A stretch of DNA of 36,678 bases, from positions 1 to 36,678 of the IMG/VR virus record IMGVR_UViG_3300009164_000174. One strand, given 5' to 3'. The stretch is from a virus. Below are positions 1 to 36,678 of this stretch, piece after piece. Within the stretch, counting starts at the first letter, position 1, and each line of letters begins with the position of its first letter. The notes beneath the pieces are model-generated. The model made no database searches, was not told the DNA's origin, and saw only the letters and a program-made list of their open reading frames with translations. The position numbers and the translations under genes are program-made.

Positions 1-82
1 CAAAGTTAAGTGAAGAGTTAGCAAGGTGTAAGAAAGAATGAACAGGTGCAGCAACAACATACATGACAGTTGGAAATACGGT
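1..82. other. Ambiguous edge beyond the gp32 stop
   Basis: Two readings are possible. On the minus strand, the frame of the gp32-like gene stays open for 27 codons after its TAA (82 down to 2), with a PVHS-containing stretch that could be a relic of a longer gp32. On the plus strand, positions 3-41 read KLSEELARCKKE then TGA, a charged stretch that could be the C-terminus of a convergent gene cut by the window edge. Neither can be settled from 82 bases. Confidence 0.25.
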
Positions 83-646
83 TTAGTAAGCACCTTTTGG
101 AGTTTCTGCTGGAGATAATTCTAAAATAAGGTCTCTACCTTTTTCAGGGTCAGCAATATCTCCTTTGTTTCTGTAGATAGGGATAATTTTATCATAGATT
201 CCCTCATTTTTGTAGTTAGATTTGAATCTCCAAAATTTAACACCATCTTCTTCATTATCTCTGTCGATAACTTTAACAATGTAGAATTTACGTGACAAGT
301 AATTTGATGCCAATTTTTTATCAGCTTCTTTACCTGTTGAACGTAATTCTTCGTAAACCTCTGTTAAAGGTGAACGTTCGTTGTCATTTTTTCCCGGGTC
401 ATAGAATTTTTGGAATTTTCCATCAACTTGAATCTCGTGGTACCAAACTTCTTTAAATGGTGAAGAACCATCTTTTGTTGGTAAGATTCTTAATCTTTTT
501 TGTCCTTGGGTCTCCTTATCGGTAAGGATTGCCGCGAAGTATTTTTTCATTCTTTCTTCTTGTGTAAATTTTGAGGTAGAAGAAGTACTACCTTGTTTAG
601 CTTTCTCGTATTGAGCTAAAACTGCGTCTAATGAATTTGTCGCCAT
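83..646 (-). CDS. gp32: gp32-like single-stranded DNA-binding protein, short form
   Basis: This 187-aa protein resembles the N-terminal part and OB-fold core of T4 gp32, which coats ssDNA during replication, recombination and repair. A basic, Ser/Thr-rich N-terminus (residues 1-35) precedes a core with RLRILPTKDGSSPF near 52, matching the T4 pattern VIRFLPSK...APF, then aromatic and basic strands (KFWRF, SRKFYIVKVIDRD). T4 gp32 has 301 aa with a zinc site and an acidic C-terminal tail. Here the zinc-binding cysteines are absent and the protein ends after ETPKGAY, without an acidic tail. The frame remains open past the stop to the window edge, so this may be a truncated gene. The start is the ATG at 646; no AGGAGG precedes it, and an AT-rich leader at 647-710 with TATAAA-like sequence probably holds its promoter. 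The family call is good; intactness is doubtful. Confidence 0.72.
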   Translation of the reverse strand: MATNSLDAVLAQYEKAKQGSTSSTSKFTQEERMKKYFAAILTDKETQGQKRLRILPTKDGSSPFKEVWYHEIQVDGKFQKFYDPGKNDNERSPLTEVYEELRSTGKEADKKLASNYLSRKFYIVKVIDRDNEEDGVKFWRFKSNYKNEGIYDKIIPIYRNKGDIADPEKGRDLILELSPAETPKGAY

Positions 647-713
647 AGTGTTTAAAATATTTAAAGGTTTATAAAAGTATAAGTGTCAGCCGTGTGTTTG
701 TCAAATTGTTTGT

Positions 714-742
714 GAAAATAAAACGGACTTTTTTAGTCCGTC
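714..742 (-). terminator. Intrinsic terminator after the 747-1415 gene
   Basis: A 7-bp perfect stem (acggact at 723-729, agtccgt at 735-741) with a 5-nt loop is followed on the minus strand by TTTATTTT. It lies directly after the stop codon at 747-749, so it ends the long tail/baseplate transcription unit before gp32. Confidence 0.75.
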
Positions 743-746
743 TTAT

Positions 747-1415
747 TTATCTTAATTGTTGGAATGATGTTGGTTTTCCTTCATCTCCAAAATTTCTAAA
801 TGTTTTTTTAATTTCAACCGGTGAATAATCTTCAACATCATCTTGAGTTAAAATATATTCATTTTTTCCGGATTTTTCCATATCCTCTTCTTTATCATCA
901 AAGAATTGACTTAATTTTTGGTTGAATGGTCCCGAATCTAAACTTCTAAGTTCTAATTTTTCTTGAGGAGTTTTTTCTCTATATTTTTCAACCTTCATTT
1001 CTAAGTCATTTAATTTAGACATAATACCATCCATCTCACCTAATTTACTTTCTAAATTATCTAAATGTTGGAATAAGTTTTCAAAATACTCTTCTTGTTT
1101 TTGTTCAACTTTTTTCTGAGATTTTACTAAATCGGTAATATCCATTTCTTCAGTTTTACCTTCAGAATCTCCTTCACCAACTTTTTCTACATCAGGGTCA
1201 TTTTCTAAATCAACCGGTTGTGGTCCTGCGGGAGCTGCAGGAGCTGCAGGAGCAACATTCGGGTCAGCGGGTGCCGGAGCTCCACCAGGTGGTGCTACGT
1301 TAGGGTCTCCCTCACCCGGAGGTGGTGGTAAAGTAGCATCCTGTTCAACAATATAATTATTGATTGAATTATATCTAGCAATTTCCTCTAAAATTCTATT
1401 ATCAATTTTTTTCAT
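747..1415 (-). CDS. Unknown protein with Pro/Ala-rich linker and coiled coil
   Basis: I do not recognise this 222-aa protein. It has a short N-terminal helix-like segment (MKKIDNRILEEIARYN), a Pro/Ala/Gly-rich low-complexity linker (about residues 29-68, with repeats of DPNVAP), an acidic patch (70-90), and a Lys/Glu/Leu-rich stretch (about 95-150) that should form a coiled coil. The C-terminus is charged. No signal peptide or membrane segment is visible. It starts one base after the stop of the 74-aa gene upstream, so the two are co-transcribed at the end of the baseplate gene run, and a terminator follows immediately. The layout suggests a virion or assembly factor such as a scaffold or internal protein, but that is a guess from position and composition. 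Confidence 0.65.
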   Translation of the reverse strand: MKKIDNRILEEIARYNSINNYIVEQDATLPPPPGEGDPNVAPPGGAPAPADPNVAPAAPAAPAGPQPVDLENDPDVEKVGEGDSEGKTEEMDITDLVKSQKKVEQKQEEYFENLFQHLDNLESKLGEMDGIMSKLNDLEMKVEKYREKTPQEKLELRSLDSGPFNQKLSQFFDDKEEDMEKSGKNEYILTQDDVEDYSPVEIKKTFRNFGDEGKPTSFQQLR

Positions 1416-1416
1416 A

Positions 1417-1641
1417 TTATCCGTTTAATAATTGTTTTACACCGGTTGTTGTTTCAACCTGTATTTTTCTATTTTGACTCATTGTATTGTCAACTCTTTC
1501 AATTAGACCGTCTTTCATTCTAATTGTATAACAATCTCCTGAATCTAAATCGCAAACTTGCTTTGAGCCGTTACCCATATCTTTTTCCGTAGTACGAGTT
1601 TTTTTACCTAAGTAATTTTCTAATAATGATTTTGTGTCCAT
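1417..1641 (-). CDS. Small unknown protein upstream of the coiled-coil gene
   Basis: A 74-aa protein, not recognised. It is hydrophilic, with two close cysteines (CDLDSGDC, about residues 30-37) and a LLE motif at residues 6-8. No membrane segment is seen. The ATG at 1641 is preceded by 13 nt and then the recurrent octamer TATTTATA on the coding strand, so it probably has its own promoter within the minus-strand run. The next gene begins one base after its stop, which implies coupled expression. It lies between the hub-like gene and gp32; nothing in the sequence gives a function. Confidence 0.6.
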   Translation of the reverse strand: MDTKSLLENYLGKKTRTTEKDMGNGSKQVCDLDSGDCYTIRMKDGLIERVDNTMSQNRKIQVETTTGVKQLLNG

Positions 1642-1654
1642 AATCTTTTTTATA

Positions 1655-1662
1655 TATAAATA
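1655..1662 (-). promoter_or_regulatory. TATTTATA octamer
   Basis: Coding-strand TATTTATA ends 13 nt before the ATG at 1641. It is one of the recurrent octamers in this window and a candidate phage promoter element. Confidence 0.45.
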
Positions 1663-1680
1663 TCTGTTTATTTGTAAATG

Positions 1681-4600
1681 TTATTTTATCTCAAAACTAA
1701 TAACGTAGTCATTCCAAATTGCTTGTTGTCTTGAACTTTCTCCAACATTAGTTACCGGTAAATCGAGATTTGCATAAATCCATATACGGTATGTATATTT
1801 ACCAACTAAATCTTTTTGAGCCGTCGTTGCACCACAACCCTCATCATCCAAAATATTTTGTCTAGTTATTGTAAACGTTTCTTTATTTGTTGAAAAATAC
1901 TCATCTAACCTTCTTCCTGACCCCTCGGAACTACCACATTCAGATGTTACTTTGTAATATTTATATTCAGCAACAAACATTTTCCATACACCAACATTTG
2001 GTTTTATGGTTACCGTCAACTTATTAAATGAGCCGCCCACTTCTTCAACAACAAAATCGAATGGGTCTGGAGCCGGAACGTCCGCCGGTGGTGGTGTATT
2101 GGTGTAATTACCTGATATTGGATTAAATTTTTGAATAGATTCTTGCACACGACTTTCAATTGTTTGAATATCTGTAGAACTCATTGATGTATAAACAGAA
2201 TCCGGACTTATATCTGAGTCAGCATTTAATATAATGAATTTAGTAATATCTGTTGCCGATATAGTAGCAATGTTAGCAACTCTTTTTTCATATCTAGAAA
2301 TTAAAAAATCAACATTTTGATTTAAACTATCAAACACAACATATGGTTTATTTGAATCACTACAATAATATTTTTTAGTGGTAAAAAAAGGTTCAACAGA
2401 TGGTCCCCAATCTTGTAATAAATCCACAGCACTATAATTATTGGATTGAGATTGTAACATACCACTTTGAGATGACCTTATATACATTGTAGCAAAAACA
2501 ACATATCTTAATTTTTCCGGTTTATCCTTAGTTTTTGACAATATTAAATCAACAACTTCTTTATATGTTGCACTAGAACTTACTTTATCATCAGTCACCG
2601 TAAATTTATTATATTTTTCTTTGGGTGTACAATTTTGACTATTACTTTGTTTTGTACCATCTTGTTTTGTATTTTCATCAACTTTATCACTAGTTTGTTT
2701 TTTAATATTAGTATTAGTAGTAGTTGCGGTCGTAGATTTAATTGCCTTTTCTTTTTCTTGCCTATCTTTTTTATTTTTGTCTATAATTGATTGTAATAAT
2801 GTTGTTTTTAAAGATTGAATATAATTGTCCACCTTAGGTAATGATGCTGTTGGTTGTCTAATACCCTCAAACGTTGTTTCAAAGTTACCCGGAGATATTG
2901 AATGATTAACTGTTTGAATCATATATGGACCACTAAACATAGGAACATATCTTAAATTAAAATACATTGTAGGTTGTATCATAGCGTTACCCATCATAGT
3001 TACCTGACAAGAATAACTTCTATTTTTATATAAATTATATAATGAATTGTTTTGGGTAGCACCTCCTCTATTGTTTGATTGATTAGCCATTTGATTTAAA
3101 ACTTCTAATGACTCAGCAGTCGCCTTTCCAGGGTTTTGTGATACATTAAATCCTTTAAATATTGATTGATTTTGAGGCCCAATATCCACATTAAACCCAA
3201 CAACTTTGTTTGACTTATCCCAATCGTTTTTACCTATTTGGTTTTCCACTAATGGATTATCAACACGTCTTAAATCAAACGCATCACTTCTATAACGATA
3301 ATCAACATTCTCTTTTAAATCTAATTGTTCACTTGGTTTACCAGCATAAAAACAAACCATTTTTGCCGATGAGTTTCTATAATCAACATTCATAAATGTA
3401 CCAAATAACGAGTTTGCAAACTCTAAAGTTCCCTCCGGTTTTGGTTTTGGATTTTTAACCGCATCTTGAACATTATAAAAATTAACATATGATGGTATAT
3501 TCATCACAACAAAATTATTTTCAACTAATATTGTTTGGATGTACACTAACATAGTTGTTTTAACATTAATGTCTGTTAAGTTATTTTTTAATTTTTGTAC
3601 ATCAACAAGAATCAAATTACCAACATCTCGACTTGCTCTGTCCAATAATAAAACATCTTCAAATAATGTTTTTTCTTTAAAATCGGTTCCCGAAATCCAT
3701 TTATCATTTGTTGCCTTAAATGATTCCCATAATTCAAGTTTACTTTGTTTACTCTCTAAAACAGTTTCAGGTTTTTCTTGAGAAGTAAAATTAACATTCG
3801 GTAACGCTTTCTGTATTTTAAGAATAGTACTATTAATAATTCTATCATTAAACGAATCTAAATTATCTAAATAACCATCCATTAATTTAACAAACTTATC
3901 GTAATTCAAAGTATTATCTTTTAATTTTTGAGTGGCGTAGATTTTAATTATTGGTGCCAATTTTTCAATATTATAAACATCAAACGCAATATTACAATCA
4001 ATAAAGAAATCTGTAATATATGAACCCCCATCTTTATAGGTTAATTGAGGTATCTCAGAAAACCCAACATAAGTATCCAAAGCCTTCCACTCTAACGGAT
4101 ATGTTGTAATTGAATTATTTAAGGTTGTTCCTGTAGGTAATGAATTTGGTGTAACATAATTATAATAATCCCAAGTAACCGGTGTGGCTATATAATGTTT
4201 ACTACCACTAACTGAATACTTACTTGTAAAAGTATAAAACAATTGTTTATTAAATGATGATGGATTACCTATTTTAAAATAACTGTCATAATTTAAAAAT
4301 TCAGAAATTATATTTGAAACATTTGTTAATTGTTTTGATTGAACTTCTTCAACCGATAAATCATTATTAAAATTAGTATTAGGAATTTTCATCATAATCC
4401 TCATCAATGATTGAAAATTTTTAAATGATTTTTCAGTATCTGTTTCTGTAGAGTTAGGGTCAACTTCATAATTATAGGTCGATATTGAGAAGTTTAAAAA
4501 TTCATTTTCAAATTGGTCTAATGCGTCTCTATCAAACACCGAAAATATTTCACTCATTTTTGTGTAATCAGTTGACTTCCCATTTATTGAGAAATTTTCT

Positions 4601-7600
4601 TGCGCAGATTGACCGGAAAATATTTCTTTTAAATAATGAATTGGCTCAGGTTTACTAACTTTAGCATTATCAAAATAACCATAATTAGGTGCTGTCCAAA
4701 ATAATCTAACAGACCCATTATACATAGAAGTATTTCCAGACACATCTTCAATCATTTGGCCTAGAATGTTAAAACACTCACTTTGTGTTTGGTTAACCAA
4801 ACTTCCATTAGATGGAAACACAAATTTATATTGACCATAATCCCCATTAACCGATACCGACCAGGGTATTACTCGATTATTTATATTATATCCTGTCGGA
4901 ATTCCTTGTACGTTATTGATAACCGCCTCCGGAACATACGTCATAACAAGACCATCAGTAAACGCTTTTTGAATACCACTATTGGTGTACCCTGTAAAAA
5001 TATTATATCCTTGATAAAAAACATTAAAATCGTTAATTAATTTAGGATAAAATCCTGTGTTAATTGTTGTATTATAACTTATCCCACCAACCGTTGTTGC
5101 GGTCAAATATTGTTCCAACACAATTGTTGTAGTACCTGTTTGTCCCGGAAGTATGATTGAATACGTCTTTGTTTTACTATTAGTTACCGGGTCAAAATTA
5201 TTAACATAATCAAAATTATTCCAACAATTAGTTAAGATATCAACATTAGTATTAACATATTTTTTATAACGATGCCAAATTGAACCTATTTTTAAAACCC
5301 AAGCATACGGAACCTTATGGACCGCAGCGAATTTTTTCATAGACGCAAATATGTAATCCAAACTTTCATCAGAATAGTTTGTTTCATTACCTGTATAATT
5401 TTTATATTTCTCTCTTAATGTTGATAGAGGTAAACTATTAATGAATAAATAAGCAGCACTAAGATATGGATTAGTATCACCATTTTTATCACTCTCAACC
5501 CCTTCCTGAATTGCGTTTATAAAATACGGAGTATTAAAAATTGATGTTGTTTGATAGTTACTAACTATTCCACTATAATTTAAATATTTAACATCACCTT
5601 CAGTTGGTAATTGATTTTCATATGTTCTAGTTGCATAAAAGTTTCTAAAATCATTATTAATTATCTCAGGTGTTTTTATGTTTTTATAAACAAAATTAGT
5701 TATTGGTTTTTTAGTGTCCTCAGATTGATTATCATTAAAATTTGAAACAATTTTTTTAGTTGGATTATATAATAATGTTTTAGTCGTATTAAACGCCAAT
5801 TTTTCATCAGTAGCAATCCCATTAGCTAAACTACTTTTAACCCAATTATTATCGGTAAAAGGATAAGTGTCAGTAAAATCATATTTATTTGAAGTTGTTG
5901 ATGTTGCAATATAATTAACAATATCTTTTTCATTATTTAATGAAACTAAAGGTTGTGAAAGTGAACTATCTATTTCACTATTAGGTATAAATGCAAATGA
6001 AGCATTCTCAACCGTATTTTTAATATAACCCGTATTAAAAATTCCTCGTATATAATTTTGCCAACTAGCTCCATTTCCTTCATTTGAAATATGTTTTAAA
6101 ACCGCTTGGAAATTATTAAGATTATACTCCTTTAATGTCTTAATCAATTCAACATCACTATTATCTGATACACTATCTTGTATATTAATAGACTCTCCCT
6201 CACTAATGACGTTTGAAACTTTATCCGCCTCCGATGTAAAATTAGTTGTTCTATCTAATTTTGAATAATGAGATGTTAATAAGGTTCTCTCATACATCTC
6301 ATAAAGATATTTACTCACAACTTTATTTTCATAAATCTCATTGTTTACAGGGAATTCAATTGCCCCTAATGAAACTCTTCTTGGTTCTGTAGCAGAATTT
6401 GAAGATTTTGTTGGTGGAGGTGGAGGTGGTGTTTTTTGAGTCATACCATTAATAAATTCCTCAACAAACTGAATTTCAGGCCATACATCATATAAAAAAC
6501 CTTTTGTTTCTCCAATAATATCACTATCACCCGGATATCTTAATTCATATTTTTCTTGACCATTTTCACCCGGTGTTTGTTTAATTACTTGAGGCCAAGG
6601 ATATACTGGTTGATTTTTATCATCACCTGAAGTTTTATTATCAGCACTCGCATTTGCAATTTCTTGATTAAAAATTACACCCTTTCTAATTTTACTATCC
6701 CTCTGTTCCCAAGCTTTAGTATGAACTTCATCCAATAAACGTAAAAACGCCTCACCATTTGCAAAAATAACCGCTAATACGTTTCTAATTGTTGGAACAA
6801 ACCCAATCCCGTTATCTTTATTTTCCAATAATGACGCAAGAGCTTTAGTTAACGCATCTTCAATTTCATTTCTCTTTGTTTTTAAGTCTTTATTCATTTT
6901 ATCAGTTAAATCGATAAATGAATTAGTACCTTCAAAAACAAAGTATTGTGATATCGACTGAATTGCCCCGTTTTTAAGAGTTATATCAAGACTCTGAAAA
7001 CGATTATTATTTTGTAATTCCGCTTGGAATTTTGTTAAATCTTCAGGTGTGGGTTGACTATTTTTTCTTTGTAATTTATATGTTTCCGTTAAATCAATAT
7101 CATCAGAGGTTATCTTTATTGGAAACACTTTTTCATAAGTAATACCATTAGGTATTGAACATTTTGTAACTTTACCATCAATAGTATAACTACCTTTACC
7201 ATCAACATTACCACAAGTAACATTTTCATTAAGTAGTTTATTATATTTGTCAAGTATACCTTTTAATTTTGAAATTGCATCATTTTTTTTCTGACCATCT
7301 AAATTTTTCTTAAATGTGTATATTTTTTGCCCTGTTTTCTTTTTAATATAACAATTTTCATTATCCATAAACTCGTTAAACCAAGAAGTTTTAAGGGTAT
7401 AAAATACTTCTTTTTGATAATCAAATAATTGATTACCATAAGTTTCTAAATTGGTTAATGGGTCTAAATTTTGTTTGACAAATGAATCAAGAATATTTTT
7501 TATAAAATTATCTAATCTATCTTTCATTTGCATTAATGTAATCTCAGGAAAATCAGTAGGTATTAAACCTTTTGATTTATACTCACTATACATTTCTCTA

Positions 7601-8451
7601 ATTTTTTGGTAACCTCTTTCAACAACAACATTATTAGTTCTTGTTGTTGTACTTGGACCACCACTAGTTTGACTAATATTAAATCGTGATTGATACATAT
7701 GTGGGGTAGCTAAAAGAGCCCCCATCGTTATATCACTTAGTACCGTATACTTGTATGTATAAAATTTTAAATCAACAGTAAAGTTAGATGTTTCCGCATT
7801 ATATGTTGTTGTAAAATTTTGTAACATTAACCCTAATCTAACCGCTTTACCAAAATAACCTTTAATTGTTAAATAAAATAATGGATATGGTAAATTAAAA
7901 AAGGCTGCGTATGGTGAATTATCACCGGCTTCAAATAATGCACGACCTTTAACATCAACTAATCTGACATCAATTGTTGGTAAAAAATCTAACCCTTGTC
8001 TAATATTAATTGAGGTTATACCTAATAATCCATTATCCGTTGCACCGGGTTTACCACCTGAACTAATTGTTTGTTTCAGATAAAAATCATCACTATTATT
8101 TGGATTAACAACACTATTGAATTTAGGTTGATTAACACCATCACCTTTTATGGCACCTTTACCGGTTAACTCGTCAGTATATGAATTATCTAAATAAGCC
8201 TTATCTCCCGGTTTTAAAAAATTAATTTTAGCAATAGATATAGTTCTAATTGAGTCATTATTTCCCGTACCAATTGCCAATTTTGTTCTTGGTAATACAC
8301 TACACTCAAGATTTGCATACATTACCAAGTCTTCTTGATTAACATACCTTTCCTTTACTTTATTATCACTATCAATAACTTTGTTTGGGTCAATAATTGT
8401 AATGTTGTTGTAGTCGAATTCGACTAATATATTTTCGGTTTTATCTACCAT
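1681..8451 (-). CDS. Giant baseplate hub-like protein (2256 aa)
   Basis: Probably a baseplate hub or tail-spike-complex protein of the gp27/gpD (late control) type, greatly enlarged. Near residues 142-210 a conserved virion segment includes LPTIDVRLVDVKGRALFE. A hub-type beta-barrel signature is at about 1820-1864 (MMGNAMIQPTMYF...FSGPYMIQTVNHSISPGNFETTF), the pattern in proteins that cap the tail tube. Residues about 1945-2060 resemble a cell-wall-hydrolase fold (NNYSAVDLLQDWG, then YVVFDSLNQNVDFL) but lack an obvious catalytic Glu. A poly-Pro stretch near 673 and a Thr/Lys-rich linker near 1880-1930 separate domains; the last about 140 residues look like a beta-sandwich. T4 gp27 is only 391 aa, so most of the protein is extra. 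Its ATG overlaps the stop of the LysM gene by 11 nt. The hub call rests on the barrel motif and neighbours. Confidence 0.6.
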   Translation of the reverse strand: MVDKTENILVEFDYNNITIIDPNKVIDSDNKVKERYVNQEDLVMYANLECSVLPRTKLAIGTGNNDSIRTISIAKINFLKPGDKAYLDNSYTDELTGKGAIKGDGVNQPKFNSVVNPNNSDDFYLKQTISSGGKPGATDNGLLGITSINIRQGLDFLPTIDVRLVDVKGRALFEAGDNSPYAAFFNLPYPLFYLTIKGYFGKAVRLGLMLQNFTTTYNAETSNFTVDLKFYTYKYTVLSDITMGALLATPHMYQSRFNISQTSGGPSTTTRTNNVVVERGYQKIREMYSEYKSKGLIPTDFPEITLMQMKDRLDNFIKNILDSFVKQNLDPLTNLETYGNQLFDYQKEVFYTLKTSWFNEFMDNENCYIKKKTGQKIYTFKKNLDGQKKNDAISKLKGILDKYNKLLNENVTCGNVDGKGSYTIDGKVTKCSIPNGITYEKVFPIKITSDDIDLTETYKLQRKNSQPTPEDLTKFQAELQNNNRFQSLDITLKNGAIQSISQYFVFEGTNSFIDLTDKMNKDLKTKRNEIEDALTKALASLLENKDNGIGFVPTIRNVLAVIFANGEAFLRLLDEVHTKAWEQRDSKIRKGVIFNQEIANASADNKTSGDDKNQPVYPWPQVIKQTPGENGQEKYELRYPGDSDIIGETKGFLYDVWPEIQFVEEFINGMTQKTPPPPPPTKSSNSATEPRRVSLGAIEFPVNNEIYENKVVSKYLYEMYERTLLTSHYSKLDRTTNFTSEADKVSNVISEGESINIQDSVSDNSDVELIKTLKEYNLNNFQAVLKHISNEGNGASWQNYIRGIFNTGYIKNTVENASFAFIPNSEIDSSLSQPLVSLNNEKDIVNYIATSTTSNKYDFTDTYPFTDNNWVKSSLANGIATDEKLAFNTTKTLLYNPTKKIVSNFNDNQSEDTKKPITNFVYKNIKTPEIINNDFRNFYATRTYENQLPTEGDVKYLNYSGIVSNYQTTSIFNTPYFINAIQEGVESDKNGDTNPYLSAAYLFINSLPLSTLREKYKNYTGNETNYSDESLDYIFASMKKFAAVHKVPYAWVLKIGSIWHRYKKYVNTNVDILTNCWNNFDYVNNFDPVTNSKTKTYSIILPGQTGTTTIVLEQYLTATTVGGISYNTTINTGFYPKLINDFNVFYQGYNIFTGYTNSGIQKAFTDGLVMTYVPEAVINNVQGIPTGYNINNRVIPWSVSVNGDYGQYKFVFPSNGSLVNQTQSECFNILGQMIEDVSGNTSMYNGSVRLFWTAPNYGYFDNAKVSKPEPIHYLKEIFSGQSAQENFSINGKSTDYTKMSEIFSVFDRDALDQFENEFLNFSISTYNYEVDPNSTETDTEKSFKNFQSLMRIMMKIPNTNFNNDLSVEEVQSKQLTNVSNIISEFLNYDSYFKIGNPSSFNKQLFYTFTSKYSVSGSKHYIATPVTWDYYNYVTPNSLPTGTTLNNSITTYPLEWKALDTYVGFSEIPQLTYKDGGSYITDFFIDCNIAFDVYNIEKLAPIIKIYATQKLKDNTLNYDKFVKLMDGYLDNLDSFNDRIINSTILKIQKALPNVNFTSQEKPETVLESKQSKLELWESFKATNDKWISGTDFKEKTLFEDVLLLDRASRDVGNLILVDVQKLKNNLTDINVKTTMLVYIQTILVENNFVVMNIPSYVNFYNVQDAVKNPKPKPEGTLEFANSLFGTFMNVDYRNSSAKMVCFYAGKPSEQLDLKENVDYRYRSDAFDLRRVDNPLVENQIGKNDWDKSNKVVGFNVDIGPQNQSIFKGFNVSQNPGKATAESLEVLNQMANQSNNRGGATQNNSLYNLYKNRSYSCQVTMMGNAMIQPTMYFNLRYVPMFSGPYMIQTVNHSISPGNFETTFEGIRQPTASLPKVDNYIQSLKTTLLQSIIDKNKKDRQEKEKAIKSTTATTTNTNIKKQTSDKVDENTKQDGTKQSNSQNCTPKEKYNKFTVTDDKVSSSATYKEVVDLILSKTKDKPEKLRYVVFATMYIRSSQSGMLQSQSNNYSAVDLLQDWGPSVEPFFTTKKYYCSDSNKPYVVFDSLNQNVDFLISRYEKRVANIATISATDITKFIILNADSDISPDSVYTSMSSTDIQTIESRVQESIQKFNPISGNYTNTPPPADVPAPDPFDFVVEEVGGSFNKLTVTIKPNVGVWKMFVAEYKYYKVTSECGSSEGSGRRLDEYFSTNKETFTITRQNILDDEGCGATTAQKDLVGKYTYRIWIYANLDLPVTNVGESSRQQAIWNDYVISFEIK

Positions 8452-8767
8452 AATAATAGAAATGATTGTCTAATTGTGATTTATATTCTTGTAATGATGA
8501 TACTAAAGGAAACGGTATTGTCAATATAGCAGCATCCGGTATATTCCATTCCACACCACCAAAGATTGGATTAGCCGCAAGAATCAACCACCCAAACGTT
8601 GGGGTCCCATAGTATTGTTGAGATATTTTATCCATTCTAGATTGACCAACTTTGTAAATATATCTCTTATCAGACGATTTACTTGAAATTGAAATATATG
8701 GGACAACACTTTGCTCCCCATTCATTAAAAATTCATTATATCTATTGTAGTTTTGTCTATTATTCAT
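8441..8767 (-). CDS. gp53: gp53-like baseplate wedge protein with LysM-type fold
   Basis: A 108-aa protein with a LysM-like segment at about residues 36-88 (YKVGQSRMDKISQQYYG, then W, AAN, IPDAAILTIP). This is the usual pattern of the small LysM proteins in contractile-tail baseplates, of which T4 gp53 is the type; gp53 joins wedge units around the hub. T4 gp53 is longer (196 aa), so this is a compact version. The position supports the call: it lies between two giant baseplate proteins, its stop overlaps the start of the hub-like gene by 11 nt, and its ATG lies 2 bases after the stop of the upstream gene. Translation of the three genes is probably coupled. There is no signal peptide, so an exported peptidoglycan binder is unlikely. 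Confidence 0.7.
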   Translation of the reverse strand: MNNRQNYNRYNEFLMNGEQSVVPYISISSKSSDKRYIYKVGQSRMDKISQQYYGTPTFGWLILAANPIFGGVEWNIPDAAILTIPFPLVSSLQEYKSQLDNHFYYYGR

Positions 8768-8769
8768 TT

Positions 8770-11700
8770 TTAATTAAATTGAGTTTTATCAGTCCAAATT
8801 GTTTTATCACCACCATTATTACCTTGATATAATAACAATAAGTTTTTAGTCTGTTCCTCATTTGAGGATGAAGGTTCTGTAGTATAAGTAAACTTACGAA
8901 CCTTTCCTTTATTATAAATGTTTTCTTTAGTCCAAGTAATATATTCGTTAGATTTTTTAAGAAGTTTGATATTTTTTTCTTCAGATTCTAATTCTTCTAA
9001 AACTTTATCTCTAAATTCACCAACTATCTTATTAAATTGTTTTGATAAACCATTATATGTATTATCTAATTCATTGGTAATAATTTCGGATTTAAATGTA
9101 TTGAAGTTACTTCTATTATTAAACACCTGTGCCATTACCATAAAAAATCTTTTATCTGATGGACTTTGGAAAACCGCTGACGTAAATCCTCCTGGACCGG
9201 AATAATCATCACTAATAATGTTATAATCAGTACTACTTAAAACTCTATCATAATCATTCATTCTACCAGCAACTAAATCATAGTCAAATACTAATTCTTG
9301 GAATGTATCACTTTGTATTTGTGCACCGGAAGTGTTGACTTCTTCTGTTGCGGTTAATGTATAAATTTTAGGTTTATTATCAATAATAACACCATCAGAT
9401 AATGTGGTAACATAATTAATTTTTCTAAAAACTTGAACCATATCCTGTTCTTGTTGGACTATGTTATTGCTAATTTCCTCAATACCATTACTAAAGTCAG
9501 CCTTTAATGTATTAATGTAATTTGTTAAATTTGTTGTAACACTTCTAACCGCCGTTGTATCGGTAAACACATCATTCAACCCAACAATTATAAAATTAGT
9601 CCCACTTGATATATCATCAAGTAATGTAGTAAATAAATCATCAACTTTATCTTGATAAACAGATTTACCATATATCGTAACTAAGTCACTTGATGTTCCC
9701 AAATTGAATTCCCCATCGAGATATTGTCTTTCTTTAGACATTAATTCCCAAATACCACCATTATATGATTTAATTGTACTTTCACATTGGTTAACTATAT
9801 TAACAAGATATCCTTGACTTACATCTAATAAATTGTCCATAATTTTTGTATAGGTAATATCACCTGTTTGACCACTAGCACCATTAACGGTTGTTTGAAT
9901 TTGTCCAATAGTTTCACCCGCAGTGTTTGTTTGTTGATTGTCAACCTGTGTAACTGTTGGTTGTTCATCAATTAATGATTGGAAATATTGTTTATCTAAT
10001 TTTTTCCAACTATCGTCAGTCCACACAGCTCTTTCATCATAAATTTCCGTATTACCATAGTAGTTAAATGATAACGCATTTTGTAATTGTTCCACCGGTT
10101 TTTCAAGTCCCATACCACCAATAATATCAAAATTAAGAGACACATTAGCAATCATAGGTTGAATACCAATACCTTCAGGGTTCATATCAAAAACTAATGG
10201 GTCGTAACTAAATGAAACCGCTTTAGGTATTATTTTACAATTGTAAAAATCACCAATTCTTAAAACTAATACCGGAGGTGCCCCAAATGATGTATTTAAC
10301 GCATCATTTTGAACAATTTGTCCCTTGTCTCCAATAACCGGTATTGTCTCTCCAGGTCTAACACATTGATTAAGGAATGTTAAACGAGCGTTTAAACCTT
10401 CAGGCGTCATAGAGTGAAAAGCAGGATTAAAATATTTAATTTTTTCCTGAATTGAATCATATAACATTGGAACTTCTTTTTTAATAACATCAAAATAATC
10501 ACATTCAGAAAGTAATTTTCTTAAAATTAATTTACTAATACCTTCTTTTATTGTCTTTTCTGTTCTATATGTTGGTTTTGGTTTGATTGGTTCTTTTTGT
10601 TCAGAAATAGTTTGTATTGGTTTATCTTCTATGATAGGTTCAACAGGTTTATCTGAAGGTACATCTGTGACTTTAATTTTGCTAAAAACAACACGTCTAC
10701 AAGCCATTGCTGCAACAGAATAAACTTGAGCCAATTTATTTGACGCTGTCGTATTTGTCGAAGATTTAATGTCTTGATGACAATCAACGGATGAACCAAA
10801 AAGCCCATTCGCACTTTTTGGAAATGAAATTGTTTCAATTTCACCATTAGTCGTATTACCTTCAAAAGTTAATGTTTTTGTTTCATCAATAAATGGTTTT
10901 AATTTAGTTGTTTTTAAATATTCAATTACTGAATTTTTTCTTCTAACTGATAATGTAACATTATAATCATCCTGTGCCGGAGCTGAAGCTGAACTTGCTA
11001 ATGAAATTTTAATAGTACCTTTTTTTTCGCTTAAAATTTTAAAAGCATCCTCAACAAAACCATCATTTATTTTATTAAAATTATCTATAACTACATTAGT
11101 AAAAAATGGTTTAACATTAAGATTTGGAGAATTAGCAATAAATAATTTACTTGATTTATCAACATATGTATCTTGATTACTACTACTAGTGTAACTATCG
11201 TAATCTGATTTATACGTAGAACTTGGAATTTGTGCAGTTTTGTTACGTGGTCCCGGAACGTCATTGTCAAAATAAAACCCTAAATTCAAATAACCATCCA
11301 ATAAACTAGCAACTGATGTGTCAGTATTTTGCTTTTGAGTAGAATTACCCGCAGTAGTTTCAGTTCCAACTGTTGGTGTTCCTTGTACACTACTAATAAC
11401 TTCTTTAGCCGTATTACTATCTAAATTAGGGTTATTTAATATTTGTTGATAAGTATATAAATCTTTGGTTGGAACCATATTAAACTTTTTAGCCAATTCA
11501 TAAATGTCATATTTAACACATCCCGCAAAAAACGAATCAATAATAGAATTTATTCTTTCTTTGTTTTGACCTTTTAATTGTTTTTCAACAAGAACATTCA
11601 TAACTGAAGGGTGGTCAACAATTATTTTCCAACTTAATGTTCCAACTCTTCTTGTATCTTTATATGTGTAAATTGGTTCCGGTCTACCTAAAAATGATGT

Positions 11701-13701
11701 TTCAGTCCAGTTAGCATTACTATTATCATTAAATTTAATATCATATGGTGGGAACCACATAACTCTACCCCCATTTGGTCCTTTTTCACAAACAGGAAGT
11801 TCGTCGTAAGTATATCCTTGTTTACTTGATGTTCTCCAAGCTAAATTTTCAATTGAGAACATATATTTTTTAGCATATCCCCCAATACCATTTGGTCCGT
11901 CAGCAATAATATTTGTTGAACCCGGATTTCTTGTTGGTGATATATTTAAATTGAAGGTATTGTCAAATACCGAACCAGCAAATTGTCGACCACTTGTTGT
12001 AATACCGTCAACTTTTTGTAAATCATTATAAGTGTAATATGGTGTGTCTTTAGTAAAAACTCTACAGTATTCAATACCGGCCTCTCCTCCGGTTGTTTGG
12101 TCTGTATAAGACACAACTTGAGAACCTTTGGTCATTTCTTTATAACCATCGTGGAATACTTTACTAACTTGGTTAATTGCGTTACCAACGTGTTTTAATC
12201 TACTAATTCCTTGTACATTATCCGCAGAATTAACTAATCTTTGTGTCTCATCTAATATAGATGTCGATTTGAATGTAAAATTCGTTGATTCGTCTCTTGT
12301 GTAATTACTACTAATTAAATTATATTCCGGGTCCGCAGAACCTGAACCACCTCCGGGTGTTGCTTTGAACCCCGCATTTGGTTTATATTTTGGTGATGTC
12401 CAAACAAATTGACCATCAAGACCTCCACCATCACTTAATGATTTTGCCGCAAGACCAAAGTTAAGAGTATCTTGATTACCCTCAAATAGAATACCCATTT
12501 CAGAAGGACCATATACCGGTGATTGTTCTTGTTGACCAAAAGCGTTAACAGGAACTTGATTAGGTGGTGATGTTATCGTAGATGGTTCCGCATTTCTACT
12601 ACCAACATAATAACCACCCACTAAAGTACCATTAGCTGGGTCAATTAAATTAACAATTGCTTGTCCAACACCTAATATTCCACCAAAATCTTTTCTGTAA
12701 CTTGGTTGATATCTATTGTATTCTAAATTTCTAAATAAAACAGACCTTTGACCATTTCCTGTATTTGCTAAAAATATTTCAGATGGGTTTCTACTACTAT
12801 TTAATATTGGTCCTAAAAAACCACCAGTAAGTTGATTAACAACATTTAAAGCGTTTGATGTTTGTTGTGTTTGACCATTTCTTGTGTTATCACTAAAATA
12901 GTTCCCCGGAATTGGTGATACCGGCCAATACGCACCACCTAATCTTGTTATTAAATCGGCAGCAGCTGTAATAGGGTCTTCAGGGGATGTAATCTTCCAA
13001 TTTCTATAAACTAAAGGTTCTTGTCCGGCTATAATTAAACTAGCTTCAAATGGGTCTGATAATGACTCCAAATTAACTTGACCAACAGTATTGATAAAAA
13101 TTTGTCTAGCAATTCTTTCTTGAAAAAGTTCATTTAATTTTTGACCTCCCAATCTCGCAAGAAAGGAATCCTGAGATAATAATCCATTAGTACCAACAGG
13201 GTCAGATGATAATAAAATTGCATATGGTGAATATAATGAAGCAATAAAATTTGTTCCGTAAGGTTGATGTATTGGTTGACCTAATATTTGTGTTGTCACA
13301 CCATACATATCATTGAACCCACCAACAGGGCCGTAGTAATTATCAAGATAAGCAGCATCAATAAAAAATTCATTAACTAAATCTAATACAGTATCGTTAG
13401 GACTATACTCACCCTGATTTGAATTTACAGGAAGTGGAGCTCCGTTATAATTAATATCTAAATTATAACCACCGTTAGGTCCGTATTCATTAAGAGGATA
13501 AAGTTGATTAGAAAAAATACCATTAGTAATTAATTCATTTGGAGAATCTATAACATTTGAAACATTTAAAACTGTTTCGTATGTTAAATTACTAACAGGT
13601 GGTGAATACACACCGGCAATGTTATATGGGGCTAAATTTCTAGCCATTAAAACATCTCTAAACGAAGACGATGATGCAAACGATAATGTACTATTTGACA
13701 T
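8770..13701 (-). CDS. Giant baseplate/tail protein with an OmpA-like domain (1643 aa)
   Basis: A large tail protein, not assignable to one T4 gene. The N-terminal half (1-800) is rich in Asn, Gly, Tyr and Ser, as in virion proteins. About residues 875-1010 resemble the OmpA C-terminal peptidoglycan-binding fold: KISLASSASAP, then NVTLSVRRKNSVIEYL (OmpA pattern N..LS.RRA..V..YL), and a closing strand CRRVVFSKI. The Asp of the usual TD motif is replaced by Ser; the Arg is kept. About residues 1120-1200 contain a segment seen in baseplate/LysM-associated tail proteins (LRIGDFYNC, PLVFDMNPEGIGIQP, NALSFNYYG). The C-terminal part is Lys/Glu-rich and probably helical. The gene is between tape measure and gp53, so it is probably a baseplate component near the tube tip. 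The ATG at 13701 is preceded by an octamer variant. Confidence 0.6.
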   Translation of the reverse strand: MSNSTLSFASSSSFRDVLMARNLAPYNIAGVYSPPVSNLTYETVLNVSNVIDSPNELITNGIFSNQLYPLNEYGPNGGYNLDINYNGAPLPVNSNQGEYSPNDTVLDLVNEFFIDAAYLDNYYGPVGGFNDMYGVTTQILGQPIHQPYGTNFIASLYSPYAILLSSDPVGTNGLLSQDSFLARLGGQKLNELFQERIARQIFINTVGQVNLESLSDPFEASLIIAGQEPLVYRNWKITSPEDPITAAADLITRLGGAYWPVSPIPGNYFSDNTRNGQTQQTSNALNVVNQLTGGFLGPILNSSRNPSEIFLANTGNGQRSVLFRNLEYNRYQPSYRKDFGGILGVGQAIVNLIDPANGTLVGGYYVGSRNAEPSTITSPPNQVPVNAFGQQEQSPVYGPSEMGILFEGNQDTLNFGLAAKSLSDGGGLDGQFVWTSPKYKPNAGFKATPGGGSGSADPEYNLISSNYTRDESTNFTFKSTSILDETQRLVNSADNVQGISRLKHVGNAINQVSKVFHDGYKEMTKGSQVVSYTDQTTGGEAGIEYCRVFTKDTPYYTYNDLQKVDGITTSGRQFAGSVFDNTFNLNISPTRNPGSTNIIADGPNGIGGYAKKYMFSIENLAWRTSSKQGYTYDELPVCEKGPNGGRVMWFPPYDIKFNDNSNANWTETSFLGRPEPIYTYKDTRRVGTLSWKIIVDHPSVMNVLVEKQLKGQNKERINSIIDSFFAGCVKYDIYELAKKFNMVPTKDLYTYQQILNNPNLDSNTAKEVISSVQGTPTVGTETTAGNSTQKQNTDTSVASLLDGYLNLGFYFDNDVPGPRNKTAQIPSSTYKSDYDSYTSSSNQDTYVDKSSKLFIANSPNLNVKPFFTNVVIDNFNKINDGFVEDAFKILSEKKGTIKISLASSASAPAQDDYNVTLSVRRKNSVIEYLKTTKLKPFIDETKTLTFEGNTTNGEIETISFPKSANGLFGSSVDCHQDIKSSTNTTASNKLAQVYSVAAMACRRVVFSKIKVTDVPSDKPVEPIIEDKPIQTISEQKEPIKPKPTYRTEKTIKEGISKLILRKLLSECDYFDVIKKEVPMLYDSIQEKIKYFNPAFHSMTPEGLNARLTFLNQCVRPGETIPVIGDKGQIVQNDALNTSFGAPPVLVLRIGDFYNCKIIPKAVSFSYDPLVFDMNPEGIGIQPMIANVSLNFDIIGGMGLEKPVEQLQNALSFNYYGNTEIYDERAVWTDDSWKKLDKQYFQSLIDEQPTVTQVDNQQTNTAGETIGQIQTTVNGASGQTGDITYTKIMDNLLDVSQGYLVNIVNQCESTIKSYNGGIWELMSKERQYLDGEFNLGTSSDLVTIYGKSVYQDKVDDLFTTLLDDISSGTNFIIVGLNDVFTDTTAVRSVTTNLTNYINTLKADFSNGIEEISNNIVQQEQDMVQVFRKINYVTTLSDGVIIDNKPKIYTLTATEEVNTSGAQIQSDTFQELVFDYDLVAGRMNDYDRVLSSTDYNIISDDYSGPGGFTSAVFQSPSDKRFFMVMAQVFNNRSNFNTFKSEIITNELDNTYNGLSKQFNKIVGEFRDKVLEELESEEKNIKLLKKSNEYITWTKENIYNKGKVRKFTYTTEPSSSNEEQTKNLLLLYQGNNGGDKTIWTDKTQFN

Positions 13702-13715
13702 ATTTTTTTCTTTTA

Positions 13716-13724
13716 TAATAAATA
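13716..13724 (-). promoter_or_regulatory. Octamer variant TATTTATTA
   Basis: Coding-strand TATTTATTA lies 14 nt before the ATG at 13701. It is a one-base-expanded variant of the recurrent TATTTATA element. Confidence 0.3.
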
Positions 13725-13749
13725 GGTTAACAACCTATTTTAAACGTGG

Positions 13750-15501
13750 TTATTGTTTAACAGGATTCATTTTACCCATACCTTCTGTAACAGCAACAGT
13801 TAACTTTTCCATAAACGCAGGGTTTGTTAAAACACTTTCCATTTGTTTTGTATCAATATTTGGTGAAGTTGAATCCACTTTGACATTTAAATTAACATCC
13901 ATAGTTGAATTTGAACCTTGAGTTCCTGTTGAACCACCTGCACTACTTGTCGTATTATTAGTTGTTGGTATCTGAGTATTTGCCGGTGCACCACCCATAG
14001 CAACTTTACCCGCATTAATTAATGCAGATACTAATGGTATATCAGCACTTAACTTATTAGCTTGTTCTGTTACATTTGAAAAAGAATCTTTTAATTCTGT
14101 TTTAACAAATCCTGCAAAATCAAGAAAAGCGTCTGCTAATTTTCCGGCACCTGTCCCTGAATTACCATATTGTTGAAGTGCGCCCATTACAGTGTCTGAA
14201 AATTTATCAATTTCTTTAGCAATATTTTTTGAAGATAATCCTTCACTTGGAATATTACCTAACGCTTCACCCGTTTTTCTAGCGGTAGTCAATATTTGTC
14301 CACCGGTTTTACTACCGGCCAACCCTAAACCTGTTCTATCACCTAAACTATTAATTGCCGCAGTAACTCTATCAGTTGCTGTCAACTGTTGTTTTGCCAA
14401 CTCTTCCATTGTTGGAGGAGCGGTATTAGCCATTTTTTCAAGAGCGGCAACATCCTTTTCATTTAATTCAGATACATTCTTTTCTTGTTGTTTACCTTCT
14501 GCGTCAGTAAATTTAACCTTATATTCACCACCCGCACCCATTTCCGCCATATTGGCAATCATTTTCTTTTGGTCTTCAGGTACATTCGGGAATGAAATTT
14601 CTTTCATTTTCTTATCTAAATCCGCACTACCCAACGCCATTTTAGTAAGTTGGTCATAAGGAATATTCATAGCTTGAGAGATTTCTCTTAATTGACGTTT
14701 AGCTCCCGGCATAATTTCAAAATGTCCATCTTTTCCAAGTTGAACAAATTGTTGACTCATTTGTGCTATTTGATTTTGTAACTCAGCAGGGTCATTTTGT
14801 GCCAAGTCCATAAGTTTTAATGGGTCAAGTAAACTACTTTGAGACACCCCTAATCTTTGCATTGCCGCAGCAACTTCAATTGCCCCCTCAGGGTCAAACA
14901 CTTTTTCCGCAAACTGTAAAGTTTGAGACATATCAATTCTCAACGCAGTAGCTTGTGCAGCCATTTTAGCCAAACCTTCAACACCACCCGCAAAATTATA
15001 TTTGTTAAGTGCCTGCATATTATCTAAAACTTTACCTGAAACCGCTTGAGCGTTAACACCGGATTCTCTCGCAATATTAACAACCTTTAACATTTCTGCG
15101 GTAGCTTTTCCGGAAGAAATACCTACATCCGCCATACCACCAACAATTTTACTTGCCTCTTGACCGGTAACTTTCATTGTTGCGTATAAATCTTTAGTTG
15201 ATTCTTCGGTTAAAATAACATTTCTACCCAATTCTTTAGATGCCTCTTGTTGAATTTTAAGAACATCCTCAATATCTCCACCTAATTTTCTAACAGAAGT
15301 AACGGACTCAGACATACTCATACGTAATATGTCCGCCATAGCTTGACCTTGTCCAAACTGCTTAAGCATTTGACTCGCGGCATTGTCAAGTGTTACGACT
15401 ACTTCCGCAATCGCTTTAGGACTAAAATTAGAACCAATAGCATCTTCTAATCCTTTAGTCGCCTTACCTCCCGGTGTTTTTGACTCGTCTCCTGTTGCCA
15501 T
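13750..15501 (-). CDS. Tape measure protein (gp29-like)
   Basis: At 583 aa this matches the usual size of T4 gp29 (590 aa), the ruler that sets tail length and is packed inside the tube. The protein is Ala/Gln/Met/Lys-rich and predicted mostly helical over residues 20-480. Segments such as AAQATALRIDMSQTLQFAEK and EVAAAMQRLGVSQSSLLDP are typical of tape measures. A Thr/Ser/Gly/Asn-rich linker (about 505-535) leads to a short C-terminal region (MDVNLNVKVDSTSPNID), as in many phage rulers. Its position between tube/gp26-like genes and the baseplate genes is the standard one. No transmembrane helix is obvious. The identification is from composition, size and position, not from a strict motif. 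Confidence 0.7.
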   Translation of the reverse strand: MATGDESKTPGGKATKGLEDAIGSNFSPKAIAEVVVTLDNAASQMLKQFGQGQAMADILRMSMSESVTSVRKLGGDIEDVLKIQQEASKELGRNVILTEESTKDLYATMKVTGQEASKIVGGMADVGISSGKATAEMLKVVNIARESGVNAQAVSGKVLDNMQALNKYNFAGGVEGLAKMAAQATALRIDMSQTLQFAEKVFDPEGAIEVAAAMQRLGVSQSSLLDPLKLMDLAQNDPAELQNQIAQMSQQFVQLGKDGHFEIMPGAKRQLREISQAMNIPYDQLTKMALGSADLDKKMKEISFPNVPEDQKKMIANMAEMGAGGEYKVKFTDAEGKQQEKNVSELNEKDVAALEKMANTAPPTMEELAKQQLTATDRVTAAINSLGDRTGLGLAGSKTGGQILTTARKTGEALGNIPSEGLSSKNIAKEIDKFSDTVMGALQQYGNSGTGAGKLADAFLDFAGFVKTELKDSFSNVTEQANKLSADIPLVSALINAGKVAMGGAPANTQIPTTNNTTSSAGGSTGTQGSNSTMDVNLNVKVDSTSPNIDTKQMESVLTNPAFMEKLTVAVTEGMGKMNPVKQ

Positions 15502-15514
15502 AATTAAATGTGTT

Positions 15515-15522
15515 TATAAATA
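15515..15522 (-). promoter_or_regulatory. TATTTATA octamer before tape measure
   Basis: Coding-strand TATTTATA ends 13 nt before the ATG at 15501, the same spacing as at 1655, 22986 and 36605. Confidence 0.45.
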
Positions 15523-15549
15523 AATACACCAAACATAGTTTTTGATTAA

Positions 15550-15678
15550 CTAGTCTGGTGTGTTATTATCTATTAATTTATTTATAATGTATTTTCTAAC
15601 ATATGTCGGCATTGAATGAAAATCCGAATATGATATACGAAGTGATTGAGCTAAATACATATATTCCTCAATCATCAT
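15550..15678 (-). CDS. C-terminal extension of the gp26-like protein, or separate 42-aa protein
   Basis: A 42-aa reading frame opening with MMIEEYMYLAQSLRISYSD and containing SMPTYVRKYII. This looks like the C-terminal helical part of gp26/T4_baseplate-type proteins rather than a free peptide. The frame is open upstream without a stop through the end of the 251-aa gene, where it reads DFFDLSFSHRQMM if one T of the TTTTTT run is skipped. No Shine-Dalgarno sequence precedes the ATG at 15678. I think it is translated mainly as a +1 frameshift extension giving a protein of about 297 aa. It lies between tube and tape measure, where many tailed phages encode tail assembly chaperones with frameshifted long forms. 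Independent translation is the alternative. Confidence 0.6.
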   Translation of the reverse strand: MMIEEYMYLAQSLRISYSDFHSMPTYVRKYIINKLIDNNTPD

Positions 15679-15688
15679 TTGTCTATGA

Positions 15689-16444
15689 CTAAAAGAAAGG
15701 TCGAAAAAAGTCCACCCCAAAGGTAATCTCGAAAGACACCAATTCTCCTGAAGGGGCGATTACACTTCTTTTTAAGTCCAATGACGGCTCATTTTCTCTT
15801 AAAAAATTTCTTATGTATTTTGAATCCATAATTGGTAATGAATCTACAAATAAACCAATTTTTGCTCTATCTTGGTCTCCATCAACTTCAACAATATGTT
15901 TTTGTAATTTCCAAGTAATTCTTGGGGCTTGTAATCCCACAGGATATTGTTCCGCTTGTTTATCTAACTCAATAGTGTCGTAGAATGTTGTTGGCCTTAA
16001 TTTAACGGTTGCACCGGTTCTTGGTAATTTAGTTGTAAAAGTACCATCCTCATCCGGTTTAACTTGAGTTTTTTTAATGTTTAACTCATCTAAATTAATT
16101 TTACCAACAAATGGTTTGTCCGTTGCCGGGTCGGTTAAATTAACACTATATTCAGACCCAAAAGAAGTATTTCTTAAAAATATTAAAATGGCTTCAACAT
16201 CACCATCCAATAATTCTTCAGGTCGTAAATCGTGTTCATAAACTTTATTTCTTAATAATTTTAAGATTATGTTTTCACTACTACGTCCGGCACCAATTAA
16301 ATAATTTTCATCATTAGCCGTTAAATAACCAACTTTAACTGATTTCTTTTTTGATTTGTAAAATACACCACCTGTAGGTAATTGAACCACATCGTGTGGT
16401 AAACTGAAATTTTGTGTTGCAGCATCTAATAAATTTTGTTCCAT
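15689..16444 (-). CDS. gp26-like baseplate/tail assembly protein
   Basis: A 251-aa protein resembling the T4_baseplate (gp26-type) family: LPTGGVFYKSKKKSVKVGYLTANDENYL (quoted in part: LPTGGVFY near residue 22, LTANDENYL near 41), a GDVEAILIFLRNTSFG segment near 80, and RITWKLQKHI near 175. Such proteins help build the baseplate hub or chaperone tail assembly. The ATG is at 16444, and an octamer variant lies upstream. In-frame, the protein ends GVDFFRPFF and a TAG; a +1 shift in the T run at 15704-15709 continues into the 42-aa frame downstream with better family-like sequence. The gene lies between tube and tape measure, where tail chaperones with frameshifts are common. The exact T4 counterpart is uncertain. 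Confidence 0.62.
   Translation of the reverse strand: MEQNLLDAATQNFSLPHDVVQLPTGGVFYKSKKKSVKVGYLTANDENYLIGAGRSSENIILKLLRNKVYEHDLRPEELLDGDVEAILIFLRNTSFGSEYSVNLTDPATDKPFVGKINLDELNIKKTQVKPDEDGTFTTKLPRTGATVKLRPTTFYDTIELDKQAEQYPVGLQAPRITWKLQKHIVEVDGDQDRAKIGLFVDSLPIMDSKYIRNFLRENEPSLDLKRSVIAPSGELVSFEITFGVDFFRPFF
15704..15709 (-). promoter_or_regulatory. Candidate +1 frameshift site (TTTTTT run)
   Basis: On the minus strand the codons GAC TTT TTT CGA hold a six-T run five codons before the TAG of the gp26-like gene. Skipping one T moves into the frame of the 42-aa extension. A -1 shift instead meets TGA within about a dozen codons. It may be programmed, or it may reflect one extra T in the sequence. 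Confidence 0.5.
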
Positions 16445-16459
16445 ATATTTTTCTTTTTA

Positions 16460-16468
16460 TAATAAATA
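16460..16468 (-). promoter_or_regulatory. Octamer variant TATTTATTA
   Basis: Coding-strand TATTTATTA lies 15 nt before the ATG at 16444, a close variant of the recurrent element and identical to the one at 13716. Confidence 0.3.
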
Positions 16469-16494
16469 ATAAGAAATGTTTTTTTTATATAAAT

Positions 16495-16522
16495 AAAAAA
16501 CCCCACATAATTAAATGTAGGG
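16495..16522 (-). terminator. Intrinsic terminator after the tail tube gene
   Basis: An 8-bp stem with one G-T pair (ccccacat at 16501-16508, atgtaggg at 16515-16522) and a 6-nt loop is followed on the minus strand by a TTTTTT run (16500 to 16495). It lies 26 bases beyond the tube stop codon, so the abundant tube transcript can end here, ahead of the next unit. Confidence 0.75.
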
Positions 16523-16548
16523 TTGAATATATTATGAGTTTTATAATA

Positions 16549-17037
16549 TTAGTAAACTAATATACATCTATCCATACGAAGAGTTGTTGTAATACCCGCG
16601 ATACCATCATCTGAATAACCTAGTGAATCAAAATTAACATCACTTAAAAAAGTTCCTTCTAAAATCCATTTTTCCACAACAACACCTGTTGGGTCTAACA
16701 TCTCAAGGTCGATGTTCTTCTTGTATCCCGCTGCGTACCCCATACGTCCTGTTACAGACTCAGCACATAAACGTACCCACTCCATAAGAGCTTGTGATGC
16801 TGAAGGTCCAATAGGGTCTCTAAATTTAACTGAAATTGTTCCCCAATTAAAACGACCTGCAACATATGTTGAAGTGTTTAAGAAAGGTATCTCAACATCT
16901 TTAATAGTGATATGTGGTCTAGCAGCTGTTTCTACGAACCATTCGTTAATCCCTAAAGTAGATGGGAATCGTACAATAAACCTATTTTTTCTTTTTGGTT
17001 CATACGGTATGGGCATTTTCATTAATAAATCAGCCAT
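16549..17037 (-). CDS. gp19: Tail tube protein (gp19-like)
   Basis: A 162-aa protein matching T4 gp19 (163 aa), the subunit of the inner tube through which DNA passes. Family marks are the N-terminal PIPYEPKRKNRFIVRFP, the WFVETAARPHITIKDVEIPF segment, FNWGTISVKFRDPIGPS near residue 84, and a C-terminal region ending in RMDRCILVY. Its length, its position next to the sheath gene and its single-domain layout agree. Its own terminator follows, and an octamer TATTTATA lies 41 nt upstream with a long A-rich leader, as expected for an abundant structural protein expressed as its own unit. The start is the ATG at 17037; the next internal Met (residue 6) would remove only five residues. Confidence 0.9.
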   Translation of the reverse strand: MADLLMKMPIPYEPKRKNRFIVRFPSTLGINEWFVETAARPHITIKDVEIPFLNTSTYVAGRFNWGTISVKFRDPIGPSASQALMEWVRLCAESVTGRMGYAAGYKKNIDLEMLDPTGVVVEKWILEGTFLSDVNFDSLGYSDDGIAGITTTLRMDRCILVY

Positions 17038-17078
17038 TGTCTATTTGTTTTTAATTTTTATTTTTTTATCTTGTTTAT

Positions 17079-17086
17079 TATAAATA
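17079..17086 (-). promoter_or_regulatory. TATTTATA octamer before tail tube
   Basis: Coding-strand TATTTATA lies 41 nt before the ATG at 17037 and is followed by AATAAACAAGAT, similar to the sheath and polymerase leaders. Confidence 0.45.
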
Positions 17087-17108
17087 TTACCTATTTAATT
17101 TTTTTCTC

Positions 17109-17137
17109 TTGACTTTTAGATTTAAATTTTTTATAAT
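17109..17137 (+). promoter_or_regulatory. Sigma-70-like promoter match pointing antisense to the HAD gene
   Basis: TTGACT (17109-17114), a 17-nt spacer and TATAAT (17132-17137) match the E. coli consensus at 11 of 12 positions. There is no plus-strand gene downstream; it would make RNA antisense to the HAD gene. In such AT-rich DNA a chance match is possible, and a Bacteroidota host would not use this consensus. Confidence 0.3.
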
Positions 17138-17196
17138 TCTAGAAATCCTAGTTATTATAATTAATTATTTAATAGTTTTTATTTATAATAATTATT

Positions 17197-18015
17197 TTAA
17201 TATTCTTTTTTAATTCCTCCTGCTGTTGAATAAGTTTTAATAATATTTTCTGGGTCTTGCTCAAAATGTTTTTTAACAACCTCCACATTTTTTAAATCGT
17301 CATCAGAAAAACCTATTTTTGGGACAAAATAATTATTTATTTTATTTTTTAAGAAAGCCTTTTTTTGTATATGTTGAGACATATCTTTAACATATTTAAC
17401 AAATTCTTTTAACGCTTTTATTTTACCTTCTTCCGGATTAGTTGCGGAACCTTCTCCATAACTTACAGGGTAAAACCTACATAAGTCCAAATATTCTCGA
17501 ATCATCTCTCTTTTAGAGACATTTTCTTCATCCGCTAAATCACGATATTTTTCTAAATTTCTAACTAATTCGTTTGAATCAATACCATTAATATTTGAAA
17601 CAATGTAATTGTAACAAGCCTCTTTTAGTACTGATGGTGTATGACCTCTTGCGGTCACTATTGAAAAAATTGACCCATTATTTATTGCCTCAACAAAATC
17701 TTCCCAAGCCGGTCCAGGTTTAGCAGTCATAGCATCAACTATAAATTGTTTATCTCCTTTAACTCCAAAATACATAAAAGGGGTTTCTGCAAATCCAACA
17801 ATTGTATGTCCGTCAAATTCAAAAGGTTCTTTACCAATTATTTCACGATAAGTTGCAAAATCTTCAGTAGACATCCCTATCTCATCACCATCTTCATCTT
17901 TAAGTAAAATTTTTGTTGGCATTGACACAATATTATCGTCCCAATCGAAAGCGTAATACTTTTCATCCGGAGCACCAAACTCATCAATTCCTTCTTTTAT
18001 TTTATTTTTTAACAT
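17197..18015 (-). CDS. HAD-superfamily hydrolase between sheath and tube genes
   Basis: A 272-aa protein with HAD phosphatase motifs in order: FDWDDN at residues 23-28 (motif I, nucleophile D24, acid D26), SIVTARG around 118-124 (motif II, T121), a Lys near 198-200 (possible motif III) and GFSDDD at 235-240 (motif IV acids D238/D239). The fold removes or transfers phosphate through an Asp-phosphate intermediate; the substrate cannot be read from the sequence. A long insertion after motif I (about 40-110) could be a cap domain. It stands between two major tail genes where T4 has none, so it looks like an inserted accessory gene, possibly for nucleotide or nucleic-acid end metabolism. No octamer lies upstream; it is probably read through from the sheath gene past the hairpin at 18035. 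Confidence 0.75.
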   Translation of the reverse strand: MLKNKIKEGIDEFGAPDEKYYAFDWDDNIVSMPTKILLKDEDGDEIGMSTEDFATYREIIGKEPFEFDGHTIVGFAETPFMYFGVKGDKQFIVDAMTAKPGPAWEDFVEAINNGSIFSIVTARGHTPSVLKEACYNYIVSNINGIDSNELVRNLEKYRDLADEENVSKREMIREYLDLCRFYPVSYGEGSATNPEEGKIKALKEFVKYVKDMSQHIQKKAFLKNKINNYFVPKIGFSDDDLKNVEVVKKHFEQDPENIIKTYSTAGGIKKEY

Positions 18016-18034
18016 AATTTTTAATTAAGGCTTA

Positions 18035-18070
18035 ATTATGACCCACCCTAAGATGAGTCATAATTTTTTT
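18035..18070 (+). terminator. Strong hairpin with plus-strand T run
   Basis: An 11-bp stem with one wobble (18035-18045 with 18054-18064) and an 8-nt loop lies between the sheath and HAD genes. The T run (18064-18070) is on the plus strand, so as an intrinsic terminator it would stop rightward, antisense transcription. For the leftward sheath mRNA there is no U run, so there it may instead be a processing or 3'-protecting hairpin. Confidence 0.5.
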
Positions 18071-18071
18071 A

Positions 18072-21000
18072 TTATATATTCTCGAAAGAAGCTCCGGTTG
18101 GAGTAATATAGAATGTGATGTCTATAAATTCTAACGATTTGGTTGGTTTGATATAAATCTTACCTGTCATTTGATTTCTATCTAAATCAGCCACGTCTGA
18201 CGAAACTGTTACACGGAAATCATATAAACCTCTGTCTCTTCTGATTGCATCTAAGATAGGGTTAACAGCATCTAAGAAGTCTTGTCTTACTTTTTGGTCG
18301 TTTTGTTCAAACAATAATCTTACAGATACCGCTGAAATCAATTTACGAGCTTGAAGTAATAATCTTCTAACATTTATTCTATCAAGTGCTGATTGAGCAA
18401 TTTGTAGAGTTTTATTACCCCAAATTACGGTACCTACATCAGAGAAAGTAGCAATTGGATTGATACGACCTTGGTAAAGAGTATCTCTATCTTCTTGAGT
18501 AAGTTTCTTTCTCGCTTTGATTGCGTTTACAATACCTCTTGTGTAACCTGCCGCTGCGAACCAAGGGAACGCGATGTTATCGGTTAACGCTAAGTTTCTA
18601 ACAACCTCAGCCGTTGGTGGTAAATAGATTTGTGTATTATTAACACTATCTCTAGTTAATACCCAAGGGTAATAAGTTGCTGTATAGTTAGAGTCAATAC
18701 CACTTTCTTCTAAAATATTTACCGCCTCTTGTGGGTAAATTAATGCACTTGGGTCAGGACTTGGAATAAATAAATCACTATCAGCCGTTGTACAAATATA
18801 TAATGAGTCAGCTCTGTTAAACTCAATCATTTCAATCGCCTCCTCAACTAAATCAGAGTTATTTGAATAATCAATACCCGGAGTAACAAATATGTTGATA
18901 TTAACCGCCTCAGGATTTGAAAATGTTTGTTGTCCTAATAAGTATGCGTAGTAATCAGAATTACCATAATCAACACTATTGTTTCCAACGGTAATTTTCT
19001 TGAATGCTCCCCATCCTGTGGCCGTTGGATATTGAATATCCGGACAGTATCCGTTTAAGAAACCTTGTCTACCTAATTTAAATCTATCCGTATTACTTCT
19101 TGATTCTCTATAGATATCCCATCCGTCAAAACCACCTTGTACTAATAATGAGAATTTACGTGAGTATATTCTGTAGTAAGGACTTGATTCACTTGTTGGG
19201 TCAGATGTAAATGTTGTATCACCAACGTAATATGCCGGAGTTCCACTTGTAGTAAATGCGTTTGATATTGTAATACCACTTGCATTTTTATCCATATGGA
19301 AACCTTTTGTCAGTGTTAACCATTCCGCAGCATCACTATCAATACATATATTTAATGGTCTTTGTTTTCCTTTATATTGGAAGAAATCGACATCGTATCC
19401 TGCTCCGTTTCCTGTTGAAATACCTAAGTAAGTTCTACGAACATTATCTCCCGGACTTAGAGTAGCGTCATTACCACCTGAACTTAATCCAAATGGGGGG
19501 TCAAATACTACCTCACCTGGATAATCATATTTAGTTTTATATATTGGGAATGGAGACCTTGATGAACCATATTGTCTAAATTTAAATCCTTGGAATCCAC
19601 AAGGTAATGTGTCAATTGGTGCGTCTTCATTCATTTCTACCATAATGTATTTTGAATTCAACTCATACTCACCATCAGTTGTACCAATTTTCTTGGCCAC
19701 AAATGAATTATCATTTGGGTTCATAGTACAATTTGTAAATTTCTCAATAACTACCGGATTATTATCCGTATCAAAGAAGTCTCTAACCAAAATATCAAAT
19801 GTTAAATTACCAAAAGACATATTTGCAATAGATATTTTAACTTCAGTATTAGCAGCATTACCATCAGATATTGTTGCAAATCTAAATAAATTAAATACTT
19901 TGTTACCTCTTACTTCAGAAACAACCCACGGAGAAACCGGTGTTTGATATCTTTCTAAGTAGTAAGCGATTGAGGATGCGTTACCACTACCCGCCGCTCT
20001 TGGTAAATCTAATAAATTACAATTTAAACCTCTAATATAACCTTTATTATATCCATAATTCAATAATGCTTGGAATCTTTCTTCAACAAATACCGGAACT
20101 GTTGTTCTTGGTTTAGCAAAGTTTGAAGAACCAAATACTTTTGGTAAGTATTTAGAATCTGATTCACTAAATGATGTTTCGAAGAAGAATGTATTACCAT
20201 CATAATCAGTCACATTAAGACCAAACGTTGCAAATGGATTTTTATTAATATTTGAATAAGTTGATGCAGTACAATTAATAGATACATCAGTCGCTCCTGT
20301 AACTTCATAAACCGGTCCATCACTACCCGTACCATAAGTTGCAATACCTCTTGAACGAAGAGTTGCTATAACCATATCATCAAAATCAGTATACGAAACA
20401 CCTGAATATGTGTAAATTTTACCACTTACCGTACCACTATAACAAGTTGTTATTATTCCGGTATTATTTGAACCTGTGTTACCTGATGTTGCAGGATTAC
20501 AAGGATTATATATAGAAACATTTACTGTCCAATTTTTTGTTGTTCCACTATCTTGAGACACTAAAACATATTGTTTAGTTCCCGCTGAGAAATTTTGGGT
20601 TGTTCCTGAACTTTGTTGTGTAACACCACTAACTTTAACATTTGTAGTACAAGAACTGAACATAACAGTTAATGCTGTTAATCCTGATGTTGGTGTTCCT
20701 TGTGGTAATACAACACTAATTGTATTGTTATTATAATTTATACTACCAACAGTATTTGAAACTGTTGCAGAACTCATAGAAAATGAATAGAATGTTGCAC
20801 AATTTGATAATGACGTAGTGGCGGTTAAAGCACTAACAACATTATAGAATGAGAAACCACTATATGAACCACTATTATTATCAAATAAAGAATAATACCA
20901 AGGGTCGTTATTTGCGTCAGTATAATCTGCGTTAGTTGAACTTACACTATCAATACCATAGACATTATTTTCAGATGTATAAGCGCTTAAAGAGTTATAG

Positions 21001-21659
21001 TCAGAACCTGAAATAGTTCCATAGTAGTTAATCGATGTTGCTGAACTACTTGGTGTTGTTATAATGTCAAATAACTGTGATTGAATATTATCTAAAAGTC
21101 TTGATGTACTACCATTAAATGTTTCGTAAGTATCATTTATTTTATTTGAGATTAATGTTGGAACATTAAATACTTGAACCGTACCAATCCCACTATTACA
21201 TCCAGTAAAGGTGAATGTGAATGGAGTGATAGTATATCCTGTACATATGTTAGTACAAGTATTAATATCATATGTAAAACCTGAACATTGGAAACCTACT
21301 GTTGATTTATCTACGTTCGCGATTGTTCTAAAAGACCAAGATGGTCCCGCGTCATATCCTGACAATCCCAAAATTCTAGTTACAAACAACTGATTAGATT
21401 GTTGTAAATAAGCTTTTGCGATATACGAAGCTTCATACTTCGGTATTTGTGTATTAATAAATTTTTCAGGTGTTGTCCCTCCAAAGAAGTTAGTAAATTC
21501 ATCAAAATTTCGTATAAAAATAGGTTCGAAAGCTGGACCTTTAAGAGTCTCACCAACAATACCTAATGTGGTTACACCCACACTCTGTGCTACGAAACTT
21601 AAATCAACTTCGGAAGTATATACCCCAGGTGATACGAATACTTTGCTGTTTGTTGCCAT
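18072..21659 (-). CDS. gp18: Tail sheath protein (gp18-like) with large insert
   Basis: A 1195-aa contractile sheath protein. The N-terminus (SPGVYTSEVDLSFVAQSVGVT, then VGETLKGPAFEPIFIRNFDEF) and C-terminal half (NIFVTPGIDYSN, PWFAAAGYTRGIVNAIKAR, VIWGNKTLQ, INVRRLLLQARK) are typical of T4 gp18, which polymerises around the tube and contracts to drive injection. T4 gp18 has 659 aa; this one carries over 500 extra residues, much of it Ser/Thr/Asn-rich, between about 125 and 480. Within it, about 288-382 look like an Ig-like beta-sandwich (see findings). The insert is probably displayed on the outer surface. The leader has an octamer 30 nt upstream and a 12-nt sequence shared with the DNA polymerase leader. 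The start is the ATG at 21659, with no Shine-Dalgarno sequence. Confidence 0.9.
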   Translation of the reverse strand: MATNSKVFVSPGVYTSEVDLSFVAQSVGVTTLGIVGETLKGPAFEPIFIRNFDEFTNFFGGTTPEKFINTQIPKYEASYIAKAYLQQSNQLFVTRILGLSGYDAGPSWSFRTIANVDKSTVGFQCSGFTYDINTCTNICTGYTITPFTFTFTGCNSGIGTVQVFNVPTLISNKINDTYETFNGSTSRLLDNIQSQLFDIITTPSSSATSINYYGTISGSDYNSLSAYTSENNVYGIDSVSSTNADYTDANNDPWYYSLFDNNSGSYSGFSFYNVVSALTATTSLSNCATFYSFSMSSATVSNTVGSINYNNNTISVVLPQGTPTSGLTALTVMFSSCTTNVKVSGVTQQSSGTTQNFSAGTKQYVLVSQDSGTTKNWTVNVSIYNPCNPATSGNTGSNNTGIITTCYSGTVSGKIYTYSGVSYTDFDDMVIATLRSRGIATYGTGSDGPVYEVTGATDVSINCTASTYSNINKNPFATFGLNVTDYDGNTFFFETSFSESDSKYLPKVFGSSNFAKPRTTVPVFVEERFQALLNYGYNKGYIRGLNCNLLDLPRAAGSGNASSIAYYLERYQTPVSPWVVSEVRGNKVFNLFRFATISDGNAANTEVKISIANMSFGNLTFDILVRDFFDTDNNPVVIEKFTNCTMNPNDNSFVAKKIGTTDGEYELNSKYIMVEMNEDAPIDTLPCGFQGFKFRQYGSSRSPFPIYKTKYDYPGEVVFDPPFGLSSGGNDATLSPGDNVRRTYLGISTGNGAGYDVDFFQYKGKQRPLNICIDSDAAEWLTLTKGFHMDKNASGITISNAFTTSGTPAYYVGDTTFTSDPTSESSPYYRIYSRKFSLLVQGGFDGWDIYRESRSNTDRFKLGRQGFLNGYCPDIQYPTATGWGAFKKITVGNNSVDYGNSDYYAYLLGQQTFSNPEAVNINIFVTPGIDYSNNSDLVEEAIEMIEFNRADSLYICTTADSDLFIPSPDPSALIYPQEAVNILEESGIDSNYTATYYPWVLTRDSVNNTQIYLPPTAEVVRNLALTDNIAFPWFAAAGYTRGIVNAIKARKKLTQEDRDTLYQGRINPIATFSDVGTVIWGNKTLQIAQSALDRINVRRLLLQARKLISAVSVRLLFEQNDQKVRQDFLDAVNPILDAIRRDRGLYDFRVTVSSDVADLDRNQMTGKIYIKPTKSLEFIDITFYITPTGASFENI

Positions 21660-21661
21660 TA

Positions 21662-21673
21662 GTTTGTCTTGTT
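21662..21673 (-). repeat. Leader element AACAAGACAAAC, copy 1
   Basis: This 12-nt coding-strand sequence lies just before the sheath ATG. An identical copy precedes the DNA polymerase gene at 31440-31451. Confidence 0.45.
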
Positions 21674-21689
21674 TATAATTTTATTTATA

Positions 21690-21697
21690 TATAAATA
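21690..21697 (-). promoter_or_regulatory. TATTTATA octamer before tail sheath
   Basis: Coding-strand TATTTATA lies 30 nt before the sheath ATG. It is followed by TATAAATA, so both orientations of the octamer occur in this leader. Confidence 0.45.
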
Positions 21698-21733
21698 TTA
21701 AAAAAAAATCAAAATACTTTACTTCGTAGCAAC

Positions 21734-21741
21734 TATTTATA
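21734..21741 (+). promoter_or_regulatory. TATTTATA octamer before the RHH gene
   Basis: Plus-strand TATTTATA lies 35 nt before the ATG at 21777. The 117-nt region 21660-21776 is thus a divergent promoter region with one octamer facing each way. Confidence 0.4.
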
Positions 21742-21776
21742 TTTTAGGGAGATTATTTTCTACCTTTTTTCTACTT

Positions 21777-21941
21777 ATGGATGAAGACATCAAAAAGATT
21801 AAAAATTTAAAGATATCGGTGGAGACACACGAGATTCTTAAAACCTACTGTGAAAAGAGAGGTATTAAAATGTACCGGTTCTTAGAAAGACTTATTGTTG
21901 AAAAGTGTAAAGAAAAAAAAGATATCTACGGAGAAGATTAA
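21777..21941 (+). CDS. Small ribbon-helix-helix DNA-binding protein
   Basis: A 54-aa plus-strand protein starting MDEDIKKIKNLKIS and ending in a Lys/Glu-rich tail. The pattern LKISVETHEILKTYCEKRG followed by an amphipathic helix (MYRFLERLIVEKCK) is that of the MetJ/Arc/CopG ribbon-helix-helix fold: a short beta strand (residues 11-15) that inserts in the DNA major groove as a dimer, then two helices with the turn at KRGI. It is the only plus-strand gene within 24 kb of minus-strand genes. It is divergent from the sheath gene, and its stop codon overlaps the end of the gp15-like gene by 4 nt (21938-21941). It could repress the sheath promoter or its own, but the target is inferred from position only. 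Confidence 0.7.
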   Translation: MDEDIKKIKNLKISVETHEILKTYCEKRGIKMYRFLERLIVEKCKEKKDIYGED

Positions 21942-22972
21942 AGTATCTTATCTATGAATTGAATACTTGATTCTAATTGGTTGTCAGTTTTAACTACATC
22001 AATTCTTAAAATATCACCTGAATTAATTTGTATTAACTCTAAATCACTACCATAATAATCATCGTTGATATAGACATCAAACGAATCTATATTTGTTGTA
22101 TCACCAATTTTAATATCAACAATATAACTAAATAATTGTGTTAAAGTAGTGGTGCCAACAATAAATAATGCTTGACTTCCAACACCCTCCTCGTCTTTTT
22201 TTCTCTTACCACGTCTTGTTGTGGTCTTATCAAATTCAACAACTTGTAAAACTCTTGTTATTGCTGGTGATACTTCAAATTCATCTTCGTCAATTAAAAA
22301 TCCTAACATTGTGAATTCATAACTTTGAATATAGTATTTTCTTTTCTCAACATCCATAACGGACTCATCGGTAATATTACCCATAACAATTGGAATATAA
22401 TGACCTTTAATCACGGCATAAGCTTGTTTTGATGCAAATTTTTCAAGAATAGTTTGATTGAGTTTATTTAACTCTCTCATTCTATTACAAATAATTTTAA
22501 CAGAATAAGTAATATCCACCGGAACCGGTTGAGGTATTGTATAAACATCCATACCATTTCGTTGTCCATCCCAAGTTGGAACTTGAGCATAAAAATATTG
22601 TCTTCTATTTGGTATGTTATATAACAACGAAGGGTTTGTACCAAATTTAACTTCGGGTAGTCTAATTGTTGTTATAAATGGTGGTTCGGCGTTTTTATCT
22701 ATATTTTGAAAGTTCCAAGTTTCGGTAAATTGAGCCCAATTTTGAGTTGTAACAATAATATCAACCGTTGGAATTGTCTTACCTTCAACAACCACTTTTA
22801 ACTCATCTTTAACAAAATCTAAAAACCCTCTGTCCAAGTCGGCGTGCAATAAAGATTTTGGAAGATAAGTTCCGTCTTTATTGATTTTGTCCAAAAGTTC
22901 TTGTCTTCTTGGTAAAAGAGTTTTTGGTTCAGTTAGTGGTAAGTTTTTTTTTATTTTACTTGGTAAACCCAT
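21938..22972 (-). CDS. Tail connector / sheath-terminating protein (gp15-like)
   Basis: A 344-aa protein probably corresponding to T4 gp15, the hexameric connector that caps the tail and joins it to the neck. Evidence is the segment LPEVKFGTNPSLLYNIPNRR (about residues 103-122) followed by a VPVDITYSVKIICNRMRELNK region near 150, like phage tail-terminator proteins that describe a beta-sheet then helix, and the order gp14-like, gp15-like, gp18, gp19 as in T4. T4 gp15 has 272 aa; the additional C-terminal part (about 265-344), after a basic linker RRGKRKKDEE, looks like a small beta-rich add-on. The ATG at 22972 lies 13 nt after an octamer. Similarity is moderate; another proximal-tail protein is possible. 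Confidence 0.55.
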   Translation of the reverse strand: MGLPSKIKKNLPLTEPKTLLPRRQELLDKINKDGTYLPKSLLHADLDRGFLDFVKDELKVVVEGKTIPTVDIIVTTQNWAQFTETWNFQNIDKNAEPPFITTIRLPEVKFGTNPSLLYNIPNRRQYFYAQVPTWDGQRNGMDVYTIPQPVPVDITYSVKIICNRMRELNKLNQTILEKFASKQAYAVIKGHYIPIVMGNITDESVMDVEKRKYYIQSYEFTMLGFLIDEDEFEVSPAITRVLQVVEFDKTTTRRGKRKKDEEGVGSQALFIVGTTTLTQLFSYIVDIKIGDTTNIDSFDVYINDDYYGSDLELIQINSGDILRIDVVKTDNQLESSIQFIDKIL

Positions 22973-22976
22973 TTTT

Positions 22977-23420
22977 TTAATTTATTATAAATATTTTGTT
23001 CTTAGAATTTATCATTTTTACTATATCCGCTTTATATACGGGTTTTTCAGTGTCTTTCATAACAAATGAGTTATACTTATATGGGTTATAAGTCACAATA
23101 TTGTTATTAGGTTCACTCGGCATATCTTCACAAGGATAATTACAATAATCAACCAAAGTTCCAATCACAAATGAATGAACATTTTTTCTTTTGTCTTTTA
23201 ATACTTTATCTCTACCACCTTGTCTAACTCTAAATTCAACATCAAGTAATTTAACGTAATCCGCGTGAGCAATAACTCGTCCGTTATAACTTACTGAAAA
23301 GGTGTGTTTATGTAAATTATAATAAACCATAACCCTATCACCTAAATGTTGTTTTTCTTCATTATTTGTAACATCTTCAAATAATTTCCTATATTGATTT
23401 TCGTTAATTATTAATTTCAT
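22977..23420 (-). CDS. Unknown 147-aa protein with MKLIINE leader
   Basis: I do not recognise a named family. The protein begins MKLIINENQYRKLFED, has a beta-rich middle (MVYYNLHKHTFSVSYNGRV, then DVEFRVRQGGRDKVL) and a basic segment KDKRKNVHSFVIG, and contains CNYPCED near residue 93. No membrane segment is visible. It is part of a tight run: its start overlaps the end of the 140-aa gene upstream by 17 nt, and its stop is four bases before the gp15-like ATG. The N-terminus resembles that of its upstream neighbour (MKVIITE), and both contain IxE, the T4 prohead protease recognition pattern. Location between neck and tail genes would fit a virion or internal protein, but function is unknown. 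Confidence 0.6.
   Translation of the reverse strand: MKLIINENQYRKLFEDVTNNEEKQHLGDRVMVYYNLHKHTFSVSYNGRVIAHADYVKLLDVEFRVRQGGRDKVLKDKRKNVHSFVIGTLVDYCNYPCEDMPSEPNNNIVTYNPYKYNSFVMKDTEKPVYKADIVKMINSKNKIFIIN
22986..22993 (-). promoter_or_regulatory. TATTTATA octamer before gp15-like gene
   Basis: Coding-strand TATTTATA ends 13 nt before the ATG at 22972. It lies inside the 3' end of the upstream gene. Confidence 0.4.
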
Positions 23421-23826
23421 AATTGTAATACGTTGATACGGTTTTAACTGGTAATTTGAAGTTATCTTTAAACCATTTTTTCATCGGTTCTTTCCAATGA
23501 GTTCCAAACATACTATCTAAATGTCTTCCATTTTCACCTAAAACATCTAATATTGGTGCTTCATCTCTAAAAGGTTTATGTGATGGGTCGTTCTTATCAT
23601 AGAAATCAACATCAAAATAATGAAAAACAAAATCAGAATCTTCGTAACCTTCATATTCTCCTTTGTAAAACATTAAAAAATTTTCATTTTCTCTATCAAT
23701 ATCCGGATATCCATCTTCATCTTCATCAATACCATATATCCAATCCATATTATTTGGGTCAAAGGTTTCATCAATATAGTTATAGATTGAATTAGACACC
23801 TTACTCTCTGTAATTATTACTTTCAT
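23404..23826 (-). CDS. Unknown acidic 140-aa protein with MKVIITE leader
   Basis: Not recognised. The protein is strongly acidic and aromatic: residues 20-80 contain a run of Asp/Glu/Tyr/Phe (YGIDEDEDGYPDID, KGEYEGYEDSDFVF, YFDVDFYDKND), followed by a more neutral C-terminal part with MFGTHWKEPMKKWFKDNF near 105. Such DNA-mimic-like acidity is seen in some phage inhibitors, but acidity alone does not prove that. It begins MKVIITESK, an N-terminus resembling its downstream neighbour. The ATG overlaps the stop of the gp14-like gene by one base (TAATG), and its own stop overlaps the next gene by 17 nt, so it is translated with the neck gene. Confidence 0.6.
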   Translation of the reverse strand: MKVIITESKVSNSIYNYIDETFDPNNMDWIYGIDEDEDGYPDIDRENENFLMFYKGEYEGYEDSDFVFHYFDVDFYDKNDPSHKPFRDEAPILDVLGENGRHLDSMFGTHWKEPMKKWFKDNFKLPVKTVSTYYNYEINN

Positions 23827-24338
23827 TATAATCCTCTAAATTCGTTATTAGTTACCGGTGACGCCATTATTGTTCTATAAAAAGGTTTGTATCCACCATA
23901 AGTGTGTTTATTATCAGAAGTAACCCTTCCATCATTATTAACCGTATAATATCTTACCTTATCTTCTGTTTCATAATACCCAATATAATCGCCATAATTA
24001 ATATCCACCTCCAATTCATCTAAATCTCTTTGATAAACTGATACTTTCATATTACCCGGTTCCATTTGGTCTATTTTAGAATTACCTAAATACTTGTTCT
24101 CAGGTGCCATAATTTGAACATATCCTTTAAACTCAACTGGTGGTAAAAATTTAATACCATCAGATGCTGTTTCACCATAAACGTCATCAGTTTTAGTTTT
24201 ATATCTATCAACACGATATAAAACCAATGTAAAATTCATCCACCCGTGTAACCATTCGGTTCCAAAGTCCTGTTGTAATTTAAAATCCTCAGCCCCGAAG
24301 AATTTACCTATTCTTGTTATTGGTACTTTATTATTCAT
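23826..24338 (-). CDS. Neck protein (gp14-like)
   Basis: A 170-aa protein probably equivalent to T4 gp14, one of the neck proteins that close the filled head and dock the tail. The segment GDYIGYYETEDKVRYYTVNNDG (about residues 115-136), followed by GGYKPFYRTIMASPV near 147, has the feel of gp14's GDLIYF...FYQLG region. Neighbours agree: gp15-like and gp18 genes follow in T4 order, and a gp13-like gene is encoded nearby on the opposite strand. Other features are EWLHGWMNFTLVLYRVDR near 28-45 and FLPPVEFKGYVQIMAPENKY near 64-83. T4 gp14 has 256 aa, so this is shorter. An AT-rich divergent region (24339-24386) with GATAAATA-like sequence separates it from the helicase gene. Confidence 0.5.
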   Translation of the reverse strand: MNNKVPITRIGKFFGAEDFKLQQDFGTEWLHGWMNFTLVLYRVDRYKTKTDDVYGETASDGIKFLPPVEFKGYVQIMAPENKYLGNSKIDQMEPGNMKVSVYQRDLDELEVDINYGDYIGYYETEDKVRYYTVNNDGRVTSDNKHTYGGYKPFYRTIMASPVTNNEFRGL

Positions 24339-24386
24339 ATTGATAAATATTATAAAATATGTTATATTTCTATTAAAAGATTAAAT

Positions 24387-26162
24387 TTGGAAAACAATAT
24401 ATCTGAAAATTCTAATTTAACAATAGAACAACGAGCGTTAAATCTCCTTGAAACTTATCAAGGGGCAAATAACTACATCCTAAAATTAAAACATCAAAAA
24501 GAGACCAATAAAAGATTTTTTCCAACAAGGTCTCAATGCGATTATATTACAAATTATTATGAAGTCACACCAAAGGTAGCCAAAAGGTGGGTAGATTTAG
24601 ACCCCTATTTTGCTAAAAAGATTGCCGATGAAAAATTACTACTAAAAATCCCTGAACAGGTATGGGTTGAAAAGCTATTAGTTGAGAAAGAAAAATCCTA
24701 CCACGTTTGGGGTAAAATTTTAGAGGGTGAAACCATCCACGAATTTTGGCTACCTAAAGGTGCTTTAATTAAAACACACACAATTAAGAATGTTGAGATT
24801 GATTACGAAAAGTATTCACACCGACCACCTCTTACTCATCAAAAAGAAGCTATTGAGAAATTAGCGGGTTCCAAAAGATTTATTCTTGCTGATGATATGG
24901 GATTGGGTAAAACTACTTCAACTATTATTGCGGCGTTAGAAACGGGAGCCAAAAAGATTCTTATAATTTGTCCGGCATCTTTGAAAATCAACTGGCAACG
25001 TGAGATTGAAAACTATTCTGATAGAAGTGTTTATATTTCTGAGAGTAAGAATTGGTCAAATGAACACGATTTTGTGATTGTTAATTACGATATTCTTAAA
25101 AACTTCTACGACCTTAAAGATAAAGAAAATTCTTTAATCACCAAAGGTGAATTTGATTTAATTATTTTAGATGAGGCACATTATGTTAGTAATGGTACTG
25201 CGGCAAGAACAAAATTGGTCAATAGTTTTACCAAAAAATGTGAAAGAGTTTGGTTATTAACCGGGACACCGATGACTAACCGACCTATGAACTATTTTAA
25301 TCTATTATCAATTATTGAGAGTCCAACCGCTCAAAACTGGATGGCTTATGCTATCAGATATTGTGGTGGTTATCAATTTACCGCAGGAAAAAGAAAAATA
25401 TGGAATGTTGCCGGAGCAACCAATTTGGAAGAATTAAGAGATAGGACATCTCGTCAAGTTTTACGTAGATTAAAAACCGATGTTTTAGATTTACCTGAAA
25501 AAATTATTACACCGGTTTATCTAAGATTAAAGTCAAAACTTTATGAAGGGTTGATGGGTGAATACTATGATTGGTATAATAGAAACCCCGATGAATCAAC
25601 ATCTTTAACAGTTCAGTTCAGTAAGTTAATGAAGGTTCGTCAGGTTATTGCCGAAGAAAAAATTAAAGATACTATAGAATTAGCTGAAAATATTTTGGAA
25701 CAAGACAAAAAAGTTATTATCTTTACCAACTTTACTGAGACATTAAACAGAATTGCCGACTATTTTGGTAAACAAGCCGTAAGATTAGATGGTTCAACAT
25801 CAAAACCTAAACGACAATATGCTGTTGACCAATTTCAAGATAATGAAAAGATTAAGGTGTTTGTTGGAAATATTAAGGCCGCAGGAGTTGGTATCACACT
25901 GACCGCCGCTGAGGCAGTAATCATTAATGACCTATCGTTTGTTCCGGGTGACTTAGCTCAAGCGGAAGACAGAGCGTATAGATACGGACAAAAAAATTCG
26001 GTATCAGTTTACTATCCAATATTTGATAATTCAATAGAAGGAATCATTTATGATATGGTAAATCAAAAAAAACAAAACATTGGAACCGTGATGGGGGATG
26101 ATTTAGAAGACAAAGGAGATTTTATCTCAAACATTATGAATAAGATAAACAACCGGGGTTAA
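24387..26162 (+). CDS. SNF2/SMARCAL1-like superfamily 2 helicase
   Basis: A 591-aa SF2 ATPase. Motifs in order: Walker A DDMGLGKTT at 169-177, Walker B LDEAH at 261-265, motif III LTGTP at 291-295, a motif V region KAAGVGITLT at 497-506, and motif VI QAEDRAYRYGQ at 525-535. The wording of V and VI is that of the SNF2 family, especially the annealing helicase SMARCAL1 type, which remodels branched DNA. In phage it may act in replication fork or recombination work like T4 UvsW, a different SF2 group. The start is a TTG at 24387: no in-frame ATG is available upstream, and the preceding sequence is AT-rich. It is divergent from the gp14-like gene and leads the plus-strand unit, ending in a hairpin at 26146-26174. 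Confidence 0.85.
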   Translation: MENNISENSNLTIEQRALNLLETYQGANNYILKLKHQKETNKRFFPTRSQCDYITNYYEVTPKVAKRWVDLDPYFAKKIADEKLLLKIPEQVWVEKLLVEKEKSYHVWGKILEGETIHEFWLPKGALIKTHTIKNVEIDYEKYSHRPPLTHQKEAIEKLAGSKRFILADDMGLGKTTSTIIAALETGAKKILIICPASLKINWQREIENYSDRSVYISESKNWSNEHDFVIVNYDILKNFYDLKDKENSLITKGEFDLIILDEAHYVSNGTAARTKLVNSFTKKCERVWLLTGTPMTNRPMNYFNLLSIIESPTAQNWMAYAIRYCGGYQFTAGKRKIWNVAGATNLEELRDRTSRQVLRRLKTDVLDLPEKIITPVYLRLKSKLYEGLMGEYYDWYNRNPDESTSLTVQFSKLMKVRQVIAEEKIKDTIELAENILEQDKKVIIFTNFTETLNRIADYFGKQAVRLDGSTSKPKRQYAVDQFQDNEKIKVFVGNIKAAGVGITLTAAEAVIINDLSFVPGDLAQAEDRAYRYGQKNSVSVYYPIFDNSIEGIIYDMVNQKKQNIGTVMGDDLEDKGDFISNIMNKINNRG

Positions 26163-26174
26163 TTCGGTTGTTTA
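26146..26174 (+). terminator. Hairpin at the helicase stop codon
   Basis: A 10-bp perfect stem (26146-26155 with 26165-26174) with a 9-nt loop that contains the TAA stop. No long U run follows, so termination is likely only partial. The next gene's octamer begins three bases downstream. Confidence 0.5.
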
Positions 26175-26176
26175 CA

Positions 26177-26184
26177 TATTTATA
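26177..26184 (+). promoter_or_regulatory. TATTTATA octamer
   Basis: Plus-strand TATTTATA ends 15 nt before the ATG at 26200. Confidence 0.45.
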
Positions 26185-26199
26185 TTAAAATAAGCCTTT

Positions 26200-27084
26200 A
26201 TGAAAAATACAGAAAACAAAGCTAATCTTATTATTGAAGAGATTAAAAAAAATGAAACGGATAGAAAAATAACATTAGTTTTATCAGAATCAAAAGCCGA
26301 AAAATGTTCACCATCAAAAGTTGAAGAAATTAGACAAGTATTCAATACAAACCCAAGAGTTAAAAATTTATTTAAAAATTCAATAAACAATATCTTAAAA
26401 GATGTTTTTTCTAAAAATTATTATGATAAAGGAAAATATGGTGAGGGGGAGATGTCCGGAATATATGATTTAGAACAAGAAGGTCGTTCAGTTATAAATA
26501 AATTAAATACAAATTATAGTTGTTTTTGTGTACTACTTAGAGATGTTAACAAACTGTTATCTTCCCAAAAACAACAACCAATATCATTCAATAATTTAGG
26601 TATATTTGAACAAATTAACCAAGTTAAAAGATTTGTTAATATTATTGACGAATACAAAACAAGAATCTTTAATCCCGAATCCTCAACATTCCAATCTCTT
26701 ATGATGGTGTTGGGTCAAACCCACACTTGGGGTCAAAAACGTGAAGACACCACAATTGAAATCCTTAAAAGACAATTTGGTGATGATAATGTTAAATCCG
26801 TTGGTAAACTTGGTAGTAGTGAAGATATGATTGGTGGTGTCGATTGTGAAATAATTGTTGATGGTATTTTAAAAACTGCACAAATAAAACCATTTGGTCA
26901 CACTAACACTAATAATGGATTTACAACAATATTCGAATCAGCGAACGTACAACCCTATAGAACAAATTGGTTAATTTTTGCAAAAAACAATAAAGAAATT
27001 TTAATTTTTGACAACAAAAGATGTAAAATTTTAGATGGAAATTTTGTTTTTCCTGAAGAAGATTTAATTTATACTCTTAGATGA
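26200..27084 (+). CDS. PD-(D/E)XK-like nuclease-fold protein
   Basis: A 294-aa protein. The C-terminal half (about residues 175-275) suggests a restriction-endonuclease-like fold: E187 in a helix (TTIEILKRQFGDDNV), then SSEDMIGGVDCEI with D209 and D215, then a strand with TAQIKPF (Q228-I229-K230), a D...(E/Q)xK arrangement with Gln in place of the usual acid. A final beta-alpha part contains NWLIFAKNNKEILIFDNK. The N-terminal 170 residues are Lys/Asn/Glu-rich and mostly helical, with two close cysteines (SCFC) near 107. Such a domain next to a helicase would fit DNA repair or junction processing, but Gln replacing Glu/Asp may lower or remove nuclease activity. The ATG at 26200 follows a TATTTATA octamer by 15 nt. 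The nuclease call is tentative. Confidence 0.5.
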   Translation: MKNTENKANLIIEEIKKNETDRKITLVLSESKAEKCSPSKVEEIRQVFNTNPRVKNLFKNSINNILKDVFSKNYYDKGKYGEGEMSGIYDLEQEGRSVINKLNTNYSCFCVLLRDVNKLLSSQKQQPISFNNLGIFEQINQVKRFVNIIDEYKTRIFNPESSTFQSLMMVLGQTHTWGQKREDTTIEILKRQFGDDNVKSVGKLGSSEDMIGGVDCEIIVDGILKTAQIKPFGHTNTNNGFTTIFESANVQPYRTNWLIFAKNNKEILIFDNKRCKILDGNFVFPEEDLIYTLR

Positions 27085-27092
27085 TATTTATA
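27085..27092 (+). promoter_or_regulatory. TATTTATA octamer
   Basis: Plus-strand TATTTATA ends 17 nt before the ATG at 27110. It immediately follows the TGA of the upstream gene. Confidence 0.45.
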
Positions 27093-27109
27093 TAGAAACA
27101 CAAATCTAT

Positions 27110-28231
27110 ATGGCAATTATCGCAGAACCTCAAAGAACTCAACTCTATACCAGAATTCGTCATCAATTAGGAGCACCCTTAGTTTCTGTTGAAATTGAAG
27201 ATGAGATGATGGATAGTTTATTAGAACTATCTATAAGTGATTATTCACAATATGTTCAAGATTGGTTAATTGAATCTCAATGGACATCATTGTATAATCT
27301 TAATCTTGACACACAATCGTTATCTAGGGCTTTCATAACTAAAAGTTTAGATTATGAAACTCGTTATACTTACGCTTATTCTAAAATTGTTGGACTACAA
27401 GCGGGTGGTGATTGGGAACTTAAAAAAGATTATATTGAATTAGTAAGGGGACAACAGATTTATGAGATACCGGCAGGTAGAGAAATTAATGAAGTAATGT
27501 GGTACACTCCAGCTGAACTTAATAATCTATTATTTGACCCTTGGACATTCGGTGCGTTAGGTGCCGGTGGTTTAGGTGGTCCGGAAGGATTCTCTCAAAT
27601 GGGTATGTCAGGGTCATATTTTATGATGCCGGCATTTGATATGTTATTAAGAATGCAAGAAATAAATATTCAAAGAAGAATTATTGCCGGTGAATTAACT
27701 TATAGAATTACTGCTTTACCTGAGGGTAAAAAAGCATTACATTTAATGCAAGTTCCCGGTGGTAAGTTTGACTTCGGAAATGCAACAATGATGAGGGGTA
27801 AAGTATGGTATTGGTATTACGATACTGAAGGTGCCGATAGAGATAAATGTTTAAAAGATAATCCGGACATTATTAAATTACCATCAGATGTTCCTTTTGA
27901 TGAGATTGATTGGGTAGATTTAAATAATCCAGCACAAGTTTGGATTCGTCGTTGGTTTACCGCTTATGTCAAAGAAACATTAGCAAGAGTTCGTGGTAAA
28001 TTTAGTGGAAACATCAAAACACCTGATAGTGAATTACAAATGGATTATGCGTCATTATCAACTGAAGCAAAAGATGAAAAATCCAAACTTATTGAAGAAT
28101 TAATTGGGGCTGAAGGTAGATTAACACGATTAAAACCTGAAAAGGTTATGGAACGAGAGGCGTTAATTGCTGAGAACTTAAATAAACAATTAAAGTTTAG
28201 AGCAATGCCAAGACAAATATACGTAATTTAA
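27110..28231 (+). CDS. Neck / head completion protein (gp13-like)
   Basis: A 373-aa protein with the layout of phage neck proteins such as T4 gp13 (309 aa), which bind the portal after DNA packaging. The N-terminus holds an acidic helix (VEIEDEMMDSLLELSISDYSQ), typical of head-tail connector proteins. A KKDYIELVRGQQIYEIPAGREINEV segment (quoted in part: YIELVRGQQIYEIP) lies near residues 108-121, followed by a Gly/Met-rich loop around 145-180. An Arg-rich region with WIRRWFTAYVKETLARVRGKFSG is near 285, and the last part is Lys/Glu-rich. It is separated from the gp14-like gene by the helicase and nuclease-like genes and is on the other strand. The exact T4 number is inferred. Confidence 0.55.
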   Translation: MAIIAEPQRTQLYTRIRHQLGAPLVSVEIEDEMMDSLLELSISDYSQYVQDWLIESQWTSLYNLNLDTQSLSRAFITKSLDYETRYTYAYSKIVGLQAGGDWELKKDYIELVRGQQIYEIPAGREINEVMWYTPAELNNLLFDPWTFGALGAGGLGGPEGFSQMGMSGSYFMMPAFDMLLRMQEINIQRRIIAGELTYRITALPEGKKALHLMQVPGGKFDFGNATMMRGKVWYWYYDTEGADRDKCLKDNPDIIKLPSDVPFDEIDWVDLNNPAQVWIRRWFTAYVKETLARVRGKFSGNIKTPDSELQMDYASLSTEAKDEKSKLIEELIGAEGRLTRLKPEKVMEREALIAENLNKQLKFRAMPRQIYVI

Positions 28232-28236
28232 TTTAT

Positions 28237-28581
28237 ATGACATTTATAACAAGAACAAAAACAGGTAAAAAATTATTTGGGTCAATGTCCAATTTACCGA
28301 CACAACCACCAATTAAAACAATTGTAATTCCCGAACATAGAACAAATGGGGAAGAATTTATTTTGGTTAAAGATGTTGATTATTGTAAAATACTTTTAGA
28401 CCAAAATACAACTGAACATATTGTAATTAAAACATTAACTAAAGTTTTAATTATTCCAATGATGGGACAAATAGATGAACAATATGATGAAATACTTATT
28501 GATAAAGGAGCTTGTGTTGAATTTTTTAAAGTCGATAATAATTGGTACATAATTAGTTCAGATGGTTTAAAATTAGAATAA
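28237..28581 (+). CDS. Small virion-type beta protein, unknown
   Basis: A 114-aa protein, not assigned. It starts 5 bases after the neck gene and so shares its mRNA. Beta-strand-rich segments (EHIVIKTLTKVLIIPMMG, then EILIDKGACVEF) end in NNWYIISSDGLK, a closing pattern I associate with C-terminal domains of phage capsid-decorating and fibre proteins. No signal peptide or membrane segment. The ATG at 28237 has no Shine-Dalgarno sequence; translation is likely coupled to the neck gene. A bidirectional terminator follows its TAA directly. A role on the virion is inferred from neighbours and composition only. Confidence 0.6.
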   Translation: MTFITRTKTGKKLFGSMSNLPTQPPIKTIVIPEHRTNGEEFILVKDVDYCKILLDQNTTEHIVIKTLTKVLIIPMMGQIDEQYDEILIDKGACVEFFKVDNNWYIISSDGLKLE

Positions 28582-28608
28582 AAAAAAGGGGGTATTAACC
28601 CCTTTTTT
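28582..28608. terminator. Bidirectional terminator between convergent genes
   Basis: A perfect stem of six A-T and four G-C pairs (28582-28591 with 28599-28608) around a 7-nt loop. It has a T run on each strand, serving the plus-strand neck operon and the minus-strand polymerase gene. It overlaps the first two bases of the polymerase stop codon (28607-28609). Confidence 0.8.
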
Positions 28609-31432
28609 ATTTTATGTATTCTTCCCATCCCTCAGATGCTAAATCGTAAATGTAATCAGGACTCATTCCTCGTTTCTCCCAATATTTAATTTCACCTTCA
28701 CTAATATCCAACACGTCTTCTTTTAATCTGTCTTGGTCACCCTCTTTAAATGGGACACCATTTATAAGTTCAGATTGTTCTTTAGTGAAGAACCCTCTGT
28801 CTTCAGGATTATCAACAATTAGTTGTTCTCTTACTTCTTCTTTAAACACCACCAATAATGGACCAATTCTCTTATTAAACGTTGTGATTGCTCGTGCCAC
28901 ATTATAATCACCTCTCATATCCGGATTGTTCTCAATCTCAGTAGGGTCTAATATATAACAATTTAATTGAATGTGTGATGTTGATTTAATCTCAGGTTCT
29001 TTTCCGTGTTCAGAAACATATTGTTCCAAAGTTTTTTTAGTGTATAAATTTTTTGTAACTTTTTGAACATCTCCGTGTGACGCTCTCTCACCATTATTTA
29101 CATAACTAATAACATCACCTAACGATACTTTTAAATTCTCCTTAATGGCTAGTTCCATATGGGCCATTCTACTCATTAACGAACCACCCTTTGTCTTCTG
29201 AGTACAACGTTTCTTATACTCGTCGATTGATAACTTCACCTTCGCTCTCTGAGCAATCTTCATAAGAGGGATGTCTTTATCGTAGATTTTTTGTAGGTAT
29301 TCATAGTACCACTCAATAAACTCTTGTCCTTTACCTTCCAATAACATTTTCACTCCTTTATCTAAGAAGTCCTCAATATATAATGGAAGTTTCTTTGATT
29401 TGATGGTATTACCGGTAAGTTTAATTTTACCACTCGCCTCCATAACCGCATAGTTCTTACGAGCCAAGTTAATACACGAAGGCCAAGTCCCATCTGTATC
29501 CAAGGCCATCTCACCTCTCATAAACATATCGTTAAACTCGGCAACGTCAGCGTCATCACCGGTGTATTCCTTACCCTCTTTAACTTTCCAATTCAACCCT
29601 TTACCTACGTATCTTCTGTTCTCCCAACCCTCAGGTTTTGAGAAGTTCACACCATCGGTATCCATAACCAAAGGAGTATATCCTTTCTTCATAAAGAACT
29701 TAATCATCTGACGAAGATATTGTCTTCCGGTACAAGTAATCTGTTCCCCCATAAACATATCTCCCCACTCATAAACGTGTGGTGCGGATAACGCTCCAAA
29801 CATACTATTTATGAATATCTTAATCGGTAATTGTTTTCGGTCATACGATAAAGATTTTTTACGGTCAGATTCATAAAACTCAGATGCTAAGTTTTTATAC
29901 ATAATACGTGAGTTACGGAAGTAAGCCAACATACCTTTCATACCCCCCATAACATCACACTCAGGGAATACATCGTGTACGAGCTGAATAGATGGATATA
30001 GGGAAGAGTAATCTAGTTTTAATACGTTGGTAGAGTATCCAACTTTAAGTAGTCGTGAGAGACCTCCTACGAAGTCGGTCTTATCTTCTTTTTGGGGTAT
30101 CGCCAAATTGTTTTTATATGACCAAGCCAACATAATCATTCTCCATAGAGTTGCGGTTCCCATTGTGGAAACTCTCTCGTATGTTGTTGGTACCATCGAT
30201 GCAAGTAGAAACGTTCCTTGGTTGAATTCATCATCCACTGTCAACGTTTCTTCCAAGTCATCATCAAGATATCTCTCCACAATATTATCTCCGGTTACCT
30301 TTACATATTTGCCCGGGAATCTTGTATCTAAATTATTGAAGTCCGGATTATTCGCTTTTTTATACTTACCATTCTCAACATTTAACCAATACTCTTCTTT
30401 TTTAGCATACATCGGACCAATCTCTAAGTGGTCAATATAAACTCGGTCGGGAGATTCTGCTTTAATATATTGGGTAATATATTTAAGACCTGCGGACTTA
30501 ATACTTGAGTTGATTGCTTGTGCTCTACGAACTGAGTGGATAATATCTATAATGTTATAACCCCACAATTGAGTTTGGGAATATCTTTCCACCTCGTTTG
30601 CAAGTTTTAACATTCCATCCTTTTGTGAGATAGGTCTTGACGGGTTTAAAGATTTGGCAATCTTTTTGATGTCTAAATTAAGTGCCTTACATCTCTCAAA
30701 AATCCAAAACCAATCAAAGTTCGCTGAATTGTATCCACCAATAATTGATGGTTTAATCTCATCAATAATATTGAAGAATTCCACCAACCCTTTTCTTTCT
30801 TGGTCTTCGTCAGCACACTCAATAACTTTTTGGTATCCTTTGTTGGTTTTAATTCCAATCATAAATATACGACCATCCTTTGGTTCCAAAGCGGTCGTCT
30901 CCAAGTCAAATCCGAGTCTAGTGATGTCGTTGTATTCTTCATACCCTTTGAATAACCTCTTCTCTCTTGAGATAAGGAACTGCTCAACCGGTGGAAGTAC
31001 CGTTAGTTTTCCTTTTGTTTTTTCACCCCAAGGGTCAACACCACCCTCTTTAAAGAATTGGATAAGTGAACGGTAACCCTTCATTGACTTAACCATAAAT
31101 TTAAGACCTTTTTCTAATCTTTCATTTCCTTTGGTTTCTAACTTATCAATGATGATTCCGTGTTTTTTCATTGCTTCTTTTTGTTGGTCTTTAGATTTTG
31201 AATAAAAATTCAAATCTCTGAGGTCTCCAACCCAAGCAAATGCCGTAAATGTATCTTTTTTGATTATTTTTCCCTGACCCGGGATTTCTTTGATTTTGTA
31301 GATTGCGTCGGTGACGTAATCATACTCGATAGCAACTATGTGCTCTTCGGGGTCATTCCCTTCAAGGAACGCCTTAATTTCTTCTTGTGTTACCATATTA
31401 TATTTTTTAGAGTGACATATTGGCTCCGACAT
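28607..31432 (-). CDS. gp43: Family B DNA polymerase (gp43-like)
   Basis: A 941-aa replicative polymerase of the T4 gp43 type (898 aa). The 3'-5' exonuclease part has Exo I FDLET (D176, E178) and Exo II YNSANFD (234-240). The polymerase part has motif A DYSSLYPSI at 474-482, motif B KIFINSMFGALS at 538-549 and motif C DTDG at 591-594 with both catalytic Asp. All key residues are present, so it should both polymerise and proofread. The first ATG (31432) gives an N-terminus MSEPICHSKKYN; a second ATG at 31396 begins MVTQEEIKAF, closer to a normal gp43 start, so the true start may be 12 codons later. The leader has an octamer and a 12-nt element shared with the sheath gene. It is a single-gene unit bounded by terminators. 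Confidence 0.93.
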   Translation of the reverse strand: MSEPICHSKKYNMVTQEEIKAFLEGNDPEEHIVAIEYDYVTDAIYKIKEIPGQGKIIKKDTFTAFAWVGDLRDLNFYSKSKDQQKEAMKKHGIIIDKLETKGNERLEKGLKFMVKSMKGYRSLIQFFKEGGVDPWGEKTKGKLTVLPPVEQFLISREKRLFKGYEEYNDITRLGFDLETTALEPKDGRIFMIGIKTNKGYQKVIECADEDQERKGLVEFFNIIDEIKPSIIGGYNSANFDWFWIFERCKALNLDIKKIAKSLNPSRPISQKDGMLKLANEVERYSQTQLWGYNIIDIIHSVRRAQAINSSIKSAGLKYITQYIKAESPDRVYIDHLEIGPMYAKKEEYWLNVENGKYKKANNPDFNNLDTRFPGKYVKVTGDNIVERYLDDDLEETLTVDDEFNQGTFLLASMVPTTYERVSTMGTATLWRMIMLAWSYKNNLAIPQKEDKTDFVGGLSRLLKVGYSTNVLKLDYSSLYPSIQLVHDVFPECDVMGGMKGMLAYFRNSRIMYKNLASEFYESDRKKSLSYDRKQLPIKIFINSMFGALSAPHVYEWGDMFMGEQITCTGRQYLRQMIKFFMKKGYTPLVMDTDGVNFSKPEGWENRRYVGKGLNWKVKEGKEYTGDDADVAEFNDMFMRGEMALDTDGTWPSCINLARKNYAVMEASGKIKLTGNTIKSKKLPLYIEDFLDKGVKMLLEGKGQEFIEWYYEYLQKIYDKDIPLMKIAQRAKVKLSIDEYKKRCTQKTKGGSLMSRMAHMELAIKENLKVSLGDVISYVNNGERASHGDVQKVTKNLYTKKTLEQYVSEHGKEPEIKSTSHIQLNCYILDPTEIENNPDMRGDYNVARAITTFNKRIGPLLVVFKEEVREQLIVDNPEDRGFFTKEQSELINGVPFKEGDQDRLKEDVLDISEGEIKYWEKRGMSPDYIYDLASEGWEEYIK

Positions 31433-31439
31433 AAGTCAG

Positions 31440-31451
31440 GTTTGTCTTGTT
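31440..31451 (-). repeat. Leader element AACAAGACAAAC, copy 2
   Basis: This 12-nt sequence lies 7 nt before the polymerase ATG and is identical to the one before the sheath ATG (21662-21673). Confidence 0.45.
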
Positions 31452-31454
31452 CCC

Positions 31455-31462
31455 TATAAATA
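31455..31462 (-). promoter_or_regulatory. TATTTATA octamer before DNA polymerase
   Basis: Coding-strand TATTTATA lies 22 nt before the ATG at 31432 and is followed by GGGAACAAGACAAAC. Confidence 0.45.
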
Positions 31463-31493
31463 TATTGGAAATGTTTGGTTAAGTCAAATGGAT

Positions 31494-31519
31494 AAAAAAA
31501 AAGACCCGAAGGTCTTTTT
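31494..31519 (-). terminator. UUCG-loop terminator after the 741-aa gene
   Basis: A 9-bp perfect stem (31498-31506 with 31511-31519) carries a TTCG tetraloop on the minus strand, followed by a nine-T run (31502 to 31494, shared with the stem). It lies directly after the stop at 31521-31523 and separates the surface-protein unit from the polymerase promoter. Confidence 0.85.
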
Positions 31520-31520
31520 G

Positions 31521-33746
31521 TTAGATTATAAAGTTGGGGTCGGAATAAATTACCACACCATTTTGTTTTTCATAAATTCTAAAATAGTTACCGGTTGGGA
31601 CACCATTAACCAAATTTTTAGCAAGTATTTTAAAATCATTAATATTTAATACATTTGTTAGTTCCGCTCTGTAATCATATTGATATTTTATATAATAATC
31701 GTCATTATAACCGGATAAATAATTTTGAGAACGATACTCACCAATTAAATCACAAGTTTGTGCCGATAATGACGGTATTATTGTATAATTTGTTCCCGAC
31801 ATTGGTAATGTTTTATTTAAATACGAACTAATTATTTCGTAATTTTGAAATGTTGACCCGGTATTAATATTATTATTTAACGTAATTTGAGTAAATCCGT
31901 AGAACGGTATATCAACACGATTACCACTATTGTTAATCCAAGATATGTTATTTAAACTATCTCCCGTAGAAGAATTATTAATTGTTGTGACCACATTATC
32001 GATATAACTATCACAATATAATTCACAATTAGTAAAACTAATTTGTTTTGTTATTGTTGGCATAGTAACATTCATAAACCAACCATTACTTGTTGAACCT
32101 GTTGTCATCACAGAACTAGTGTGTAAAAAATAATCCTTAAATCCCGTACTATCACCACAACTTTCATTTAATGCCGTATTTGGGTCTAAACTAAGAATCG
32201 GAACCCTTAAATATATAAATCGGTAATACCTAATATCTGTTGGGTCGGAAATGATTGTTGCGTAAGATAATATTAAATTATATGAATCATTAAAATCTAT
32301 TAAATCATTATAATTTGAAAATGTCATATATACATTACCAATACCATTAACACCACTTAAATTTTTTGTAAATGATAATGTGTTATTACTAAATGGTTTA
32401 CAAACTGTTTGAAAAGCGGAACCTTGTTGACTACACGATACACCTGAAAACCAATGTGTATTAAATGATGATATTAATCCGTTGATATCATATCTTGCAG
32501 CACTATTAAAAATTGGTGAAATTATTGATGGAGTATAAAAATATTTATAATAATCTGTATTCTCAATATCTGATGTTGTACATCCACTAGTGTTAAAAGA
32601 GATATAAAGTCTATTACAACTTTGAGTTATTCCGGTAATTGAACTACCTTGTATTTTATATGGTGAATTTAAATAATTGTTAAAACAAGTATCACAATTA
32701 AATGTCTCTAAACAAGTGAAATAAAAATCATAATCAGTTTTAAAGTTTAATATGTTTGGTGTAATTTCTAAAACTAAATAATCATCAACACTTCTAGTTA
32801 AACCAGTTAAACAGGTTACCCTATTGAATCCCGGTTGTTGAGAATATAATAAATTTCTTACTAATTTAGGATTTAGATTATTTGAGAAATTTGTTGTTGA
32901 ATTATCATTCCCAACATTATAATATTCTAAAATAATTGGTGTGTTATTGTAATATGTTCCATAATACGTTATCTTGACTGTGTCAGGAACACTATATCCA
33001 TTAAATCTCCAAGCAAAATAGTTAGTAGTATCTGATAATAAAAACGTTGCCTGCACCGGTACTGGTGATTGACCTTGAGAGGCACCTGAAAATTGTAATA
33101 AATGGGTGTAGTCGCCCTGATTGGTTCCGTTGTCACACGTTAATGGTGATACACTTACCGTTGTATTTGTGAAACAATTTAATGTTGCTTGAACAAATCC
33201 TGTTTCTAGCTGAGAAGAATAGTTTATACCATTTAATCTAACTTTTTTAATAACCGGAACATAGGTACCGGATAACGCAGGAATACTACTAATACCAATT
33301 AAAGGATGTGTAAATCCATATGGTTGGAATAATGTACCGTAACCTGAAGTATAAACAGGTGTGTTTAAATTACTAATATTATACCACTCAATTAAATAAT
33401 CTGTTATATTATTATCACAACTACCGGTTAAGTTTCCAGCAATAATTCTACTCAAAGTAGTTGATGAATAAGAGTCAAACCCTAAATCACATATATCGCA
33501 TATCGTATTTTGAGATATTGGTATTGTGACACAACAAGATGAATTCACATCTAAAATTTGAAGTGTTGTTGTTCCGTTTGGAATATTAGTTAATACATAT
33601 GGACAGTTAACTCCGGTTATATTTGATAATAAAATATCTGTTTGAAAAGGGTCTGTATAACTATCCACATCAGAATAAAAATCAACTGATGTTCCTAATT
33701 GTAAACTACCTATATTTGTTAAACAAAATGATGATGAAAATGGCAT
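31521..33746 (-). CDS. Cys-rich virion surface protein, unknown
   Basis: A 741-aa protein, not assigned. It is rich in Ser, Thr, Asn, Tyr and paired or near-paired cysteines (SSCCVTIP near residue 70, CDICDLG near 83, CDTCFN near 360), a composition typical of phage tail fibre or adhesion proteins built of small beta modules. There is no signal peptide. It follows the PT-repeat protein gene by 17 bases without a terminator between them, so both belong to one unit. Several segments have the look of Ig-like or Fn3-like beta domains. Receptor binding or attachment to a fibre is inferred; no receptor-binding motif is visible. Confidence 0.6.
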   Translation of the reverse strand: MPFSSSFCLTNIGSLQLGTSVDFYSDVDSYTDPFQTDILLSNITGVNCPYVLTNIPNGTTTLQILDVNSSCCVTIPISQNTICDICDLGFDSYSSTTLSRIIAGNLTGSCDNNITDYLIEWYNISNLNTPVYTSGYGTLFQPYGFTHPLIGISSIPALSGTYVPVIKKVRLNGINYSSQLETGFVQATLNCFTNTTVSVSPLTCDNGTNQGDYTHLLQFSGASQGQSPVPVQATFLLSDTTNYFAWRFNGYSVPDTVKITYYGTYYNNTPIILEYYNVGNDNSTTNFSNNLNPKLVRNLLYSQQPGFNRVTCLTGLTRSVDDYLVLEITPNILNFKTDYDFYFTCLETFNCDTCFNNYLNSPYKIQGSSITGITQSCNRLYISFNTSGCTTSDIENTDYYKYFYTPSIISPIFNSAARYDINGLISSFNTHWFSGVSCSQQGSAFQTVCKPFSNNTLSFTKNLSGVNGIGNVYMTFSNYNDLIDFNDSYNLILSYATIISDPTDIRYYRFIYLRVPILSLDPNTALNESCGDSTGFKDYFLHTSSVMTTGSTSNGWFMNVTMPTITKQISFTNCELYCDSYIDNVVTTINNSSTGDSLNNISWINNSGNRVDIPFYGFTQITLNNNINTGSTFQNYEIISSYLNKTLPMSGTNYTIIPSLSAQTCDLIGEYRSQNYLSGYNDDYYIKYQYDYRAELTNVLNINDFKILAKNLVNGVPTGNYFRIYEKQNGVVIYSDPNFII

Positions 33747-33763
33747 AATTATATTTTTTTTAT

Positions 33764-36262
33764 TTATTGAGGTCCGGGTACATTTATTGATGGGTTTACT
33801 AATTTAAATTTAGTATTAGTTATATCTCCGGTGATGGGAACGATGTTCGTGTACGCTCGTTGAAACATATTAGCGGCACACGGGTCAAATGGATTGTTTT
33901 TCCAACCTAAATCATATTGATAAAGTATTGTGCCTGAAACATTTCTAACCTGTAAATATAAAGATTGAACTTGTGAAGAATCTACCCAACCAAACAAAAT
34001 GTCCTCATTACATTGTGGTATAATTTGAACAGTGTTTAATTGAGTCCACGTATAACCTGTTGGATATGCTTGTGTAATATTGTTGAACCCTGTATTACCC
34101 GTATAAATGGTATACCAAACAGTTACCATCATTGGTGAAAATGTGTTAGAAATTGACCCCCATATAGCATTTCTATAAACACCTGATGGTGGTGATGGAA
34201 CTGTTTGTGGTGTTGTATTTGATATTATGTATGAATACCCACTAATTCCACAATTATTACACGATGATTGTGCTGACGGTGTTGGTGTCATAGTTGGTGT
34301 TTTTGTTGGTGTTGTTGTTACCGTTGATGTTACTGTCGGTGTTGGTGTTTGAGTTCTCGTAGGAGTAGTTGTTTTTGTAGGTGTTGGAGTCGGTGTTGGA
34401 CATACAATACTTAATTTTGACAAACAATCCGGACAATCATTAAAAATAGTTAAATTTGAACTATTAAATTGAAGATTAGTGTTTGTTTCAGAAATTACCA
34501 CCACACAACCTGAATAACCACTAGTTTCTAAATAATATGACGCACCTATGGTTAAACCACTTGACATTGAACCAACTTTAATTTTAATATTTGCATCACA
34601 ACAATCTTGGAAATAACCGATAATTGGGGGTAATGGTGATGAAGTTATTGTTGGGGTTGGAGTCCTTGTTTGTGTTACAGTTGGTGTTGGTGTTCTTGTC
34701 GTTGTAACTGTTGGTGTAACCGTTGGAGTTGATGTTTTTGTAACAGTTTGCGTTGGTGTCGGGGTTGGAGTTCTGGTTGATAATGGTGTTCTAGTAACTG
34801 TGGTAGTTGGTGTTGGTGTTGGAGTCTTTGTTTTTGTTGGGGTAGGTGTTAAAGCACAAGGATTTATACTAATACAACTTGAACAACCAGAGTATATTGT
34901 TGAATTGTCCCAATAAAATGTTGGTATAGACCCCTTTATAGCTGTTCCGGTGATTGTATAACAAGTACCATTCAGAAGAATAGTACTTCCAATAATAAAA
35001 GTTGATGGTAAAATTACCACACCTGATAAAGTACCACAACAAGATAAAACATTATAAGGTATATTAATAATTCGTCTAGTTGGTGTTGGTGTTTTAGTTG
35101 GTGTTGGTGTGGATGTTTTAGTTGGTGTTACTGTTGGTGTTGTTGTTGGTGTTGGTGTCGTGGTAGTTGTCGGTGTAGGGTTTGGTGTTGAACCAATTGT
35201 TTTTGTTGGTGTTGGAGTAGGTGTTCTTGTTGGTTTTACAACATAGTATATAACGGTATTAGATGTTGTTGTTGGACAACCATCACAAATTGTGGTTACA
35301 TTAAAATAAATTACTGATGGTAATGAACCTGTCAAAGTAATACTTACCGGTGAACTACACACACCACTAACACTTGTAAAATTAATGTTATCTGATGACC
35401 AATTTACAATAGACGAATTACAACATCCAGTATTACTAAAATATACTAAAAATGTATTACCACTTGTATTTATAACGGTATTTAATACCGGTGTGTTACA
35501 TCTTTTTGTTGGTGTAGGTGTTGGTGTCGGAGTAACTAAACAAGGGTTTTGTGTCGATGTTGGTGTAGGTGTTGGAGTTGGTTTTACTACATTACAAGGA
35601 TTTCTACCAGTACAAGTTCTACAATCTTTATAATATTTACCACTGAACGATAAATCAACATCACAAATGTCTTGAAAATCTTTTAAAATATAACAAAAAC
35701 CATCATTTCCAACTAACGTTGTTCCTAATGGCATTGTTATTGGAATATCTCCCATACAATATGTTAATCCATCACAACAACTAACAACTGTTGCAAATAC
35801 AAATCTTGGTCTTGGTCTTGGTCCTATTGGCTCAATAATAATTGGACTATCAATAATCGGCATTAAATCATATTGAGAATAACTATCCGAAGTTAATACA
35901 ACATCTGAAAATAATGTAGATAAATTTAATCTATTAAAATCATCATCAACTATTATTTCAGTCGTAGCCTCCTTATAACCGGTGTAAATTGTTACCGAAG
36001 TATTAATAGTAATTGGTTCCCCATCAATAACACCCAAAACATTTTTAAACGATACCGTCATATCTGTATCGGCAACATACCTCGACGTTGCAGTATACAA
36101 AGCACCAATAGACCCAGGATAATATTGGGGAACAATAGTTACATTATTTTCATTTGGGTTATCAACTATTATAGGATTTCCACAACAAGGGAATGTTGAT
36201 GTATAACAAGTGTTATATTCTAAATCGTCAGCAATAAACGACTCTTGAATATAAATAAACAA
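33764..36262 (-). CDS. PT-linked Cys-module adhesin-like protein
   Basis: An 832-aa reading frame with at least three similar Cys modules (about residues 158-224, 400-468 and 546-620). Each has a CC pair near its start, central G/Y-rich strands, then a C..C pair and a final C. The modules are joined by Pro-Thr repeats (PTPTPT, TKTPTPT). A Fn3-like domain (about 253-345) sits between the first and second modules, and a different C-terminal domain (about 665-832) has an NNCG start. The first residues (to about 130) look like the continuation of the 123-aa gene upstream. The listed start is TTG at 36262; it has no proper leader and is better explained as the second half of a gene broken by a frameshift at about 36280. 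It probably forms part of the virion surface and binds cells or glycans. Confidence 0.65.
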   Translation of the reverse strand: MFIYIQESFIADDLEYNTCYTSTFPCCGNPIIVDNPNENNVTIVPQYYPGSIGALYTATSRYVADTDMTVSFKNVLGVIDGEPITINTSVTIYTGYKEATTEIIVDDDFNRLNLSTLFSDVVLTSDSYSQYDLMPIIDSPIIIEPIGPRPRPRFVFATVVSCCDGLTYCMGDIPITMPLGTTLVGNDGFCYILKDFQDICDVDLSFSGKYYKDCRTCTGRNPCNVVKPTPTPTPTSTQNPCLVTPTPTPTPTKRCNTPVLNTVINTSGNTFLVYFSNTGCCNSSIVNWSSDNINFTSVSGVCSSPVSITLTGSLPSVIYFNVTTICDGCPTTTSNTVIYYVVKPTRTPTPTPTKTIGSTPNPTPTTTTTPTPTTTPTVTPTKTSTPTPTKTPTPTRRIINIPYNVLSCCGTLSGVVILPSTFIIGSTILLNGTCYTITGTAIKGSIPTFYWDNSTIYSGCSSCISINPCALTPTPTKTKTPTPTPTTTVTRTPLSTRTPTPTPTQTVTKTSTPTVTPTVTTTRTPTPTVTQTRTPTPTITSSPLPPIIGYFQDCCDANIKIKVGSMSSGLTIGASYYLETSGYSGCVVVISETNTNLQFNSSNLTIFNDCPDCLSKLSIVCPTPTPTPTKTTTPTRTQTPTPTVTSTVTTTPTKTPTMTPTPSAQSSCNNCGISGYSYIISNTTPQTVPSPPSGVYRNAIWGSISNTFSPMMVTVWYTIYTGNTGFNNITQAYPTGYTWTQLNTVQIIPQCNEDILFGWVDSSQVQSLYLQVRNVSGTILYQYDLGWKNNPFDPCAANMFQRAYTNIVPITGDITNTKFKLVNPSINVPGPQ
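34274..35590 (-). repeat. Pro-Thr coding repeats
   Basis: Imperfect six-base repeats (GTTGGT-like on the plus strand) encode Pro-Thr linkers in four blocks: about 34274-34399, 34646-34850, 35078-35238 and 35508-35586. Codon use at the third positions varies, so these are not recent perfect duplications. The blocks may be hotspots for length variation. Confidence 0.8.
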
Positions 36263-36591
36263 TTTTTCTCTAACAGGTAAATAACATTACCCTCAAATGT
36301 TTTAACCAAAAACTGCCCTTCATATCTACCCTCAATACTCGTGTCTTGTTTGGTAAATTGATAGTAAATATAATATTCAGGTTCTGCATTGGGGTCGTCA
36401 AATATTTTTTCAACAAATCCAGCAGGTCTTGAAGTTATTCTAGGAATCCCATTCTCGGTATTAACCATAGAAAAGAATATGGTGGAAGTTTCCAACAATT
36501 CCATAAAATTATTGTAATCACTTCTACCATCTTTTACTACTTGGAGTTTAAGGAGGGGTAAGGTTGCGTTTTTCTTTATAAAAAATTCCAT
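36220..36591 (-). CDS. Conserved virion protein, apparent N-terminal part of a frameshifted gene
   Basis: A 123-aa reading frame with a conserved-looking core (ENGIPRITSRPAGFVEKIF, then DPNAEPEYYIYYQF and GRYEGQFLVK). From about residue 105 it turns to sequence of a different character (LLEKNCLFIFKSRLLLTI). A -1 shift near residue 104 (or one extra T in the TTT at 36279-36281) continues LPVREKLFIYIQESFI directly into the PT-linked protein. I think the two frames were, or are expressed as, one protein of about 942 aa. The ATG at 36591 lies 13 nt after an octamer. The function is probably the base of a surface or fibre protein; this is inferred. Confidence 0.6.
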   Translation of the reverse strand: MEFFIKKNATLPLLKLQVVKDGRSDYNNFMELLETSTIFFSMVNTENGIPRITSRPAGFVEKIFDDPNAEPEYYIYYQFTKQDTSIEGRYEGQFLVKTFEGNVIYLLEKNCLFIFKSRLLLTI

Positions 36592-36604
36592 CTAAAGTTT
36601 TTAT

Positions 36605-36612
36605 TATAAATA
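36605..36612 (-). promoter_or_regulatory. TATTTATA octamer
   Basis: Coding-strand TATTTATA ends 13 nt before the ATG at 36591. Confidence 0.45.
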
Positions 36613-36627
36613 CTTCGTAATACGGAA

Positions 36628-36678
36628 TTAGCTTTCTTTTCTTAACGACCCATCATAATGTTCAAATCGGTTGTGTTC
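36628..36678 (-). CDS. C-terminal end of a gene cut by the window edge
   Basis: The minus strand reads 16 codons (EHNRFEHYDGSLRKES) and then TAA at 36628-36630, open to the window edge. The charged, protein-like sequence and the position 36 bases before the next ATG, with an octamer between, suggest a real upstream gene in the same direction. Its function cannot be told. Confidence 0.45.
   Translation of the reverse strand, partial: EHNRFEHYDGSLRKES

Follow-up and report, generated by a model that had tools for sequence, protein, structure and literature searches.

A gene of the T4 gp26/gp51 family (PF12322) in the uncultivated virus record IMGVR_UViG_3300009164_000174 is, judging from comparisons of sequence, very probably (with a probability of about 0.9) a tail assembly chaperone whose expression involves a programmed +1 ribosomal frameshift. 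The whole 36,678-nucleotide stretch, positions 1 to 36,678 of the record, is referred to here as the window. Alignments of relatives showed conservation of both reading frames, of the frame-0 stop, and of the slip codon, as well as selection on the downstream extension as a +1-frame protein; from these patterns we infer the slippage itself, its efficiency, a pause at the CGN codon, and the roles of the two products in binding.

Reading frames at the locus

The short form, which would be the N form of the chaperone, is encoded in frame 0 on the minus strand (15689..16444, 251 aa, PF12322 and phrog_150) and ends in the window sequence with GVDFFRPFF followed by a TAG, its terminal codons being GAC TTT TTT CGA CCT TTC TTT TAG. 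A +1 shift at TTT_C would lead into ...GVDFFDLSFSHRQMMIEEYMYLAQ..., a frame that stays open to the TAG ending at 15550, and the predicted long form of 297 aa would comprise residues 1-247 of the short form and a 50-codon extension (15550..15702, minus strand, including its stop) that is a conserved open frame in relatives. The −1 frame at the gene end is closed within 4 codons of the frame-0 stop. The proposed slip, from a P-site UUU to UUC (UUU_C), lies at 15703..15706, the A-site codon CGA (Arg) at 15701..15703, and the run of six Ts at 15704..15709, and 5′ of the slip site is a conserved UUU GGG GUN (15713..15721) that contains a +1-frame UUG and is a possible stimulator, all on the minus strand. 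In the phage immuto, the predicted junction sequence is ...GVSFFGLTPEYR and the short form ends in ...SFLWPDAGV.

Under the proposed mechanism, ribosomes that remain in frame would read GAC UUU UUU CGA CCU UUC UUU UAG and release the 251-aa short form, whereas a fraction would pause with tRNA-Phe on the P-site UUU while the A site presents a CGN codon that is seldom used. The paused ribosome would move one base forward, re-pairing from UUU to UUC and bypassing the frame-0 stop, and would add 50 residues to give the 297-aa long form. On the model of gpG/gpGT of lambda, the short form would coat the tape measure protein and the extension of the long form would recruit tube subunits.

An earlier note on this DNA, made from the sequence alone, had proposed a +1 frameshift at the T run that yields a fusion of about 297 aa, and the relatives described below bore this out. 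One of its arguments, that the extension has no ribosome binding site of its own, fails, as a Shine-Dalgarno-like sequence is absent at 19 of 20 window ORF starts that were inspected; this proportion fits hosts that do not use Shine-Dalgarno sequences, such as Bacteroidota.

Conservation among relatives

A first scan retained the best 80 of 322 relatives, and in this best-scoring part a frame-0 stop was found in 80/80 and a +1 extension in 79, reaching 46-49 codons past the stop. Scans from three other members of the family (best 80 of at least 599, 20 of 20, and 1 of 1) and 15 phage records fetched from overlapping tblastn matches (9, 32, 35, and 13) were added. Among the 195 loci, which do not include L185 and L186 (partial, at contig ends), 194 were usable (L109 has no frame-0 stop in the available DNA), with 184 scored as +1, nine called −1, and one, L051, undecided because the locus is truncated by the contig end. 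A further profile scan (best 80 of 470) contributed 69 new distinct sequences, all of which were +1 (69/69). The total of distinct +1 sequences rose to 206 (114 of the window type and 92 others, nine of them ending before the +1 stop), a sample in which the contig sets are the best-scoring parts of larger sets and the loci are related, and hence not independent. The phage records with a +1 arrangement were immuto, SP-15, LIS04, GXN1, Mel-JY01, BRock, LuckySocke, and LR756508; those with a −1 arrangement were KVP40, Bellamy, GAP32, Vibrio 2.275, Atu_ph07, XacN1, and LR756511. No relative turned up when GTDB genome contigs were scanned once with the window protein.

These data bear on two explanations that would require no action by the ribosome. 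The first is that the T run contains a sequencing error or a private mutation and that the real gene has a single frame or is broken. A six-T homopolymer is a common type of error, but the same layout was found in all 206 distinct +1 sequences, 56 of which have no T run longer than four; the arrangement is also seen in phages that have been isolated, immuto and GXN1 among them; and the frame-0 stop changes its identity (TAA, TGA, or TAG) yet is present in 69/69 of the new distinct loci. Relatives with a single uninterrupted frame, which the earlier note had named as evidence against a programmed event, numbered 0/194 and 0/69. Since the frameshift is kept where the T run is 3 or 4 long and the same layout recurs in relatives, a sequencing error is refuted, and the explanation as a whole has a negligible chance of being correct.

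The second explanation is transcriptional slippage, in which RNA polymerase would slip on the U run and produce mixed transcripts. The T6 or T7 found in 150/206 overlaps speaks in its favor, but the run present in the window is dispensable among relatives, the remaining 56/206 having at most T4, and 4/114 window-type loci with the variant TTC TTT C retain the stop, the site, and the extension. Transcriptional slippage would moreover give no role to the conserved CGN codon or to the phase of the UUU, and we regard it as highly improbable.

Codon usage at the slip site

The preferred reading, a +1 shift by the ribosome, makes the codons at the junction the object of interest. The consensus of the 114 distinct window-type loci is UUU GGG GUN GAN UUU UUU CGN CCU UUC, and across the family the slip sites appear from their sequences to be of three types, UUU_CGN, UUU_UGG, and UUU_CUU. 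A UUU followed by C or U was present inside the overlap in 137/137 distinct +1 loci, compared with 195/1,833 control windows. The P-site codon was TTT in 114/114 window-type loci, while other Phe codons in the same genes were TTT 923 times and TTC 264 times; the codon before it was TTT in 110 and TTC in 4 of these loci.

The A-site codon was CGN in 114/114 distinct window-type loci, whereas CGN makes up 24% of the Arg codons in the flanking genes (132,335 codons with 4,879 Arg codons, AGA being the commonest). Within CGN, the A site was occupied by CGG in 57, CGC in 24, CGT in 23, and CGA in 10 loci; the corresponding counts in the flanking genes were 32, 10, 842, and 297. CGG or CGC thus stood at the A site in 81/114 loci, in contrast to 42 of the 4,879 flanking Arg codons (<1%), a bias that is confounded with the +1-frame residue and that may come in part from selection on that residue (Gly or Ala) rather than from slow decoding. 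Slow decoding is also qualified by the 23/114 window-type loci that carry CGT, the commonest CGN codon. When the sequences were grouped into 24 clusters (<65% identity), the A-site codon was CGG in 14, CGT in 6, CGC in 3, and CGA in 1. In the 20 ORFs of the window (10,995 codons), an in-frame TTT CGN occurs once, at the slip site, and CGG and CGC are absent.

Upstream of the slip site, GGG occupied the conserved codon three codons 5′ of the first TTT in 111/114 window-type loci (1,020 of 9,933 flanking Gly codons are GGG), and in TGG-type loci it was present in 46/86, compared with 106/1,146 Gly codons elsewhere in those genes. The conserved GGG may be a stimulator of frameshifting. We weighed the GGGG as what would presumably be a Shine-Dalgarno element like that of prfB; it ends 8 nt 5′ of the slip codon, in a window where all but one of the starts checked lack such an element. 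A candidate GCCCC..GGGGU stem upstream is weak (z of −2.5 to −3.1, in a place where the paired bases hardly vary), and a downstream stem of −3.1 kcal/mol gave a z of −11.9 against column shuffles, whose spread is almost nil.

Selection on the two frames and the position of the shift

Among 45 distinct close relatives, pN/pS of the extension in the +1 frame was 0.09, 0.26, and 0.30 in three identity bins, and in the other two frames it ranged from 0.73 to 5.7; in these close relatives, purifying selection acts on the extension in the +1 frame and in neither of the others. The boundary of this selection could be placed. On the 5′ side of the slip codon, residues of the +1 frame vary, one position being W in 74, L in 28, R in 4, S in 4, a stop in 3, and P in 1 of the 114 window-type loci. 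On the 3′ side, the window type has CCT for 109/110 Pro codons and TTC for 113/114 of the Phe codons that follow, and the TGG type has CCT in 86/86, compared with 406/916 Pro codons elsewhere in those genes (the TGG-type counts omit the 6 of the 92 non-window-type +1 loci without an F[FL][WY]P motif). Past the slip, frame-0 third positions are thus frozen where they are also second positions of the +1 frame, and the one free base, the third of CGN, specifies a +1 residue of G in 57, A in 24, V in 23, D in 9, and E in 1 locus. Both frames are constrained from within one codon after UUU_C, and this onset of double constraint locates the shift 5′ of the stop codon, at UUU_C or UUU_U.

The shift might instead be −2, or might take place at another codon (the stop codon, or CTT_T in sites of the form TTT CTT TGG). 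A −2 shift gives the same resulting frame; in U6 a tRNA on UUU can re-pair two bases back, and TTT CTT TGG offers two slip codons that lead to the same product. We nonetheless consider these options improbable, as in the TTC TTT CGN and TTC TTT TGG variants a −2 shift would land tRNA-Phe on UCU, and the double constraint begins before the stop codon.

Somewhat less improbable, albeit still unlikely, is that the extension is produced as a small protein of its own, from an internal start such as the UUG in UUUGGGG or by re-initiation past the stop. An ATG, GTG, or TTG lies in the +1 frame at most 12 codons from the stop in 115/137 distinct +1 loci; a +1-frame Leu UUG lies within the conserved UUUGGGG in most window-type loci, and upstream TTG codons are the only nearby candidates in 68/114 of them; KVP40 carries TAATG, and the loci L176 and L182 resemble re-initiation. 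On the other side, ATG occurs in just 41/137 loci at scattered positions, 27/206 have no start codon near the stop (3/114 of the window type and 24/92 of the others), and three window-type loci have a +1 stop between the UUG and the slip site. Between the UUG and the slip site the +1 residues show no conservation at the protein level, T4 gp51 has its extension fused to the N domain, and a separate start would leave the UUU (114/114) and the CGN (114/114) unexplained.

In seven of the nine loci called −1, the −1 frame overlaps the gene end by at least 6 codons. The extension of the other two, L176 and L182 (2501-3400 each), opens in −1 only 4 and 1 codons before the stop, with no U-rich slip site there and an ATG just past the stop. 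Although +1 phages surround these two loci in the tree, the +1 frame is no longer continuous in them, and their extension has a new N-terminal stretch. For them re-initiation is likelier, and they are possibly cases of a natural loss of recoding.

Family assignment and gene order

The 251-aa protein matched the Pfam family PF12322 (T4_baseplate, gp26/gp51) at 1.8e-9 and 38.1 bits, where the curated cut-off is 24.5, and matched phrog_150 at 6.8e-12, the fused form scoring 50.2 bits and the short form 46.4 bits against the latter. At an E of 1e-3, PF12322 matched 22/32 aligned members and phrog_150 matched 32/32. The fold predicted for the short form (pLDDT 85.8) had as its top structural matches among 989 chains the HK97 tail assembly chaperone 2ob9 and YqbN 3klu, each with a Z of 5.4, a modest value given that a Z under 8 may reflect a common arrangement. 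The match spans residues ~132-221, and below it were 5ir0 (unknown function, Z 4.3) and the remaining chains at ≤2.6. The likeness of the predicted fold to the HK97 chaperone is thus suggestive only. Foldseek alone found no match to the predicted short form in the PDB at E 0.001, and a PDB sequence search gave no convincing match (best E 0.46). Structural matches in BFVD were mainly baseplate hub or unnamed phage proteins. The extension is predicted to form three helices (pLDDT 70.5).

The upstream neighbor on the minus strand is the tail tube gene (16549..17037; phrog_4542 tail tube, 2.7e-25), and the downstream neighbor is a 583-aa ORF (13750..15501, minus strand) that is probably the tape measure gene, a label that rests on the annotation of the immuto and LIS04 records, the position being as in immuto; profile searches with this ORF, including Pfam and PHROG, gave no convincing family match. 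Of the 137 distinct +1 loci, 110 had the tube gene ≤700 nt upstream and 17 had it at a greater distance on that side, while four had no tube match and six too little DNA. An ORF of at least 150 aa lay within 400 nt downstream in 112/112 distinct +1 loci with enough DNA. The idea that the gene is a tail chaperone, which the earlier note had drawn from its place between tube and tape measure, is accordingly supported in relatives by PF12322, the tube gene upstream, and the large ORF downstream.

Between the tube and chaperone genes is a hairpin resembling an intrinsic terminator (16499..16524, minus strand), with a 10-pair stem and a T-rich tail; shuffles gave 0.7 such sites expected by chance. 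A hairpin with a T run was present upstream in 97/113 window-type relatives, compared with 2/114 in a within-gene control, and the SP-15 record has a terminator annotated at the same tube/chaperone position. The hairpin may set expression of the tube well above that of the chaperone.

Two other ORFs on the minus strand were noted in this region. The tail sheath ORF (18072-21659, 1,195 aa) is covered by Pfam sheath families over residues 899-1186 only, leaving some 900 N-terminal residues without a Pfam sheath match. Between the sheath and the tube is a 272-aa ORF (17197-18015) with no Pfam or PHROG match and one NCBIfam match far under the cut-off; it carries an FDWDDN stretch that we take to resemble a HAD-type motif.

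Relation to the T4 gene pair and to phages with a −1 frame

The profile of the +1 extensions matched the −1 set at 97.6%, and that of the −1 set matched the C-terminus of T4 gp51 at 92.1%, whereas the direct match of +1 extensions to the gp51 C-terminus was weak (36%, E 4e-4); the controls gave ≤0.3% when reversed and ≤0.6% for the gp26 C-terminus. In sequence, the extension thus resembles the C-terminus of T4 gp51, mainly via intermediates. T4 gp26 has nothing beyond the N domain (match 1-206 of 208), while gp51 carries ~48 residues after it (match 1-201 of 249). The T4 pair shares with the window gene the PF12322 domain, a short form that lacks the C-terminal extension, and a long form that has one of what is probably the same type; the difference is that T4 and the five relatives examined use two separate genes, in contrast to one gene with a +1 shift.

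The phages with a −1 arrangement likewise have a single PF12322 gene, a homologous extension, and a U6-type run, but the extension is in −1 and the run is read in phase as U_UUU_UUC in 6/7 (U_UUU_UUU in XacN1). The window type has the U6C string in the other phase and would shift by +1. The U6C string itself, in a codon phase different from that of the window type, was found in 6/7 of the −1 phages (the seven being L192-L194, L196-L198, and L084), five of them with U6CG.

In a tree made with a quick method and containing long branches, from which RCIP0002 was omitted, the ten gp26/gp51 rows from five phages formed one clade (support 98) beside KVP40 (87), as would be expected if duplication had replaced recoding. 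The +1 label takes three changes on this tree, which thus makes no case for a single +1 origin.

Discussion

A broader account of these observations, which we favor although with considerably less confidence than the frameshift itself, is that T4-type chaperones were anciently single recoded genes; that a +1 shift, at UUU_CGN, UUU_UGG, or UUU_CUU, is made by many uncultured phages with contractile tails; that the A-site codon of the window type, nearly banned elsewhere in the genome, serves as a built-in pause; that the direction of the shift has switched between +1 and −1 within the family; and that gp26 and gp51 arose from a duplication that replaced recoding.

Chaperone frameshifting as a kind and the two-gene version of T4 are already known. 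In the parts of the 2016 review available to us (PMC5009743), lambda and other phages make short and long chaperones by frameshifting, T4 is the exception, and a +1 shift is very likely in the chaperone of the archaeal myovirus HSTV-2. The accessible portion of PMC3004832 counts T4 gp26 and gp51 among the hub assembly chaperones. Vladimirov et al., as paraphrased in PMC10885494, describe T4-like phages with one short and one long gene, which would be gp26 and gp51, and as paraphrased in PMC12846349 they describe polyT −1 signals in T4-like chaperone genes. The earlier note had regarded a programmed event in this family as new. The novelty stands in part, as we found no report of a +1 shift in the PF12322 family in the texts and excerpts searched, although Vladimirov 2022 may already contain part of this, and the chaperone role was already known from the paraphrase in PMC10885494. 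What appears to be new is that this family has a +1 mode, how broadly that mode occurs, and the near-unused A-site codon.

Among other known systems, gpG/gpGT of lambda and gp17.5/17.5* of SPP1 resemble the window gene in making short and long chaperones from one gene, and those of lambda act on the tape measure protein, according to the available excerpts of PMC5009743 and PMC6316719; they differ in using a −1 shift (putative in SPP1, at UUUUUUC). The SPP1 gp17.1* and Listeria phage tsh/cps genes share with the event proposed here a +1 slippage on the P-site codon in phage structural genes, but as described in the same excerpts they slip on proline CCC, in genes for tube or capsid proteins, whereas the window gene encodes a predicted chaperone of a family with UUU_CGN, UUU_UGG, and UUU_CUU sites.

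These comparisons suggest that the two-gene state of T4 is derived within an otherwise recoding family. They also offer, among the relatives, a large natural variety of +1 sites whose A-site codon is near-unused, and a single family in which +1 and −1 recoding can be compared. For annotation, short genes that carry the label baseplate protein or baseplate hub subunit should be considered, together with the small ORFs that follow them as hypothetical proteins (SP15_046, immuto35A_232, and BRock gp135), for treatment as one recoded gene. Parts of the extension are annotated as separate hypothetical proteins in four of the surveyed loci (L083:4740-4859, L085:4848-4958, L191:3743-3925, and L189:3722-3958).
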